This document shows positions 1-64,000 of a DNA stretch of 64,000 bases, one piece after another; the first letter of the stretch is position 1, and each line of letters starts with the position of its first letter. The position numbers and the translations under genes are program-made. The stretch spans positions 1 to 64,000 of the forward strand of contig JAKSTU010000010.1 of assembly GCA_024402435.1 (NCBI GenBank), written 5' to 3'. Under the pieces are notes generated by a model that saw nothing but the letters and a program-made list of their open reading frames with translations, was not told where the DNA came from and searched no databases. This stretch comes from Treponemataceae bacterium (GTDB lineage: Bacteria; Spirochaetota; Spirochaetia; Treponematales; Treponemataceae).

Positions 1-21
1 GGTTTTTAAAAGAGGTATTAT

Positions 22-1800
22 ATGGAAAAAAATCATTTGTCTGTTACTTTTATCATTTGCTGCATTTTTATGCTCTGTCTGACAGCCTGCAGCAAAAAAG
101 AACCGGCTCCCGATCCTGTTGATTATACTCTGAGTTTTTATGAAGCCTGTGCATTCGGAAATGTTGAAACCGTTGAATATCATCTTGAGAAAGGAGTCGG
201 AGTAAACGAACTTGATGAAAACGGTTTTCCTCCGTTGTATTACGCAGTTCTTGGCGGAAATCCGGATCCTTACGGAAAAGCTCTGGACAGTGTGATTAAT
301 GCGCTGAAGAACGACAAAGACGAAGATTTGTATGCAGCTTTGGATACACTTGCAGAAGTAAAATCAAATTCTGCGGTTGTTGACCTTCTTCTGCAGAAGG
401 GTGCAAATATCAGTCTTATGGACCGCAGAAAAATCCCAGTTACCGCATATGCAGCAATTTTCGGGAATTCTTCGGAAACGTTGAAAACTCTTGTAAATGC
501 CGGCGGGGACTTGAATTGCGAAATAACAATTCAGTATCCGTGCAGTCTGCTTTCTTTTGCATGCATGATTAATACCAATGAAGAAGTAATTGACTACCTT
601 TGCGTTGAAAGTGCAAAAATCGGAAATTCAAACAATTATGGAACCACGCCGATTATGTGGGCTGCCATGTACAATGCAAATCCCGGAGTAATCAACATAT
701 TGAAGAAAAACGGCGCTGACATCAACGATCCCAGTCATAAAAACGGTTATACCCCGCTTATCTGGTCCGTAAGATGCAACAGAAACCCTGCAATGACTGA
801 AAAACTGCTGCAGTTGGGTGCAGATCCTTATGCACCGGATAATGACGGACGGAGTGCTTTCCTTTGGGCGGTTGCTTCTGCAAAAAAAGATCATTTTGAG
901 AAACTGATTTCCGCAAAAGCTCCGGATTACCCGGTTCTGAAAGAAGCACTCGCTTTGGCAGTTGACTCTGATGATCAGATGTTCGGAATGCTTGTTGACC
1001 ACATGAAAGAGCGTTTTTCAGAGTTCAAAGAAGAACTCGGAGCTGATCTGCAAGGACTGGTTAATGTTGTGATCTTTACTGACAATCTTGTGGAATTCGA
1101 AAAACTTACTTCTTTTGTATTCAATCCTGAGTATTTTGGTCAGCTTTCTGCATACATGGACGACAAAGATTTTGCTGCAAATCCTTATTCCTGTTCTTTA
1201 GTTGTTGCTTCTTTTTATGGTGCCGGTCAGATTGCAGAAAACCTTATTGCAAAAATTCCTGCATCAGAAACTATGGATATTGATGACCAGGTTTCTGCAA
1301 TGAACTTCTTATATTGGGGTGAAGAGGAACTTCTTGAAAAATTCCTCAAGGCACCCTTCATCAATGTGCATCAGAAAAACTCAGATGGCCGGACATTGCT
1401 TTACGAGGCCTGTGACAATGGATATTATTCAGCGGCAAAAATTCTTCTGGAACGGGGCGCTGATCCTGACACGACTTGTGCCCATGACAAGAACCGGACT
1501 CCTCTTCTGACAGAGTGTTACAAGAAGGAGCCTGACTTGAAGATTGTAAAACTGCTTCTTCAGAATGGTGCAACTGTTTCTGTAAAAGACACGGACGGAG
1601 TTTTTCCTCTTGTTGCGGCAGTCTGGGCAAATGAGACGGATTCTGTTGTAAAGGAGCTGATCAGCAACGGGGCAAACACAAAAGAAAAATACTCCGGAAA
1701 ATATGTTTATGCATATTGCAATGACACAATCAGGGATTCTTACAAAGACACATACAATCTTCTGTATAGTGCCGCAAACGGATATGACTACTGGTGGTAA
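22..1800 (+). CDS. Ankyrin-repeat lipoprotein
   Basis: This is a predicted secreted lipoprotein of 592 residues. The N-terminus has a hydrophobic stretch ending in the lipobox LTAC, with Cys23 as the likely lipidated residue, followed by a charged linker. The rest shows degenerate ankyrin repeats, for example around residues 60-75, 200-285 (NGYTPLIW, LLQLGADPYAP), 455-490 (DGRTLLYEA, LLERGADPD) and 495-570. An AGAGG SD lies just before the ATG. Ankyrin repeats bind proteins; no enzymatic motif is visible. The next gene starts 4 bp after the stop, so the two are probably co-transcribed. Lipid anchoring and repeats are seen; the partner is unknown. Confidence 0.85.
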   Translation: MEKNHLSVTFIICCIFMLCLTACSKKEPAPDPVDYTLSFYEACAFGNVETVEYHLEKGVGVNELDENGFPPLYYAVLGGNPDPYGKALDSVINALKNDKDEDLYAALDTLAEVKSNSAVVDLLLQKGANISLMDRRKIPVTAYAAIFGNSSETLKTLVNAGGDLNCEITIQYPCSLLSFACMINTNEEVIDYLCVESAKIGNSNNYGTTPIMWAAMYNANPGVINILKKNGADINDPSHKNGYTPLIWSVRCNRNPAMTEKLLQLGADPYAPDNDGRSAFLWAVASAKKDHFEKLISAKAPDYPVLKEALALAVDSDDQMFGMLVDHMKERFSEFKEELGADLQGLVNVVIFTDNLVEFEKLTSFVFNPEYFGQLSAYMDDKDFAANPYSCSLVVASFYGAGQIAENLIAKIPASETMDIDDQVSAMNFLYWGEEELLEKFLKAPFINVHQKNSDGRTLLYEACDNGYYSAAKILLERGADPDTTCAHDKNRTPLLTECYKKEPDLKIVKLLLQNGATVSVKDTDGVFPLVAAVWANETDSVVKELISNGANTKEKYSGKYVYAYCNDTIRDSYKDTYNLLYSAANGYDYWW

Positions 1801-1804
1801 TTCC

Positions 1805-2824
1805 ATGAAAAAGCTTTTTTTTGTTCTGATTTGTACGCTTTTTTTGACAGGACTTCTGGCGGCAGAAACTCTGACGCTGGAAAAAGTCGGTACTTACAAA
1901 ACCGGAGACCAGCCTAAGCAGGTGATTTTTTCACCGGACAACAGGTTTATGGTGCTGCCGCTGCTTGATGACAAAGGTTTCCGGGTGATCAGTGCGGAAG
2001 ATGCTTCGGATTCAAGGATTGTAGAGCCGCCGGACGCCGAACTTCTTGGTTTTGCAGAAGGACTTTTTGTGCCTGAGAAAAACGCTTTTTTTGTTTCTCA
2101 GATGACAACGGGCAACATTTATGAATATTCGTATCCCGGGTTTGAGTACAAACGGACAATTTCTACAGGCGGTGAGTGGTCAAAGTTCATTGCCTGGTCT
2201 CCGGAGAAAAATCTGCTGGCAGTTTCCAACTGGCTTTCAAACGATGTAAGCCTGATTGATTATGACAGCGGAGAAGTTCTGCGCTATCTTAAAACCGGTG
2301 CCGCTCCCAGAGGAATGGCTTTTCTGAAGGGCGGGGAAGAAATCATTGTGGCCTGTTACGACGGCGGACAGGTTCAGAAATTCAGTGTTTCTGACGGAAA
2401 AAAACTTCTTGAGTACAAACTTGACAAAGCGTGCATGCGCCACCTTGTTCTTTCCGGTGATGAAAAAAAGTTTTATGTAAGCGACATGTTCCATTTTACG
2501 GTTCATGAAATGAATACTTCGAATTTTGCCATTACCCGGACATGGAAGGTATACAACAATCCGAATACAATCTGCCTGCTCAATGACAGATATCTTTTTG
2601 TTTCTTCCCGCGGCCCCAACAATCCCAAGGACTACACTTTAAGAAGCCCGAAAAACGGTGTGATTACCGTATTTGATGTTACGACCGGAACTGAAGTGTT
2701 CAAGGTGGAAGGCGGAAATCAGCCGACAGGGCTGGATGTTTCCAAAGACGGGCGATATCTTTGCAGTTCCAATTTTCAGGATGCAAACTGCGATCTGTAT
2801 GAAATCAAAATAACTCAGGACTGA
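1805..2824 (+). CDS. Secreted beta-propeller (YncE/YVTN-like) protein
   Basis: A protein of 339 residues with an N-terminal signal peptide (MKKLFFVLICTLFLTGLLAA, cleavage likely after LLAA) and repeated blades of the form 'sPDnrfmv...lidydsGev'. This resembles the 40-residue YVTN/YncE family of beta-propellers. I chose the ATG at 1805 because it gives a normal signal peptide; the longer frame starting at 1703 would run inside the preceding ankyrin gene. The 4-bp gap to that gene suggests translational coupling. It is probably periplasmic, with a binding or scaffold role; no catalytic residues are recognised. Confidence 0.8.
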   Translation: MKKLFFVLICTLFLTGLLAAETLTLEKVGTYKTGDQPKQVIFSPDNRFMVLPLLDDKGFRVISAEDASDSRIVEPPDAELLGFAEGLFVPEKNAFFVSQMTTGNIYEYSYPGFEYKRTISTGGEWSKFIAWSPEKNLLAVSNWLSNDVSLIDYDSGEVLRYLKTGAAPRGMAFLKGGEEIIVACYDGGQVQKFSVSDGKKLLEYKLDKACMRHLVLSGDEKKFYVSDMFHFTVHEMNTSNFAITRTWKVYNNPNTICLLNDRYLFVSSRGPNNPKDYTLRSPKNGVITVFDVTTGTEVFKVEGGNQPTGLDVSKDGRYLCSSNFQDANCDLYEIKITQD

Positions 2825-2858
2825 TCTGAATAGTGTTGAACCAGTTTTTTGAAAGATG

Positions 2859-3058
2859 TTTCGACTGCACTCACTGCGTTCGTTCCGCTCAACATGACAC
2901 ATTGGTGCACTCACTGCGTTCGTTCTGTGCAACATGACTGAGATCCTTCGACTGCGCTCAGGATGACATTTGGTGATGGTGCACAGGATGGCGTTTGGGG
3001 TTGGGGTGCCGGATGACAAAGCGGGGGATTCGCTGCATTGGTTCTATGCATCATGACA
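2859..3058. repeat. Array of 'CTTCGACTGCGCTCAGGATGACA'-type dispersed repeats
   Basis: The gap of about 500 bp (2825-3323) before mtnN begins with degenerate tandem units. GCACTCACTGCGTTCGTTC occurs at 2867 and 2907, a 40-bp period, each followed by an 'AACATGAC' tail. A hairpin unit ATCCT...AGGAT (2943-2964) and further decayed copies ending in 'GGATGACA' or 'CATGACAG' follow, up to about 3058. Translated on the minus strand these give CHPERSRR/CHVERNERSE-like strings, a hallmark of a dispersed intergenic repeat often misannotated as small proteins. No gene is supported here. A structured repeat and a small-RNA candidate fill the rest of the gap. Confidence 0.75.
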
Positions 3059-3062
3059 GGGC

Positions 3063-3154
3063 GGGGCCGGGGCTTGGGGCCGGCACCGGAGGCCCCAGGA
3101 GAATGGGGTGTGGCGAAGACTTCGGTCTAAGCCCAGGGGAAAGGCTTTTCCCCT
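3063..3154 (+). repeat. Structured repeat element, copy A
   Basis: Three consecutive potential hairpins are visible. The first is GGGGC...GCCCC (3069-3073 with 92-96 of the same hundred), followed directly by AGGAGAA. A middle hairpin is built on CGAAGACTTCG. The third is a strong stem AGGGGAAA/TTTCCCCT (3135-3154). The order and the joining sequences (GGGGCT...GCCCC, AGGAGAA, GGG, AAGC, AGGGGAA...TTTCCCC) match a second copy at 58936-59025. Neither copy ends in a clean U-tract, so a plain terminator is unlikely. The function is unknown. Confidence 0.55.
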
Positions 3155-3171
3155 CAAAATTAGGATTTAAA

Positions 3172-3230
3172 AATAAAAAAGACCGCCAAAGGAGGAGAAA
3201 AGCGGTCTTCTTTATATAATTGTTGCTGCT
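3172..3230 (-). ncRNA. Candidate small RNA with anti-Shine-Dalgarno terminator loop
   Basis: On the minus strand a good promoter (3237-3265) precedes a unit of about 59 nt ending in a perfect terminator. The stem AAGACCGC/GCGGTCTT (3202-3209 with 3179-3186) is followed on the minus strand by TTTTTTATTT. The 15-nt loop reads UUUUCUCCUCCUUUG, which is complementary to a consensus ribosome-binding site (AAAGGAGGAG). The unit lies in a gap between two plus-strand genes and cannot be the end of a known minus-strand gene. The promoter, stem and loop are seen; regulatory base pairing with mRNA leaders is inferred. The 5' end is approximate. Confidence 0.6.
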
Positions 3231-3236
3231 GATAAT

Positions 3237-3265
3237 GTTATAATGGCATTGAAAAAAAAAGTCAA
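3237..3265 (-). promoter_or_regulatory. Minus-strand promoter of the candidate small RNA
   Basis: Read on the minus strand, -35 TTGACT (3265-3260) is followed by a 17-bp spacer and -10 TATAAC (3242-3237). This is five of six matches in each box to the vegetative sigma consensus. The predicted start is near 3230. It points away from mtnN into the hairpin unit. Confidence 0.65.
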
Positions 3266-3323
3266 TGCAAAATGTTGCAAAGTTTGCAGTTTTTTGCGGT
3301 TAATTGCATTTGTGGAGGAATAC

Positions 3324-4022
3324 ATGAAAATCGGAATTATTGGCGCAATGGATGTGGAAGTATCAACTTTACAGCAACAGATGACAGATGTTGTTGTAAA
3401 AAACATTGCCCATCTGAAAGTTTATGAAGGAAAACTGGAGGGCAAGTCAGTTGTCCTTGTAAAATGCGGCGTCGGAAAAGTTAACGCTGCTTTGTGTGCA
3501 CAACTTCTGATCAGTTTGTGCGGTGTTACCCACGTCATCAATTCCGGTGTTGCAGGTGCTGTAGGTCCGGGGCTTGGCGTAATGGATCTGGTTGTTTCAA
3601 CAGACGCACTTTATCACGACATGGATGCAACCGGCTTCGGATACAAGCCCTGTCAGATTCCCGGTTTTGATACAATCGCATTCGAAGCAGATGCAGGCAT
3701 GATTTCAGCTACGCTCAAAGCTTATGCAGAAGGCGTGGAGCAGGGTGTGCTCAAGCGCAAAGCTGTTGCAGGCCGCATCGCAAGCGGTGACATTTTTGTT
3801 GACAACGCTCAGGTCAAAAAGCAGATTGTGGACAAATGCAATCCAATGTGCGTAGAAATGGAAGGTGCTGCAATTGCCCACACATGCTGGCTCAACAAAG
3901 TTCCTTTCGTGGTTATCCGCTGCATGTCAGACAGTGCGGAAAACACTGACGAAGTTTATCTTGAAGCAGAGGCCGCAGCCCAAAGTTCATGGGTAACGGC
4001 ACGCACTGTTGCTCTGCTTTAG
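3324..4022 (+). CDS. mtnN: 5'-methylthioadenosine/S-adenosylhomocysteine nucleosidase
   Basis: This enzyme cleaves adenine from methylthioadenosine and S-adenosylhomocysteine in the cytoplasm, for methionine salvage and removal of SAM by-products. The start MKIGIIGAM at 3324 has a GGAGG SD 7 nt upstream and gives 232 residues, the usual family length; the frame is open further upstream but without a site. Key features are Glu12 in GAMDVEV, the glycine-rich GVGKVNAAL and SGVAGAV segments, CVEMEGAAIAH (nucleoside-binding Met/Glu) and the catalytic Asp in RCMSDSAEN. It converges with the beta-glucuronidase gene with a 15-bp gap. Confidence 0.95.
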   Translation: MKIGIIGAMDVEVSTLQQQMTDVVVKNIAHLKVYEGKLEGKSVVLVKCGVGKVNAALCAQLLISLCGVTHVINSGVAGAVGPGLGVMDLVVSTDALYHDMDATGFGYKPCQIPGFDTIAFEADAGMISATLKAYAEGVEQGVLKRKAVAGRIASGDIFVDNAQVKKQIVDKCNPMCVEMEGAAIAHTCWLNKVPFVVIRCMSDSAENTDEVYLEAEAAAQSSWVTARTVALL

Positions 4023-4037
4023 TTTTTTTTGCGGGAC

Positions 4038-5855
4038 TCACTCTTTTGGTGTTGTGCCCCGTTTTCTGTAGAATTCCTGCATGACATAAAAGGCCAGTTT
4101 CTTATGGGTTTTGTCCTCGTTCAGAAGGCCTTTTGTGTTGCGTCCTTTCTGCCAGGCACTCATGCGGCGGGGAGTTCTGAAGTCAAAGAGAATCCACGGA
4201 CATGTTCCCTGAATGAAGGGGATTTTTTCAAAAAGTTCTGTCTGCCGGCGATAAATGTATTCCTGACAGGTTTCTGTTCCTTTCTGATCAATGGTTCCGT
4301 AGTGTCCGCTAAGGGCATCGGCACCGAATTCGCTGATTACAACAGGTTTTTCCGGCTGTGAGTTTGCCATGATCGTTTCAAGCTGCTCAAAGTGAGGATT
4401 GTACCAGCCGTAATATTCGTTAAGTCCTATTACATCAAGATACTGTTCAAGTCTGTCTGCAATCTTGAGATGAACTGTATCAACAAGACATGCTGCTGAG
4501 ACAAGGCGGGTCGGGTCGGTGGCGTGGGCAAACTGGGCAAGTCTGCTCATGAAAGAAAGCCGTTCGTCTGTGTCAGGGTTTTCGTTGCCTACAGACCAGA
4601 TGATTACACTGGCGCGGTTTTTGTCACGGCGGATAAGTTCTGCAAGCTGGTTTTCTGCGTCTGCATAAGTATCCGGATTTGAAAATGCAATGAGCCAGTA
4701 CACGGGGATTTCTTCCCAGAGAAGAAGACCGATTCTGTCAGCCAGTTTGGAAACCGCTTCGTCATGAGGATAATGTGCAAGGCGCATGAAGTTGCATCCC
4801 ATTTCTTTTGCAAGGCGGATGTTTTCTTCTGCTTCGGCAGGGGTTACGGCCTTTCCGTTGGCTGCGCTTTCTTCGTGACATGCGACGCCGTTAAGATAAA
4901 CGGGTTTGCCGTTGAGCACAACTTTGCCGTTTTTGACTTCAATTGTGCGGAAACCGACTGTGTCCGTAACGGTATCAGGGCCGGCTGAAACTTTTACTGT
5001 GTACAGGCGGGGATTTTCAGGACACCACAGTTCAAAATCAGAACAGCAGGGAACTTCAATTGTGAAAAGGCCTTTGCCGTTTGTCAAAGGAATGTCTGCA
5101 GAAAGACCGAGCTCTGCAATTTCCAGATGTGCGGAACCTGGAAGCGCTGTGTCTGCTGTGGCTCCGGAAACTTCTATTGTGCCGGACAAAGTGCGTTCTG
5201 TGCCCCGGTTCAGGGAAATTGAAAAATCACTGATGTAGCTTTCCGGCAGGCGGATCAGTTCAACACTGCGGGTAATTCCTCCGTAGTTGTACCAGTCTGT
5301 ATTAATGGAAGGAAGCTGTGTTTTGCGGCGGGTGTTTTCTGCCACTACGATAATGCGGTTTTCAAGCTGGAGAAACGGGGTTGCATCAAGATAAAAGGGT
5401 GTGGAACCGCCGCGATGAAAGCCTGCGAATTTTCCGTTGATGAAAACGCGGGCATTGTAATAAACGGCACCGAATTTGATTACCACCTTTTTTTCGCCGT
5501 GGTTTACATAATGGAATTTTCTTGTGTATACACCGGGGCCTTCAAAAAAAAGATATTCGGCTTTCTGTGTGTTCCATGTTCCGGGAACTTTGAGAGTTTC
5601 CCAGTCGTCAAAATCGTAGTCGCGGGGCAGGGAAAGTCCGGCTTCGTTGTAGTACTGTTCTTCATACCATTTTCCGCGGAGACAATAATCGTACTGGTCT
5701 GTTGAAAAGTTCCAGTTTCCGTCAAGTTTTTCCTTGTAGCGTCCTGCATCACAGATCATGTTCTGGACTGTGTAGTGCGGATCAATAAAATTCAGCTGAT
5801 AATCATCGTTGTGAATATCGCTGACAAAGTTCTGAATAACGCGTTTTTCTTCCAT
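4038..5855 (-). CDS. uidA: Beta-glucuronidase (GH2)
   Basis: A 605-residue GH2 enzyme predicted to hydrolyse beta-D-glucuronides. It has an N-terminal jelly-roll (about 30-200), an immunoglobulin-like domain (about 205-305) and a TIM barrel. The acid/base is Glu425 (SVGNEN) and the nucleophile Glu509 (VISEFGAD). The C-terminal motif Asn573-x-Lys575 (RNTKG) is the uronate-recognition N-x-K of true glucuronidases, so a galactosidase is unlikely. There is no signal peptide, so it is cytoplasmic. A GGAG SD precedes the ATG. It is divergent from the sugar ABC operon and shares its control region, fitting removal of glucuronic acid from imported oligosaccharides. Confidence 0.9.
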   Translation of the reverse strand: MEEKRVIQNFVSDIHNDDYQLNFIDPHYTVQNMICDAGRYKEKLDGNWNFSTDQYDYCLRGKWYEEQYYNEAGLSLPRDYDFDDWETLKVPGTWNTQKAEYLFFEGPGVYTRKFHYVNHGEKKVVIKFGAVYYNARVFINGKFAGFHRGGSTPFYLDATPFLQLENRIIVVAENTRRKTQLPSINTDWYNYGGITRSVELIRLPESYISDFSISLNRGTERTLSGTIEVSGATADTALPGSAHLEIAELGLSADIPLTNGKGLFTIEVPCCSDFELWCPENPRLYTVKVSAGPDTVTDTVGFRTIEVKNGKVVLNGKPVYLNGVACHEESAANGKAVTPAEAEENIRLAKEMGCNFMRLAHYPHDEAVSKLADRIGLLLWEEIPVYWLIAFSNPDTYADAENQLAELIRRDKNRASVIIWSVGNENPDTDERLSFMSRLAQFAHATDPTRLVSAACLVDTVHLKIADRLEQYLDVIGLNEYYGWYNPHFEQLETIMANSQPEKPVVISEFGADALSGHYGTIDQKGTETCQEYIYRRQTELFEKIPFIQGTCPWILFDFRTPRRMSAWQKGRNTKGLLNEDKTHKKLAFYVMQEFYRKRGTTPKE

Positions 5856-6118
5856 AAATATACTCCAAATTCAGGAATCGGGGCCGACTTTGTACGGTCG
5901 GTCAGGGCCTGAAATCCTCAGTTCAAGGTTAGAACGGCAAAAGTTCAAAGTCAATGTAAAAATTTGGTCAGTCATATTCAAAAATTTTCGTTGGAACATT
6001 CGGAATTTATAGATGAATCCAAAAAAATAAAATTTTACATTTTTTTTATATAAAAGTTGTATGTAAAAATCAGATTTTCGCCTTTAAGATACAATCAAGG
6101 TTTATACAAGGAGGACCT
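5856..6118. promoter_or_regulatory. Shared control region of uidA and the sugar ABC operon
   Basis: This 263-bp divergent region holds a minus-strand promoter for the glucuronidase (-35 TTGACT 5954-5949, 17-bp spacer, weak -10 TAACCT 5931-5926). The octamer ATGTAAAA occurs at 5954-5961, abutting that -35. An inverted pair TTTTACAT (6033-6040) and ATGTAAAA (6061-6068) lies on the ABC side in very A/T-rich DNA. These look like half-sites for one regulator acting on both directions. A GC-rich hairpin (CCGAC...GTCGG, about 5884-5901) sits in the glucuronidase leader. Sites are seen; the regulator is not in the immediate locus. Confidence 0.45.
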
Positions 6119-7399
6119 ATGAAAAAATTTGCTTTGGTACTTATGGTACTGGTACTTGCAATGGGCATGGTATTTGCAGGCGGAAAAAAAGAAACAAAAG
6201 CCGCTGACAATACTGTTACATTAAAATGGGCTTTGTGGGATTTGGCTTCTACAGTTTACTATCAGCCTCTCATCGATGCATTCGAAGCTGCAAACCCCGG
6301 AATCAAGATTGAAACACTCGATCTTGGTTCAGCAGAATATCAGACAATGCTCAGCACACAGCTGACAGGTGGTGACGATTCTATTGACGTTGCAATGATC
6401 AAAGACGTTCCCGGTTATGCAACACTGGTTAATGCAAACCAGCTGCTCAGCCTGAACGACTTTGTAAAGACAAACAAAATTGATCTGTCACAGTATGCAG
6501 GTCTTGCTGATCAGGTAACAATCAACGGTAACCTGTACGAACTGCCTTTCCGCAGTGACTTCAACGTTGTGTTCTACAACAAGGACCTGTTCGACGCTGC
6601 TGGCGTTGCATATCCTTCAAACGACATGACATGGGAAGACTTTGATGCACTGGCTCGCAAAATGACAAGCGGAACAGGTGCTAACAAAGTTTACGGATCT
6701 CACTACCACACATGGAGATCAATGGTTCAGTGTGCAGCTTTCCTGGACGGAAAAAACACTGCTCTTACACCTCCGTATGACTTCCTGAAACCCTACTACG
6801 AGCGCATCATTGCTCAGCAGAAAGACGGAATCTGTATGGACTATGCAGAACTCAAAACAACAAGCACACACTACTCCGGTGTTTTCTACAACAACTCAGT
6901 AGCAATGATGCAGATGGGTTCATGGTTCATTCCTACACTGATCGGACAGATCAAAGCCGGAAAAACAGAAGTTCAGAACTGGGGTATTGTTAAACTTCCT
7001 CACGCTGTAGGAACAAAAGCAGGAACAACAATCGGTACAATTACTGGTGTTGCAGTAAGCTCTGCTTCAAAACACAAAGATGAAGCTCTCAAATTCGTAT
7101 CTTTCATCTGTGGTGAAGCAGGTGCAAAAATCCTGGCAGAAACAGGAACATTCCCTGGTATCCTGAACGAAGATGTTGCAGAAATCCTTGCAAAAATGGA
7201 AGGATTCCCCGCAGATGCAAACTCAAAAGAAGCACTGCAGGTTTATGCTTCATTCCTGGAAATCGGATACAACCCGAAAGTTTCTCAGGTTGAACAGGCT
7301 CTGAACCGCTCACACGACAACATTATGACAATGAACTGCACAATTGATGAAGGTATTGCCACAATGACTGCCGAAGTAAAAGACATTCTCGGTAAATAA
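6119..7399 (+). CDS. Sugar ABC transporter substrate-binding protein
   Basis: A family-1 extracellular solute-binding protein of 426 residues, the capture component of an oligosaccharide importer. The signal peptide ends MVFAGGKKE. It has the usual n- and h-regions but Gly in place of the lipobox Cys, so it is more likely released by signal peptidase I (VFA/GG) than lipidated. The mature part shows SBP_bac_1 features (LKWALWDL, AFEAANPGIKIE, ELPFRSDFNVVFYNKDLFDAAG, MTWEDFDAL, MMQMGSWF). A strong AAGGAGG SD precedes the ATG. A hairpin terminator follows, so it can be made in excess over the permeases. Confidence 0.9.
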   Translation: MKKFALVLMVLVLAMGMVFAGGKKETKAADNTVTLKWALWDLASTVYYQPLIDAFEAANPGIKIETLDLGSAEYQTMLSTQLTGGDDSIDVAMIKDVPGYATLVNANQLLSLNDFVKTNKIDLSQYAGLADQVTINGNLYELPFRSDFNVVFYNKDLFDAAGVAYPSNDMTWEDFDALARKMTSGTGANKVYGSHYHTWRSMVQCAAFLDGKNTALTPPYDFLKPYYERIIAQQKDGICMDYAELKTTSTHYSGVFYNNSVAMMQMGSWFIPTLIGQIKAGKTEVQNWGIVKLPHAVGTKAGTTIGTITGVAVSSASKHKDEALKFVSFICGEAGAKILAETGTFPGILNEDVAEILAKMEGFPADANSKEALQVYASFLEIGYNPKVSQVEQALNRSHDNIMTMNCTIDEGIATMTAEVKDILGK

Positions 7400-7415
7400 C
7401 AACTGACTGACTTGG

Positions 7416-7446
7416 AGGCGCTGCTCAAAAGGCGGCGCCTTTTTTC
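7416..7446 (+). terminator. Attenuating terminator after the binding-protein gene
   Basis: The stem AGGCGC/GCGCCT (7416-7421 with 7435-7440) is followed by TTTTTT. It lies between the binding-protein gene and the permease genes of the same operon, so it probably sets the ratio of the two rather than ending the operon. Confidence 0.75.
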
Positions 7447-7461
7447 AAAGGACTCATTCCT

Positions 7462-8373
7462 ATGACAAACGATCTGTCCAAATCACTTAAAAAAAGAAGA
7501 ATAAAAGATAATTTGGTCGCATACAGTTTTATTATGCCCAACTTTTTGGGATTTGCTGTATTCACACTCGGTCCGATTCTTTTTGCTGTTTATCTGGCAT
7601 TTACAAAATGGAACGGATCCAGCGCACCTATTGAATGGGTGGGCTTTGACAATTTTGTAAATCTGTGGAAGGACAAACTTTTCCTTACTTCCCTTAAAAA
7701 TACAATTGTATATTCATTGGCGGTTGTTCCGCTTACTGTAATTGCATCTCTGATGCTTGCAATCATGCTCAACCAGAAGATTGTTGCCCGCAACTTTTTC
7801 CGTACGGTCAACTTCTTTCCCTATGTTGCTTCATTGGTTGCGGTTGCAGTTGTTTGGAACATGCTTTTCAACCCTGCAAAAGGTCCTGTAAACCAGCTGC
7901 TTCAGGCTTTGGGCTTCCCGGCAGAAAGTCTTCCCCGTTGGGCAGCAGACAAGAACTGGGCTATGTTCACCGTAATTCTGTTCAGTGTCTGGAAAAGTGC
8001 CGGTTATTACATGATCATTTATCTGGCAGGACTTCAGGGAATCAGTGCACAGCTTTACGAAGCTGCAACACTTGACGGTGCAAACCGTATACAGCAGTTC
8101 TGGCACGTAACACTGCCTCAGCTTCGTCCTACAACTTTCTTCGTTGTTGTAATGCTTACTATTCAGTGTTTCAAAGTTTATGACCAGATTTACATGATTA
8201 CACAGGGTGGCCCCGGTTCATCAACACTGGTTCTTGTTTATTACATCTACAACAAAGCTTTCATTGAGTGGGATTTGGGCTACGCAAGTGCAGTTGCAAT
8301 GATTCTGTTCCTGCTGGTTCTTGTAGTTACACTCATTCAGTTCAGAGGAGAAAAGAAGTATGCAAACTCCTGA
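7462..8373 (+). CDS. Sugar ABC transporter permease (MalF/UgpA type)
   Basis: An inner-membrane permease of 303 residues with about six transmembrane segments, the first at residues 25-45. The EAA loop EAATLDGANRIQQFWHVTLP, which docks the ATPase, lies near residue 200. It belongs to the sugar-importer class (MalF/UgpA-like). The SD AAAGGA lies about 9 nt upstream. The gene overlaps the next permease by 14 bp. No ATPase is encoded in this locus; such systems often share an MsmK/UgpC-type ATPase encoded elsewhere (general knowledge, not seen here). Confidence 0.9.
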   Translation: MTNDLSKSLKKRRIKDNLVAYSFIMPNFLGFAVFTLGPILFAVYLAFTKWNGSSAPIEWVGFDNFVNLWKDKLFLTSLKNTIVYSLAVVPLTVIASLMLAIMLNQKIVARNFFRTVNFFPYVASLVAVAVVWNMLFNPAKGPVNQLLQALGFPAESLPRWAADKNWAMFTVILFSVWKSAGYYMIIYLAGLQGISAQLYEAATLDGANRIQQFWHVTLPQLRPTTFFVVVMLTIQCFKVYDQIYMITQGGPGSSTLVLVYYIYNKAFIEWDLGYASAVAMILFLLVLVVTLIQFRGEKKYANS

Positions 8374-9211
8374 TATCAAGAAAAATTATAAAGGCGACAC
8401 AGTCTGGAAGGTGTTTGTATATTTTGTACTGATTTGTACCGCAATTCTTACGCTGATTCCTTTTGTATGGATGCTTTCCGCTTCTCTCAAATGGGATAAG
8501 GATGTTTTCAAATACCCGATTGAATGGATTCCGAAGGAACCGCGCTGGTCAAACTATGTTGAAATCTGGCAGACAATTCCTCTGGGAAAATTCATTTTCA
8601 ACACTGCAAAACTTACACTTATCGTAACACTTCTGCAGATGTTCACATCCAGTTTCGCAGCATATTCTTTTGCAAAACTGAATTTCAAAGGAAAGAAGAT
8701 TCTTTTCCTCTGTTATATTTCAACAATTGCAATGCCTTGGCAGGTTTACATGGTTCCCCAGTTCATCATGATGCGCGGGTTCCATCTGAACAATACCCAT
8801 TTGGCAATCATATGTCTGCAGGCTTTCTCGGCTTTCGGAGTGTTCCTGATGCGCCAGTTCTACCAGTCCATTCCTGACGAACTTTGCGAGGCCGCTCGAA
8901 TAGACGGTATGAACGAATACCGCATTTATTCACGGATTATGCTGCCTTTGTCAAAGCCGGCACTTTCTACGTTGGTAATCTTTGCTTTCGTAGGAACTTG
9001 GAACGACTTCCTGGGACCGATGATTTATCTGACAAAGACTGAACTCAAAACAATTCAGATCGGTTTGCGCATGTTCATTTCCCAGTATTCTTCCGAGTAC
9101 GGACTTATTATGGCAGCCAGTGTTGTTGCATTGATTCCGGTTCTGGTAGTGTTCTTGAGTCTCCAGAAATTCTTCGTAGCAGGTATTGCAAGTTCAGGTA
9201 TCAAAGGATGA
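8360..9211 (+). CDS. Sugar ABC transporter permease (MalG/UgpE type)
   Basis: The second permease subunit has 283 residues, about six transmembrane segments and the EAA motif EAARIDGMNEYRIYSRIMLP near residue 175. It pairs with the preceding MalF-type protein to form the membrane channel for the oligosaccharide. Its start overlaps the upstream gene by 14 bp behind an AGAGGAG SD. Its stop overlaps the start of the GH88 gene (ATGA), directly coupling uptake with the first cytoplasmic enzyme. Confidence 0.9.
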   Translation: MQTPDIKKNYKGDTVWKVFVYFVLICTAILTLIPFVWMLSASLKWDKDVFKYPIEWIPKEPRWSNYVEIWQTIPLGKFIFNTAKLTLIVTLLQMFTSSFAAYSFAKLNFKGKKILFLCYISTIAMPWQVYMVPQFIMMRGFHLNNTHLAIICLQAFSAFGVFLMRQFYQSIPDELCEAARIDGMNEYRIYSRIMLPLSKPALSTLVIFAFVGTWNDFLGPMIYLTKTELKTIQIGLRMFISQYSSEYGLIMAASVVALIPVLVVFLSLQKFFVAGIASSGIKG

Positions 9212-10386
9212 TTTTACCTTTCTCAGAAAAAGCTCAGATTTCTTTGGCAGAAGCAGAGACAGCTCTGGATTCTGCAGTCAGTCAGGTGGAGAAAAATCTG
9301 CCTGTTTATGCAGGAAAATGTCAGAATCATTCAAGTGTGGACGGAGTTTATCCGGCTTGCGCCAATGATCAGTGGACCTGCGGCTTTTGGCCCGGAGAAA
9401 TCTGGCTTGCCTGGGAACGCACTCAGAAACCTTGTTTCAAAATTGCGGCAGAACAGCTTGTAGACAGTTTTTACCGCCGCATTACAAACAAGGTTGCTGT
9501 GGATCATCACGACATGGGATTTTTGTATTCTCCGTCCTGTGTGTCTGCCTGGAAACTGACCGGAAATCAGCTTGCAAAAGAAGCGGCACTTCTGGCTGCG
9601 GACCAGCTGGCTGCACGTTTTCAGGAAAAAGGCGGATTCATTCAGGCTTGGGGTGCAATGGGCGAGCCTGAAAATTACAGATATATCATTGACTGTCTGC
9701 TGAACGTTCCTTTGCTCCGCTGGGCATATACCCAGAACGGCAATGAACGGCTGAAACATGTGGCAGACACGCATATCAAAACATGTCTTGCAAACTCTTT
9801 CCGCAAGGATTTTTCTACTTATCATACATTCTTCATGAATCCTGAAGACGGAAGTCCTTCTCACGGGGCAACTTGTCAGGGTTATAAAGATGATTCTTCT
9901 TGGGCAAGGGGACAGGCTTGGGCTGTGTACGGCATAGCGCTTGCTTACAAATATGTTCCTGATGCTTCTTATATTTCTTTGTTTGATTCTGTTGCCGCAT
10001 ATTTTCTCAAGCGGTTGCCGCAGGATTTGGTTCCATATTGGGATCTGATTTTCCAGGATGGCAGCGATGAGCCGCGGGACTCCTCATCCGGTGCAATCGC
10101 TGCCTGCGGCCTTTTGCAGATGGCTGATCTGATTCAGGAACAGCTTCCCGGTGCGGCAGAAAACTACAGAATTGTTGCACGCCAGCTGCTCAAGTCTTTG
10201 GCAGACGGTTATGCGGTAAAGCCCGGTGACAAAGCGAACGGTCTGCTTCTTCACGGAACTTACAGCAAAAAGTCCCCTTACAACACATGTACACCTGAAG
10301 GCGTAGATGAATGTGTCAGCTGGGGCGATTATTTTTACATGGAAGCCTTGACGCGTCTTACCAAAAACTGGGACACTTACTGGTGA
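9208..10386 (+). CDS. Unsaturated glucuronyl hydrolase (GH88)
   Basis: A 392-residue enzyme predicted to release 4,5-unsaturated uronic acid from the non-reducing end of oligosaccharides made by polysaccharide lyases. It shows the GH88 alpha/alpha-barrel signatures WTCGFWPGEIWLA, DHHDMGF (Asp102) and YIIDCLLN (Asp162), the two Asp matching the catalytic pair of the family, and WARGQAWAVYG. There is no signal peptide, so it works in the cytoplasm. It overlaps the upstream permease (ATGA) and the downstream esterase (TGATG), so all three are translationally coupled. It implies that the imported substrate was cut by a lyase. Confidence 0.9.
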   Translation: MILPFSEKAQISLAEAETALDSAVSQVEKNLPVYAGKCQNHSSVDGVYPACANDQWTCGFWPGEIWLAWERTQKPCFKIAAEQLVDSFYRRITNKVAVDHHDMGFLYSPSCVSAWKLTGNQLAKEAALLAADQLAARFQEKGGFIQAWGAMGEPENYRYIIDCLLNVPLLRWAYTQNGNERLKHVADTHIKTCLANSFRKDFSTYHTFFMNPEDGSPSHGATCQGYKDDSSWARGQAWAVYGIALAYKYVPDASYISLFDSVAAYFLKRLPQDLVPYWDLIFQDGSDEPRDSSSGAIAACGLLQMADLIQEQLPGAAENYRIVARQLLKSLADGYAVKPGDKANGLLLHGTYSKKSPYNTCTPEGVDECVSWGDYFYMEALTRLTKNWDTYW

Positions 10387-11696
10387 TGAAACAGTTAACA
10401 GTAACAGAAGGAATTCTTGAAGGCATTGAAACAGACAATGCCTTTGTTTTTAAAGGCGTACCTTATGCAAAGCCGCCGCTAGGAAATCTGCGCTTTATGC
10501 CGCCGGAACCCATGGAACCATGGTCCGGTGTACGCAAAGCCGATACTTTCGGGGCAAAATGCTTTCAGGAAGGAACAGAACCTTCGGACAGCGGATATGG
10601 TAAAGAGTTTTTCAGCAATCCGGATTTTGCTGTTCCCCAAAGTGAAGATTGTCTTTATCTCAATATCTGGATTCCCAAATCTGCACCTGAAAATGCAGAT
10701 GGTTTTCCTGTAGCTTTTTGGATTCATGGCGGCGCGTTCATAAACGGCTATTCAAGCGAGTCTGAATTTGACGGAGAAGCTTTCGCAAAACGGGGTGTAA
10801 TTTTTGTAAGCATTAATTACCGTTTGGGAATTTTGGGCTTTCTTACACATCCTGAACTTGACCGTCGGAACGGCAACAGTGGAAATTACGGCACTTTGGA
10901 TCAGATTGCGGCTTTGGACTGGGTTTACAGAAACTGCAGGGCTTTCGGCGGCAATCCGCAGAAAATCACTGTTTTCGGTCAGTCGGCAGGCGGAATGAGC
11001 GTACGTAATCTTATCAGTTCGCCGCTTACAAAGGGAAAAATTGCCGGTGCCATAATGCAGAGTGCGGCCGGGTACAAAGGACCTTTTCTTGCCGGTGCTG
11101 ACAAAGAACTGGTTCAGAAAGCTTATACTGATTTTATTGAGAAACAGGGACTTTCGTTTGACAGCTTTATCAGTCTGAGCGGCGAAGAACTCAGAGCTTT
11201 GAATTATCCTTTCATGCAGTCAGGCGAAAAACTTTTGGGCACAATTTTCTGCATGGGACCAGTTGCGGGCGGTTATGGACTTCCTGAAAACTGTGACGCC
11301 GTTTTGGAATCAGCTTCTGAACCCGGCATTCCGTACATGTTGGGCTGCACCAGGGACGACATTTTTGTACATGACAAAAATAGTGACATGAAAGACAATG
11401 TGCTTTATCAGAGCAACATTGCTTTTGCACGCCTCAGACAGAACCGCCAGGGCAAAGTATATTCCTATTTCTTTACACGAAGATTGCCCGGTGATGACTG
11501 GGGCTCTTTTCATTCGTCAGAATTGTGGTACGTATTCGGAACCTTGGACCGCTGCTGGCGGCCGATGACTGCCGAAGATTATCAGCTTTCTGACAGAATG
11601 ACAGATGCTTGGTCAAATTTTGTAAAATCAGGAAATCCCGGTTGGAAGGAATGTTCTGAAAATACGGACTGGTACACAGAAAAACTGGGTTTCTGA
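10386..11696 (+). CDS. Carboxylesterase, type B
   Basis: An alpha/beta-hydrolase esterase of 436 residues. The oxyanion motif is HGGAF (about 114-118), the nucleophile is Ser200 in FGQSAGG, the acid is probably in GCTRDD (Asp instead of the usual Glu) and the catalytic His is probably in FHSSELWYV. I start at 10386, where ATG overlaps the GH88 stop as TGATG; an upstream in-frame extension would lie inside GH88. There is no signal peptide. Its position suggests removal of acetyl or other ester groups from the imported oligosaccharide, but the substrate is not evident from sequence. At 436 residues it is shorter than the 480-550 typical of PnbA-type enzymes. Confidence 0.85.
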   Translation: MKQLTVTEGILEGIETDNAFVFKGVPYAKPPLGNLRFMPPEPMEPWSGVRKADTFGAKCFQEGTEPSDSGYGKEFFSNPDFAVPQSEDCLYLNIWIPKSAPENADGFPVAFWIHGGAFINGYSSESEFDGEAFAKRGVIFVSINYRLGILGFLTHPELDRRNGNSGNYGTLDQIAALDWVYRNCRAFGGNPQKITVFGQSAGGMSVRNLISSPLTKGKIAGAIMQSAAGYKGPFLAGADKELVQKAYTDFIEKQGLSFDSFISLSGEELRALNYPFMQSGEKLLGTIFCMGPVAGGYGLPENCDAVLESASEPGIPYMLGCTRDDIFVHDKNSDMKDNVLYQSNIAFARLRQNRQGKVYSYFFTRRLPGDDWGSFHSSELWYVFGTLDRCWRPMTAEDYQLSDRMTDAWSNFVKSGNPGWKECSENTDWYTEKLGF

Positions 11697-11716
11697 TGAA
11701 GTTCGATGCGGACTTC

Positions 11717-11745
11717 TTGAAATTCAAAGTTTTTTTGGCTAGTAT
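11717..11745 (+). promoter_or_regulatory. Possible internal promoter for the lyase-fold genes
   Basis: TTGAAA (11717-11722), a 17-bp spacer and TAGTAT (11740-11745) lie in the 73-bp gap before the first heparinase-fold gene. The same stretch contains a weak hairpin followed by T7, so it may combine a terminator with a new promoter. Confidence 0.4.
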
Positions 11746-11769
11746 TTAAATAAAGGAATTTGACACAAA

Positions 11770-13758
11770 ATGCATTGGTTTTTTGAAAAAGAAGAGTTCA
11801 ACGATATAGTCGCATTTGTAAAAGAAAAATACCCTGAAGATTGCGAGCTCGTTATTCGCAAAGCAGACGAAACGTGTGATAATACTTTTATTTTTGATTG
11901 TCGCTGGGATTTGGAAAGCACTTTTTTTCCCATGCATTTTGACGGCCCGGTTGATTGGCTTGCCCAGAACGGTGATGATCCGGAACGGACTTACGCATTG
12001 AACAGAATGCGCTACTGGATCTGCATGGCACAGGCTTTTGCAGTCAACGGCAATGAGCAATATGTAAAAACTTTCTGTGATCAGCTTGTTGATTGGGTAA
12101 CGCGGATAAAACGGGAAAATCCCGAGTGTGCACCTGCATGGCGTACTATTGAAGCCGGTTTCCGCCTTGAGTATTGGCTCAAAGCATATTTTATCTTTAC
12201 AGCAACAGAACGGGGCGAATCCCTGATCAGTCAGGAAGTCAAAGACATTTTTGTGCAGAGTGTCCGCGAACATGCTCAATATATCGTAGATTCCTATTCA
12301 CCTTTCAACAGAATCAGCAACTGGGGTGTTCTTGCCAACCACGGTCTTTTTATGGCCGGGCTTTTTCTTGATGATGATTCTTTTGTGCATACCGCTTTGA
12401 AACGTCTTGAGCAGGAAATCATTACTCAGGTTTATGCAGACGGAATGCAGTGGGAACAGAGTCCCATGTATCACAATGAAGTACTTCATGATTTTTTGGA
12501 TGTGCTTGTTCTTGCCCGGCGCAATGCTGTTGCAATTCCTTCTGTAGTCGAAAAAAAAGTTGAAAAAATGTGCATCGCCGCTTCATGGTTCCAGAAGCCG
12601 GACTGTCATCAGATAATGATGGGTGACAGTGACGACCTTGATGTAAGCTGGAATGTCTGCCGCGGTGCCTGGTTCTTCAAAAATCCGAAAATCAGCGTAT
12701 GGTCTCCTGCCGAATTTGATTTTGATACGATTTGGGACACCGGCTATAAAGCTGCTTTGGAATATGCCGCCATGGACAGGGCAGAACCGGATTCCGATGC
12801 AAAATTCTTTTCTCAGAGCGGCAATATGTATGCCCGCATCAAAACGCCCAAAGAAGGCTGCATCAATGACACATACGTGCACTTTCACTGCGGAACTTTG
12901 GGTGCCGGCCATGGACACAGCGATCAGCTTCATCTGGATGTTTTTTCCGGTGGAGAAGACATTCTTGTGGATTCAGGCCGCTTTACCTATGTTCCGAAAG
13001 ACGAACGCTATCAGTTCAAGGGCCCTGCCGCGCACAATACAGTCAGTGTAGACGGAGAAACGTACAACGCTTGGGTTGACAGCTGGTCAAGCAAGGAATT
13101 CTGCCGGCCGGTGAACCAAAAGTGCATAGATACGGAAAATTATACATACTTTGAAGGCGGACACACAGGTTATCTTCCGAAATGCGGTGTTTTCGTCAAC
13201 AGACGTGTTCTTGTAATCAAACCGTACATTATTCTCATTCTGGATGAGTTTTTTACTCAGGATGACGGAAAGGAACACACTTACAGACAGTTCTTCCATT
13301 TCAGTGACGGAGGAAAATCTTTCCCGGAAAACCGTTCCGTGTTCTATTCAGGAAAAAAGACCCGTGCAATAATGCGCTTCGGACGCAACGAAGGCGTAAA
13401 CATGAAGCGTACGCTGGTTTCGCGGCATTACAACAAAGCTTCGATAAACGACAGTACCATTGTGGAACTGACGAAAAAAGGTTTTGCATGCATGAGTGCC
13501 GTAATCTTTTTGGATGCAACAATTCCCTGCAAAATTGAGTACGTGCCTGTGACTTCGGTAATCACAGGAAATCCCTTGCCGCCGGAACAGATTGAAGCAT
13601 GGAATGTTTACCGCGGAAGTCACAAGTACACAGTTGTATGCGCACATACTGAATTTGCCGCCCCGACTGACATGTTCTATGCAGACGGCTGCACTGGTTT
13701 TGCCAATACAATGATTTTTGACCGCACGAACAATACTTGCCAGGTCATTCTGGACTGA
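11770..13758 (+). CDS. Heparinase II/III-family protein (PL12/PL15-like), first copy
   Basis: A 662-residue protein with the two-domain build of heparinase II/III-fold polysaccharide lyases: an N-terminal alpha-helical toroid (about 60-330) and a C-terminal beta-sandwich (about 350-640). Candidate catalytic residues are Asn184 (SNWGVLANHG), Tyr234/His235 (PMYHNE) and His383 in GAGHGHSDQLHLD. It has no signal peptide, unlike most polymer-degrading lyases, so it probably acts on imported oligosaccharides. The SD AAAGGAA lies about 10 nt upstream. Uronic-acid substrate is inferred from GH88 and glucuronidase neighbours; the exact glycan cannot be read. Confidence 0.8.
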   Translation: MHWFFEKEEFNDIVAFVKEKYPEDCELVIRKADETCDNTFIFDCRWDLESTFFPMHFDGPVDWLAQNGDDPERTYALNRMRYWICMAQAFAVNGNEQYVKTFCDQLVDWVTRIKRENPECAPAWRTIEAGFRLEYWLKAYFIFTATERGESLISQEVKDIFVQSVREHAQYIVDSYSPFNRISNWGVLANHGLFMAGLFLDDDSFVHTALKRLEQEIITQVYADGMQWEQSPMYHNEVLHDFLDVLVLARRNAVAIPSVVEKKVEKMCIAASWFQKPDCHQIMMGDSDDLDVSWNVCRGAWFFKNPKISVWSPAEFDFDTIWDTGYKAALEYAAMDRAEPDSDAKFFSQSGNMYARIKTPKEGCINDTYVHFHCGTLGAGHGHSDQLHLDVFSGGEDILVDSGRFTYVPKDERYQFKGPAAHNTVSVDGETYNAWVDSWSSKEFCRPVNQKCIDTENYTYFEGGHTGYLPKCGVFVNRRVLVIKPYIILILDEFFTQDDGKEHTYRQFFHFSDGGKSFPENRSVFYSGKKTRAIMRFGRNEGVNMKRTLVSRHYNKASINDSTIVELTKKGFACMSAVIFLDATIPCKIEYVPVTSVITGNPLPPEQIEAWNVYRGSHKYTVVCAHTEFAAPTDMFYADGCTGFANTMIFDRTNNTCQVILD

Positions 13759-13763
13759 TTTTC

Positions 13764-15656
13764 ATGAGCAATCTTTTTGAAGACGCTGCAAAAAGTGTCG
13801 ATTTTCCTCTGAAGGATTTTGATCCGCTTAAAGAGGCCGGGATTATTTCTGCATCAGGTTTTGACAGAACCATGTGCGACCGCATCATAAAAGAAGCAGA
13901 ACAATTCATCGGCCGGCCTTTTGAACCGATTCCGGCTACTGCTTTTCTTGATTTTGTCCGAACCGGAAACCGGGTCCGCTACGAAGCTGCATATTTTGCA
14001 AGAAGAACCAGACTGAATGTGCTTGTTCTTGCGGAATTCATCGAGCAGAAAGGCCGGTTTATTGACGATGTTATAGACGGAGTGTTTGCAATTGCAGAAG
14101 AAAGCGGATGGCAGCTTCCGGCACACAATTCTTATGTGCGTGATACGCCGCAGCTTCCTCTGCCGTGTTCAGACCGGCCTGTACTGGATCTGTTTTCCTG
14201 CGAAACAGGCTGCCAGCTTGCAATGATTCATTACCTTCTTGGCAGACAGCTTGATTCAGTCAGCACTGAAATTACTGCAAGAATCCGCCGTGAACTTAAA
14301 ACCCGCATTTTTGATCCCTATCTTTCATACACATTCTGGTGGATGGGTTACGACGGCCAGTCAACACTGAACTGGACAGTGTGGTGCACACAGAATGTGC
14401 TTATTGCCGCTTTTCTGCCGGGAATCCTTGAAGACGAATCTGTCAGAAAAAGCATTCTGATGCGGGCCGCCTTCAGTACAGACCGCTTTCTTGACGGTTA
14501 CGGTGATGACGGCTGCTGCAGCGAAGGCGCCCAATATTACCGTCATGCAGGACTTTGCCTTTTCAATTCAATGGAAGTGTTCTGCGGAGCAACAGGCGGA
14601 AGTTCCGGAGTTTTCGGTCAGCTGTACAGCAACAGAAAAATCGTGAACATTGCCGAGTACATTGTGAACATGCATGCAGGCGGCCCTTACTTCTTCAATT
14701 TTTCGGACTGTGCGGCTGTGGCAGGTCGCTGCGGAATGAGGGAATACCTTTTCGGAAAGCGGGTAAGCAGTCTCCGCCTTATGAATTTTGCAGGAAATGA
14801 CTGGCTTTCAGTTTACAAAGAAGGCGGAGCTCCCATTGCATCTTCATCAAATGAAACTTTGAATCTTTTTTATCTTGTTCAGGAACTTTGCGCAGCACCG
14901 GAACTTTTGTCAGAAATTGACAAAGGCGTTCAGGAAAAATGTCAGCCTGAAAAAGCGGGATTCTGCAGCTGCGTAAGTGAAGACATTTCTTATCCGAGTA
15001 CGGGACTCTATATCCGGAAAGAAGGGGCTTATGCTCTTGCAGTTAAAGCGGGCGGCAACAATGACTGCCATAATCACAATGACACGGGAAGTTTTACTTT
15101 ATACAAGAATGAGAGGCCTTTCATAATTGACCTGGGTGTAGAAACTTATTCACAGAAGACATTTTCTGCCCGACGTTATGAGATTTGGACAATGCAGAGC
15201 CTTTACCACAATGTGTCCAATTTTGAAGGAATCATGCAGCAGGACGGCGCGGAATTCTGTGCAAAAAACGTGGAATATGCTGCCGATGAAAATGGAATGG
15301 ATCTGACAATGGATTTGGAGGCTGCCTGGCCAAAGGAAAGCCGCCCGGAAAAATACTGCAGATCGGTTCATTTTGATTTGAAAAACGGTTTTCTTGTAAC
15401 AGATTCTGTCACTTCAGAGCGTCAGGCATATTTTACGCTGATTACACTTGAAAAACCTGTGTTTTGTCAAAATCGGATTGAGGCAGGAAATTTGGGGACA
15501 ATTCTTGTAAAGGAAAAAGACTCTGACAGTGATTCTGCAGAGCCGCTGATTGAAAAGCTTGAAATAAATGACAAGCGCCTCCGTCTGTCATGGCCGGAGA
15601 CGCTCTACAGAATTCGTATTCCTTTCAGCAGCCGGATACAAGTTCAAATACGCTGA
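13764..15656 (+). CDS. Heparinase II/III-family protein, second copy
   Basis: A 630-residue protein of the same fold as its upstream neighbour but clearly divergent. It has a helical N-terminal domain, the signature NDCHNHNDTGSFTLY near residue 435, and LYHNVSNF near 478, typical of exolytic PL15/PL17-like lyases. I start at 13764 (MSNLFEDA), 5 bp after the previous stop; the longer frame would overlap it. There is no signal peptide. Two different lyase-fold proteins in tandem may cut different linkages or act endo and exo. A weak point is that some members of this fold have no proven lyase activity. Confidence 0.78.
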   Translation: MSNLFEDAAKSVDFPLKDFDPLKEAGIISASGFDRTMCDRIIKEAEQFIGRPFEPIPATAFLDFVRTGNRVRYEAAYFARRTRLNVLVLAEFIEQKGRFIDDVIDGVFAIAEESGWQLPAHNSYVRDTPQLPLPCSDRPVLDLFSCETGCQLAMIHYLLGRQLDSVSTEITARIRRELKTRIFDPYLSYTFWWMGYDGQSTLNWTVWCTQNVLIAAFLPGILEDESVRKSILMRAAFSTDRFLDGYGDDGCCSEGAQYYRHAGLCLFNSMEVFCGATGGSSGVFGQLYSNRKIVNIAEYIVNMHAGGPYFFNFSDCAAVAGRCGMREYLFGKRVSSLRLMNFAGNDWLSVYKEGGAPIASSSNETLNLFYLVQELCAAPELLSEIDKGVQEKCQPEKAGFCSCVSEDISYPSTGLYIRKEGAYALAVKAGGNNDCHNHNDTGSFTLYKNERPFIIDLGVETYSQKTFSARRYEIWTMQSLYHNVSNFEGIMQQDGAEFCAKNVEYAADENGMDLTMDLEAAWPKESRPEKYCRSVHFDLKNGFLVTDSVTSERQAYFTLITLEKPVFCQNRIEAGNLGTILVKEKDSDSDSAEPLIEKLEINDKRLRLSWPETLYRIRIPFSSRIQVQIR

Positions 15657-15701
15657 TCAAAGTTCAGCATTTTTGGACAAGTTTTCCGAAAATCAGATCC
15701 G

Positions 15702-16835
15702 TCAAATCCTGATAAGTTTGTAAGCCTGCTGACCAAGCCCGATTTTTTCACCGTGGGCAAGCTGACTTGTCCAGTCTGTAGTGGGATGAATGTTCGTAAA
15801 ATGATCGTTGCCCACTTTCTCCACTTCATCCAGTACAGAGCCAGCCAAAGCCGGCATTGCGTTTACCGCATCGGCACAGGCTTTGTCCAGAGCAATCGGG
15901 TCAAATGAGGCGAACATTCCTACGTCAGGTGCGAAAGGCGCATCATTTTCGGAATGGCAGTCACAGTTCGGCGAAAGATCCATTACCACGGAAACATGGA
16001 AGCAGGGTCTGTCTTTGCAGACTGCCAGTGCATATTCGGCCATCTTGCAGTTCAGTTTTTCATTGGAATCGTCAGCACCGGGATGCACAGCATCTTTCGG
16101 ACAGGCTCCGATGCAACGTCCGCATCCTACGCACTTGTTGTGGTCAATGCCTGCTTTTTTGCGCCCGATGGAATCCGGTGCAAAAGAAATTGCATCATGG
16201 GCACAATTTTTAGCGCACAATCCGCATCCTACGCACTGCGGCGCACTTACATGAGGTTTGCCTGCAGCGTGCATTTCCATTTTTCCGGCCCGGGAACCGC
16301 ATCCCATACCGATGTTTTTGATGGCACCGCCGAATCCTGTTGATTCATGGCCCTTGAAGTGACTCAACGAAATAAAAATGTCAGCATCCATTACAGCCTG
16401 ACCGATTTTTGCACTTTTGATGAATTCACATGGTGTGTCTTCCAGAGAAACATAAGCTTCGTCTGTACCTTTTATACCGTCAGCAATAATTACATGGCAT
16501 CCTGTTGAAAGAGGATTGAATCCGTTTGTGGCAGCGGCATCCAGATGATCGGGAGCATTTTTTCGTCCGCCTACATAAAGTGTATTGCAATCGGTAAGAA
16601 AAGGTTTTCCGCCTTTTGCTTTTACGATGTCAACAATGACTTTCGCAAAATTCGGGCGAAGGAATGCAAGATTTCCCGGTTCTCCGAAATGCATTTTTAT
16701 GGCAACGAATTTATCCTGATAATCAATGTTTTCAATGCCGGCTTTTTTTACAAGGCGTGCAAGTTTCTGCAGGAGATTTTCTGACTGGGTAGTGCGGAAA
16801 TTCGTGAAGTAAACTTCAGATGGTTCTTTTGCCAA
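15702..16835 (-). CDS. DUF362 protein with two [4Fe-4S] ferredoxin motifs
   Basis: A 377-residue iron-sulfur protein. An N-terminal DUF362 domain (about 1-230, with KMHFGEPGN and HFKGHESTGFGGAIKN) is followed by two ferredoxin clusters, CVGCGLCAKNC and CVGCGRCIGAC, then a C-terminal DUF362 tail. I use the TTG at 16835 because AGGAG stands 8 nt before it; the frame extends further upstream without a site. There is no signal peptide. The electron-transfer role and partner are unknown. It is convergent with the lyase operon and divergent from htpG. Confidence 0.85.
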   Translation of the reverse strand: MAKEPSEVYFTNFRTTQSENLLQKLARLVKKAGIENIDYQDKFVAIKMHFGEPGNLAFLRPNFAKVIVDIVKAKGGKPFLTDCNTLYVGGRKNAPDHLDAAATNGFNPLSTGCHVIIADGIKGTDEAYVSLEDTPCEFIKSAKIGQAVMDADIFISLSHFKGHESTGFGGAIKNIGMGCGSRAGKMEMHAAGKPHVSAPQCVGCGLCAKNCAHDAISFAPDSIGRKKAGIDHNKCVGCGRCIGACPKDAVHPGADDSNEKLNCKMAEYALAVCKDRPCFHVSVVMDLSPNCDCHSENDAPFAPDVGMFASFDPIALDKACADAVNAMPALAGSVLDEVEKVGNDHFTNIHPTTDWTSQLAHGEKIGLGQQAYKLIRI

Positions 16836-16996
16836 TTTGTGGCTCCTGATAAAAAGATTTGATTCAATCAGTATAAATTTGATTACGTTCTGCGACAACG
16901 GGAAAAATTTTCGGAAGTCAAAGAATTTGCCCTTTTCGGAATTTTTTTGTATTTTCATAGTAACGCATCAATTATTGACAAGAGGTTATTGAAATC

Positions 16997-19003
16997 ATGG
17001 CAACACATCAGTTTCAGACAGAAGTTTCACAGCTTCTGAAGCTCATCATTCATTCACTTTATTCAAACAAAGATATTTTTCTTCGCGAAATTGTTTCAAA
17101 TGCATCTGACGCATTGGACAAACTGAAATATCTTACGGTTTCTGATGATTCATTCAAAAATGTGGCTTTTGATCCGCGCATAGAAATTCTTTTTGACGAA
17201 TCTGCAAACACACTGGTTGTTCAGGACAGCGGAATCGGTATGAATGCAGAGGATTTGGACAACAATCTGGGTACGATTGCCCGCTCCGGAACAAAGGCAT
17301 TCCTTGAAAAACTTGAAACTGAAGCAAAAAAAGATTCTGCACTGATCGGTCAGTTCGGTGTAGGATTTTATTCCGCTTTCATGGCAGCAAAGAAAATTGA
17401 CGTGATTACACGCAAGGCCGGTGAATCTGCAGTTTACCGCTGGTCAAGCGAAGGAACCAACAGCTACGATGTTGATGAACTGGCTCCAACTGATGAAGTT
17501 GCCGCAAAATATGGTTTTGACAAAGCCGAAACCCACGGTTCTGCCATCGTTATGTATTTGAACGACGAAGACAAAGCTTATGCAAGCCGCTGGAAGATTG
17601 AAGAACTGATCAAACGTTACTCCGATCATATTGCTTTCCCGATTTATCTGCATTATGTACAGAAAAAATATGATGACAAGGGAAAAGAAACCGGCAGCGA
17701 AAACAAAGTGGACAAAATCAACACTGCAAGTGCCCTGTGGAAGCGTTCAAAAAGCGAACTTAAAAAAGAAGATTACAATGATTTTTACAAAACCATTTCT
17801 CATGACAGTTCTGACCCGCTGAGTTATGTGCACACCCATGCAGAAGGAAGCCAGGAATATACCACACTGTTTTATGTTCCTGAGCGTGCACCTTTTGACA
17901 TGTATCAGGCTGATTACAAAAGCGGCGTAAAACTCTATGTAAAACGTGTCTTCATTACTGATGATGACCGGGAACTTCTGCCTGCTTACCTGCGTTTTGT
18001 ACGCGGTATCATTGACAGCGAAGATTTGCCTTTGAACGTAAGCCGCGAAATTCTGCAGCAGAACAGAATCCTCAGCAACATAAAAACTGCTTCCGTAAAA
18101 AAACTGCTCAGTGAATTCAAAAAAATGGGTGATGCTGCTGCAAAAGCTCTTAAAGCGCAGAAAGATGCCGGAACTGATGCAGACGGAAAACCTGTTGAAA
18201 TGAGCGAGACAAACAAAACCGCTGTTGAAAAATGGAATACATTCGTCAGTCAGTACAATCGTCCTCTTAAAGAAGGACTGTACTCCGATTTTGAAAACCG
18301 GGAAACTTTGTGCGAAATCATCCGCTTCAAAAGCACTGATGAAAGCGGTACAGGGGAGGGAAACTGGACAAGCTTTGCCGATTATGTTGACCGCATGAAG
18401 ACAGACCAGAAGGCTATCTACTACATTACCGGAACTGACGAACAGAATCTGCGCAAGTCACCGCTGCTTGAGGCTTACAAGGCAAAAGGTTTTGAAGTGC
18501 TCATCATGGCTGATGAAATTGATGACATTGTTATTCCCGCTCTTGAAAAATACAAGGATTTTGATCTCAAAGCTGTAAACCGCGCAGGCAGTGATGAGGA
18601 ACTGGGAGTAAACAAGGAAGAAGCTGAGAAAAAGGAAGCTGAGTTCAAGCCGGTTGTGGAAAAAATCAAGGCTGCTCTTGCTGACCGTGTCAAAGATGTT
18701 GTGCTTTCAAAACGCCTTGCTGAATCACCTTCCTGCATTGTTGTGGACGAAAACGATCCTTCTCTGCAGATGGAACGCATGATGAAGGCAATGGGTCAGT
18801 CCGGATTCGGTGACGGTGTAAAACCGATTCTTGAAGTAAACGGAGATCATCCTCTTGTTTCTTCTCTTCGTGATTCCGCTGATGATGAATACATTGCAGA
18901 CCTTTCAAATGTTCTGCTTGATCAGGCTTTGTTGGTTGACGGTGCTGAAATCAAGGATCCTGCTGATTTTGTCAAACGCATGAACCGTCTGCTGTCAAAA
19001 TAA
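16997..19003 (+). CDS. htpG: Chaperone HtpG (Hsp90)
   Basis: The cytoplasmic Hsp90 chaperone, 668 residues, slightly longer than the usual 620-640. The N-terminal GHKL ATPase domain shows REIVSNASDALDKLKYL, DSGIGMNAEDL, GTIARSGT and GQFGVGFYSAFM. Then come the middle domain (RFVRGIIDSEDLPLNVSRE) and a C-terminal dimerisation domain. An acidic/lysine-rich insertion of about 20 residues follows FKKMGDAA near 375-405 and accounts for part of the extra length. The SD AGAGG is 11 nt upstream. It is monocistronic and ends in a strong terminator. Confidence 0.97.
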   Translation: MATHQFQTEVSQLLKLIIHSLYSNKDIFLREIVSNASDALDKLKYLTVSDDSFKNVAFDPRIEILFDESANTLVVQDSGIGMNAEDLDNNLGTIARSGTKAFLEKLETEAKKDSALIGQFGVGFYSAFMAAKKIDVITRKAGESAVYRWSSEGTNSYDVDELAPTDEVAAKYGFDKAETHGSAIVMYLNDEDKAYASRWKIEELIKRYSDHIAFPIYLHYVQKKYDDKGKETGSENKVDKINTASALWKRSKSELKKEDYNDFYKTISHDSSDPLSYVHTHAEGSQEYTTLFYVPERAPFDMYQADYKSGVKLYVKRVFITDDDRELLPAYLRFVRGIIDSEDLPLNVSREILQQNRILSNIKTASVKKLLSEFKKMGDAAAKALKAQKDAGTDADGKPVEMSETNKTAVEKWNTFVSQYNRPLKEGLYSDFENRETLCEIIRFKSTDESGTGEGNWTSFADYVDRMKTDQKAIYYITGTDEQNLRKSPLLEAYKAKGFEVLIMADEIDDIVIPALEKYKDFDLKAVNRAGSDEELGVNKEEAEKKEAEFKPVVEKIKAALADRVKDVVLSKRLAESPSCIVVDENDPSLQMERMMKAMGQSGFGDGVKPILEVNGDHPLVSSLRDSADDEYIADLSNVLLDQALLVDGAEIKDPADFVKRMNRLLSK

Positions 19004-19021
19004 AACAGACGTTGTAACTGA

Positions 19022-19067
19022 AAGCCCGGCCTTTGTACTTTTGCGGTACATGGGTCGGGCTTTTTTT
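19022..19067 (+). terminator. htpG terminator
   Basis: The stem AAGCCCGGCC/GGTCGGGCTT (one G-U pair) has a long loop that itself contains GTAC...GTAC pairing. It is followed by TTTTTTT, 20 bp after the htpG stop. Confidence 0.9.
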
Positions 19068-19107
19068 ACGTGAATATCTCCTCACGGACAGAAAGAATAT
19101 TTGGACT

Positions 19108-19313
19108 GAATGTCGGGTTTTAAAATAATTGCAATACTTGAATGTACGGTAGGAAAAATCCAGCGACAACAGAGCCACTCTGAAGGTTTGGCAAGTACAT
19201 TTTACGAAGGAAAATGTACGCAGCCTATACAAATTCCCTTCAGCGTGGCGAATTGTCGTGATTTTTCTGATAGTACATTCAAGTATTTTTATAATTATGG
19301 AAACCCGACATTC
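19108..19313. repeat. 206-bp imperfect palindrome (MITE-like or structured RNA)
   Basis: The two arms are about 78 bp each and pair in blocks separated by internal loops. The blocks are GAATGTCGGGTTT (outermost, 13 bp), AATACTTGAATGTAC (15 bp), GAAAAATC, CGACAA, GCCAC and CTGAAGG. The apex is its own hairpin GTACATTTT/AAAATGTAC (19194-19219). No clear flanking target duplication is visible. It fills much of the 563-bp gap between htpG and pdxA. It could be a miniature inverted-repeat element or a rod-shaped RNA; no open reading frame in it is convincing. Confidence 0.7.
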
Positions 19314-19324
19314 TGGCTGTTTGC

Positions 19325-19446
19325 AAAAAAAAGCTGCCATGCAGGAACAATACTGAACCTGGGGCAGCTTTTACACATTCTGGAACCCTCCCGCTCCAAA
19401 ATGCTGGATACCTGATTATTGTGTCTTATGTTTTTAACTCTGATTT
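19325..19446 (-). ncRNA. Candidate small RNA in the htpG-pdxA gap
   Basis: A minus-strand unit of about 122 nt lies between two plus-strand genes. It starts after a consensus promoter (19453-19481). A 9-bp hairpin (19395-19403 with 19376-19384, one G-U pair) has the G-rich loop GCGGGAGGGU. It ends in a strong terminator: a 10-bp perfect stem AAAAGCTGCC/GGCAGCTTTT (19372-19363 with 19338-19329) followed on the minus strand by more T. No known RNA family (SRP, 6S, tmRNA, RNase P) is recognised. A 27-codon frame starting at 19378 behind GGGAGGG runs through the terminator and is probably not the product. Confidence 0.65.
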
Positions 19447-19452
19447 TCGCTA

Positions 19453-19481
19453 AGTATAAGTTCTAGCGGTGGAATTGTCAA
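19453..19481 (-). promoter_or_regulatory. Consensus minus-strand promoter
   Basis: On the minus strand: TTGACA (19481-19476, six of six), a 17-bp spacer and TATACT (19458-19453, five of six). It is the best sigma-70-type promoter seen in the window and faces away from pdxA toward the small-RNA unit. Confidence 0.75.
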
Positions 19482-19508
19482 TAAATTGGTGAAAACCCGT
19501 TTATAACC

Positions 19509-19537
19509 TGTGGAAAAGCTGTAAAAGCTGTGGAAAA
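19509..19537 (+). promoter_or_regulatory. Pair of DnaA-box-like sites upstream of pdxA
   Basis: TGTGGAAAA occurs at 19509-19517 and 19529-19537. The complement TTTTCCACA fits the relaxed DnaA consensus TTWTNCACA. The 20-bp spacing would put both on nearly the same helical face. They lie upstream of pdxA and of the minus-strand promoter. The sites are seen; DnaA binding is inference. Confidence 0.3.
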
Positions 19538-19566
19538 CTTGCATTTTTAGGAATATACTTTGTTAC

Positions 19567-20577
19567 ATGACAAATACAGACAAACCTTTGATAGCAGTAA
19601 CAATGGGCGATCCTTCCGGTATCGGCCCTGAAATCGTAGTAAAAGCTTTATGTGATGAATCAGTTCTTATGAACAGCCGCTGTGTTGTTGCAGGTGACAG
19701 TCAGGTGCTTGCAGAAGCTGTAAAACTTGCGGATTTGCCTGTTCAGCTTTATGAAGTTTCTGAACCGTCGGAGGGAGTTTTTGAACGGGGAATAATCAAT
19801 GTGATCAATATTCCTGTTCTGAATGCTGAGTCTTTTGAAAAAGGCATTGTTTCTGCTGCAAGCGGAAAAGCGGGAGTTGCATACGTCCGTAAGGCTGCAG
19901 AACTGGCAATGGAACACAAGGTTGCTGCTGTGGCAACGGCTCCAATCAACAAGGAATCAGTCCGTGCTGCAGGCATTCCGATTATCGGACATACAGAACT
20001 TTTTGCGGAAATCACCGGTGTAAAAGACCCGCTTACGCTTTTTGAAGTCCGTGGAATGCGGGTGTTCTTTCTGACAAGGCATGTGTCTTTGGCTCAAGTT
20101 CCAGGTCTTATTACACGGGAACTGATTGTGGATTATGTGGAACGCTGCAAAGCTGCCCTGAATCAGCTGGGTGTCAAAGACGGTGTGATGGCAGTGGCAG
20201 GACTGAATCCCCATTCAGGAGAACATGGGCTTTTCGGAATGGAAGAAGTGGAACAGATTGCACCCGCCGTGTCAGAGCTTCAGCAGCGAGGAATACAGAT
20301 TACCGGCCCGATAAGCGCAGACAGCGTTTTTCATCAGGCATTGCAGGGACGTTTCAACAGCGTTCTGTCTTTGTATCACGATCAGGGACACATTGCCACA
20401 AAGATGGTGGATTTTGAACGTACTGTTTCAATAACTTGCGGAATGCCGGTTCTGCGGACTTCTGTGGATCACGGTACTGCTTTTGACATTGCATGGAAAA
20501 ATCAGGCAAGTGCCGTAAGCATGATCGAAGCAATCAATGTTGCCTGCAAATATGTTCAGTCGGGCAATCTTTCATGA
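19567..20577 (+). CDS. pdxA: 4-hydroxythreonine-4-phosphate dehydrogenase family (PdxA)
   Basis: A 336-residue metal- and NAD-dependent dehydrogenase of the PdxA family, classically the oxidative step of pyridoxal-phosphate synthesis. Visible signatures are AVTMGDPSGIGPEIV at the N-terminus, the metal-binding GHTE, LNPHSGEHGLFGMEE, LYHDQGHI and RTSVDHGTAFDIAW. Length and motifs match the family. It could instead be the related PdxA2/DtnB type acting on four-carbon acid phosphates; no other vitamin B6 gene is adjacent. Its last codons overlap the following small membrane-protein gene (ATGA). Confidence 0.9.
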   Translation: MTNTDKPLIAVTMGDPSGIGPEIVVKALCDESVLMNSRCVVAGDSQVLAEAVKLADLPVQLYEVSEPSEGVFERGIINVINIPVLNAESFEKGIVSAASGKAGVAYVRKAAELAMEHKVAAVATAPINKESVRAAGIPIIGHTELFAEITGVKDPLTLFEVRGMRVFFLTRHVSLAQVPGLITRELIVDYVERCKAALNQLGVKDGVMAVAGLNPHSGEHGLFGMEEVEQIAPAVSELQQRGIQITGPISADSVFHQALQGRFNSVLSLYHDQGHIATKMVDFERTVSITCGMPVLRTSVDHGTAFDIAWKNQASAVSMIEAINVACKYVQSGNLS

Positions 20578-21002
20578 ATAATCTGATTCCGGTTGTTTTG
20601 ACAGCTCTTGTCTGTCTGCTGTTTTTTCTTTCTTTGGGATTTTTGTACAGAAGCCGAATGGCAGCCCGGCGTCAGGAAGAAGCAGAGAGAAAGCGTCAGA
20701 AAAAACAGATGAGCAAAGGGGAAAAACATTCCAATTGTCCCCTTTGCAATTCAGATCTTTATGCCGGAGAAAACATCGTATCCCGTGTTTATAAAGGCAG
20801 TGACCCGAAAGATCAGGCTTGCACGATTCACGGGTGTCCTTATTGCTATCCTGTCCCGAAACCGGGAGTAATTCGGACTTGTCCGGTGTGCCATAAAAAT
20901 GTTCCTCTGCAGGGACATCTGGATGCCCACCTGTTTTTGCGGGAGAACGGCAAACGGCATGTTCATATTACAGGTTGCACAGAATGCCATAAAAAAAGAT
21001 AA
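20574..21002 (+). CDS. Small membrane protein with zinc-ribbon-like CxxC motifs
   Basis: A 142-residue protein I do not recognise by name. It has one N-terminal transmembrane helix (about 4-24), a basic coiled stretch (about 28-50) and a Cys-rich domain with CPLC, CPYC, CPVC and CTEC plus several His. These could form two zinc ribbons. The ATG at 20574 overlaps the pdxA stop; an upstream extension within pdxA is unlikely. Topology (N-out or N-in) is uncertain. It ends in a bidirectional terminator. Confidence 0.75.
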   Translation: MNNLIPVVLTALVCLLFFLSLGFLYRSRMAARRQEEAERKRQKKQMSKGEKHSNCPLCNSDLYAGENIVSRVYKGSDPKDQACTIHGCPYCYPVPKPGVIRTCPVCHKNVPLQGHLDAHLFLRENGKRHVHITGCTECHKKR

Positions 21003-21024
21003 CTGCCTCAGACAGTTATCTTTT
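20998..21024. terminator. Bidirectional terminator
   Basis: The stem GATAACTG/CAGTTATC (20998-21005 with 21013-21020) is followed by TTTT on the plus strand and by T7 on the minus strand. It separates the pdxA operon from the convergent acyl-CoA synthetase gene. Confidence 0.8.
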
Positions 21025-21054
21025 CCGCAAGTTATTAAGTTTTGATTCCTTATT

Positions 21055-22959
21055 CTATTCTTCTTTGAACATTGCACTGATCTGTTTTGCGTAAAGTTCA
21101 CTGACTTTATAGCGCATGATTTCCTGTTTTGCAGAAAGTTCAACACCGACTTCAAAAGGCTTTTCAAGCAGAGTAAAGCAGGAAACACGTTCAAAGGATT
21201 TGAATCCGGTCTTGCTGTTTACAAGAGTTGCAATTTCGTTTTCAAACATTTTGATGATTTCCGGACGAGTCAGAAGATCACTGTATGATTCATAAGGAAT
21301 GTAGTTTTCACGGGCGTAAATGACCAGGTCGTCCTTTGAAGGAATGATCAGCGCTCCAAGAACGCGCATATCCTGTCCGACTACGATTACCTGTGACACA
21401 TAACGTGATTCGGTAAGCTTCATTTCAATGGGAAGCGGTTCAACGTTTTCACCGCCGCGAAGAACAATCGTGTCTTTCATTCGTCCGCGGAGAACAATTT
21501 CTCCGTCCAGTGTGAGCATACCGATATCGCCTGTATCAAACCAGCCGTCTTTGTCGATAACTTTTGCAGTCAGATCCGGACGTTTGTAGTAACCTTGCAT
21601 GACGATGGGGCCGCGTACCTGAACGATACCTTTCTTGCCGGCGGGAAGAACGCTGCCGTCTTCGTCACTTACAATGCGCACTTCCATGGGATTAAGGGGC
21701 TTGCCGACAGTTCCGAAAATCGGGTCGTCAATGGGACGTACTGCAACAACAGGAGATGTTTCTGTAAGACCGTAACCTTCCACGACTTTTACACCGCAAG
21801 CCCAGAAGAATTCATCGATGACAGGAGGAAATGCACCGCCGCCGGAAACACCTGCACGGAATGATGTTCCCAATTTTGCACGGACTTTCTTGAACACAAG
21901 TGCGCTTCCCAATGCTTTCAGGGGAGAAAGAAGAATCCACGGGATGAACAGAAGAATCCATTTGAGAACGATATAATCATTTGAGAAACGTGCTTTCTTT
22001 CTGAACAAAGTTCTTGAGATGCGGCACTGAAGTTTTGAAACAGCCAGGAAAAACTTGAACATGTTCAGGACAATACCGCCGGTTTTGCGCATTGCACGCA
22101 TGATTCCGTCGTAAAGGGCTTCGTAAACACGGGGTACTGCAGGCATGATCTGGGGATTGATTGCTGCAAGATCTGCAAGCAGGACAGAACCGACCGGCTT
22201 TGAATAAGCCAAGGATCCGGCCTGAGAAAGGGCAACATATTCGCAGGCACGCTGGAAAGCATGCCAGATGGGAAGCACGCAGATGATGATGTCTCCCGGA
22301 TCAAGGTAAATACGGGGCATAAGATCCGGCAGCTGAGCAATGAAGTTTCCGTGTGTCAGCATAACACCTTTGGGCTCACCAGTTGTTCCTGACGTAAAAA
22401 TCAGAGTTGCAAGATCTGTGTCCTGACCTTTTGAAAGTTCGTCTTCAATGGTTGCAGGATTTTCAATGCGGTATTCTGTTCCTTTCTGAATGATGTCTGC
22501 AAATGTCAGCAGTTCAACACCTTTGCTGTCAATTCCTTCGGGAATCGGGTCAAAACAGATGATCCGGTCAACCAAAGGCAGGTTTTCCTTGATTCCCAGG
22601 ATTTTTTCAATCTGACGGGGATTTTCTGCAATTACAGTATGGCATTCCGCTGTTGTAAGAATGTACTGTAAGTCGTGAATTGTAGCATCACAGCCACGGG
22701 GAACATCGATTGCACCGATTGCAAGAAGTCCCATGTCTGCCTGCTGCCATTCTTTGCGGTTGTCAGAAATCAGACCGATGTGATCCCCTCTCTGAATTCC
22801 CAGAGAAAGAAGACCGGCCCCGAAGTTCAGTGCTGTATCAAAATATTCTGAGTATGTGATTTTTTCGAATTTACCGTCTTTGTTCTTTGAATATTGTGCC
22901 GGTGTGTTCGGATGTGCAAGTGCAATTGCCTGCAGCATTTTAGGGAGTGTTTTTTCCAT
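21055..22959 (-). CDS. Long-chain acyl-CoA synthetase (AMP-forming)
   Basis: A 634-residue member of the ANL superfamily that activates fatty acids to acyl-CoA via acyl-AMP. Motifs include the P-loop TLIFTSGTTGEPKGVMLTHGN (about 187-207), VVEGYGLTETSPVVAVRP, GWFDTGDIG and LRGRMKDTIVLRGGENVEP. A hydrophobic stretch near 330-360 (WILLFIPWILLSPLKAL) is typical of the long-chain bacterial type and suggests membrane association. GGAGACC is the SD. Spirochaetes generally use host fatty acids, so a scavenging role is plausible. Confidence 0.92.
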   Translation of the reverse strand: MEKTLPKMLQAIALAHPNTPAQYSKNKDGKFEKITYSEYFDTALNFGAGLLSLGIQRGDHIGLISDNRKEWQQADMGLLAIGAIDVPRGCDATIHDLQYILTTAECHTVIAENPRQIEKILGIKENLPLVDRIICFDPIPEGIDSKGVELLTFADIIQKGTEYRIENPATIEDELSKGQDTDLATLIFTSGTTGEPKGVMLTHGNFIAQLPDLMPRIYLDPGDIIICVLPIWHAFQRACEYVALSQAGSLAYSKPVGSVLLADLAAINPQIMPAVPRVYEALYDGIMRAMRKTGGIVLNMFKFFLAVSKLQCRISRTLFRKKARFSNDYIVLKWILLFIPWILLSPLKALGSALVFKKVRAKLGTSFRAGVSGGGAFPPVIDEFFWACGVKVVEGYGLTETSPVVAVRPIDDPIFGTVGKPLNPMEVRIVSDEDGSVLPAGKKGIVQVRGPIVMQGYYKRPDLTAKVIDKDGWFDTGDIGMLTLDGEIVLRGRMKDTIVLRGGENVEPLPIEMKLTESRYVSQVIVVGQDMRVLGALIIPSKDDLVIYARENYIPYESYSDLLTRPEIIKMFENEIATLVNSKTGFKSFERVSCFTLLEKPFEVGVELSAKQEIMRYKVSELYAKQISAMFKEE

Positions 22960-23031
22960 TATAAGGTCTCCGTAGACAACATTTTCTCTTGTTTTGACAA
23001 ATTAACAACGAATGTCATAATGCGTCACAGT

Positions 23032-23060
23032 AGTATATAACTTTATATAAAGATTTACAA
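23032..23060 (-). promoter_or_regulatory. Promoter of the acyl-CoA synthetase gene
   Basis: On the minus strand: TTGTAA (23060-23055), a 17-bp spacer and TATACT (23037-23032), about 70 bp upstream of the start codon. Confidence 0.6.
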
Positions 23061-23109
23061 GATTACTGCAAAATTGCTTTTTTTCTTTTTTCAATTTATA
23101 CTGCTGATT

Positions 23110-24300
23110 ATGAAACTGACCTCATTTACACCCGAATTTCTTGCCGAAAACATAAAACCTGTCGTACAGGCTTCAAATCTTTGGCAGGGTAAAAAACTGA
23201 TTCTTGCAATAATTGCAAACCCTGCTGCAGGCGGATTTACAAGACCGAAAGTTGCGGCAATGAATCAGGCGATTCTTTCAGATTACAGAAAAAAAGCCGG
23301 GAAAATGCCTGTCTGTTCTGCTGTAACAGAGTGCTGCGTCTTTAAAACGGAATATGCCGGACACGGATCAAAATATGCTGAAGAAATATTGAACCGGATA
23401 AAAACTGATCCGGAAAAAAATTACCTCTTGATTACGGCGGGCGGTGACGGAACACATCTGGAAGTTCAGACTGCACTGGCAAAAGCGGCCTTTGCTTCTG
23501 ACAAAGATGCGGAACTGATCCGCAACAACATGACTTTGCTCCGCCTTCCTTTCGGCACCGGAAACGACGGCAGTGATGACAGAACACTGGACAAAACTTT
23601 GGAACGTTTTATCAGGCCTTCCCATGTGTCATTGCAGCGGGCGGTAAAAGTTTATTACGAAGGCCGAATCTCCCATGACAAAAAAAATCAGCGCAGAATA
23701 GACAAATATGACAGTCTTGATGCAACTCCGCCCTGGTACTCTTTCAACATTGCAAGCATCGGAATTGACGCTTTCGTAACCTATATGACAAACAAAACCA
23801 AGCGGATCATGCCCGGTGACAGTTATCAGCTGTGGGTGGATCTTGCCTGTGTTTTCTACGGTTTTTCATTCCCTGCAAAAACTGTAAAAATCCGGACCTT
23901 TGACAAAGACGGAAATCAGTTGGCAGAAATTTCAAGTCCTGTGGAATTCGCGCTTTTAGGCGTGTCGGGACACAGAACCTATGGAAGCGATCACCGTATT
24001 CTTCCAAGAGAAGACTGTTTCTGCACCGTAAAGAAAATGTCCCTGATCCGCAAACTGCTAAGAAAATCCGAGTTCAATGACGGTTCTCATGTGGACGACA
24101 CAAAATACTGCACGATGGGACAGGCTTCAAAAATCATAATTGATTATGATCAGGATATTCTGGTTCAGATGGACGGAGAAGTTCATCTGCTCAGACCCGG
24201 CTGCTATCCCTTGGTAATGGAACATACAGAACCTGTGATTCCGATTATTGAACTTGATTCTTCAACAATTTACAAAGGCGCTGAACCTTATAAACGCTGA
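23110..24300 (+). CDS. Diacylglycerol/lipid-kinase-like protein
   Basis: A 396-residue protein with the DAGK catalytic-domain pattern: IIANPAAGG near the N-terminus, ITAGGDGTHLEVQTAL (ATP-binding GGDGT) and RLPFGTGNDGSDD, then the C-terminal beta-sandwich with VQMDGEVHLL. It is predicted to phosphorylate a lipid such as diacylglycerol; the exact substrate is uncertain. I start at 23110 (MKLTSF); an in-frame ATG at 23074 would add a hydrophobic leader, and neither has a clear SD. It is divergent from the acyl-CoA synthetase and 15 bp upstream of fhs. Confidence 0.8.
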   Translation: MKLTSFTPEFLAENIKPVVQASNLWQGKKLILAIIANPAAGGFTRPKVAAMNQAILSDYRKKAGKMPVCSAVTECCVFKTEYAGHGSKYAEEILNRIKTDPEKNYLLITAGGDGTHLEVQTALAKAAFASDKDAELIRNNMTLLRLPFGTGNDGSDDRTLDKTLERFIRPSHVSLQRAVKVYYEGRISHDKKNQRRIDKYDSLDATPPWYSFNIASIGIDAFVTYMTNKTKRIMPGDSYQLWVDLACVFYGFSFPAKTVKIRTFDKDGNQLAEISSPVEFALLGVSGHRTYGSDHRILPREDCFCTVKKMSLIRKLLRKSEFNDGSHVDDTKYCTMGQASKIIIDYDQDILVQMDGEVHLLRPGCYPLVMEHTEPVIPIIELDSSTIYKGAEPYKR

Positions 24301-24315
24301 AACGGAGATTGACAA

Positions 24316-25995
24316 ATGATGACTGACATTGAGATTGCTCGCGCAAACAAGACTGTACCGATTTCTCAGATTGCGGAAGATTTGGGGCTTTCTTCTGAAG
24401 ATTATGAACTTTATGGAAACTACAAGGCAAAAATCAGCCTGAAAAAAATGTATGAACTTCAGAAGTCCGGAAAAAAAGGGCATCTGGTTCTTGTAACCGC
24501 CATTACACCCACTCCTGCCGGAGAAGGAAAATCAACTGTTTCCATTGCATTGGCAGACGGAATGCGGAAAATCGGCAAAAAATCTGTTCTGGCCCTTCGT
24601 GAACCTTCTTTGGGACCATGTTTCGGAATAAAAGGCGGTGCATGCGGAGGCGGTTACGCACAGATTGTTCCGATGGAAGAAATCAATCTGCATTTTACAG
24701 GCGACATTCATGCAATTTCGATTGCAAACAATCTGATTGCTGCACTGATTGACAATCACATTCATCAGGGAAATGCACTGGGAATTGACCCCCGTACAAT
24801 TTCATGGAAACGCTGCGTAGATTTGAATGACAGGGCATTGCGTTCTGTTGTAGTGGGATTGGGCGGACCTGCAGAAGGTGTTCCAAGACAGGACGGTTTC
24901 AACATTGCGGTTGCCAGCGAGATTATGGCTGTGCTTTGTCTTTCAAGAACGATTGACGAACTTAAAAGCCGTCTGAACCGAATCGTAATCGGAAAAACTT
25001 ATGATAAAAAGCCTGTCTGCTTTGAGCAGTTGGGATCAACAGGTGCTGTTGCTGCATTGTTGCGTGAAGCAATCCGGCCCAACCTTGTGCAGACTCTGGA
25101 AAAAACTCCCGCTTTTGTTCACGGCGGTCCTTTTGCAAACATTGCCCACGGCTGCAACAGTGTGAATGCTACACAATGCGCTCTTGCACTGGGAGACTTT
25201 GTTGTTACTGAAGCAGGTTTTGCCGCTGATCTTGGTGCAGAAAAGTTCTTTGACATAAAATGCCGTTCTGCGGGGCTCAAGCCTGAAGTTGCTGTCGTTG
25301 TAGCAACTGTCCGTGCTTTGAAAATGCATGGCGGTGTTGCAAAGGCTGATTTGTCTGCCGAAAACACCAAGGCAATGCTCGACGGATTCTGCAATCTCAA
25401 GACACATATTGAAAACCTCAAAAAGTTCGGACTTTCTGTAGTTGTTGCGGTTAATCAGTTTGTAACTGACACTCAGCAGGAAATTGACGCGCTTCTGAAA
25501 GCATGTGAAGAATCGGGTGTAAAAGGTGTTCTTTGTCAGGGTTGGGCAAAAGGCGGTGACGGTGCTGTCGAACTGGCCGAGACTGTCTGCGCTTTGTGCG
25601 AAGACAAAACTGCAGAAGCGGAATTCAAGCCTTTGTATCCGCTTGAAATGTCTTTGGAAGACAAAATCCGGACTGTCGCCACTCAGATTTACCGTGCAAA
25701 AGATGTGGATTTTGCGCCTGCTGCCAAGAAAAAGCTTGCAGAGTTTACCGCAATGGGATTCGGCAATCTTCCGGTCTGCATTGCAAAAACACAGAACTCC
25801 ATTTCTCATGACAAATCTTTGTCCGGTGCTCCCAGCGGTTACGTTTTCCCCGTGCGGGACGTACAGCTTTATGCCGGTGCCGGATTTGTTGTTCCTCTTG
25901 CCGGGGAAATAATGACAATGCCCGGACTTCCTAAAGTTCCCGCCGCCACAGCCATTGATGTGGACAATGACGGAAACATTTCAGGATTGTTCTGA
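24316..25995 (+). CDS. fhs: Formate-tetrahydrofolate ligase
   Basis: This 559-residue cytoplasmic enzyme makes 10-formyl-tetrahydrofolate from formate, tetrahydrofolate and ATP. Signatures are the ATP-binding TPTPAGEGKST (64-74), REPSLGPCFGIKGGACGGGYAQ, HFTGDIHAI and FVHGGPFANIAHGCNS. Length matches the family. The SD GGAG lies about 10 nt upstream. In an anaerobe it may feed one-carbon units to purine synthesis or work in the reverse direction. It is convergent with the GerMN gene with a 7-bp gap. Confidence 0.97.
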   Translation: MMTDIEIARANKTVPISQIAEDLGLSSEDYELYGNYKAKISLKKMYELQKSGKKGHLVLVTAITPTPAGEGKSTVSIALADGMRKIGKKSVLALREPSLGPCFGIKGGACGGGYAQIVPMEEINLHFTGDIHAISIANNLIAALIDNHIHQGNALGIDPRTISWKRCVDLNDRALRSVVVGLGGPAEGVPRQDGFNIAVASEIMAVLCLSRTIDELKSRLNRIVIGKTYDKKPVCFEQLGSTGAVAALLREAIRPNLVQTLEKTPAFVHGGPFANIAHGCNSVNATQCALALGDFVVTEAGFAADLGAEKFFDIKCRSAGLKPEVAVVVATVRALKMHGGVAKADLSAENTKAMLDGFCNLKTHIENLKKFGLSVVVAVNQFVTDTQQEIDALLKACEESGVKGVLCQGWAKGGDGAVELAETVCALCEDKTAEAEFKPLYPLEMSLEDKIRTVATQIYRAKDVDFAPAAKKKLAEFTAMGFGNLPVCIAKTQNSISHDKSLSGAPSGYVFPVRDVQLYAGAGFVVPLAGEIMTMPGLPKVPAATAIDVDNDGNISGLF

Positions 25996-26002
25996 GTTCT
26001 GA

Positions 26003-26911
26003 TCAGCGGAAGGAGCCCTTGCTCAAAGGGGCTCCCACATACACTCCGGCTTCACCGAGAAAATCGACTTTTTCGTCAGCTACGAGAAACTGTACGCTCT
26101 CGATGTTGCTGAAAGCACAGGCCGTGTAGACAACCTGCATAAGCTGTCCGTAATAGCCTTCAACGCCGTATCTGTTGAATCGGAATTCTTCACTGAAATT
26201 GATTGTTGCGACACCGTTGCTGACAGAAGCACCCAAGAGACGTGTGCCTGCCGGAATCAGGGAAATGTAGCCTTTGTCAGTTTCGCTCTGCGAAGGACCG
26301 GCCAAAAGCGCTTTTATTGCGGCAGTAAGCGGAGCAATGGTCTTGTCAATTGAACGTACTGATTCCTTCCGAAGGACAGCTCCGTCTTCTGAAATCTGGA
26401 TGAAGAAAAGATGCTGGTCCATTTGTGGTGCCTGTACTTTTGCTTCCTGTTTCTGAGGTTCTTGCGCAGCCGGTTTCTCTGCTTCTGTTTTTGCTGCTGA
26501 TTCTGTCTTCGGCGGTTCTGCAGGCTTCTGAACTTCCGTGGTTTCAGTTTTTGCAGTTTCTGCCGGTTTTTCCGCAGACTGATTTTTTTCAGCCTGATCC
26601 TGACGGGAAGTAATTGCAGTAACTTCAATTCTCGGCGAAACTTCTGCAGCAGCCTCTGCAGTTATTTCAAGTTCGGCAAGAGGTTGTTTCTCTGCGTCTG
26701 TAACTTCATGGTGGATAATGAATTCCGGCTCATTTCCCACAACTTTCGTAAAAAAGCCTGTATTTTTGAGCACTGAAAAAATCGTATTTCTGTTTACAAG
26801 AAAAAGAATCAGCAGAACAAGTGCGAAAACAATCCAGAAAATTATACCGACACTGGGATATTTTTTTTTCGGGGATGACTTCCCCTTATCAGCAAAATCA
26901 AAAAACTTCAT
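26003..26911 (-). CDS. Membrane-anchored GerMN-domain protein
   Basis: A 302-residue protein with one transmembrane helix (about 21-39), an Ala/Glu/Pro/Lys-rich linker (about 75-165) and a C-terminal GerMN domain (about 170-302; LLAGPSQSE, IPAGTRLLGASVSNGVATINFSEEF, FLVADEKVDFLGE). The domain is named from spore germination protein GerM but is common in non-sporulating bacteria; its function here is unknown, probably periplasmic and envelope-related. It is the last gene of a probable minus-strand operon, 6 bp after the GGDEF gene. Confidence 0.82.
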   Translation of the reverse strand: MKFFDFADKGKSSPKKKYPSVGIIFWIVFALVLLILFLVNRNTIFSVLKNTGFFTKVVGNEPEFIIHHEVTDAEKQPLAELEITAEAAAEVSPRIEVTAITSRQDQAEKNQSAEKPAETAKTETTEVQKPAEPPKTESAAKTEAEKPAAQEPQKQEAKVQAPQMDQHLFFIQISEDGAVLRKESVRSIDKTIAPLTAAIKALLAGPSQSETDKGYISLIPAGTRLLGASVSNGVATINFSEEFRFNRYGVEGYYGQLMQVVYTACAFSNIESVQFLVADEKVDFLGEAGVYVGAPLSKGSFR

Positions 26912-26917
26912 ATTATA

Positions 26918-28864
26918 TTATTCGGATTTCTGCCGCTTTTTTTGACGCTTTTCTTTGTACTGTTCTGCATCGGCAAGACTCAGAAGCTCTGAAAGATTGA
27001 AGGACTCCTTGCTGAAAGGAACGCCGCCTATACTCATGGAAACTGTAAAATCCTCACCGGATTCTTCATTCCAACTGTCAGTAATCTGCCTGATTTTTTC
27101 GCGCACAGTTTCAACAGAATCATCCTGCATGCCTACGGAAACGGCACAGAATTCGTCGCCGCCGATCCGCCCTATAACGTCGCTGGAACGGAATGCTTTC
27201 TTGAGAATTTCTGCCTGTGCCTGAATTGCTCTGTTTCCGGCAGCGTGACCATATGTATCATTGATTGCTTTCAGATTGTCCAGATCACCGAAGAAAACCA
27301 TTCCAACCTGATTCATTTCAAGAGCCATTTCTATGGCGTGTTTCCCGTAGAAGAAGAATCCCCGCCGGTTGAAAGTTTTTGCAAGGTCATCCATGTAGGA
27401 AACGGTACGGAGTGCTTCTGCTTCACGTTTTTCGTTCTGAAGGGCAAAAGCGGATGCAACCTGATTCGTAATCATGCTGAAAAGTATTGAATAGAATGAC
27501 GAATCGATCGTTCCGGGGGTAAAATATGCGTAACCGTACAACTGCTGCTGACTGAACAACGGCAGAACGACTCTGTAGGTGCATTCACGGGGAAACAGAT
27601 CTTCCGGAACAATATTTTTGTAGGGATTGATTTTCAGAGGTTCGTCATCAAAAAGCCATTCTTTTTCACTGTTGTAAGCTACAAAAAGACGTGCTTCATC
27701 AGGGAGGACGCAACCTGTTTCCGAGTCATTGAACAAAGGTTGCGGAAAAAGGCAGATGGCACAGGCTCCGACGGAAAATTTGCGCAGGTGTTCAATAAGG
27801 ACATGCTTGAAAGAAGTCGGTGACATGTCTGTCTGCACAGCCTGAGTAAAATTCTGCAGAAGAAAGATTTCTTCACGTACCTGATGATATTTGACTTCTT
27901 CCTGAAGAAAAATATTCTTGAGCAGCGGAACTTTTTTCCCTACGGATGTTATTGCGTTGTAAAGAAAGTCTGTGTGAGTGAGACAACCGCAGCTCTGGCG
28001 GTAAAGGGGAAGTGCCGGGATTCTTTCAGTTTTGAGCGGCATGTCCGGATCCATTATGTGCTTGTATGCGATTTCTGCCGCATAATACCCCTGGTCCTCC
28101 ACTTTCTGCGAAATGGAAGTGAGCGTGGGTTTGCACATTTTGGCAGTAAGTGTGTCGTCAAAGCCGGTAACAATCACCTCATAAGGTACGGAAACATCAA
28201 TTTTGCTCAGAAAGTTGCAGCACCCGAATGCCATTTTGTCATCAAAGCAGATGATTGCATCAAAGTTGATGTCTGCCCTGGATTTGTAGCGCTGCATAAG
28301 TTTGTCCAGCTGAGAAAGATTGTAGACCGGCCTCAGAACAAAATCTTCTGTGTCAGGTATTCCGTATTCGGCAAGAACTTTATGATATGCGGCTTCACGG
28401 GCCATAATGTCAGGTGATTTGGAATTGGTTGAAACAAGAAGAGGCCGCTTTCTTTTGTGCACGTCTATGACATGGCGGACCATTTCTTCAAAAGCTTCTG
28501 AATCTGTGACAACAACATTGCTGGTTGTCTTCAGTTCGGCTCCGATGCTTACCATCGGAATCGGTCTGTAGGCTTCAAGAGTTCTTTCAAAATCTTCCCT
28601 TGTCATGAACTGGCACTGGCAGTTTGTCAGTATAAGCAGTCCGTCAAGGTTTTCCTGCGTAAAGTATTGGACAATCGGACCGTACTGGTAATCGTAGGGC
28701 GCATGATGCCCTTCGTCACCGCGGACTACGAAGACCATGCATTCGATGGAATGTTCGCTGCAGAAATCAAATACGCCGTGAACGATGGGAAGAGTGTATT
28801 CTTCCTCAAAGTCATGGATCATTACTCCGAAACGAAGAGGTTTGTTATTAACTGGATATTTCAT
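26918..28864 (-). CDS. Diguanylate cyclase with N-terminal LacI-type ligand-binding fold
   Basis: A 648-residue protein. Residues 1 to about 290 resemble the periplasmic-binding-protein-like sensor of LacI regulators (RFGVMIHDFEEEYTLPIVHGVFDF; DGLLILTNC; VIVTGFDDTLTAK; LTSISQ) but lack a DNA-binding helix-turn-helix. A GAF-like middle (about 300-480) is followed by a GGDEF domain with intact GGDEF at 568-572 and an RxxD inhibitory site at 559-562 (RSSD). There is no signal peptide or membrane helix, so sugar-like ligand sensing would be cytoplasmic. I start at MKYPVNN (28864), which has GGAAG 7 nt upstream. Output is c-di-GMP synthesis. Confidence 0.88.
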   Translation of the reverse strand: MKYPVNNKPLRFGVMIHDFEEEYTLPIVHGVFDFCSEHSIECMVFVVRGDEGHHAPYDYQYGPIVQYFTQENLDGLLILTNCQCQFMTREDFERTLEAYRPIPMVSIGAELKTTSNVVVTDSEAFEEMVRHVIDVHKRKRPLLVSTNSKSPDIMAREAAYHKVLAEYGIPDTEDFVLRPVYNLSQLDKLMQRYKSRADINFDAIICFDDKMAFGCCNFLSKIDVSVPYEVIVTGFDDTLTAKMCKPTLTSISQKVEDQGYYAAEIAYKHIMDPDMPLKTERIPALPLYRQSCGCLTHTDFLYNAITSVGKKVPLLKNIFLQEEVKYHQVREEIFLLQNFTQAVQTDMSPTSFKHVLIEHLRKFSVGACAICLFPQPLFNDSETGCVLPDEARLFVAYNSEKEWLFDDEPLKINPYKNIVPEDLFPRECTYRVVLPLFSQQQLYGYAYFTPGTIDSSFYSILFSMITNQVASAFALQNEKREAEALRTVSYMDDLAKTFNRRGFFFYGKHAIEMALEMNQVGMVFFGDLDNLKAINDTYGHAAGNRAIQAQAEILKKAFRSSDVIGRIGGDEFCAVSVGMQDDSVETVREKIRQITDSWNEESGEDFTVSMSIGGVPFSKESFNLSELLSLADAEQYKEKRQKKRQKSE

Positions 28865-28891
28865 GATGCTTCCAGTATAGCACACAAAATT

Positions 28892-30685
28892 CTATTTGTG
28901 GAACAGGCGTACAGTCAGTGTGTTTGTTCCGCGGTGACGGCACTTCAGCAGCAGCGAAGCGTTTCCGCTCTGGTAAACATAACCGGTTGAGTTGTAACTT
29001 TCAAAGTTCGGAGCTGAATGGTATGAAAGACCGTGCATTTCAATGGATGTAAAGGGGGCGATTCCGTTGATTATCATGTGGTGCGGAGAATCCAGCGGAA
29101 AGTCGATGTTGATTATTGCAGTGTTTTCAGAATTTACGCTGTAGTCAATGCTTCTTGCAACTGTCCATGCCCAGATAACACGGTCATTTTCGACAGCCAG
29201 AATCTGCGGATGGGGGTACCAGGTGTTGTCTGTTACAAGGATTTCATAAAGTTTGGCAATTGTTTCATAGTCCAAGGCAGAAACTGTGGTTTCGTAGGCA
29301 AGAGCACTGTTCAGTATCAGATGACCCAGAGAAGTTGTAAGGGGGTCTTTTGTCTGAATACCGTAGGCCCGCATTCCTTCTGCAGCTTTTGCAACTAATG
29401 TAAGCGAAGCAGGATTTTCACCGTCATAAACTGCAACAGTTTCCGTCTCAAAGTCTGCAACACATGCGTTCTTGATGACTTCTGCACATTTTGCAGCGGC
29501 AGGCTGCAGTATAGCGGCAGCATCAGGCCTGTTTTTGCAGAGTGATGTGTAGATGTAAAGAATTCCTGCGGCCTGTTTGAGGTTTGCAGGCTGAACATCA
29601 GGATTTGCAGCCAGAGCAAGAATGCTGCGGATTTCTGAAAGAGGAGAAGTCTGCAGATAGAAAAGCATTTCTTCAAGTTCAAATGCTTCCAGATTGGTGT
29701 TTGTAACTGAATACTCTGCCCGGTAAGCAAGGTTTTCTTTCTGCATCAGCAGAGAATCGTTCTGTGTTGCCAGATTGTTGTAATAAGGCGACGTAAAGTA
29801 AGTCCGTCTGTTTGCCGGCAAGAATGAAGCGGCATCAGCAACAGCCTGTGAATAACTTGTGATGGGTGCATTTTCTGCAATCCAGGCGGCAACAGCTTTT
29901 TCAGAAGGACTGTCCTGAGGATTCTGCGGGAATTTTGAAACGATTCCGGTGCGGATCTGCATGAGCAGGTTGTTGTATGTCGTGCTGTCATTAAGAGCAA
30001 ACTGCAGCGTGTCTTCGAGTGTGTAAACCTTTTCTTCTTCGAACTGGCGGCAGACAAGTCCGTCACTGTTGGGCTCAATCAGGAGTTCCCTCGGGTTGAT
30101 TTCTGAACAGGTCAGGATGAACTGCTGGTCGTTTATGAAAAGCTGGAGTGTCTGGGAGTCAGCCTGTGAATAAGTGTAGGAAGTGTTCATTTTGTATGGA
30201 ATGCGGATTCCACGTACTGAAGTGTCGGCTGTTGATGCAGTAACCGTAATCGGGAAAAGAACGCTTTCGTCTTCCGGTGCTATGAAAGTCAGTGAAACAC
30301 CTTCTTCAAAGTGAAGTGTAACTCCCGTTTCAGAAATTTGTTCCCATGATGAAAGAACAAGGTTTTTCTCCTGAGTATTGTTGTTCGCACTGATAATAGT
30401 CGTTCGCGAAGTAGAATCAGAAAAGAACACGAAGCCTCCCAAAGAGACTTCAAACTGATTTTTCAGCAAAGGTGTGTTGTTATCATCGTAGGTTTCCGCT
30501 ACTATAAGACGAAGGGAACCAAAAATGTTGGTAATAACAGAGTCATTTTTAAACTGAATGACAAAAATTCCGAAAATAATAAGTATGTATAGGGCTGCAA
30601 GGCCAAGAAACTTTCTAAAGGGATGTTTGCTCATTTGTGACAGTTTAGCTAATGACGGCGACAAATTCAACTGAGAAATACGCAA
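28892..30685 (-). CDS. Membrane-anchored protein of unknown function
   Basis: A 597-residue protein with one N-terminal transmembrane helix (about 27-45) and a large predicted extracytoplasmic part. Beta-rich segments come first (about 60-200), then a mostly helical region (about 215-450), then a C-terminal beta region. I recognise no family. The start is uncertain: ATG at 30685 or at 30634 (MSKHPFRKF), neither with a good SD. It heads a probable operon with the LacI-fold/GGDEF and GerMN genes and is divergent from the TPR lipoprotein. Confidence 0.7.
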   Translation of the reverse strand: MRISQLNLSPSLAKLSQMSKHPFRKFLGLAALYILIIFGIFVIQFKNDSVITNIFGSLRLIVAETYDDNNTPLLKNQFEVSLGGFVFFSDSTSRTTIISANNNTQEKNLVLSSWEQISETGVTLHFEEGVSLTFIAPEDESVLFPITVTASTADTSVRGIRIPYKMNTSYTYSQADSQTLQLFINDQQFILTCSEINPRELLIEPNSDGLVCRQFEEEKVYTLEDTLQFALNDSTTYNNLLMQIRTGIVSKFPQNPQDSPSEKAVAAWIAENAPITSYSQAVADAASFLPANRRTYFTSPYYNNLATQNDSLLMQKENLAYRAEYSVTNTNLEAFELEEMLFYLQTSPLSEIRSILALAANPDVQPANLKQAAGILYIYTSLCKNRPDAAAILQPAAAKCAEVIKNACVADFETETVAVYDGENPASLTLVAKAAEGMRAYGIQTKDPLTTSLGHLILNSALAYETTVSALDYETIAKLYEILVTDNTWYPHPQILAVENDRVIWAWTVARSIDYSVNSENTAIINIDFPLDSPHHMIINGIAPFTSIEMHGLSYHSAPNFESYNSTGYVYQSGNASLLLKCRHRGTNTLTVRLFHK

Positions 30686-30712
30686 AACTATATTTGTATT
30701 ATGGAAATTAAA

Positions 30713-32503
30713 ATGAAAAAAAAGATCGGATTATTTCTGTGCATTCTGTTCACTTCTTTGTTTTTGATTGTGTCCTGCGGTACAGTGCCGGAAAATTCTT
30801 CTGAAGAAATTGAGCCCGTGATGGTTGTACCGCTGCGTCCGGAGCCTGAAGCAGAACCTGTTGAAGAACCGGAAATCACTGAACCGGCTGCAGAAGAAAC
30901 TGATTCCGTTGAGGAACCGGCCGAACTGTTTGCGGAAACAGAAGAACCTGTTGTAGAAGAGCAGGAGATTGTTCCTGAAGCGGATGAGCCGGAATCTGAT
31001 GCGGAAGAAACAGCTGCAGAAGAAACTGTTTCCGAAGAACCGGAAGCTGAATCAGAAACGGAGCCCGCTGAAGAATCCGAAGAGTTTGTGATTTTGCCGG
31101 AACCTGAAGAACCGGTTGTCGTTGAAGAGCCGGTTGAAGAACAGGAATCTGCAGAAGAGCCGGCTGAAGAAACGGCACCTGTTGAGGAAACGGTAATCAT
31201 CGAACCGCCCGTTGAAGAACCTGAACCTGATGTCTTTACCCTGGAAAAACTCCTTCTGCAGCTGCAGGCTTCACTTGATAAAAATCCCATGTCAGAAACT
31301 CTGGCGCTTTTTGAAACGGTACCGCCCGAATTCAGCGAAAGCTTTACTGTAAAGTATCTTTATGCAACCCTTCTGTTTTCAGCCGGCCGGTATCCCGAAG
31401 CTGCAGAAATCACGGACTGGCTTTTTGCGCGCTACCCTGATGATGCTGACGTGCTTACACTCAAGATGATGCTTGCAAAGGCTACCGGGAAAAGCAAGGA
31501 CAAAACTGCGGTTCTGAACCAGATCATCCAGTCCGATCCCTACAACACTGATGCAAATACGGAATTGGGTGACGAGCAGATGCTCAAAAAAAACTGGCAG
31601 AAAGCAAACACGTATTATCTTACTGCCCTTGCCGGCAATGCAACCAATATTGATGCTCTCGCCGGCTACGGCCAGTCCAGTTATTATCTTGGAAAGCTGA
31701 CCGAATCAGAACGCACTTTCAAGAAAATGATCGATCTTGATCCGCAGAATGCCTACGCCTATTCATATTTGGGCAAACTGGCCGCCGAAAAATACAATTA
31801 TAAAGAAGCTGTTTCCTATGCGCTCAAGGCACTGGAAATAGAACCTGATTCATACGATTACTGGCTTGATTACGGAACATTCCTCCGTGAGCAGAACAAG
31901 GTTGAAGAAGCAGAACAGGCATGGACCAAGGCAATCAGTCTGCGGCCCGATTATTTCCTGGGATACGTTTACCGCGCCGGTCTTTATGACGATCAGGACA
32001 ACATCGAACTTGCACTGGCAGATTATCTTCAGGTAGTTAAATGCAAGCCCGAGTATTATTTTGCATATGAATCACTGGGCGTTCTTTTCTGGATCAAAGG
32101 AGATTATGCAGCCGCACGCAACTGGTTTACAAAAGCTTACGAAATGTATCCTTCAAACAATATATATTCGCTGATAATAGCAGTTTCCTATTACCGTGAA
32201 GGAAAAGCAAAAGACGGAAAGAATTACATTTCCAAGACAGTTCTCAAAAAATTCAGCAAGGATTCTTTGGAATATGCTGTGGCAAGACTTTTTTATGACA
32301 ACGTCGGTCCGGGAACTGTCGCAACAAAAATTCAGAATGAAACAAATGCAAACAGAAAAGCTCAGATGCTCTTTTATTTGGCTGAATATTACACTTCCAG
32401 AAGCAATTTCAGCCTGGCACAAAAATACTATATTCTCGTGCATGAAATGGAAACTCCGAACTTTTTTGAATATCGTCTTAATGAATACGCCATTACAGAA
32501 TAA
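30713..32503 (+). CDS. TPR lipoprotein with Glu/Pro-rich linker
   Basis: A 596-residue lipoprotein. The signal peptide ends LIVSCG with Cys22 as the lipid site. Residues about 28-175 are an extremely acidic, Pro-rich low-complexity linker built on EEPxxE repeats. Residues about 185-590 are tandem tetratricopeptide repeats (for example YLGKLTESERTFKKMIDLDP, AVSYALKALEIEPDSYDYW). The start at 30713 is preferred because a TATATT -10 at 30689-30694 would place the transcript start near the alternative ATG at 30701. A surface or periplasmic scaffold is likely. The linker's composition produces long spurious frames on the opposite strand. Confidence 0.85.
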   Translation: MKKKIGLFLCILFTSLFLIVSCGTVPENSSEEIEPVMVVPLRPEPEAEPVEEPEITEPAAEETDSVEEPAELFAETEEPVVEEQEIVPEADEPESDAEETAAEETVSEEPEAESETEPAEESEEFVILPEPEEPVVVEEPVEEQESAEEPAEETAPVEETVIIEPPVEEPEPDVFTLEKLLLQLQASLDKNPMSETLALFETVPPEFSESFTVKYLYATLLFSAGRYPEAAEITDWLFARYPDDADVLTLKMMLAKATGKSKDKTAVLNQIIQSDPYNTDANTELGDEQMLKKNWQKANTYYLTALAGNATNIDALAGYGQSSYYLGKLTESERTFKKMIDLDPQNAYAYSYLGKLAAEKYNYKEAVSYALKALEIEPDSYDYWLDYGTFLREQNKVEEAEQAWTKAISLRPDYFLGYVYRAGLYDDQDNIELALADYLQVVKCKPEYYFAYESLGVLFWIKGDYAAARNWFTKAYEMYPSNNIYSLIIAVSYYREGKAKDGKNYISKTVLKKFSKDSLEYAVARLFYDNVGPGTVATKIQNETNANRKAQMLFYLAEYYTSRSNFSLAQKYYILVHEMETPNFFEYRLNEYAITE

Positions 32504-32518
32504 GGCGGGAGGTTGATT

Positions 32519-33694
32519 TTGAGTCAGACAGAAAAGCGTCTTTCCCTGGGTGGAAGAGAATTCATCCTGGTAGGAACAGCTCACGTTTCAAAAGAAAGTA
32601 TAGAACAGGCCGTTCAGGTGATTTCTGACGAGCACCCTGATTGTGTTGCCATAGAACTTGATGAAGGCCGTTACGAATCAATGAAAAATCCTGAATCCTG
32701 GAGAAACCTTGACATTGTAAAAGTTCTTAAGGAAGGCAAAGGTTTCCTGATGCTGGCAAACCTGATTCTGGGATCTTATCAGCGCCGCATGGGAAGTGAT
32801 CTTGGCGTAAAGCCAGGTGATGAAATGCGTGCTGCAATCAGCAAGGCTGAAGAATTGGGAATCCCGACTGCTATGGTGGACCGGCCCATTCAGACAACGT
32901 TGCGCCGTGCCTGGGGAAAAAACTCTTTCAAAGGAAAATGCAGACTTCTGGGAATCCTGATCGGTACTGCTTTTGAAAAAGAAGAAGTTTCTGCAGAACA
33001 GATTGAGCAGCTGAAAAACTCCAACGAAATGGATTCCATGATGGCGGAGCTTTCAGAGTACATGCCTACGGTAAAGCAGGTTCTCATTGACGAACGCGAC
33101 CAGTTTCTGGCTTCTTCAATCTGGAAGACAAAGGGTCCAAAAGTTGTCGCAGTTCTGGGCGCCGGTCATCTGCCGGGTGTTGAACGCCATCTGAATGCCA
33201 TTGCAGCAGCAGAAGAAACTGATGATGTTACGGAAATCGCTCAGGTGCCGCCTCCCGGAATCGGTTCAAAAATTGCGGGCTGGGCTTTTCCGGTTGCAAT
33301 TCTTGCACTGGTGGCAGCAGGTTTCTTCAAAGGCGGCGGAACTGATTCGCTCAACATGCTGCTCAGATGGCTTTTGTGGAACGGATCTCTTGCCGCTTTG
33401 GGAACCCTTGTGGCCGGCGGTCATCCGCTTGCAATCCTCACCGGCTTTTTGGGTGCTCCTGTAGCAACGCTGAATCCTGTTATCGGGGTCGGGCTTTTTA
33501 CCGGCATTGTTCAGGCATGGGCCTGCAAACCCAAAATCAATGATATGGAAAAATTGAACGATGATGTAACATCGGTCAAAGGATTCTATAAAAACCGCAT
33601 TCTTCGTGTGCTTCTTGTGTTCTTCCTGTCATCAGTAGGCGGTATGATCGGAAATTTTATTTCAGTTCCGGCTTTGTTTTCTCAGCTTTTCTGA
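32519..33694 (+). CDS. TraB/PrgY-family membrane protein
   Basis: A 391-residue protein with the TraB-family N-terminal domain (LVGTAHVS, PDCVAIELDEGRY, VLGAGHLPG) and about three to four hydrophobic C-terminal segments from residue about 255 (GWAFPVAILALVAAGFF, GTLVAGGHPLAILTGFLGA, ILRVLLVFFLSSVGGMI). The family is related to TIKI-type metalloproteases, with pheromone-shutdown PrgY as the founding bacterial member; the activity here is unproven. The start is TTG at 32519, 6 nt after GGGAGG; an earlier TTG at 32513 touches the SD and is unlikely. It is 15 bp from the TPR lipoprotein gene, so probably co-expressed. Confidence 0.85.
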   Translation: MSQTEKRLSLGGREFILVGTAHVSKESIEQAVQVISDEHPDCVAIELDEGRYESMKNPESWRNLDIVKVLKEGKGFLMLANLILGSYQRRMGSDLGVKPGDEMRAAISKAEELGIPTAMVDRPIQTTLRRAWGKNSFKGKCRLLGILIGTAFEKEEVSAEQIEQLKNSNEMDSMMAELSEYMPTVKQVLIDERDQFLASSIWKTKGPKVVAVLGAGHLPGVERHLNAIAAAEETDDVTEIAQVPPPGIGSKIAGWAFPVAILALVAAGFFKGGGTDSLNMLLRWLLWNGSLAALGTLVAGGHPLAILTGFLGAPVATLNPVIGVGLFTGIVQAWACKPKINDMEKLNDDVTSVKGFYKNRILRVLLVFFLSSVGGMIGNFISVPALFSQLF

Positions 33695-33747
33695 ATAACG
33701 GACTCTGATTTAAGATTATCTTAAGCAACAAACAGGATACTTCTGAT

Positions 33748-35184
33748 ATGAAAGCGAAGTTTTTTCTGTGTGCCGCGTTGGTTGTTCTGACCGGCACATT
33801 CTGTTCAATCAATCAGCTTTGTGCCCTTGATTATCACTCCCTTCTTGCGGCGTATCAGGCTAATGACATTCAGCTGCAGCAGCTTGAAATCCGCCTTGAG
33901 CAGGCGGAACTGTCGGTCAAAAAACTGAACTTGCAGAATGAGTTGACTTATACAGCTTCTTCGGGCAGGTCGTCGGTTTCTGCAGGAACTGACGGTTTTT
34001 CTATTTCCGTATCACCTTCGGCAACAGTCAGCCTTGCAGATGAGAGAAACACAACCGTCTCGGTGAATGCGCCTTTTAGTTTTTCTGCAAATGACAACAC
34101 GTCAACATTCCGGGTGAACGGCTTGGGCGCAAGTTTTTCGATGGACATTATTTCTTCTTCCAATGATCAGAAATCCCTTTCTCTCCAGAAGGCAGAAAGA
34201 TCTGTTCTTGAAGCGGAACGGAACATTGCCGCCCGGAAAATGACATTGGAAAATTCCTTCCTTTCTCAGCTGAAGACAATTTTTACCGACAAAAAGAATG
34301 TTTATGACGCAAATTCTTCCCTTGAAGATTCCCGTATCAGCCTTGAGTCTTTGAAAGCAAAGGGCTACTCCGAAACTTCTGCTTCCTATCGCACTCAATC
34401 ATTGAGTTACAAGTCTGCCGAACACAAACTTGAAAAAGCAAAGAGGACTCTGCAGGATGATCTCCAGCTTTTTTCGGCAAAATGCGGAATGACTTTTTCC
34501 GAAGATTTTGACCTGACGATTCCTGATGAAAAACTCCTGTCTTTTTCTGATTTTGCCCAGGAATCATACAAAAGCATTGAATCTTCCGCTTGGACGAACT
34601 ACATCAATTCTTTGGAACGTGGCATTTCCTCTGATCTGTCCGTCTCTGTGAACGGAGGATACTCTTTTTCAGGTTCAACGGGCAGCAACGGATCCGGGTC
34701 ACATACCCCTGACGCAGGAATTTCTGTTTCCTACAAGGGGATTACGGCAACTGCGGGGCTTTCTCTTCCCATGACTTTTTCAGACCGTGCAGATCCCAAG
34801 ATAAACCCGACCATTTCTCTGTCTTTTTCTTACAGTCCGAAAACAGAAAAAAACAATGCGCTGACCAAGGAGCAGAATCAGCTTGTTGAAGAAAGTGAAC
34901 TTCTTTCTATTCAGGAAGCTGTTGCTTCTTACAGGGAAGCCCTTGTTTCATATGATACGCAGAAAGAAACTTTGGAATGGGAACTTTCCCGTTGTGAAGA
35001 AGAAGTCAGCCTTTACGAAAGTCTTGCTGCAGATTACGAATCCTGGTTCAATCAGGGGCTTGTAAGTCAAAGCGACAGACGCAGGGCGCTCAGCAATTAC
35101 GAAAATGCAGTTGCCAGTCAGCGGCTGGCGAAAATCAATGTTCTGTCATACAACATTTCAGTGCGTTCTCAGTTTGTAGAATGA
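33748..35184 (+). CDS. TolC-family outer-membrane efflux protein
   Basis: A 478-residue protein with a signal peptide (cleavage near LCALDY, about residue 26) and two long helical heptad regions flanking beta segments, as in TolC-type outer-membrane channels. Characteristic pieces are LEIRLEQAELSVKKL at the first coil and the closing coil YESLAADYESWFNQGLVSQSDRRRALSNYENA. It starts a four-gene export operon with an MFP, an ABC ATPase and an FtsX-type permease. Ser/Gly-rich beta stretches (about 70-120, 285-345) fit the membrane barrel. Confidence 0.82.
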   Translation: MKAKFFLCAALVVLTGTFCSINQLCALDYHSLLAAYQANDIQLQQLEIRLEQAELSVKKLNLQNELTYTASSGRSSVSAGTDGFSISVSPSATVSLADERNTTVSVNAPFSFSANDNTSTFRVNGLGASFSMDIISSSNDQKSLSLQKAERSVLEAERNIAARKMTLENSFLSQLKTIFTDKKNVYDANSSLEDSRISLESLKAKGYSETSASYRTQSLSYKSAEHKLEKAKRTLQDDLQLFSAKCGMTFSEDFDLTIPDEKLLSFSDFAQESYKSIESSAWTNYINSLERGISSDLSVSVNGGYSFSGSTGSNGSGSHTPDAGISVSYKGITATAGLSLPMTFSDRADPKINPTISLSFSYSPKTEKNNALTKEQNQLVEESELLSIQEAVASYREALVSYDTQKETLEWELSRCEEEVSLYESLAADYESWFNQGLVSQSDRRRALSNYENAVASQRLAKINVLSYNISVRSQFVE

Positions 35185-35241
35185 GACATTGCTGAACAAC
35201 AGGTTTTACGGAACAGACAGATTTTTTAACAGGAGTCAAAA

Positions 35242-36402
35242 ATGGCATATGCACATATTACGGGAAAAAGCGAGACAAAAAAGACGGTAACAAAAAGCAG
35301 AACGGCCAGAACAGTGCCGGATGCTGATGATAATCCCCCTGTCAGAAAACGCCGCAAACTGGCGAAATGGCAGATTATCCTGATAATTGTTCTGTGTGCT
35401 GTTGCTTTGGGACTTGTCGCGGCAAAAATCTTCCTGTCAAAACGGAATTCTTCAACTTCTGTCGTTCAGACTTACAGAGTCCGTCAGGAAACCAATGAGA
35501 ACATAATCGAAATTTCCGGAAACATTCTTGCAGCCCAGTCGCAGACTCTGCGTGTTGCCGGAGCCGGAACCGTAACCAAAGTGAACGTCAAAGAAGGCGA
35601 TTTTGTCAAAAAAGGACAGGTTCTTCTGGAACTGGATGCTGTCGAACAGAACTACGAACTGTCAAATCTTGATTATCAGATTGCTCAGACAAAAATCAAC
35701 GGTTCGAAAAAAGAACTGGAACTCCAGCAGCAGAAACGCACTGTGTTGCAGAAAAAGCTTGAAGACCGCAAGGTTGTCGCTTCTTTCGACGGTTACCTTG
35801 CCCAGTTTTCAGTTCTGACAGGTGACTATCTTGAAGCAAAGGATGTTGTCGGCACCCTGATTGACCGTTCTTACATGAAAGCTTCCGTAGAAGTTGTGGA
35901 AACCGATGTGTCCAAACTGAAAGTCAATCAGCCCGTCCGGTTCACTTTCCCGGCTTATTCAAAAGAAGTGACTGGCTATGTGGTTTCCTATCCGACTGTA
36001 GGATCCATAACAAGCCGCGGTGCCACAGTTGTAGAAACAGAACTCCGCATAGACAATCCTCCGGAAGAGATTTTACCCCAGTTTTCGTTTACCGGTGTGA
36101 TTCAGATTACTGAGCCTGAAACTGTTCTGGTGATTGAACGTCAGGCTATTTCTTCCAAATCGGGCAAAAGCTATGCAGAAGTTGTGCAGCGTGACGGAAC
36201 CACCAAAGAAGTTCAGGTTACTGTAGAAAACTATGGAACAAAATATGTGAAGATTCTTTCCGGGCTTTCTGCCGGTGATGTTGTGCAGAATTCTGCTTCA
36301 ACGCAAAGTGGTTGGGCAGCTTCTTCCGGTGGTAACGCTGGTTCCGGCGGAAATGGCGGCAACAGCAGTTTTGGCGGAATGACAGTCCGGATGGGACGTT
36401 AA
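35242..36402 (+). CDS. Membrane-fusion (HlyD/MacA-type) periplasmic adaptor
   Basis: A 386-residue adaptor linking an inner-membrane exporter to the TolC-like channel. It has a basic cytoplasmic tail, one membrane helix (about 48-69), a barrel-sandwich (lipoyl) half (GTVTKVNVKEGDFVKKGQVLLELD), a short coiled hairpin (about 135-175), the second lipoyl half (VVASFDGYLAQFSVLTGDYL) and a beta-barrel. The C-terminus is a Gly/Ser/Asn-rich tail of about 30 residues. The AGGAG SD is well placed. The order TolC-MFP-ATPase-permease matches MacAB-like systems. Confidence 0.88.
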   Translation: MAYAHITGKSETKKTVTKSRTARTVPDADDNPPVRKRRKLAKWQIILIIVLCAVALGLVAAKIFLSKRNSSTSVVQTYRVRQETNENIIEISGNILAAQSQTLRVAGAGTVTKVNVKEGDFVKKGQVLLELDAVEQNYELSNLDYQIAQTKINGSKKELELQQQKRTVLQKKLEDRKVVASFDGYLAQFSVLTGDYLEAKDVVGTLIDRSYMKASVEVVETDVSKLKVNQPVRFTFPAYSKEVTGYVVSYPTVGSITSRGATVVETELRIDNPPEEILPQFSFTGVIQITEPETVLVIERQAISSKSGKSYAEVVQRDGTTKEVQVTVENYGTKYVKILSGLSAGDVVQNSASTQSGWAASSGGNAGSGGNGGNSSFGGMTVRMGR

Positions 36403-36424
36403 CTTTTCAGACTTTGGAGCTAGC

Positions 36425-37129
36425 ATGTCGTCAACAGTAATAGAAATGCGCAATGTCTGGAAAGTTTACACAATGGGAGACAATCAGGTTCAGGCATTGA
36501 GAGGTATTTCCTTCAAAGTGCAGGCCGGAGAGTTCATGTCCATCATGGGGCCTTCCGGTTCAGGAAAATCCACGTGCATGAACATGATCGGATGTCTGGA
36601 CAGACCCACAAGCGGGGACGTAATCATCAACGGAAGAAAAACTGCCGAAATGAACGAAACTGATTTGTCTTATCTCAGGAACGAAACTGTAGGCTTTGTC
36701 TTTCAGCAGTATCACCTGCTTGCTTCCATGTCCGTGCTGGAAAACGTAATGCTTCCTTTGCGCTACCAGGGCGTTCCGCGTCGTGACAGACGCAGGTTGG
36801 CAGAAGAGGCTCTTGCAAAAGTGGGACTTCAGGAACGTATGGGCCATCGTCCTCACGAATTGTCCGGCGGTCAGAAGCAGAGGGTTGCAATTGCAAGAGC
36901 AATGGTTACCCGTCCAAAAATCATTCTGGCTGACGAACCGACAGGAGCGTTGGACAGCGAAACAGGCCGTTCCGTTCTGAAACTTTTCGGTGAAATCAAC
37001 AGAAAGCAGGGGACTACGATCGTAATAGTAACTCACGATCCCAGAATCGGAGCCGCAACAAACCGATGTGTACACATCTTTGACGGAAATATCAAAAAAG
37101 ATGTCAACAATCTGAAGGAGTATCAGTAA
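36425..37129 (+). CDS. ABC exporter ATPase (MacB/LolD type)
   Basis: A 234-residue cytoplasmic ATPase with Walker A GPSGSGKST (42-50), signature LSGGQKQR, Walker B IILADEPTGALD and the switch His in VTHDP. It belongs to the MacB/LolD/FtsE class that powers mechanotransmission rather than ordinary transport. The SD GGAG is 7 nt upstream. Its stop overlaps the permease start by one base (TAATG), so the two subunits are made together. ATPase and permease are separate here, whereas MacB of proteobacteria is a fusion. Confidence 0.93.
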   Translation: MSSTVIEMRNVWKVYTMGDNQVQALRGISFKVQAGEFMSIMGPSGSGKSTCMNMIGCLDRPTSGDVIINGRKTAEMNETDLSYLRNETVGFVFQQYHLLASMSVLENVMLPLRYQGVPRRDRRRLAEEALAKVGLQERMGHRPHELSGGQKQRVAIARAMVTRPKIILADEPTGALDSETGRSVLKLFGEINRKQGTTIVIVTHDPRIGAATNRCVHIFDGNIKKDVNNLKEYQ

Positions 37130-38304
37130 TGTTCGAAGATTTTCTCAATGCTCTTCAGAATTTCCGTATGAACAAGACAAGGACGATTCTTTCCCTTCTT
37201 GGAGTTGTTATCGGTGTTGCATCGGTAATCGTCATTACAACGTTGGGAGAGAGTGCCACCAGCAACATTACCGGCAGTTTTGCATCCTCCGGGCTTGATC
37301 TGGTTCAGATTTCTGCAGGATTCATGAACCGCAGGTCCTCTTCAGCGCTTTCGTTCACGGAAAAGTTCCGGGAGGACTTGTGGGACAACATCCCGCACCT
37401 TAAGCAGATTCAGTATACGAATTCCATCAGCGGAACTTTGAATTACGGTGATGCTTCGGCAAATGTGTCTGCTACTGCAATCGAAAACGGTTATTTTGAA
37501 ATGTACCATTACACTTTGTCGGAAGGGGTTGATTTTTCTGTTTCTGACAATGTGAACGGAGCCCAAAAAATCATTGTGGGCAAGGATATAGCAGATGCAC
37601 TGTTTGCCGATGGCAATGCTTTGGGAAAGACTGCCATTCTGATTCAGGGAAATGTTCGTTTCGGCTTTGAGATAATTGGAATTCTGGAAGATTCTGCTGT
37701 GGCGAAAAGTGTTTATATTCCGCGCGGTTTTTATTCAAAAAAAATAGAACCTAATCCAAAGGCAGCTTCTGCAATTCTTCAGGCGGTGGACAAAGACCAT
37801 GCAGTAGCGGTAGAGTCAGCGGTCAAATCTTACAGTGAGCGGCTGACAGGTTCTGCAAATTCCGTGTCAGTAATGTCGATGCAGAGCCTTCTGGATCAGT
37901 TTGATGAAATTCTGGGTACGGTAACAATGCTCCTTTCCGGCATAGCTGCCATATCGCTTCTTGTAGGCGGCGTAGGAATCATGAACATCATGATTGTTAC
38001 AGTTACAGAACGCCGCAAGGAAATCGGAATACGCAAAGCTTTGGGCGCAACCCCCGGAGCAATCAGGATGCAGTTCCTGGTGGAATCCGCTTCCATTACT
38101 CTTGTAGGCGGATTTTTCGGCATTCTTGCAGGCTTGGGAATCAGTGCAGTTGCGGTAAATGTCCTGGAATGGTCTTATGCAATCAAATGGGATGCCTGCC
38201 TGCTTTCTTTTGTTTTTTCAGCATTTGTCGGCGTTTTTTTCGGACTCAGTCCGGCTGCAAGAGCCGCAAAACTGGATCCCGTCGAAGCTCTTGCAAGTGA
38301 ATGA
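37129..38304 (+). CDS. ABC exporter permease (MacB/FtsX type)
   Basis: A 391-residue permease with one N-terminal transmembrane helix (about 21-41, preceded by NKTRTILSLLGVVIG), a periplasmic MacB_PCD domain (about 45-265) and three C-terminal helices in the FtsX domain (VGGVGIMNIMIVTVTERRKEIGIRKALGA, typical). It couples ATP hydrolysis to movement of a substrate from the periplasm into the TolC-like channel. Substrate (peptide, lipid, antibiotic) cannot be read. It is the last gene of the export operon. Confidence 0.93.
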   Translation: MFEDFLNALQNFRMNKTRTILSLLGVVIGVASVIVITTLGESATSNITGSFASSGLDLVQISAGFMNRRSSSALSFTEKFREDLWDNIPHLKQIQYTNSISGTLNYGDASANVSATAIENGYFEMYHYTLSEGVDFSVSDNVNGAQKIIVGKDIADALFADGNALGKTAILIQGNVRFGFEIIGILEDSAVAKSVYIPRGFYSKKIEPNPKAASAILQAVDKDHAVAVESAVKSYSERLTGSANSVSVMSMQSLLDQFDEILGTVTMLLSGIAAISLLVGGVGIMNIMIVTVTERRKEIGIRKALGATPGAIRMQFLVESASITLVGGFFGILAGLGISAVAVNVLEWSYAIKWDACLLSFVFSAFVGVFFGLSPAARAAKLDPVEALASE

Positions 38305-38336
38305 AAAATATGGCATTATTGAGAAAACTTACCGAG

Positions 38337-38361
38337 AAGCACTTGAAAATTTGCTTTTTTT
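38337..38361 (+). terminator. Weak terminator after the export operon
   Basis: A short stem AAGCA/TGCTT is followed by TTTTTTTG, 33 bp after the permease stop and just before the promoter of the tRNA-rpmG operon. Confidence 0.4.
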
Positions 38362-38382
38362 GTAATAACATAAAAATCTCTA

Positions 38383-38411
38383 TTGACAAAATCAGAGCCT
38401 GCGTGTAAAGT
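38383..38411 (+). promoter_or_regulatory. Promoter of the tRNA-Thr/rpmG/tRNA-Trp/secE operon
   Basis: TTGACA (38383-38388), a 17-bp spacer and TAAAGT (38406-38411) lie about 20 bp before the tRNA-Thr. No other clear promoter is seen before nusG, so it may drive the whole set. Confidence 0.75.
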
Positions 38412-38430
38412 AGTCAAACCTATAGTGCTT

Positions 38431-38503
38431 GCCTTTATAGCTCAGTCGGTAGAGCGCAACCTCGGTAAGGTTGAGGTCAGCAGTTCGATTCTGCTTGAAG
38501 GCT
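38431..38503 (+). tRNA. tRNA-Thr (GGT anticodon)
   Basis: A full cloverleaf can be drawn: acceptor GCCTTTA/TGAAGGC with discriminator T, D-arm GCTC/GAGC, anticodon stem CAACC/GGTTG with loop TCGGTAA (anticodon GGT), and T-arm AGCAG/CTGCT with loop TTCGATT. The 3' CCA is not encoded. Confidence 0.95.
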
Positions 38504-38532
38504 AAACAAAAATTTTTGTAAGGAGAAAAGGT

Positions 38533-38706
38533 ATGGCATCAAAGAAAACAGCTGTAGAAATCATCGCATTACAGTGTTCAGAATGCAAACGCAAGAATTA
38601 TACAACCTATAAAAACAGAAAAAATATCCAGGGTAAGCTTGAATTGAATAAATACTGTCCTTTTGACCGCAAGCATACACTGCATAAAGAAACAAAAGTA
38701 AAATAA
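38533..38706 (+). CDS. rpmG: Ribosomal protein L33
   Basis: A 57-residue large-subunit protein starting [20 protein letters not shown] and ending HKETKVK. It keeps CSEC and a second Cys (KYCPFD) where zinc-type L33 has CxxC, so it is partly of the zinc-binding (C+) form. A strong AAGGAG SD lies 9 nt before the ATG. It sits between two tRNA genes in the conserved tRNA-rpmG-tRNA-secE arrangement. Confidence 0.95.
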
Positions 38707-38720
38707 TTAATTCGTATATT

Positions 38721-38736
38721 TAAGCCGAAAGGCTTT
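38721..38736 (+). promoter_or_regulatory. Small GAAA-tetraloop hairpin between rpmG and tRNA-Trp
   Basis: AAGCC-GAAA-GGCTT is followed by TGATATAT. It is too short for an efficient terminator and may mark an RNA-processing site between the L33 message and the tRNA. Confidence 0.35.
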
Positions 38737-38746
38737 GATATATATT

Positions 38747-38819
38747 AGGTCAATAGCTCCAATGGTAGAGCGTCGGTCTCCAAAACCGAATGTTGAGGGT
38801 TCGAGTCCTTCTTGGCCTG
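38747..38819 (+). tRNA. tRNA-Trp (CCA anticodon)
   Basis: The acceptor AGGTCAA/TTGGCCT (one G-U pair) has discriminator G. The D-arm is GCTC/GAGC, the anticodon stem TCGGT/ACCGA with loop CTCCAAA (anticodon CCA), and the T-arm contains GGTTCGAGTCC. The 3' CCA is not encoded. Confidence 0.95.
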
Positions 38820-38847
38820 TATTTTTATTTCTAAAGGGGATTGAATA

Positions 38848-39024
38848 ATGAAATTGTTCCAGTTTTTCAAAGAATGTGGTTCTGAACTTAAGAAAGTTGT
38901 ATGGCCCACTAGAGAAGACGTTCTTTCCTCCGTTAAAGTAGTTCTGATTTCTACAATTGTTGTTGCAGTAGTTCTTGGTGTCCTTGACTTTCTGTTCAAC
39001 ACTGGCATGAACCTCGTATTCTAA
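38848..39024 (+). CDS. secE: Preprotein translocase subunit SecE
   Basis: A 58-residue single-span SecE, the small essential subunit of the SecYEG channel. It shows the conserved FFKECGSELKKVVWPTRED amphipathic helix followed by one transmembrane helix (about 29-50). AAAGGGG is the SD. It is directly upstream of nusG, as in most bacteria. Confidence 0.95.
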   Translation: MKLFQFFKECGSELKKVVWPTREDVLSSVKVVLISTIVVAVVLGVLDFLFNTGMNLVF

Positions 39025-39037
39025 AAGGTGCTGGCAG

Positions 39038-39595
39038 ATGGCAAAAGGCTGGTACATCCTTCATACTTATTCCGGGTATGAGCAGAAAATCGAAAGAACT
39101 ATCCGCTCTTTAATCGAAAACGGTGATTTGTCTTCAGAAATTGTACTTGATATCAAAGTACCGCTTGAAGAAGTCGTTGAAGTAAAAGACGGAAAAAAAC
39201 GTACAATCTCTAAAAAACTTCTTCCCAGTTATATTATGGCAGAGTTGGATCTGCCTGATTTCGGCTGGAAAGATACTTGTGCAACAATCCGCAGAATTCA
39301 GGGTGTAACCGGATTCGTAGGAGCAGCAAGCAACGTTAAACCTCGTCCAATTCCAGTTGAAGAAGCAAAAGCCCTTTTGCAGAAAACAGGTGAAATCAAA
39401 GGCGAAAAGACTACACGCATGAAGCAGACTTTCTCAGTTGGTGAGCAGGTCAAGATCATTGATGGTCCTTTTGCTACTTTTGAAGGATCAATCGAAGAAG
39501 TCAACATGGAAAAAAGCAAACTGCGCGTAATCGTCGGAATTTTCGGACGTGCTACGCCGGTTGAAGTGGACCTTTTACAAGTCGAAAAGATTTAG
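39038..39595 (+). CDS. nusG: Transcription antitermination factor NusG
   Basis: A 185-residue elongation factor that binds RNA polymerase and links it to Rho or ribosomal protein S10. The N-terminal domain begins GWYILHTYSGYEQK; the GVTGFVG segment precedes the C-terminal KOW domain (FSVGEQVKIIDGPFATFEGSIEEVN). It lies 13 bp after secE. The following 117-bp leader contains alternative hairpins before rplK. Confidence 0.97.
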   Translation: MAKGWYILHTYSGYEQKIERTIRSLIENGDLSSEIVLDIKVPLEEVVEVKDGKKRTISKKLLPSYIMAELDLPDFGWKDTCATIRRIQGVTGFVGAASNVKPRPIPVEEAKALLQKTGEIKGEKTTRMKQTFSVGEQVKIIDGPFATFEGSIEEVNMEKSKLRVIVGIFGRATPVEVDLLQVEKI

Positions 39596-39663
39596 TGTCC
39601 GAAAGGATATTATTCTTTGTTTTGGGAGAAGAGCTGCTCCGTTGGAGTTAGAGCTTTTCGCTA

Positions 39664-39694
39664 GACGGTGTGTCCTTGTGGCTGCCGTCACACC
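39664..39694 (+). promoter_or_regulatory. rplK leader with two mutually exclusive hairpins
   Basis: In the 117-bp nusG-rplK gap, GACGG (39664-39668) can pair with CCGTC (39685-39689). The overlapping GGTGTG (39667-39672) can pair with CACACC (39689-39694). Both cannot form fully together. The site lies about 20 nt before the rplK start, where ribosomal-protein autoregulation (L1-type) is known in other bacteria. Confidence 0.4.
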
Positions 39695-39712
39695 AATTTA
39701 AGGAGAAATAAA

Positions 39713-40144
39713 ATGGCTAAGAAGAAGGTAACGGCTGTAATCAAACTGCAGTGCCCTGCAGGAAAGGCAACTCCTGCTCCGCCAGTCGGTCCTGCATTGG
39801 GACCTCATGGTGTAAGCGCTCCTCAGTTCGTACAGCAGTTCAATGACCGGACAAAAAGCATGGAACCCGGTCTTATCATTCCTGCAATTATTACCGTTTT
39901 TTCAGACAAAACATTTACTTTCGTTCTGAAAACACCGCCCGCTGCAGTTCTTATCAAGAAAGCTGTAGGTATCGACAAAGGTTCTTCAAATGCACTGCTT
40001 AACAAAGTAGGAACTCTTTCTGCTGCAAAGCTGGAAGAAATTGCAAAGACAAAACTGCCCGATACAAACGCACTTGATTTGGAAGGCGCAAAGAAAATCG
40101 TAGCCGGTACTGCTCGCAGTATGGGTGTAGAGGTGGAGCAGTAA
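39713..40144 (+). CDS. rplK: Ribosomal protein L11
   Basis: A 143-residue L11, part of the GTPase-associated centre. The start [19 protein letters not shown] is set by the AAGGAG SD 8 nt upstream. It has the Pro-rich N-terminal segment [14 protein letters not shown] and the rRNA-binding C-terminal domain. One base separates its stop from the rplA start codon. Confidence 0.98.
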
Positions 40145-40145
40145 T

Positions 40146-40826
40146 ATGAAACACGGAAAGAAATATCTTGAGTCTCTCAAAAAATATGATGCTTCAAAAG
40201 CATATGAGTTGACAGCAGCTTGTGAAACTGTAAAAGCTGTAAAATTCGCCAACTTTGATGAAACAGTTGAAGCTCATGTCCGTCTTAAGTTAGGCAAAAA
40301 CCAGACAGTTCGCGATACACTTGTATTCCCCAACCAGTTCAAAGGTGAGAAAAAAGTTCTCGTATTCTGTAAGGAAGACCGCATTAAGGAAGCATTGGAC
40401 GCAGGAGCTGCATTTGCAGGTGCTGATGAATATGTGGAAAAGGTAAAGGGCGGTTGGCTTGATTTTGACATTGCTGTTGCAACTCCTGACATGATGAAGG
40501 ATGTTGGTCGTCTGGGTATGATTTTGGGACGCAAAGGACTTATGCCTAACCCCAAAACAGGTACTGTAACAAACGACATCGTTTCTGCAATCAACGAACT
40601 CAAAAAAGGACGCGTTGAATACCGTGCAGACAAACAGGGCAATGTTCATATCGCTGTAGGTAAAACATCTATGGAACCTGCAAAGGTTGCCGAAAACGTT
40701 CAGACTCTGATTTCTGAAATCGTTCGCAAAAAACCTGCTGATGCAAAATCAGGTTACATTCAGGGCGTTTCAGTAAGTTCAACAATGGGTCCTGGCGTTA
40801 CAGTAGACTTCAAGGAAGGAGAATAA
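40146..40826 (+). CDS. rplA: Ribosomal protein L1
   Basis: A 226-residue L1 of the 50S stalk base. Conserved elements are the LRLGKNQTVRDT-like segment (here VRLKLGKNQTVRDTLVFP), GRLGMILGRKGLMPNPKTGTV and the C-terminal SSTMGPGV. It follows rplK by one base and is followed by rplJ after two, within the rplKAJL operon. Confidence 0.98.
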   Translation: MKHGKKYLESLKKYDASKAYELTAACETVKAVKFANFDETVEAHVRLKLGKNQTVRDTLVFPNQFKGEKKVLVFCKEDRIKEALDAGAAFAGADEYVEKVKGGWLDFDIAVATPDMMKDVGRLGMILGRKGLMPNPKTGTVTNDIVSAINELKKGRVEYRADKQGNVHIAVGKTSMEPAKVAENVQTLISEIVRKKPADAKSGYIQGVSVSSTMGPGVTVDFKEGE

Positions 40827-40828
40827 TC

Positions 40829-41365
40829 ATGGCTTTAATGGCAAAAAAACTCCAGCCTGCTAAAGTTGAAGCAATAGCAGAAGTTAAATCAATTCTTGAA
40901 GGATATAACGACTATATCTTTACAAACTACCGCGGTCTGACAGTTGAGCAGATTTCTGCTCTCCGCAAACAGCTTCGCGGAAAAGATTGTGAATTCAAAG
41001 TAATCAAAAACAATTTTGCAAAAGTTGCTTTTGATGAACTGAAAGTTGAAAACGTTGCAGATTTCTTGACAGGACCTACAGCTGTAGCTCTTGCAAAAGA
41101 AGATGCAAACGAAGTAGCAAAGATTCTTTTCGACTTTGCAAAAGACACTCCCGCTCTTGAAATCAAGGGTGGTCTTCTGGACAAAGAAGTTTATGATGCT
41201 GCAAAAATCGAAGCATTCTCTAAACTCCCTGGAAAGAAACAGCTGATTGCTATGATTATGTCTACAATCAACGCCCCTGTGCAGAAAGTTGCTGCAACAT
41301 TGCAGGCTTATGTGGACAAAAAATCAGCAGAAGGTGGCGAAGCACCTGCTCCTGCAGCAGAATAA
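40829..41365 (+). CDS. rplJ: Ribosomal protein L10
   Basis: A 178-residue L10 that anchors the L7/L12 stalk. It shows FTNYRGLTVEQISALRKQLR, the KNNFAKVAF segment, DFLTGPTAVAL and an Ala/Glu-rich C-terminal tail. Only two bases separate it from rplA, so no room exists for the L10-binding leader that regulates rplJ in many bacteria. Confidence 0.98.
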   Translation: MALMAKKLQPAKVEAIAEVKSILEGYNDYIFTNYRGLTVEQISALRKQLRGKDCEFKVIKNNFAKVAFDELKVENVADFLTGPTAVALAKEDANEVAKILFDFAKDTPALEIKGGLLDKEVYDAAKIEAFSKLPGKKQLIAMIMSTINAPVQKVAATLQAYVDKKSAEGGEAPAPAAE

Positions 41366-41446
41366 TCGCGCTTAATATGCCTCAGGCTTCAAAGCTGTCG
41401 TCCTGTCGCATAAACAAATAAATTAATTACTTAAGGAGAAGATAAT

Positions 41447-41827
41447 ATGGCAGCTCTCACAACAGATCAGATTCTTGATGCAATTGCATCTATGACAGTA
41501 CTCGAAGCTTCCGAGCTCGTAAAAGCAATGGAAGAAAAATTTGGTGTAACAGCCGCTGCTCCCGTTATGGTAGCTGGCGCTGGTGCAGCTGCAGCACCTG
41601 CTGCAGAAGAGCAGACAGAATTCAACGTATCACTGGAAGCAGCTGATCCTGCAAAGAAAATTGCAGTTATCAAAGCTGTTCGTGAAGTTACAGGTCTTGG
41701 ACTTAAAGAAGCAAAAGACGTCGTTGAAGGCGCTCCCAAAATGCTCAAAGAAGCTGTATCTAAAGAAGAAGCAGCAAAAATCAAAGAAACTGTTGAAGCA
41801 GCTGGCGGAACCGTTAAGATTGCTTAA
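41447..41827 (+). CDS. rplL: Ribosomal protein L7/L12
   Basis: A 126-residue stalk protein. It has an N-terminal dimerisation domain, the Ala-rich hinge ([13 protein letters not shown]) and a C-terminal domain containing [20 protein letters not shown], which recruits translation GTPases. The AAGGAG SD is 9 nt upstream. An 81-bp spacer separates it from rplJ. Confidence 0.98.
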
Positions 41828-41917
41828 GTTTGTTTGTTATGATGTCAGCCGGTCTGTTAACCAGCCGGCGGCACAACAATACATTTGATTTTCTCTGTTA
41901 TTTTTTAAGCTACCGGG

Positions 41918-41946
41918 GCTTTGTGTTCCGGTAGCTATACTTGTAA
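41918..41946 (+). promoter_or_regulatory. rplL-rpoB intergenic hairpin
   Basis: A perfect 9-bp stem AGCTACCGG/CCGGTAGCT with an 11-nt loop lies in the 158-bp gap before rpoB. A smaller GCCGG/CCGGC hairpin (41848-41869) precedes it. There is no U-tract after it, so it resembles a processing site or partial attenuator, as found between rplL and rpoB in other bacteria. Confidence 0.55.
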
Positions 41947-41985
41947 TGACCGCATTACTGAAACGAATTTTTAAAGGGGTATTTG

Positions 41986-44900
41986 ATGTTCGCAAAAAGC
42001 CGGACGGTCAATCGTCAGTATATTGGTAAGAATATCCGAAGTTTTATGGAGTTGCCTGATTTAATTGATATTCAGCTCTCCTCTTATGAAAGCTTTCTCC
42101 AGAAAACCAAGTTGGATAACAAAGAACCTGTCGCCGAACAGGGTCTTGAAGAAGTATTTCGTTCCACTTTCCCAATTGAAAGCCCCAATGGAGATATGCT
42201 CCTTGAATACGAATATTACGAACTCGATGAAGAAAATATAAAATTCAGCGAATTGGAATGCAAACAGAAAGGTTTGACATATTCCGTTCCATTAAAAGCA
42301 CGTATTAATCTGTTCTTCCAGCAGACAGGTGAGATCCGTCAGAAAGATATTTACATGGGCGACATTCCGCTCATGACTGACCGCGGAACATTCATCATTA
42401 ACGGTGCAGAGCGTGTTGTCGTTTCTCAGATTCACCGGTCACCGGGTGTTATTTTCTGCCACGAAAAAGGTGTTTATTCCAGCCGCATTATTCCTTACCG
42501 CGGATCTTGGCTTGAATTTGAAATTGATCAGAAACACGAACTGATTTACGCCAAAATTGACCGCAAAAAACGCATTTTGGGAACCATTTTCCTTCGCGCT
42601 TTGGGATATAGCACACGTGAAGAAATCATCAAGGCTTTCTACGAAACAGAAACTGTTGCTATTGAAGACACTCGCGAAATGAGAGATTCTCTGGTTGGTC
42701 GCGTTCTTGCAGAAGCAATTTACGCAACTGATCCGGAAACAAATGAAACAAAGAAAGTGTTCCGTGCCGGTGAAAAACTTCATCCGCATGACATTGACGA
42801 ATTGTTTGCTCATTCTGAAATCAAGGAACTCCAGCTGATCAGTTTTGACGCAGAAGGCTCTCTTGATTCACAGATGATCATCAACTGTTTTGAAAAAGAA
42901 GAAATTCGTTTTACAAGCGAAGACGGACAGTCTGATGAGCCTACAAAAGAAGACGCACTTTCAGCTGTTTATTCTGTACTTATGCCTGGCGAACCCATTA
43001 CTGTTGAGGCTGCAGAAAAAGATTTGAACACAATGTTCTTCTCAATCCGCCGTTATGACTTGGGTCGTGTTGGTCGCTATAAACTTAACAAAAAGTTTGA
43101 TTACAAAGAACCTGTTGAAGAACACACTTTGGTCAAACAGGACATCATCGCCACAATGAAACACTTTATCAAAGTGTACGCTGGTGACGAACAGATTGAC
43201 GATATTGACCATTTGGGAAATCGTCGCGTTCGTTCTGTCGGTGAATTGATGACAAATCAGCTCAAAACAGCTTTCTCACGCATGGAACGCATTGCAAAAG
43301 AGCGCATGAGCCTGAAAGAAACTGAAACAATGAAACCTCAGGATTTGATTTCAATCAAACCTATTGTTGCTTCAATCAAAGAATTCTTCGGTTCAAGCCA
43401 GTTGTCTCAGTTCATGGATCAGATTAACCCCCTTGCAGAGCTGACACATAAACGCCGTCTTAATGCATTGGGACCGGGTGGTCTTTCTCGTGACCGCGCA
43501 GGTTTTGAGGTCCGCGATATTCACTATACACACTATGGACGTATGTGTCCTATTGAAACTCCTGAAGGTCCGAATATTGGTCTTATCGTTTCATTGGCTA
43601 TTTATACCCGCGTCAATGAATACGGATTCCTGGAGTCACCTCTCCGCAAGATTGAAAACGGAAAGGCAACAGACAAAGTAGAATATCTTTCTGCAATGGA
43701 TGAAGACAAATACTACACCGGACAGGCATCAGCCCCGATGGATGAGGACGGAAACTTCCTCAACAGCACATTGGCTTGCCGCCGGTATGGAGACTATACT
43801 TCTCGTGCTCCGGAAGATGTTCAGTATATGGACGTTTCTCCGAAACAGATTATCTCCGTTTCTGCATCACTGATTCCGTTCCTGGAACACGACGACGCTA
43901 ACCGTGCTTTGATGGGTTGTAACATGCAGCGTCAGGCTGTTCCTCTTCTGTATCCGGAGCCACCGATTGTCGGTACTGGTATGGAAAGAAAATGTGCTTA
44001 TGACTCTGGTGTTCTTGTTAAAGCAAAACGCCCTGGCGAAGTTATTCACGTTACTTCAGAAGAAGTTCGTGTTCAGACAGAAGCACAGAAGAAGACAGGT
44101 GAATATGATTCTTATCCGCTGCTGAAATATCAGCGTACAAACCAGGATACTTGTTATCATCAGCGCCCGGTTGTTGAAGTCGGACAGAAAGTTGAAAAAG
44201 GTACTGTTCTTGCTGACGGACCTGCAACATTCAACGGTGAGTTGGCTTTGGGCCGCAACATTCTGGTCGGATTCGTTCCGTGGAACGGTTACAACTATGA
44301 GGATGCTGTCCTTATTTCACAGCGTGTTGTAAAAGAAGATATGTATACTTCTATCCATATCAAGGAATTTGCAACAGAGATCCGTGAGACAAAACTTGGT
44401 CCTGAAAAGATTACACGCGATATTCCTAATACCGGAGAGAAATCAGTAGATATTCTTGACGGTGAAGGTATCGTCCGCATTGGTGCTAAAGTCCGTTCCG
44501 GAGACATTCTGGTAGGAAAAACAACACCGAAGAGTGAGACAGAAACAACACCTGAGTTCAAACTGCTGAATTCTATTTTCGGTGAAAAAGCAAAAGAAGT
44601 ACGCGATTCTTCTCTGCGTGTTCCCCATGGTGTTGAAGGTACAGTAATTGACGTTCAGCGTATGCGCCGCACTGAAGGTGACGAACTGAATCCTGGCGTT
44701 GACGAAGTAGTCAAAGTTCTGATTGCCACAAAACGCAAGCTGCGTGAAGGTGACAAGATGGCTGGTCGCCACGGAAACAAGGGTGTTGTTGCTCGTATTC
44801 TTCCTGTTGAAGACATGCCTTACTTGGACGACGGAACTCCTCTTGATGTTTGTTTGAATCCTCTTGGTGTTCCTTCTCGTATGAACATTGGTCAGATTAT

Positions 44901-45495
44901 GGAGTCTGAGCTTGGTCTTGCCGGAAAATATCTGAATGAATGGTATGAAGCTCCGGTTTTCCAGTCTCCGTCAAATGATCAGATTGAAGCAAAACTGATG
45001 GAAGCAGGATTTGACCGCACATCAAAAGCAATCCTCCATGACGGACGCACAGGTGAGCCTTTCCAGAATACAGTTTTTGTCGGTGTAATCTACTACCTTA
45101 AACTGCACCATCTGGTTGATGACAAGATGCATGCCCGTTCTACAGGTCCTTATTCACTTGTTACACAGCAGCCGCTTGGTGGTAAAGCTCAGTTCGGTGG
45201 TCAGCGTCTTGGAGAAATGGAAGTTTGGGCTCTTGAAGCCTACGGTGCCGCAAATACTCTTCAGGAATTGATGACAATCAAATCTGATGATATGACCGGC
45301 CGTTCAAAGATTTATGAATCAATTGTAAAGGGTGAGCCTTCTACAACAGCAGGTGTTCCGGAATCATTCAACGTTCTGGTACAGGAACTGCGTGGTTTGG
45401 CTTTGGACTTTACGATTTATGATGCAAAAGGCAAGCAGATTCCTCTTACAGAACGTGATGAAGAACTGATTGCAAAAGCTGGTTCGAACTTCTAA
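41986..45495 (+). CDS. rpoB: RNA polymerase beta subunit
   Basis: A 1169-residue core polymerase subunit. I start at ATG 41986 ([14 protein letters not shown]) with AGGGG upstream; a TTG immediately before it is in frame but unneeded. The rifampicin cluster is easily read: [12 protein letters not shown], then [25 protein letters not shown]. Asn493 lies where Escherichia coli has Ser531, a spirochaete feature tied to natural rifampicin resistance. The C-terminal part shows [12 protein letters not shown] and [25 protein letters not shown]. Confidence 0.99.
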
Positions 45496-45504
45496 TTAGG
45501 TGAT

Positions 45505-45556
45505 GCGGCTTGATTTTTCAGGCCGCTGTTTCATAGAGATGGCGGTGTTTTCCGCC
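45505..45556 (+). promoter_or_regulatory. Tandem hairpins in the rpoB-rpoC spacer
   Basis: GCGGC/GCCGC (45505-45526) and GGCGG-TGTTTT-CCGCC (45541-45556) lie in the 94-bp spacer. Neither has a U-tract directly after it. They may be RNA-processing or pausing elements. Confidence 0.4.
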
Positions 45557-45589
45557 CAGCCCGTTTGAAGGGTATGATAGGAGAAAAAG

Positions 45590-48500
45590 ATGCGTGATAT
45601 ACAGGATTTTGACAGCTTGATGATTAAGCTTGCTTCACCTGATACCATCAGAGCTTGGTCTTACGGCGAAGTCAAGAAACCTGAAACAATAAACTACCGA
45701 ACACTGCGCCCTGAGAAAGAAGGTTTGTTTTGTGAACGCATATTCGGTACCACAAAAGAGTGGGAATGTTATTGTGGAAAATTTAAATCAATCCGTTATA
45801 AGGGTGTAATCTGTGATCGTTGTGGCGTTGAAGTAACTCATTTCAAAGTCCGCCGTGAACGCATGGGTCACATTGAACTTGCTGCTCCGGTTTCACATAT
45901 CTGGTATTATCGCTCAGTTCCTTCCCGCATGGGTCTTCTTCTGGACTTGCAGGTTGCAGCTCTGCGTTCAGTTTTGTATTACGAGAAATACATTGTAATT
46001 GATCCGGGTGACACCGATCTCAAGAAAATGCAGCTTCTGTCTGAAGAAGAATACATGGAAGCTGACGAACGTTACGGCGGTTCTTTCACAGCAGGTATGG
46101 GTGCTGAAGCAATCAAAACATTGCTTGAAAACCTTAACCTGGATGAATTGAATGCTGAACTTCGTGCAAAAATGATTGAAAAAGGTGCAAAAACAGACAA
46201 ACGCCTTTTGAAACGCATTGAAATCGTAGAAAACTTCAGAGCATCAACAAACAAATGTTCTTGGATGATTCTGGATGTTATTCCGGTAATCCCGCCGGAA
46301 CTGCGTCCTATGGTTCAGCTGGACGGAGGCCGCTTTGCAACTTCTGACCTGAACGATCTGTACCGCCGCGTGATCAACCGTAACAACCGTTTGAAGAGAC
46401 TTCAGCAGTTGGCAGCACCGGATATTATTATCCGCAACGAAAAACGTATGCTTCAGGAAGCTGTTGATGCATTGTTTGACAACTCAAAACGCAAACGCGT
46501 TGTAAAAGGTGCTTCAAACAGACCTCTGAAATCAATTTCTGACATGCTGAAAGGTAAACAGGGACGTTTCCGCCAGAACCTTTTGGGTAAACGTGTTGAC
46601 TATTCCGGTCGTTCTGTAATTGTTGTAGGTCCTGAGCTGAAGATTTGGCAGTGCGGTCTTCCTACAAAAATGGCTTTGGAACTTTTCAAGCCTTTCATCA
46701 TGAAACGCCTCGTTGACAAAGGCATTGTTTACAACATCAAGAAAGCAAAACAGCTGGTTGAAGCAGAAGCCAATGAAGTTTTCGGAATCTTGGATGAAGT
46801 TGTACGCGAGCATCCTGTAATGCTGAACCGCGCACCTACACTGCACCGTCTTGGTATTCAGGCATTTGAGCCTGTTCTTGTAGAAGGAAAAGCCCTTAAA
46901 CTGCATCCTCTCGTTTGTCACGCATTCAATGCTGACTTTGACGGTGACCAGATGGCTATCCACGTTCCGCTGACACAGGCTGCTCAGATGGAATGCTGGA
47001 CTTTGATGCTTTCTGCCCGTAACTTGCTGGACCCTGCAAACGGTAAGACAATTGTTTATCCGTCTCAGGACATGGTTCTCGGAATTTATTACCTTACAAA
47101 AGTTAAGCCGAGCGGAAAGGGAACAGGAAAACGTTTCAGTTCAATTGACGAAGTTCTCCTTGCTGCAGAAGCAAAGAATATTGATTACGAAGCCGAAATC
47201 ATTGTTCCGGCTCCCAAAGACTCAGAAGGTCCTTTTGAAAAAATCAATAAAGAGACATTCAAGAAGGGTGCTCTTATCAAGACAACTGCCGGACGCATTA
47301 TTTTCAATGAGGAAATGCCCGAAGGTGTTGGCTATGTAAATGATCTTCTTGGTGATAAACAGCTTAAGGCTCTGATTGAGAAAGTCCTGAAAGAAAAAGG
47401 AACTTGGCTGACTGTACAGATGGTTGATGCGATCAAATCTGTCGGATACCGCTATGCAACATTCTTCGGTGCAACAATTTCTATGGGTGACATTCTGGTT
47501 CCGCCTGAAAAAGCAGAACTGATGGATAAGGCAAACAAAGAAGTTGACGGAGTTCTTAAACAGTACAAACAGGGTCACATTACAAGTGATGAGCGTTATA
47601 ACCGCGTTGTTGAAGTTTGGACAAAAACCAATGAAGTTCTGACAGACGCAGTTATCAAGACACTGGAAGCCGACAAAGAAGGATTCAACACAATCAACAT
47701 GATGGCTGCATCCGGTGCTCGCGGTAGCCGCAACCAGATTCGTCAGCTTGCAGGTATGCGCGGACTGATGGCTAAACCTAACGGTGACATCATCGAGCTT
47801 CCTATTCGTTCAAACTTCAAAGAAGGACTTTCAGTTATCGAGTTCTTCATTTCTACTTCCGGTGCACGCAAAGGTCTTGCTGATACCGCTCTTAAGACTG
47901 CTGAGGCCGGTTACCTTACACGTCGTCTTGTTGATATTGCACAGGATGTTGTAATCAATGAAGATGATTGTGGAACAATTAACGGTATTGAATATTCTGC
48001 AGTAAAAGAAGGCGATCAGGTTATTGAAGCACTTCGTGACCGTATTGTAGGACGCTTTACACTGGAACAGGTTCGCCACCCGATTACCGGCGATGTTCTT
48101 TGTGATGTCAATACTTATATTACTGAAGAGCTTGCAGCACAGATTGATGAAGCCGGTGTTGAAACAATCAAACTCAGAAACGTTCTTACTTGTGAAGCAC
48201 GTTATGGTGTTTGCTGCAAATGTTACGGACGGAACCTTGCTCACAACAAGATTGTTGAAATCGGTGAAGCAGTCGGTGTTATAGCCGCACAGTCAATCGG
48301 TCAGCCTGGTACTCAGCTTACAATGCGTACATTCCATGTTGGTGGTACTGCATCAAAAGAGACTCAGGACAACAAAGTATTGCTTAAATATGGTGTAATC
48401 GTTCAGGAAATCGAAGGAACTCATGTTACACTGGATGACGGAACATGGTTGTTCACACGTAAAGGTTCAATGACTGTAACACGCATCATTGATTCTTTTG

Positions 48501-49876
48501 ATGTTCCGGAAAAAGCTGCTTTGAAAGTGGAAGAAGGAAGCAAGGTTCTTAAAGGCGCTGAACTGTTTACAGCAGGCAAAAAAGCTGTAACAGCAAAAGA
48601 AGCCGGAAGTGTTCAGTTCCGCGACGGAAAACTTCTCCTTCTGAGCAAAGCTCTTAAAATTGAAATTGCCAACGGTTCAAATGTTATCGTAAAAGCAGGT
48701 GATGTTGTTGAAAAAGATCAGCCGATCGCAACATTCGACCCCTTCTCAGAACCTATTATTTCCGAAGTTTCCGGATATACTCACTTTGAGGATATCATTC
48801 CCGGATCAACTTTGGCAGAGGAACTGGACGAAGAGACAGGAAACGTTGAAAAACGTATTTCCGAACTGCACTTGGATACAAAGCAGCCTCGCATCCACAT
48901 CACTGATGAAGCGGGTAACGAATTGGCAAGTTATTATCTCCCCGGTGGAGCTTATCTCCAGGTGGAAGACAATACCTTTATCAGTGCTGGTACAACAGTT
49001 GCAAAAATCCTTAAGGAAGCAACAAAGACAAACGATATTACCGGTGGTCTTCCCCGTGTTGCTGAGTTGTTTGAAGCTCGCAAACCCAAGAATCCTGCTG
49101 TTTTGGCACAGATTACCGGAACAGTTTCTTTCAAAGGAATTACAAAAGGTAAACGCATAGTAGTTGTTACTGACAAATACGGAAAATCATTTGAGCATGC
49201 AGTTCCGATGACAAAACGTCTGCTGGTCAGAAACGGTGACAATGTAATTGCCGGTGAGAGTTTGTGTGACGGTGCATTGAGCCCGCATGACATTCTTGCA
49301 ATTCTTGGTGAAAACGCTTTGCAGTCATACCTGATGGATGAGATTCAGGCTGTTTACCGTACACAGGGTGTAAATATCAATGACAAGCATATCGGTGTTA
49401 TCGTACGCCAGATGCTGCGCAAAGTTGAAGTTGTTTCTGTGGGTGATACAAGATTCATTTATGGTCAGCAGGTTGATAAATACCGCTTCCATGAAGAAAA
49501 CAACAGAGTTATGAATGAAGGTGGACAGCCTGCTATCGCACGTCCTATGTTCCAGGGTATTACAAAAGCCTCTCTGGGTGTTGATTCCTTCATTTCTGCT
49601 GCTTCTTTCCAGGAAACGACACGCGTTCTTACAAATGCTGCAATTGCAGGTTCTGTAGACAGTCTCCATGGTCTGAAAGAGAACATCATCATTGGTCATA
49701 TGATTCCTGCCGGAACAGGTGTAAAACATTACCGCAATGTCAAACTGGTTGACGGACAGGGTGCTGACTTGGATGAGCAGATGAACGAGATTCTTGAACG
49801 CCGCAAACAGGAAGTTGCTGAACAGGTAATTGTTCCTGTCGAAGATACAAATGACGGACCTGACTTGGACGACTGA
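45590..49876 (+). CDS. rpoC: RNA polymerase beta' subunit
   Basis: A 1428-residue catalytic subunit. An N-terminal zinc finger uses Cys60, Cys62, Cys75 and Cys78. The active-site magnesium loop is NADFDGDQM (447-455, Asp449/451/453). The second zinc site is in [15 protein letters not shown], and the trigger-loop region includes [25 protein letters not shown]. The AGGAG SD is close upstream. A strong terminator follows, so the operon ends here instead of continuing into rpsL-rpsG. Confidence 0.99.
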
Positions 49877-49896
49877 TCGGGTTGACCGTTAAAATG

Positions 49897-49952
49897 AAAA
49901 AGCTGTCTGAAACTGTGAGTTTGAAACTCCGGTTTTGGACAGCTTTTTTTTG
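49897..49952 (+). terminator. rpoBC operon terminator
   Basis: The long stem AAAAGCTGTC-GAAAC/GGTTTT-GACAGCTTTT is interrupted by one mismatch and followed by T8. It lies 20 bp after the rpoC stop. Confidence 0.9.
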
Positions 49953-49960
49953 CTTTTATG

Positions 49961-49997
49961 AAAAAAATACCCGACAGCCAAAGGATGCCGGGTATAA
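49961..49997 (-). terminator. ilvE terminator
   Basis: On the minus strand the stem ATACCCGGCA.../...TGTCGGGTAT (one mismatch) is followed by TTTTTTT. It lies about 60 bp after the ilvE stop, back to back with the rpoC terminator. Confidence 0.75.
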
Positions 49998-50057
49998 AAT
50001 CACTTGAAAGGGTTTATAAACCTTAAGGGTTTAAGGGGTCTAAATTAAATTATTGAA

Positions 50058-51083
50058 TCAGCAGATTTTGCAGATCCATCCTTCCGGAGCAGGGAGTTTT
50101 CCCATCTGAATGCCAGTGAGAGTGTCATACAGTTTCTGTGTAACAGGTCCCATTTTTTCCATTCCGGCGGGGAAACAGATTTCTTTGCCGTGGTCATTGA
50201 TTTTTCCGACGGGAGAAATAACAGCTGCAGTTCCGCAAAGACCGGCTTCTGCGAAATCACCGATTTCTGAAAGAAGAACTTCGCGCTCTGTTGCTTCAAT
50301 TTTAAGATAATCCTTTGCAACTTGCAGCAGACTGCGACGTGTAATAGAAGGAAGAATGCTTCCGGATTTAGGTGTTACAACATTGCCTTCTTTTGTTACG
50401 AAAATAATGTTGGCTCCACCTGTTTCTTCGATTTTTGTACGTGTTCCCGGATCAAGATAAAGGTTTTCGTCAAAACCGGCGTTATGAGCATCAACAATGT
50501 TGTAAAGACTCATTGCATAGTTAAGACCGGCTTTAATATCACCTGTTCCATGAGGAGCAGCGCGGTCGCGATCACTGATGCGGATGGTAATCGGTTTTGC
50601 ACCGCCTTTGAAGTAAGGACCAACCGGAGTAACCAGAATGCGGAATTGGTATTCAGTTGCAGGTTTTACACCGATAACAGCATTTGAACCGAACATGTAA
50701 GGACGGATGTAAAGTGTTGCACCGGATCCGTATGGGGGAACCCAGTCTTTGTTTGCTTCTACAACTTTCTTTACAGCCTCGATGAACTTTTCTTTGGGAT
50801 AAACCGGCATCTGGAGACGGCGGCAAGAATTTTCCATGCGTTCAGCATTCAGATCAGGGCGGAAGCAGACGATACTTCCGTCTTCCGTTGTATATGCTTT
50901 AAGACCTTCAAAACAGGTCTGTGCGTACTGAAGGACACCGGCGCATTCGCTGATTTTGACGGTTGCATCAGTAATAAGTTCTCCATCGTCCCATTTGCCG
51001 TCTTTAAAATTTGCTACGAAACGGTAGTCTGTTTCCATGTAGCCAAATCCAAGTTCGCCCCAGTTAATGTCTTTTTTAGCCAT
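50058..51083 (-). CDS. ilvE: Branched-chain amino acid aminotransferase
   Basis: A 341-residue PLP-dependent fold-type IV transaminase interconverting Leu, Ile and Val with their 2-oxo acids. Signatures are CFEGLKAYTTEDG, the Lys-containing AGLNYAMSLYNIVDAHNAG (Schiff-base Lys region GDIKAGLNYA), LDPGTRTKIEETGGANIIF and AGLCGTAAVISPV. Length and motifs fit the eukaryote-like ilvE subgroup. AAAGGAG is the SD, 7 nt upstream. It is a single gene with its own terminator; other branched-chain genes are not nearby. Confidence 0.95.
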   Translation of the reverse strand: MAKKDINWGELGFGYMETDYRFVANFKDGKWDDGELITDATVKISECAGVLQYAQTCFEGLKAYTTEDGSIVCFRPDLNAERMENSCRRLQMPVYPKEKFIEAVKKVVEANKDWVPPYGSGATLYIRPYMFGSNAVIGVKPATEYQFRILVTPVGPYFKGGAKPITIRISDRDRAAPHGTGDIKAGLNYAMSLYNIVDAHNAGFDENLYLDPGTRTKIEETGGANIIFVTKEGNVVTPKSGSILPSITRRSLLQVAKDYLKIEATEREVLLSEIGDFAEAGLCGTAAVISPVGKINDHGKEICFPAGMEKMGPVTQKLYDTLTGIQMGKLPAPEGWICKIC

Positions 51084-51204
51084 TTGTATCTCCTTTGATC
51101 AAAATAAGCTTTAATGAAATATCAGCAATTTCAATGTTAAGTATACAACCAAACTTAAATTTTAGTAAAGGTACTTAAGCAGAATTGAAATTGTTGTACG
51201 GGAA

Positions 51205-53001
51205 TTATTCTACGGTTACGCTTTTTGCAAGATTCCTAGGTTTGTCAGGATCGTTTCCTTTCTGAACAGAACAATAATAAGCAAACAGTTGGGCAGGAAT
51301 CACGCTGAGAATCGGAGAAAATTCGTCTGCAACTGATGGAATTGTGAAAACTTCATCACAGCAGGATGAAAAAGCCCCTTCCGTGTCCTGAGTTATTGCC
51401 AAAGTAGAAGCACCTCTTGAAGAAACTTCTTTGATGTTGGACGAAAGTTTTTCATAAAGGGGCTTTTGTGTGGCAATAGCTACAACAAGCGTAGATGTGT
51501 CAACCAAAGCAATCGGCCCGTGTTTAAGTTCTCCTGCTGCAAAAGCTTCGGAATGAGTGTAGCTGATTTCTTTCAATTTAAGTGCACTTTCGAGACTGAC
51601 TGCATAATCAAAAAGGCGTCCCATGAAGAAAACTTTTGTTTTGTTGAACTGACGGGAAGCGAATTTCTGAATGATTTCTTTTTTGTCAACAATGTCTTGT
51701 GCATATTTAGAAAGATTCTGCAGCTGAAGACGGCAGGCACTGACTTGTTCAGAGGATAGTGTTTCCCTGAATTCGCCAAGTTTGACGGCAAGCATGTAAA
51801 GGCAGAGCAGCTGAGTGGTAAAAGCTTTAGTGGATGCAACAGCAATTTCAGGGCCGGCTCTGGTGTACATGACATCATCTGCTTCGCGGGAAAGGGTAGA
51901 ACCGACCACATTTGTTATGGCAAAAACTTTGGCACCCCGGGATTTTGCAAGTCTAACCGCAGCAAGGGTGTCCGCTGTTTCACCGGATTGGCTGATTACG
52001 ACAAAAACGTCATCGGCAGCGCACATTGGATTACGGTAGCGGTACTCAGAAGCAACATCCACTTCAACGGGAATACGGGCAAAGTGTTCGAAAGCATATT
52101 TTCCGACGACTCCGGCATGATATGCTGTTCCGCATGCAGTAATTACGATGCGTTTTGCATTCTTCCAGTCCGGTTTAAGGGTAAGTGAATCAAACATGGA
52201 AAAAGTATCTGCCAGTGCTTTTGGCTGCTCGTGAATTTCTTTGAGCATGAAGTGTTCATAGCCGCCTTTTTCAGCAGCTTCAATATCCCAGTCAACATGA
52301 TAAGGATCACGGATGATTTTTTCGCCCTGATCAGTAAAAAGATCCACATGATCCCGGTAGAGGACGGCGATTTCACGTTCTTTGAGAAAATGAACTTCCC
52401 TGGTATGTTCAAGAAGAGCAGGAACATCTGATGCAATGAAATTTTCTCCTTTGCCGAGACCGACAACAAGGGGACTGTCTTTACGGCAGGCTATAATGCG
52501 GTCAGGAAAATCACTGCAGAGAACCCCAAGTGCGTAAGATCCTTCCAGACGCTGAAGTGTCTGGAGCACGGCAGAAAGAAGGTCGCCTTTGTAGAAATAA
52601 TTGATCAGATGAGCAATAACTTCAGTATCAGTCTGGCTTTTGAAAACAATTCCGCGGGATTCAAGCCATTGTTTGAGTTTTGCGTAGTTTTCAATGATTC
52701 CGTTATGAACAACTGCAATACGTCCGGAAACATCCGTGTGGGGATGACTGTTGATGTCAGAAGGTTCTCCGTGTGTGGCCCAACGTGTATGGCCGATACC
52801 CATGGTTCCTTGAATCGTCTCTTTTGCAACAAGATTCTGCAGCATTTTGAGAGCGCCTTTTGCTTTCCGTACGACAATTTCATCGTCATTCAAAACAGCG
52901 ATTCCGGAAGAATCGTAACCGCGGTATTCAAGTTTTTTCAGGGCTTGAATAAGAACAGGCGAAGCATCTTTGCAACCGACATAACCGACAATTCCACACA
53001 T
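51205..53001 (-). CDS. glmS: Glutamine-fructose-6-phosphate aminotransferase
   Basis: This 598-residue enzyme makes glucosamine-6-phosphate for peptidoglycan. The N-terminal glutaminase domain begins MCGIVGYVG with catalytic Cys2 and contains HTRWATHGEPSDINSHPH. Two SIS domains follow (ACGTAYHAG, SQSGETADTLAAVRLAK, ELKHGPIALVD). The C-terminus is PRNLAKSVTVE, as usual. The leader of about 65 nt shows no glmS ribozyme. AAGAAGG is the SD. Confidence 0.98.
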   Translation of the reverse strand: MCGIVGYVGCKDASPVLIQALKKLEYRGYDSSGIAVLNDDEIVVRKAKGALKMLQNLVAKETIQGTMGIGHTRWATHGEPSDINSHPHTDVSGRIAVVHNGIIENYAKLKQWLESRGIVFKSQTDTEVIAHLINYFYKGDLLSAVLQTLQRLEGSYALGVLCSDFPDRIIACRKDSPLVVGLGKGENFIASDVPALLEHTREVHFLKEREIAVLYRDHVDLFTDQGEKIIRDPYHVDWDIEAAEKGGYEHFMLKEIHEQPKALADTFSMFDSLTLKPDWKNAKRIVITACGTAYHAGVVGKYAFEHFARIPVEVDVASEYRYRNPMCAADDVFVVISQSGETADTLAAVRLAKSRGAKVFAITNVVGSTLSREADDVMYTRAGPEIAVASTKAFTTQLLCLYMLAVKLGEFRETLSSEQVSACRLQLQNLSKYAQDIVDKKEIIQKFASRQFNKTKVFFMGRLFDYAVSLESALKLKEISYTHSEAFAAGELKHGPIALVDTSTLVVAIATQKPLYEKLSSNIKEVSSRGASTLAITQDTEGAFSSCCDEVFTIPSVADEFSPILSVIPAQLFAYYCSVQKGNDPDKPRNLAKSVTVE

Positions 53002-53065
53002 TTTTAATACCTTCTTGAATTTGACTGAATTGATCTGAAATAACAGGAATTATTCAGACGAAGTT

Positions 53066-53105
53066 TAAAAAAAAACAGGAGCATACACAAGTATGTATGC
53101 CCCTG
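53066..53105 (-). terminator. Terminator of the nfnAB operon
   Basis: On the minus strand the stem CAGGGGCATAC/GTATGCTCCTG (one mismatch) is followed by T9. It lies between nfnB and glmS. Confidence 0.8.
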
Positions 53106-53142
53106 AATGTCCATTATTTTCAAAAAAAAGGATTAAATCAGA

Positions 53143-54609
53143 TTATTTTGAAAGATAAGCATTGATTCCGGCAGCAGCGCGACGACCTTCGCCCATTGCA
53201 AGAATAACTGTTGCGGCACCGAGAACGATGTCTCCACCGGCCCAGACGCCTTCAATGGAAGTCATTCCTGTATCATCAACGAGGATGTGTCCGCGGTCAT
53301 CAACTTTAAGACCGGGTGTTGTTTTTTCCATAAGAGGATTGGATCCGTTTCCGAGGGCAACAATCATTGCATCACATTCAATGTTGTGCTCGCTTCCGGG
53401 AACTGCAACAGGGCTGCGGCGTCCTGATTCGTCGGGTTCACCAAGTTCATAGCTGAGAACCTGTACTCCGCAAACACGGCCGTTTTCATCACCGAGGATT
53501 TTTACGGGGTTTTCAAGGAATCTGAAATTAACGCCTTCTTCCTCTGCATGTGCAACTTCTTCGCGACGGGCAGGCATTTCATTGCGGGTTCTGCGGTAAA
53601 CAACATCAACTTCTTCTGCACCGAGACGGAATGCCATGCGGGCAGCGTCCATTGCAACGTTACCACCACCGCAGACAACAACATGTTTTGCTTTGTACAA
53701 AGGTGTTGCAGAATGTTCAGTATCGTAAGCCTTCATAAGATTTGCGCGTGTAAGATATTCGTTTGCGCTGAAAACTCCGATCAGGTTTTCGCCTTCAATG
53801 CGGAGGAATTTGGGAAGACCTGCACCGGTTCCGATGAATGCTGCATCAAATCCCTGTTCTTTAAGAAGCTGTTCAAGTGTACCTGTGCGGCCAGCAAGGA
53901 AGTTTGTGCGGAATTCAACGCCCATTTCTTTGAGCATGTCGATTTCTTTTGCAACGATAGTTTTGGGAAGACGGAATTCAGGAATACCGTAAACCATAAC
54001 ACCGCCGGCTTTGTGGAATGCTTCGAAAATCGTAACGTCGTGGCCGGCGCGGCGAACATCTGCAGCAACTGTAAGTCCGGCAGGTCCTGAACCGATGACT
54101 GCAACTTTCTTTCCTGTAGCAGGTGCAACAGCAGGAACAGTCTGCATGTTGTTTGCGCGCTCATAGTCAGCAACAAAGCGTTCCAAGCGTCCGATGGAAA
54201 CTGCTTTTTCTGGGTTTTTAAGTGATTTTCCGATTGTACATACACCCTGACACTGTGTTTCCTGAGGACAGACACGTCCGCAGATTGCAGGAAGCAGGTT
54301 TGTTGTTTTGATCAGATCAACAGCTTTTTTGAATTCACCATGTGCAACCTGGTCAAGAAACTGAGGAATCGGTACGCTTACAGGGCAGCCTTTCATACAA
54401 GGTGCGTTTTTGCACTGAAGGCAGCGGTTTGCTTCGATAATTGCCTGCTCAGCTGAATAACCGAGGGCAACTTCGCTCATGAGGCGAGCACGTTCTTTGG
54501 GTTCAGCAACGGGCATTTCCTGCTGGGGAATTGCCATGCGTTCTTTTGGTGTAAGAGTTCCTGCAGCAACTTTTGCAGAAATGTCATTATAAAGTTCTTG
54601 AGTAGTCAT
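53143..54609 (-). CDS. nfnB: NfnB-type NADPH oxidoreductase (GltA-like large subunit)
   Basis: A 488-residue flavoprotein, often annotated as glutamate synthase small chain. Its N-terminus carries two cysteine clusters, CLQCKNAPCMKGCP and CGRVCPQETQCQGVC, for [4Fe-4S] centres. Two dinucleotide-binding folds follow (VAVIGSGPAGLTVAADVRRAGHDV; HVVVCGGGNVAMDAARMAFRLG). No glutamate synthase large subunit is adjacent, while an NfnA-type partner overlaps it (TGATG). I therefore infer NADH-dependent reduced ferredoxin:NADP+ oxidoreductase. The start at 54609 has GGGAG upstream; a longer frame would lie within nfnA. Sulfide dehydrogenase SudA is an alternative name for the same architecture. Confidence 0.85.
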   Translation of the reverse strand: MTTQELYNDISAKVAAGTLTPKERMAIPQQEMPVAEPKERARLMSEVALGYSAEQAIIEANRCLQCKNAPCMKGCPVSVPIPQFLDQVAHGEFKKAVDLIKTTNLLPAICGRVCPQETQCQGVCTIGKSLKNPEKAVSIGRLERFVADYERANNMQTVPAVAPATGKKVAVIGSGPAGLTVAADVRRAGHDVTIFEAFHKAGGVMVYGIPEFRLPKTIVAKEIDMLKEMGVEFRTNFLAGRTGTLEQLLKEQGFDAAFIGTGAGLPKFLRIEGENLIGVFSANEYLTRANLMKAYDTEHSATPLYKAKHVVVCGGGNVAMDAARMAFRLGAEEVDVVYRRTRNEMPARREEVAHAEEEGVNFRFLENPVKILGDENGRVCGVQVLSYELGEPDESGRRSPVAVPGSEHNIECDAMIVALGNGSNPLMEKTTPGLKVDDRGHILVDDTGMTSIEGVWAGGDIVLGAATVILAMGEGRRAAAGINAYLSK

Positions 54610-55472
54610 CAGTTTGCTCCCTTTGCAATAGCATCTGCCTGAGCCTGCATCTTGCATTTGTGGAAATCTTCTGCTTCACGGTCTTTATATGATTTCATGC
54701 GAAGCATCATGTTGTCCCAGTCAACAGCGTGTCCGTCAAATTCAGGTCCGTCAACACAGACGAACTTTGTTTTTCCGCCGACAGCAACACGGCAGCCACC
54801 GCACATTCCTGTTCCGTCAATCATGATAGTGTTGAGAGATACAGTTGTGGGAACATTGAAGGGCTTTGTTGTGGCAGCACAGAATTTCATCATGATGGGA
54901 GGTCCGATTGCAACAACTTCTGCAGGCGGACACTGAGATTCGCAAAGTTCTTTGAGGGGCAGAGTTGAAACACCCTGGCGTCCTTCAGAACCGTCGTCTG
55001 TCATTACGATAACTTCGTCAGCAACAGCTTTCATTTCATCGACAAAAATCAGGAGATCTTTGTTGCGGGCAGCAATAATCATGATGACTTTATTGCCAAG
55101 AGCTTTGTGGGCTTTGACAATGGGATAACAGGGAGCAACACCGATACCGCCTCCGACAACAACAACGGTTCCTTCCTGTTTTTCGATATGTGTAGGATTT
55201 CCCAGGGGACCCAAAAGAGCTCCGAGGCAATCTCCCTTATTCATCTGTGAAAGTTTATAAGTAGTGGCGCCGACAGCCTGGAAAACCAGAGCAATCCAGC
55301 CTTCTTCTGCATTTGCGTCTGCAATTGTCAAAGGAACACGTTCTCCGAATTCAATGTCCAATTGAACAAGAACGAACTGACCGGCTTTACGGTTTTTTGC
55401 AATTTCTGGTGCATTTACACGAAAGTAGAACACGTCTGCAGAAAGTTGCCTTTTTTCGATAATCTGATACAT
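54609..55472 (-). CDS. nfnA: NfnA-type ferredoxin-NADP reductase subunit
   Basis: A 287-residue FAD/NAD(H)-binding protein with a [2Fe-2S] site. The FAD domain has GQFVLVQLD and ERVPLTIAD; the NAD part has VVVVGGGIGVAPCYPIVKA; the C-terminal cysteines are in DGTGMCGGCRV and FVCVDGPEFDGH. This is the dihydroorotate-dehydrogenase-electron-transfer-like fold of NfnA/SudB. It overlaps nfnB by one base, as expected for a heterodimer. AAAGGGG is the SD. It lies behind a plausible promoter at 55532-55561. Confidence 0.87.
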   Translation of the reverse strand: MYQIIEKRQLSADVFYFRVNAPEIAKNRKAGQFVLVQLDIEFGERVPLTIADANAEEGWIALVFQAVGATTYKLSQMNKGDCLGALLGPLGNPTHIEKQEGTVVVVGGGIGVAPCYPIVKAHKALGNKVIMIIAARNKDLLIFVDEMKAVADEVIVMTDDGSEGRQGVSTLPLKELCESQCPPAEVVAIGPPIMMKFCAATTKPFNVPTTVSLNTIMIDGTGMCGGCRVAVGGKTKFVCVDGPEFDGHAVDWDNMMLRMKSYKDREAEDFHKCKMQAQADAIAKGAN

Positions 55473-55531
55473 TGGAAACCCCTTTAATTTTCAAGTTCTT
55501 TCCATAATAGCTGGGAAAAACTAGGTTAATC

Positions 55532-55561
55532 ATGATACTATAAAACTTTATCGATAATCAA
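55532..55561 (-). promoter_or_regulatory. Possible promoter of nfnAB
   Basis: On the minus strand: TTGATT (55561-55556), an 18-bp spacer and TATCAT (55537-55532), about 60 bp before nfnA. Confidence 0.45.
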
Positions 55562-55713
55562 GGCACTATTCCCTGACAAAAATTCAAGAAAAGAGTAAAA
55601 AAAAGACAAATTTCCAAAAAGATTTATAGACGCGTTTTTTTCATTTTGCTAACCTAAGATCAAAATGAATGATCTGCTAAAGAGAAACAGATCAGGAAAG
55701 AATTGGAGGAACT

Positions 55714-56859
55714 ATGAAAAAACTCGGTAAAATCGCAGTTGTCGCATTTATTGCATTGGCAATGGTTTGCGGACTGACCGGATGCTCAAAGAGCAATGCG
55801 GACACAATCAAAATCGGTGGAATTTTCCCCCTTTCCGGAAGTGTAGCAGTTTATGGTGTTGAATGTCGGAACGGAATTGAATTGGCAATTGAAGAAATCA
55901 ATGCCGCAGGTGGAATCAACGGTAAAAAAATTGAGCTGATTTCTGAAGATGATGAAGGAAATCCCGAGAAGAGCGTCAACGCCTACAAAAAACTTACAAC
56001 AAAAGACGGATGCAAACTGATTATCGGTTCTCTGACTTCAGGATGTACAGCAGCATTCTCAACATTGGCTCAGGCTCAGAAAAACCTTATGATTGCTCCT
56101 GCAGCAACAATGGAGAGCATTACTGATGCCGGAAACTATGTATTCCGCGCTTGCTTCATCGATCCTTTCCAGGGAACAGTCGGTGGAAAATTTGCCGCAG
56201 AAAACCTTGGTGCAAAAAGAGCAGCCGTTCTTTATGACACAGGAAGTGATTATTCAATGGGTCTGACAGACAATTTTGCTGCAGCATTTGAAAAGGCCGG
56301 CGGAAAAGTTGTTGCAAAAGAAGCATACAGCACAGGTGACAAAGACTTTAATGCTCAGCTTACAAAAATCAAGAATGCAAATCCTGATGTAGTTTATCTT
56401 CCCGATTACTATGCAACAGTTGCTCTGATTGCAAAACAGCTGAGAGCACAGGGAATCGATACTCCTATCGTTGGTGCTGACGGATGGGGAGGAATCATTG
56501 AAAACGCAGGCGAAGAAATCCTGAACGGTTTCTACAGCGACCACTATGCAGCTGACTCAACAGATCCCAAAGTAGTCAAGTTCGTTTCTTCTTACGTAAA
56601 GAAATATGGTTCAACACCTGTTTCTTTTGCAGCTCTGGGATACGATTCTCTCTACATGCTGAAAGATGCAATTCTTAAAGCCGGAACAACTGATCCGACA
56701 GCAGTTCGTGATGCATTGGAAAAGACAAACGGAACTTATGTAACCGGTAACCTGTCTTTTGATGCACGCCGCAACCCTGTAAAATCTGCAGTAATGATGG
56801 AGATCGTTCTTAAAGACGGTGCTCTGACTCCTGTATACAGCGCAACAGTTAATCCGTAA
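55714..56859 (+). CDS. Branched-chain-amino-acid-type ABC binding lipoprotein (LivJ-like)
   Basis: A 381-residue binding protein of the LivJ/LivK family (Peripla_BP_6). The signal peptide ends LTGC with Cys24 as the lipid site. The mature protein begins IKIGGIFPLSGSVAVYG, with NGIELAIEEINAAGGINGKKI and IIGSLTSGCTAAFSTLAQ. The leader holds a GATCTG/CAGATC hairpin just before the TTGGAGG SD. No permease or ATPase partner follows: a strong terminator does. The ligand may be an amino acid or related compound. Confidence 0.93.
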   Translation: MKKLGKIAVVAFIALAMVCGLTGCSKSNADTIKIGGIFPLSGSVAVYGVECRNGIELAIEEINAAGGINGKKIELISEDDEGNPEKSVNAYKKLTTKDGCKLIIGSLTSGCTAAFSTLAQAQKNLMIAPAATMESITDAGNYVFRACFIDPFQGTVGGKFAAENLGAKRAAVLYDTGSDYSMGLTDNFAAAFEKAGGKVVAKEAYSTGDKDFNAQLTKIKNANPDVVYLPDYYATVALIAKQLRAQGIDTPIVGADGWGGIIENAGEEILNGFYSDHYAADSTDPKVVKFVSSYVKKYGSTPVSFAALGYDSLYMLKDAILKAGTTDPTAVRDALEKTNGTYVTGNLSFDARRNPVKSAVMMEIVLKDGALTPVYSATVNP

Positions 56860-56881
56860 GGTTTAATTCAGTTGAACAAAT

Positions 56882-56926
56882 CGGGCTTCAGCCGGAACAC
56901 AAAACCGGTTGAGCCCGTTTTTTTTT
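56882..56926 (+). terminator. Terminator of the LivJ-like gene
   Basis: The stem CGGGCTTCAGCCGG/CCGGTTGAGCCCG (one mismatched or bulged base) is followed by T8 or more. It lies 22 bp after the stop and before the convergent TIGR02757 gene. Confidence 0.9.
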
Positions 56927-56946
56927 CCATCACTCCGATGGTCAGT

Positions 56947-57729
56947 TCAGTTTGTCAGGGCAGATTCAGTTTTGTCGATGCCCAGGCCGTATAAAGCAAA
57001 ATCACCTTTGCATGGATCTTTCGGCCAAATCTGCTTCATCCGCTCTGTAAGCATGACGGCGGTTTTTCGTGTTGCCGAAGCATTCTGCGGAATCAGTCCC
57101 AGATTTTTTGCCTGAGCAAGTACGTGTACATCAAGGGGAATGATCAGGGCTTCCGGTTTGTACCAGGTCCAAAGACCAATGTCTACCGGCGAATTCCTCC
57201 GTACCATCCATCTTAAAAACATATGAATCCGTTTGTTGGCGGAATTTTTGCCTTTTGCCACGATTGACGATTTCGGGAAACACTCCGAAATAAGCCTGTC
57301 CAACGGCAGGTCCGGGCCTCCGTACTCAAGACTCTGCCGGAAAAAGGTTCCCAGAGAACCGCTTATGCGTAAAATGCTTTGTATTTCATCAAAAAAAGTA
57401 TACATGTCATTGTAGGAGTAAAAGCGGTAGAACTTGGAATCCGGGTTGCCGTCGGGGGGCAGAAGTGTCTGACGGTAATTGCCTGATACAATCCAGGCGG
57501 CAAAAGATTCTCCTGCAAGAGAGCACAGATATTGAATTTTGGGCAAGAACTGAGTTCTGTTGCCGAAAGAAAGCATTGCAGCCGTAAAAGCGCAGGATTC
57601 AATATCACAATCTTTTTTGTAGGTCCGGAGAAACTGGCATGGATCTGTGTCGGAAAAGGATGAAACTTCGTATTTGTCTGCAAGTTCTGCAAGAAGTTTG
57701 TCTGTGTCTGCGGCTTGGGTTGTTGTCAT
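56947..57729 (-). CDS. TIGR02757 family protein (DUF2400)
   Basis: A 260-residue protein matching the TIGR02757 pattern: DPCQFLRTYKKDCDIESCAFTAAMLSFGNR near the N-terminus, MFLRWMVRRNSPVDIGLW, and IPLDVHVLAQAKNLGLI toward the C-terminus. The family is all-helical and related to the helix-hairpin-helix DNA glycosylase fold; its role is unknown. The start is ATG 57729; a GTG at 57747 is an alternative. It stands alone between two transporter loci. Confidence 0.85.
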   Translation of the reverse strand: MTTTQAADTDKLLAELADKYEVSSFSDTDPCQFLRTYKKDCDIESCAFTAAMLSFGNRTQFLPKIQYLCSLAGESFAAWIVSGNYRQTLLPPDGNPDSKFYRFYSYNDMYTFFDEIQSILRISGSLGTFFRQSLEYGGPDLPLDRLISECFPKSSIVAKGKNSANKRIHMFLRWMVRRNSPVDIGLWTWYKPEALIIPLDVHVLAQAKNLGLIPQNASATRKTAVMLTERMKQIWPKDPCKGDFALYGLGIDKTESALTN

Positions 57730-57803
57730 AGAAGTGAATCTTACCACAAGAAAAGCCGGCGGACAAGAAACGAAGAATATAAATGGCCTATGATTGTATT
57801 TTT

Positions 57804-57940
57804 ATGCAAAACAGGATTTTAGACGGACTGAAACTGCAGAAAACCTGTTTTATTGAAGCAGATTTTCTCTTGCATTATTAGGGGGTTTTCAATAAAATTG
57901 AAAAGATGAAGTCTTGTTAAAGTGCATATTTATGCATAAA
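57804..57940 (+). promoter_or_regulatory. Structured leader of the TrpXYZ-type ABC operon
   Basis: Upstream of the binding-protein gene lie three inverted repeats: AAAACAGG/CCTGTTTT (57808-57851), TTTTCAAT-AAA-ATTGAAAA (57886-57904) and the perfect 12-bp palindrome TTTATGCATAAA (57929-57940). A candidate promoter TTGCAT-N17-TAAAAT (57870-57898) overlaps the second. A 25-codon frame (57804-57881) has no SD. The palindrome would lie about 25 nt into the transcript and could be an operator. Confidence 0.4.
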
Positions 57941-57963
57941 GGCTATTCAAGGAGAAACAGAAA

Positions 57964-58911
57964 ATGAAAAAGCTTATTTCATGTCTTTTGGTACTTCTTT
58001 TGGCTGCCAGCGTTTTGGTTGCAGGCGGTAAAAAAGATGCAGAAAAAGTAACAAAAATCGGTGTAATCCAGCTGGTTGAACATCCTGCTCTGGATGCAAA
58101 CTATCAGGGATTCGTAGACGGACTTGCTGCTGCAGGTTACGTAGACGGCCAGAACATCAAAATTGACTATCAGAATGCTCAGGGTGAGCAGGCAAACTGT
58201 GTTACAATCGCACAGAAATTCGTAAACGACCGCGTTGACATGATCTTCGCTATCGCAACACCTGCAGCACAGGCTGTAGCAAACCTGACACAGGACATTC
58301 CGGTTCTTATTTCTTCAGTAACAGACCCTGAATCAGCAAAACTGGTTGCTTCAAACACAGCACCCGGCGGAAACGTAACAGGAACTTCTGACCTTACACC
58401 TTGTGCAGCACAGATTCAGCTTCTCAAGAAAACTCTTCCTGAAGCAAAGACAGTTGGTATGCTGTACTGCTCAAACGAACAGAACTCATTCTTCCAGATT
58501 GCACTGGCAAAAGAAGAATGCGACAGACTGGGACTGAAATACATTGACTTTACAGTTTCTTCATCAAACGAAATCCAGCAGGTTGTTCAGTCTGCAATCG
58601 GAAAAGTTGATGCTCTCTATACACCTACTGACAACATGATTGCTGCCGGTATGGCTACAGTTGCTCAGGTTGCAACACCTGCAAAACTTCCCGTATTCTG
58701 CGGTGAGGAAGGAATGGTTCAGCAGGGTGGTCTTGCAACATACGGACTCAACTACTACGAACTGGGAAAACAGACCGGTGCAATGGCTTCAAGAATCCTG
58801 AAAGGCGAAGCAAAACCTGCTGATATGCCTATTGAATATCTTACAAGCTGTGACCTGGTTGTAAACGAAGAAGTTGAAGCAGCTATCGGCGTTTCAGTTC
58901 CCAGAAACTAA
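57964..58911 (+). CDS. ABC substrate-binding protein (PF04392/TrpX type)
   Basis: A 315-residue binding protein of the ABC_sub_bind family, to which tryptophan/tyrosine binding protein TrpX belongs. The signal peptide ends VLVAGGKKD, again with Gly instead of a lipobox Cys. The mature protein contains KIGVIQLVEHPALDANYQGF, IFAIATPAAQAVAN, ISSVTDPESAKLV, NVTGTSDL and TPTDNMIA. The AAGGAG SD is 9 nt upstream. Permease and ATPase genes follow. An aromatic amino acid is the likely but unproven ligand. Confidence 0.9.
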   Translation: MKKLISCLLVLLLAASVLVAGGKKDAEKVTKIGVIQLVEHPALDANYQGFVDGLAAAGYVDGQNIKIDYQNAQGEQANCVTIAQKFVNDRVDMIFAIATPAAQAVANLTQDIPVLISSVTDPESAKLVASNTAPGGNVTGTSDLTPCAAQIQLLKKTLPEAKTVGMLYCSNEQNSFFQIALAKEECDRLGLKYIDFTVSSSNEIQQVVQSAIGKVDALYTPTDNMIAAGMATVAQVATPAKLPVFCGEEGMVQQGGLATYGLNYYELGKQTGAMASRILKGEAKPADMPIEYLTSCDLVVNEEVEAAIGVSVPRN

Positions 58912-58935
58912 ATCAAACTGACCCGCGCAGGGTTT

Positions 58936-59025
58936 TAGGGGCTGCGAGCGTAAGCGGCAAGCCCCTAGGAGAAAGGGTAGCGGAAAATGCCGCTAGGCAG
59001 TTGAAGCGAGGGGAAGTCTTTCCCC
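58936..59025 (+). repeat. Structured repeat element, copy B
   Basis: Three hairpins stand in the same order as copy A: TAGGGGC/GCCCCTA (58936-58967) followed by GGAGAA, TAGCGG-AAAATG-CCGCTA (58978-58995), and GGGGAA/TTCCCC (59010-59025). It lies in the 191-bp gap between the binding-protein and permease genes of one ABC operon. There it may reduce downstream expression or protect the upstream message from decay. Confidence 0.55.
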
Positions 59026-59102
59026 GCCCTTTAATTTTTTATCAATTGGCTTCTGTTGTCTTTCTGGAATCGGATTTTGGGCAACGGAAAATAGGAAAAA
59101 AA

Positions 59103-60095
59103 ATGGGTATTTTACTGGCAGTTCAGGGTGCAGTTTCTCAAGGCGTGCTTTGGGGAATAATGACACTCGGTGTTTTTCTTACGTTTAGAATTCTTGATAT
59201 TGCAGACCTTACTGTAGACGGAAGTTTTGCTACAGGTGGTGCAGTTTGTGCAGTACTTCTTACACACGGAATGAATCCGTTTCTGACGCTGCTCTTCGCT
59301 TTCCTTTTGGGCATTGTAACAGGTCTTGTAACTGGTCTTATGAACACAAAACTCAAGATTCACGTTCTGCTGGCCAGTATTCTGACTCAGATTGCGCTTT
59401 ATTCTGTAAATATCCGCATTATGGGCAGCAAGGCTAACATTCCGCTTCTGGGAACAGAAACAGCAATGAAGAAAATTGCAAAGCTCTTCGGCGGAAGCAT
59501 GACGGTTACCACTTCTTCCATGATTTTGGGTTTTGTGGCCATCGCCATTCTGGTTGCAGTTCTGTATTGGTTCCTTGGTACGGAATTGGGATCGTCTTTG
59601 CGTGCAACCGGTAACAATGAAAAAATGGTTCGCGCTCTTGGTGTAAACACTGACACAATGAAGATTCTCGGGCTGGGACTCAGCAACGGTCTTGTTGCTT
59701 TGAGCGGTGCAATGGTAGCACAGAGCCAGGGATATGCCGATGTTCAGATGGGTACAGGTACAATCGTTATTGGTCTTGCATCTATCATTATCGGTGAAGT
59801 TATTTTTGGAAAACGTTTCGGACTTTGGTACACTCTTATTGCAGTAGTGCTCGGTTCGATTTTGTATAGAATTGTAATTGCAATTGTTCTTCAGCTGGGT
59901 CTCAAATCAACTGACCTGAAGCTGCTGACTGCTCTGGTTGTTGCCGTGGCTTTGTCCGTGCCTGTTATGAAGCAGAAGTTTTTCAAGAAAAAACCGAATG
60001 CTACAATTGATGAAGAAAATACTCGGCACTCAAATGTAGTTGATACTCACAAAGTTCCTGAAGTTGACAAACTTACAAAAGACGGAAACAAATAA
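59103..60095 (+). CDS. ABC transporter permease (BPD_transp_2/TrpY type)
   Basis: A 330-residue permease with about eight hydrophobic segments, of the branched-chain/ribose permease class that pairs with PF04392 binding proteins. Landmarks are WGIMTLGVFLTFRILDIADLTVDGSFATG at the N-terminus and LRATGNNEKMVRALGVNT in the cytoplasmic coupling loop. I choose ATG 59103; the longer frame from 59001 would read through structured repeat B. The C-terminal 40 residues are polar and cytoplasmic. It is 12 bp from the ATPase gene. Confidence 0.9.
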   Translation: MGILLAVQGAVSQGVLWGIMTLGVFLTFRILDIADLTVDGSFATGGAVCAVLLTHGMNPFLTLLFAFLLGIVTGLVTGLMNTKLKIHVLLASILTQIALYSVNIRIMGSKANIPLLGTETAMKKIAKLFGGSMTVTTSSMILGFVAIAILVAVLYWFLGTELGSSLRATGNNEKMVRALGVNTDTMKILGLGLSNGLVALSGAMVAQSQGYADVQMGTGTIVIGLASIIIGEVIFGKRFGLWYTLIAVVLGSILYRIVIAIVLQLGLKSTDLKLLTALVVAVALSVPVMKQKFFKKKPNATIDEENTRHSNVVDTHKVPEVDKLTKDGNK

Positions 60096-60107
60096 GGAGG
60101 AAGGTCG

Positions 60108-60905
60108 ATGCTTAAACTTGAGAAAATTACAAAGACTTTCAATCCGGGTACAATTACAGAGAAGAAAGCAATCCGCGGGATTGACCTGCAGATTGAGGAC
60201 GGCGATTTTATTACGGTTATCGGTGGTAACGGTGCGGGAAAATCTACGCTGCTCAATCTGATTTCCGGTGTTCATATGGCTGATACGGGCCGCATTACTT
60301 TGGACGGTGAGGATTTGACCAATCTGCCCGAATATAAACGTGCAAAATATTTGGGACGTGTTTTTCAGGACCCTATGATGGGAACTGCTGCCAGCATGGA
60401 AATTGAAGAAAATCTTGCAATGGCTTACCGCCGCGGTAAAAAGCGGGGCTTGAGCTGGTACATCAAGAATGAAGAAAAGCAGCAGTATGTTGAAAAACTG
60501 AAACTGCTGGACCTTGGGCTTGAAACCCGTATGCACAGCAAAGTCGGGCTTTTGTCCGGCGGTCAGCGTCAGGCAATCACTCTGCTGATGGCTACATTGC
60601 AGAAACCGAAACTGCTGCTGCTTGATGAACATACTGCGGCTTTGGATCCGAAAACTGCAAAGAAAGTTCTTGAGCTGACGGAAGAATTTGTTACTCAGGA
60701 TAGTCTGACGACTTTTATGGTAACACACAACATGAACGATGCAATCCGTTATGGAAACCGTCTGATTATGATGAAAGAGGGTGAAATCGTATTTGACGTG
60801 CGTGGCGAAGAAAAGAAGCGTCTGACAGTGCAGGATCTGATGGCAAAATTTGTTTCTGCTGCCGGAGAAGACGGTGCAATTTCTGACAAACTGATTCTTG
60901 GCTGA
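60108..60905 (+). CDS. ABC transporter ATPase (TrpZ type)
   Basis: A 265-residue ATPase with Walker A GGNGAGKST (39-47), Q-loop VFQDPMMGT, signature LSGGQRQA, Walker B LLLLDEHTAALD (His in place of the common Pro) and the switch His in VTHNMNDA. It completes the binding protein-permease-ATPase set. GGAGG is the SD. It is the final gene, followed by a bidirectional terminator. Confidence 0.93.
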   Translation: MLKLEKITKTFNPGTITEKKAIRGIDLQIEDGDFITVIGGNGAGKSTLLNLISGVHMADTGRITLDGEDLTNLPEYKRAKYLGRVFQDPMMGTAASMEIEENLAMAYRRGKKRGLSWYIKNEEKQQYVEKLKLLDLGLETRMHSKVGLLSGGQRQAITLLMATLQKPKLLLLDEHTAALDPKTAKKVLELTEEFVTQDSLTTFMVTHNMNDAIRYGNRLIMMKEGEIVFDVRGEEKKRLTVQDLMAKFVSAAGEDGAISDKLILG

Positions 60906-60920
60906 AAAAACTGACTGATA

Positions 60921-60982
60921 AAAAAACCGGCTTCTGAGAGTTGTGAGTGAAATCTACTGAACTTTCGGAAGCCGGTTTTTTT
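60921..60982. terminator. Bidirectional terminator
   Basis: AAAAAACCGGCTTC pairs with GAAGCCGGTTTTTTT. The T7 on the plus strand ends the ABC operon; the complementary T-run on the minus strand serves the convergent GH5 gene. Confidence 0.88.
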
Positions 60983-61029
60983 ATGTCTTTATGCTTTGGT
61001 GACTACGCGGAATCCGCGGAATGTGCTGC

Positions 61030-62922
61030 TTATTTTTCCGTGATGCGGATAAAGCAGCGGCGTTCCTCCAAAGTTTTTACGTAGAGCATCTGGTTTTCCG
61101 GTGATTCCCGAAGTGCCCCGACGCCGTCAAACTTGTCAACGCGCCAACCTTTTGGGAACCATCCCTGTGGAATGAAAATTTCAGTGTCTTCATCGCCGGA
61201 GGATGTGGGACACGGGGTAGAATCCCATTCAAATTCAAAAATGACTTTTGGACTTCTGATGAAACGCATTTTGACAGGAGTTCCGGCGGTGCGCATTGCA
61301 TAAGGTCTGCAGAATCCATTTACGCCGCGAAGCCGTTGTGTATCGCTGTTGAAAATGCTCAGGTCTTCTTTGTTCCAGCAGTCGCCGTCTTCATGAGTGT
61401 TTGTGGGCGTGTAATTCCACAGTGTGCAGGAAAGAAGACCTTCGTCAAGGGCATCGTAATAAATGCCAAGGGCTTCTTCCTGTTTTGAATAGTTGCCGGT
61501 TCTGTAAGATTTGCCTTCGTCAAGATCAAAGGGAATGCCGAATTCGCCCAAAAAGGGAACAAGCGAGTCAGAACGGATTTCTTTTGCTTTTCCGTTGATT
61601 TGTTCAGACATGCTTTTTTTGACTTTGTCTTTGCCGAAGACCGGTTTGCGGGTGAAAGTATCAACTGTAAAGTTTGGAACCCATTTACGGAGCAGAAGAC
61701 TTGGTCCGTCATACCAGTGGAATGCATCAACAAGAATCTGGGATTCTTCATCTTCTGAAGACCATTTTGCCCGCTGACCTTCAATGCTGCCTTCGGTAAA
61801 AAACAGGTATTCCGGGTGTTTTTTGCGAAGGGCGGCGATAAAATCTTTGTGGAAGGGCTTGAGAAAGTCCTGTGCAAAATTCACATTTGAAAAATATTCA
61901 GGTTTGTCCAACACGGGCTGATCATTTTCTGTGTGCCACACACCGGCAGTTTTCCATGGGCAGGAAAAACCGGGAAGAAAAATTCCGCCTTCTGTCCAGG
62001 AAAACTTGGGTTTAACGGGGACTTTTTTCCCGGGGGTTACGCCGTTAAGACCAAGCTTTATGGATGCGAATTCGGAAGGAAAACCGTTGGCAGCGGTGAT
62101 TGCGGCGAATGGTGTAGGAACCGTTCCTGATGTTGCGGTAATAGGGGCGTATTCCCGAAGATCTTTATGCCCGATAAAACCGTTATGAGGTTCGTTGAGC
62201 ATGCCGAAGCCGATTATTGATTTGCAGTCTTTGAGCCGGCGTGCAACATGATACATTGCATTGATGAAATGTTCCTGCAAGTATTCCTGTGCATTGATTC
62301 CGTCAATTTTGCAGTCAGGGGCAAACTTCTTTCCTCCGAAGAAAAGGGTGAACATTGTTGCAGCGGCATAACGCTGATAGTTCAGGCTCCATGACATGCG
62401 TTTGTATTCAATGCCTTCAGATGCAGCGCCCTGCTGTGTGAATGCTGCGAAATTGGCTTCCAGACGTGAAAGGTTGAATCCGACTTTTTCAAGTGTCCAT
62501 GCAGGTGCGCCGTCACCACCGGTCCAGCGGCTCCATGCGTCCTGATGCGGATCAATGAAAACGAAGATCTGATATTCTTCCGCTTTTTTCAGCAGGCGGC
62601 GCAGATATGCAAGGTAGTCTTCGTCATATTCATCGGGGCCGGCGTGCTCTACAGATTCCCAGGTGATGACCCAGCGGATGAGGTCGATTCCGCAGCTTTT
62701 AAGACGCATGAAATGGGAATCTGCTTCTTCTTCCGGAAATGGGCGTCCGACAAAGGTTACGGCGCTGGTTGCTTCCAGACTGTTCTTGTTCTGGGTGGAG
62801 CCGTCCGGGTCAAATGGAACTTTGCTTGCACCGCTCATGTTTACGCCTCTGAAAATCACTGCACGGTTGTGATCATCCCGAATCCAGCCTTTTTGGGCGG
62901 AAAAAAGTACTTCATGCTTCAT
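61030..62922 (-). CDS. GH5 glycoside hydrolase (endoglycoceramidase/steryl-glucosidase-like)
   Basis: A 630-residue GH5 enzyme. It starts KGWIRDDHNRAVIFRGVNMSG, has DPHQDAWSRWTGGDGAP (124-140), the acid/base Glu244 in LNEPHNG and the nucleophile Glu460 in LGEFGIPFD; a C-terminal beta domain starts near 540. The pattern resembles GH5_12, which contains fungal steryl-glucosidases and glucocerebrosidases, so a lipid-linked beta-glucoside is a possible substrate. There is no signal peptide. I start at 62922 (MKHEVLF) behind AGGATTT; an upstream extension would run into the terminator hairpin that sits only 14 nt before the start. Confidence 0.82.
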   Translation of the reverse strand: MKHEVLFSAQKGWIRDDHNRAVIFRGVNMSGASKVPFDPDGSTQNKNSLEATSAVTFVGRPFPEEEADSHFMRLKSCGIDLIRWVITWESVEHAGPDEYDEDYLAYLRRLLKKAEEYQIFVFIDPHQDAWSRWTGGDGAPAWTLEKVGFNLSRLEANFAAFTQQGAASEGIEYKRMSWSLNYQRYAAATMFTLFFGGKKFAPDCKIDGINAQEYLQEHFINAMYHVARRLKDCKSIIGFGMLNEPHNGFIGHKDLREYAPITATSGTVPTPFAAITAANGFPSEFASIKLGLNGVTPGKKVPVKPKFSWTEGGIFLPGFSCPWKTAGVWHTENDQPVLDKPEYFSNVNFAQDFLKPFHKDFIAALRKKHPEYLFFTEGSIEGQRAKWSSEDEESQILVDAFHWYDGPSLLLRKWVPNFTVDTFTRKPVFGKDKVKKSMSEQINGKAKEIRSDSLVPFLGEFGIPFDLDEGKSYRTGNYSKQEEALGIYYDALDEGLLSCTLWNYTPTNTHEDGDCWNKEDLSIFNSDTQRLRGVNGFCRPYAMRTAGTPVKMRFIRSPKVIFEFEWDSTPCPTSSGDEDTEIFIPQGWFPKGWRVDKFDGVGALRESPENQMLYVKTLEERRCFIRITEK

Positions 62923-62935
62923 TTTGGAAATCCTG

Positions 62936-62975
62936 AAAAAAAAACCACTGGAGTGTATGACAAACAAACCAGTGG
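62936..62975 (-). terminator. Terminator between ptsN and the GH5 gene (possible attenuator)
   Basis: On the minus strand the stem CCACTGG/CCAGTGG has a 17-nt loop and is followed by T9, ending 13 nt before the GH5 start codon. No promoter can fit between the T-run and the ATG, so GH5 messages must cross this terminator. Confidence 0.85.
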
Positions 62976-63002
62976 CTTATTAGAAAGTTGAAACCAATCA
63001 GA

Positions 63003-63449
63003 CTAGTCAGTAAGAATCTTGATAACTTCTTCTTTGTCTGATGTATTAAGAATCTGCTCGCGTTTTTCTGCGCTCTTGAACAGAAGGCTTACTTCTGCAA
63101 GGAACTGCAGGTGCGGACCTGTCTTGTTAACAGGAGACAGTGTCATAATGAAGATGCGGCATGGTTCCTGATCCAGTGAATCGAAATCAACAGGATTGTC
63201 AGAAATACCGATACATGCAACCAGGTCGCTTACTGTGTCTGTTTTGCCGTGGGGAATTGCGATTCCGTGCTTCATACCAGTAGACATTTTGCGTTCGCGG
63301 TCAAGAACACACGCTTTGGCAGCATCTTTGTCGCTAACTTTGCCGGCAGAAATAAGAACTTCCAGCAATTCGTCAATAATTTCTTCTTTTGTAGTACCTT
63401 TAAGATGAAGGTTTACAGTTTCAGGCGTTAAAACAGTTCGTAAAGTCAT
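63003..63449 (-). CDS. ptsN: PTS IIA protein, PtsN/fructose type
   Basis: A 148-residue EIIA-Ntr/Fru domain. The phosphorylatable His67 is in the motif HGIAIPHGKTD; the rest follows the family (LTPETVNLHLKGTTKEEIIDELLEVL near the N-terminus, FLAEVSLLFKSAEKREQIL near the C-terminus). No IIB/IIC sugar permease is adjacent, so a regulatory rather than transport role is likely, as in other treponemes with an incomplete PTS. There is no clear SD. The downstream GH5 gene may be read through from it. Confidence 0.92.
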   Translation of the reverse strand: MTLRTVLTPETVNLHLKGTTKEEIIDELLEVLISAGKVSDKDAAKACVLDRERKMSTGMKHGIAIPHGKTDTVSDLVACIGISDNPVDFDSLDQEPCRIFIMTLSPVNKTGPHLQFLAEVSLLFKSAEKREQILNTSDKEEVIKILTD

Positions 63450-63568
63450 ACCACAAGTTTATGATTAGTTTCCGTAAAAGTCAAGGGACTTATTGAGGTC
63501 ACGGCCAAAATAAGGATTTTGAATCAGCCTTGATTGAGTGCTTTTGTTATCTTTGGTAAACTGTTTTC

Positions 63569-63967
63569 ATGAACGAAATTGAAAAATTCAGAGCTGACGT
63601 GGAGCGCATCAAAAAACATGAGCGCAATGACGGTCTTAAGTATGACGGAATCAAAGCTGCCCGGAATGCGGCCGATCTTTTTGTCCGCAACAACAAAAAA
63701 GCAGGAGAACTTGCAAAATCTGTTGCGGATTACTGGATGGAAAAATACATCAGAAATGGTGATTTGAATGAAGTTCCTACAATAAATGATGTTGATTTTC
63801 TGTGTGACATTCAGGAACTTTTTGAAGGAACTTTGGAAGGTAAATCTGTTCTGAAACCTGAGGATTGGAATGAACTGAGGGAAATGGTCAACCTGGAAGC
63901 AGAAAATCTTCCTATTGGGATGCTTACTTCTCTTCTGAGCGCAGTAATGGATCACGGAGCACTCTGA
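63569..63967 (+). CDS. Conserved-looking protein of unknown function
   Basis: A 132-residue, mostly helical, soluble protein with no signal peptide. It starts MNEIEKFRADVERIKKHERNDG and ends VMDHGAL. I recognise no family. Codon use resembles its neighbours. The following gene starts 3 bp after the stop, so the two are probably one operon. It is divergent from ptsN across a 119-bp gap that contains A/T-rich promoter-like sequence but no clear sites. Confidence 0.7.
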   Translation: MNEIEKFRADVERIKKHERNDGLKYDGIKAARNAADLFVRNNKKAGELAKSVADYWMEKYIRNGDLNEVPTINDVDFLCDIQELFEGTLEGKSVLKPEDWNELREMVNLEAENLPIGMLTSLLSAVMDHGAL

Positions 63968-63970
63968 CAA

Positions 63971-64000
63971 ATGTCTGATTTGTATTCGGCATGTGTGCAG
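63971..64000 (+). CDS. Start of a further gene, cut by the window end
   Basis: An ATG with a GGAG stretch about 11 nt upstream begins MSDLYSACVQ and continues beyond the window. Only ten codons are visible, so no function can be given. Confidence 0.5.
   Translation, partial: MSDLYSACVQ

Follow-up and report, generated by a model that had tools for sequence, protein, structure and literature searches.

A conserved treponemal small RNA whose terminator loop probably masks Shine-Dalgarno sites

In Firmicutes, small RNAs of the RsaE/RoxS type meet ribosome sites with C-rich single-stranded motifs. The cuckoo or ar14 RNAs of alpha-Proteobacteria (NfeR1, SmelA075; RF02344) present invariant anti-Shine-Dalgarno CCUCCUCCC loops on freely diverging stems, and many ribosome sites are their predicted targets; NfeR1, for one, pairs at the ntrB start and so silences ntrBC (PMC10746234, PMC3927594). 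The LhrC RNAs of Listeria, which include rli22 (RF01457), are 111-114 nt long, come in five near-identical copies and carry three CU-rich sites with a UCCC motif; the CU-rich terminator loop is one of several redundant target-binding sites, and LhrC acts on lapB without Hfq (PMC4132741). The spirochaetes are nearly blank on the bacterial small-RNA map. Small RNAs of Borrelia and Leptospira are known from RNA-seq (PMC10319736, PMC5243855), a 2022 survey puts the number of distinct annotated sRNAs in the phylum at 6 (PMC9029176), and a Borrelia termination study contains no anti-Shine-Dalgarno term. Our own search of databases and literature, with most subscription journals outside its coverage, found no treponeme sRNA with such a loop described.

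The window analysed here is a stretch of 64,000 nt from a Treponemataceae genome (contig JAKSTU010000010.1). Its minus strand, read directly from 3265 to 3171, runs TTGACT-N17-TATAAC-N6-AGCAGCAACAATTATATAAAG-AAGACCGC-TTTTCTCCTCCTTTG-GCGGTCTT-TTTTATTT, where TTTTCTCCTCCTTTG is a 15-nt loop at 3201-3187. This order outlines a small RNA (sRNA) gene with the following features and neighbours:

3260..3265, minus strand: TTGACT, the -35 element of the promoter (from the sequence; TTGACA/T in most family members)
3237..3242, minus strand: -10 element TATAAC (from the sequence; TATATT in most relatives)
Between these two elements, minus strand: spacer of 17 nt (from the sequence)
3174..3230, minus strand: predicted sRNA transcript of ~57 nt (from the -10 distance, the conserved 5' AGCAGCAA and the 3' terminator)
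3220..3230, minus strand: conserved single-stranded 5' end AGCAGCAACAA with A-R-N repeats (alignments A4/A6)
3179..3209, minus strand: terminator hairpin (fold z -5.5; all 10 pairs covary in 56 distinct sequences)
3209-3202 with 3186-3179, minus strand: stem arms AAGACCGC and GCGGTCTT, a perfect 8 bp (from the sequence)
3187..3201, minus strand: loop of the terminator, UUUUCUCCUCCUUUG, proposed as the seed that binds mRNAs (UCCUCCU in 56/56 distinct aligned loops)
3188..3196, minus strand: anti-Shine-Dalgarno core UCCUCCUUU within the loop (its CCUCCUUU equals the 16S 3' tail of relatives)
3171..3178, minus strand: U-rich terminator tail (from the sequence; across the family, on average 6.7 of the 8 nt past the stem are T)
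3266..3315, minus strand: helically phased repeats of the YGCAA/TGCRA type, adjoining the -35 element on its upstream side (from periodicity and TGCRA counts)
3324..4022, plus strand: mtnN, methylthioadenosine/S-adenosylhomocysteine nucleosidase, the divergent neighbour (NCBIfam NF004079, 213 bits, cut-off 169)
Ending at 2824, plus strand: gene for a beta-propeller protein, the left-hand neighbour

An earlier, sequence-only reading of this DNA had placed a near-consensus minus-strand promoter and a perfect 8-bp terminator stem with a 15-nt loop between two plus-strand genes. The promoter is indeed read directly at 3265-3237, stem and loop agree with the sequence, and the unit lies between the beta-propeller gene and mtnN, but the proposed length of about 59 nt gives way to about 57 nt, with a predicted start at A3230 and a predicted stop within the T run. 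On folding, A-U and G-U pairs lengthen the 8-bp stem to 15 pairs, and the hairpin reaches -19 kcal/mol, compared with -7.5 ± 2.1 kcal/mol for dinucleotide shuffles. The gene, its strand, stem, invariant loop, promoter and location are established as far as sequence and comparison among relatives can do so. With its own promoter and intrinsic terminator and without a conserved ORF, the unit has the makeup of a trans-encoded sRNA; an encoded peptide is unlikely, since 44 of 58 aligned units contain no ATG. Elsewhere in the intergenic region, at about 2850-3160, the repeats CACTGCGTTCGTT and CTTCGACTGCGCTCAGGATGACA stand beside a stretch (3100-3160) that recurs at other places in the host genome.

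The treponeme sRNA shares with the cuckoo/ar14 RNAs an invariant anti-Shine-Dalgarno loop on a freely changing stem. Whereas CCUCCUCCC stands in every one of the two to four hairpins of those RNAs, the treponeme sRNA is a single hairpin, the terminator itself, with the loop CUCCUCCUUU. Its likeness to LhrC lies in the proposed use of a CU-rich terminator loop for target binding, but it has one such site and one copy, and it differs from RsaE/RoxS in size, motif and lineage. The sRNA fits no Rfam family, either at the gathering cut-off or at E 5: it scores 18.9 bits against ar14 (RF02344, cut-off 58.8) and 27 bits against rli22/LhrC (RF01457, cut-off 80), and the RsaE model gives no match even at E 5. 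Because these scores fall below the cut-offs and its anatomy differs (one hairpin, under 60 nt, with the terminator as the seed), the sRNA stands outside the ar14 and LhrC families. The RsaE parallel drawn from the sequence alone thus holds for function and not for family, the weak look-alikes in Rfam being rli22/LhrC and ar14. Judged by analogy, the sRNA works most like cuckoo/ar14 and also like LhrC, and is a member of neither.

To follow the unit across treponemes we compared the region with 40 related genomes using blastn, which matched each of the other six genomes of the genus, as well as five genera besides. In 7/7 same-genus genomes, and in other genera too, the cassette is preserved whole, from the promoter and the 5' end through hairpin and loop to the U tail, while the surroundings diverge. 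At E up to 1 a first covariance model (R1), built from seven sequences, matched 238 of the 274 genomes of the family, a count in which the weak matches include ordinary terminators; at E below 1e-5 the matches come down to about 46 genomes, spread over ten of the family's twenty genera. The search of relatives for promoter, stem and loop near mtnN or elsewhere, as suggested by the sequence-only reading, returns strong matches in ten genera, and loss of the loop with the flanks kept, which would have spoken against the gene, is the opposite of what is seen, as relatives keep the loop and change the flanks. With a second covariance model the host genome holds a single copy (E 1.9e-13), the other matches inspected there being ordinary terminators without UCCUCC. 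We aligned 58 matches, comprising 56 distinct sequences, and found UCCUCCU invariant in 56/56 distinct loops, whose length ranges from 15 to 20 nt. As the structure guided the alignment and loop-favouring models recruited its members, loop invariance beyond the genus is partly due to selection; cleaner evidence comes from the within-genus blastn set, whose loops do not vary either. Scanning GTDB genomes for the pattern gave 119 stretches, mostly chance matches, and among 80 of these a long stem with a U tail occurred in treponemes only (Treponema sp. UBA1240 and AS21ysBPME_133 among them); phage records contained no match to the region. That all parts, from promoter and 5' end to covarying stem, invariant loop and U tail, stay linked through the family befits the dedicated minus-strand gene that had been proposed, rather than a leftover terminator. 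The sRNA gene is almost certainly real, and the sRNA is a new family conserved in gut, rumen and oral treponemes.

The 16S rRNA gene is absent from the host assembly, and the 16S tails were taken from relatives; in complete family genomes the 16S rRNA ends in GGATCACCTCCTTTCT. Loop and tail are identical in CCUCCUUU, which upholds the original description of the loop as an anti-Shine-Dalgarno sequence, and they differ in the base before CCUCC, which is U in 56/56 loops and A in the 16S rRNA. The loop can therefore form the ribosome's own pairing plus one extra pair with GGAGGA. Because the loop has CCUCCUUU exactly as the 16S tails do, pairing with Shine-Dalgarno sites is its likeliest action, and we are fairly confident that the sRNA acts at ribosome sites. 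In the mechanism we propose, a trans-acting RNA of about 57 nt would be transcribed from its own vegetative-type promoter, and its terminator hairpin would also be its working part, with a stem that needs only to be a stem in order to present the UCCUCCU loop. This loop, a copy of the 16S 3' tail with one change, would pair with AAAGGAGGA-type, purine-rich Shine-Dalgarno sequences, and the pairing would block 30S binding and lower the translation of a limited set of mRNAs. Here transcription, pairing, repression and the identity of the targets are what we infer from the sequence. That the locus encodes a genuine conserved minus-strand sRNA, with a loop most likely masking the Shine-Dalgarno sites of such a limited set, is the reading we favour and consider probable. 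It predicts that deletion of the sRNA raises the translation of mRNAs with AAAGGAGGA before the start codon.

Possible targets are few. In the window, AAGGAG precedes 8 of the 48 called genes and AGGAGG precedes 2, so that the "many" AAGGAG sites of the sequence-only reading become a moderate number. The loop pairs with 13 of the 48 window start regions beyond the 5% point of random 45-mers, although such better-than-random pairing is expected of any 16S-tail mimic. Across the 2.62-Mb genome AAAGGAGGA occurs 9 times, one occurrence being the sRNA gene itself, and three sites precede an ATG, namely those of cstA (Pfam CstA, 434 bits), of a nitroreductase and of a 20-codon ORF that precedes an ABC exporter. 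Duplexes of the loop with these three sites have predicted energies of -14 to -19 kcal/mol, the best being a 15-nt match at the 20-codon ORF (-19 kcal/mol). Because long loop matches are rare in the genome, a small and a broad set of targets are equally likely, and a broad global role for the sRNA is possible. Among the loop-matched ribosome sites of seven genus members we saw no obvious common gene in a partial target prediction, confined to searches and short stretches. When the full sRNA was cofolded with candidate targets, the stem mostly persisted and little or no interaction appeared, a result to which we give no weight because the method cannot represent loop-loop pairing.

The 20-codon ORF itself (MDIATRTARKIYCFSGVRPI; L101 1501-1582, G000:C59) has AAAGGAGGAG as its ribosome site, sits some 120 nt upstream of the MsbA-like ABC exporter and is possibly a leader peptide; as a conserved target it was rejected, having no blastn match in relatives. 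In the host genome AAAGGAGGA is also rarer than the reversed word (9 vs 23), and several congeners are without such a shortage before ATG.

A real sRNA could also use its loop elsewhere, either as a mimic of the 16S tail that binds a ribosomal or other RNA-binding protein, or as a sponge for purine-rich RNA. The exact CCUCCUUU of the 16S rRNA in the loop, the small number of AAAGGAGGA sites in the host genome and the search for conserved mRNA targets, which found none, would all suit such a role. However, the invariant U before CCUCC, in place of the A of 16S, fits pairing with GGAGGA better than copying, and the anti-Shine-Dalgarno loop sRNAs that have been studied act on mRNAs (PMC10746234, PMC4132741), which leaves action elsewhere unlikely.

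Masking of Shine-Dalgarno sites by a minus-strand sRNA agrees with the way the stem has changed. The stems are widely unlike (GACCGC/GCGGTC, ACCGTACCGC/GCGGTACGGT, CCACCCGC/GCGGGTGG, CGGGGCGC/GCGCCCCG and others), yet all ten stem pairs vary on both sides somewhere with 99.6% of cells paired, and the covariation score is 0.682 as against 0.199 when shuffled and at most 0.20 with slid partners. Read on the minus strand the stems contain 36 G-U pairs and 1 A-C, the latter being what would be G-U on the plus strand, and this count sets the minus strand as that of the RNA. The hairpin could in principle be an ordinary intrinsic terminator, serving the plus-strand beta-propeller gene or both directions, with a purine-rich loop by chance; its stem also precedes TCTTTATATAATT on the plus strand, and the beta-propeller gene upstream ends 350 bp from the hairpin. 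But the conserved promoter and 5' end lie immediately upstream on the minus strand, the G-U pairs set the strand, the loop stays while the stem is rewritten, and the neighbours vary except for mtnN, all of which makes a mere terminator very improbable. It is equally hard to credit that the plus strand is the conserved unit, with an AGGAGGA-loop hairpin forming a site for a CsrA-type protein upstream of mtnN: the plus-strand loop AAAGGAGGAG resembles a CsrA site, but the G-U count, the promoter and the U tail all belong to the minus strand, and the distance to mtnN varies from 93 to 363 bp.

A promoter score of at least 10 out of 12, taken as the best match within 133 nt upstream, is reached by 35 of 58 members and by 4% of control stretches, and the spacer is almost always 17 nt. 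Upstream of the -35 element, CAA-type words (TGCAA, CGCAAAAA) recur with a period of 9-10 bp (peaks at 9-10, 19 and 29), at a z of about 9-15 that is inflated by kinship among the sequences, although the period recurs in widely differing ones; TGCRA is present in 40/52 upstream regions and in 13% of random stretches. The phased array is probably an activator site, a repressor site or an UP-like element, with a putative binder. The sRNA is divergent from mtnN in 49/49 loci with mtnN inside the fetched stretch, at a distance of 93-363 bp, while the far-side gene is on the same strand in 34/58 loci and on the opposite strand in 22/58. Least probable of all is thus a cis-acting leader or attenuator of the next gene on the sRNA strand, since, even though the longest downstream frame is on that strand in 34/58 loci, the far-side gene stands on either strand, is convergent in 22/58 including this window, where there is nothing to lead, and no common downstream gene was seen. 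On the G-U strand signal and the convergent or varying neighbours we rejected leftover terminator, cis leader and plus-strand CsrA site alike. The minus-strand -10 element TATAAC overlaps a plus-strand TATAAT (3239-3244) that faces mtnN, as in bidirectional promoters; in relatives the mtnN start lies up to 363 bp away.

Runs of A-R-N triplets, as in the 5' end of the sRNA, are what Hfq binds elsewhere. In 32/58 members the 5' A-R-N run is matched in length by at most 5% of shuffles, and Hfq was not found: PF17209 gave 0/40 among the relatives with controls positive, a search that a very divergent Sm-like protein could still escape. Judged from these 40 relatives, the sRNA thus comes from genomes in which an encoded Hfq, as expected for an Hfq-dependent sRNA, was not seen. 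For comparison, a Borrelia paper withdraws the Hfq label of the candidate gene bb0268 (PMC10319736). A conserved sRNA of under 60 nt with a definite seed and no recognisable Hfq would be a case of anti-Shine-Dalgarno control that arose independently of the alpha-proteobacterial and Listeria ones.

T. denticola-type genomes have similarly built units at two other places, away from mtnN:

G065:C1:516135-516195: L320, sRNA-like unit
G068:C1:1528741-1528815: L321, sRNA-like unit

These have the consensus promoter TTGACA-N17-TATATT, a differing 5' part ACACAGAA(AA)GATACACA and terminators with UCCUCC loops such as CUUUCUCCUCCUUUU and AUAUCCUCCUUUU. No such sRNA neighbours mtnN in G065 (2,843,201 bp), which we take to be T. 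denticola ATCC 35405, or in G059 (1,139,633 bp), presumably T. pallidum, and covariance-model searches found no unit in G059. The T. denticola-type units are likely a relative of the mtnN-linked sRNA, and tests are practical in these genomes. A bolder proposal, which we hold to be doubtful, would make the sRNA an Hfq-independent, family-wide global regulator of translation: a minimal terminator hairpin carrying a movable copy of the 16S tail that contends with the ribosome at the strongest Shine-Dalgarno sites, under the control of a helically phased operator, tied to mtnN and with paralogues in T. denticola-type oral treponemes.

Outside the Treponema family but within the order, matches of the model R2 are few and weak (36-41 bits), in a search set without Borrelia and Leptospira genomes. 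Two of them in genus g38 of another family (L322 and L323; 36-40 bits) show a conserved TATACTGTTTATTATAGTACATTCCTCC leader followed by a long stem with the same loop, and are possibly distant relatives. Finally, six members of the alignment (L060, L070, L081, L085, L163 and L168) have an apparent extra small hairpin, for example CTTCCGTTGGAAG, that follows the AGCAGCAA 5' end and precedes the terminator, which turns them into a longer, two-hairpin version.
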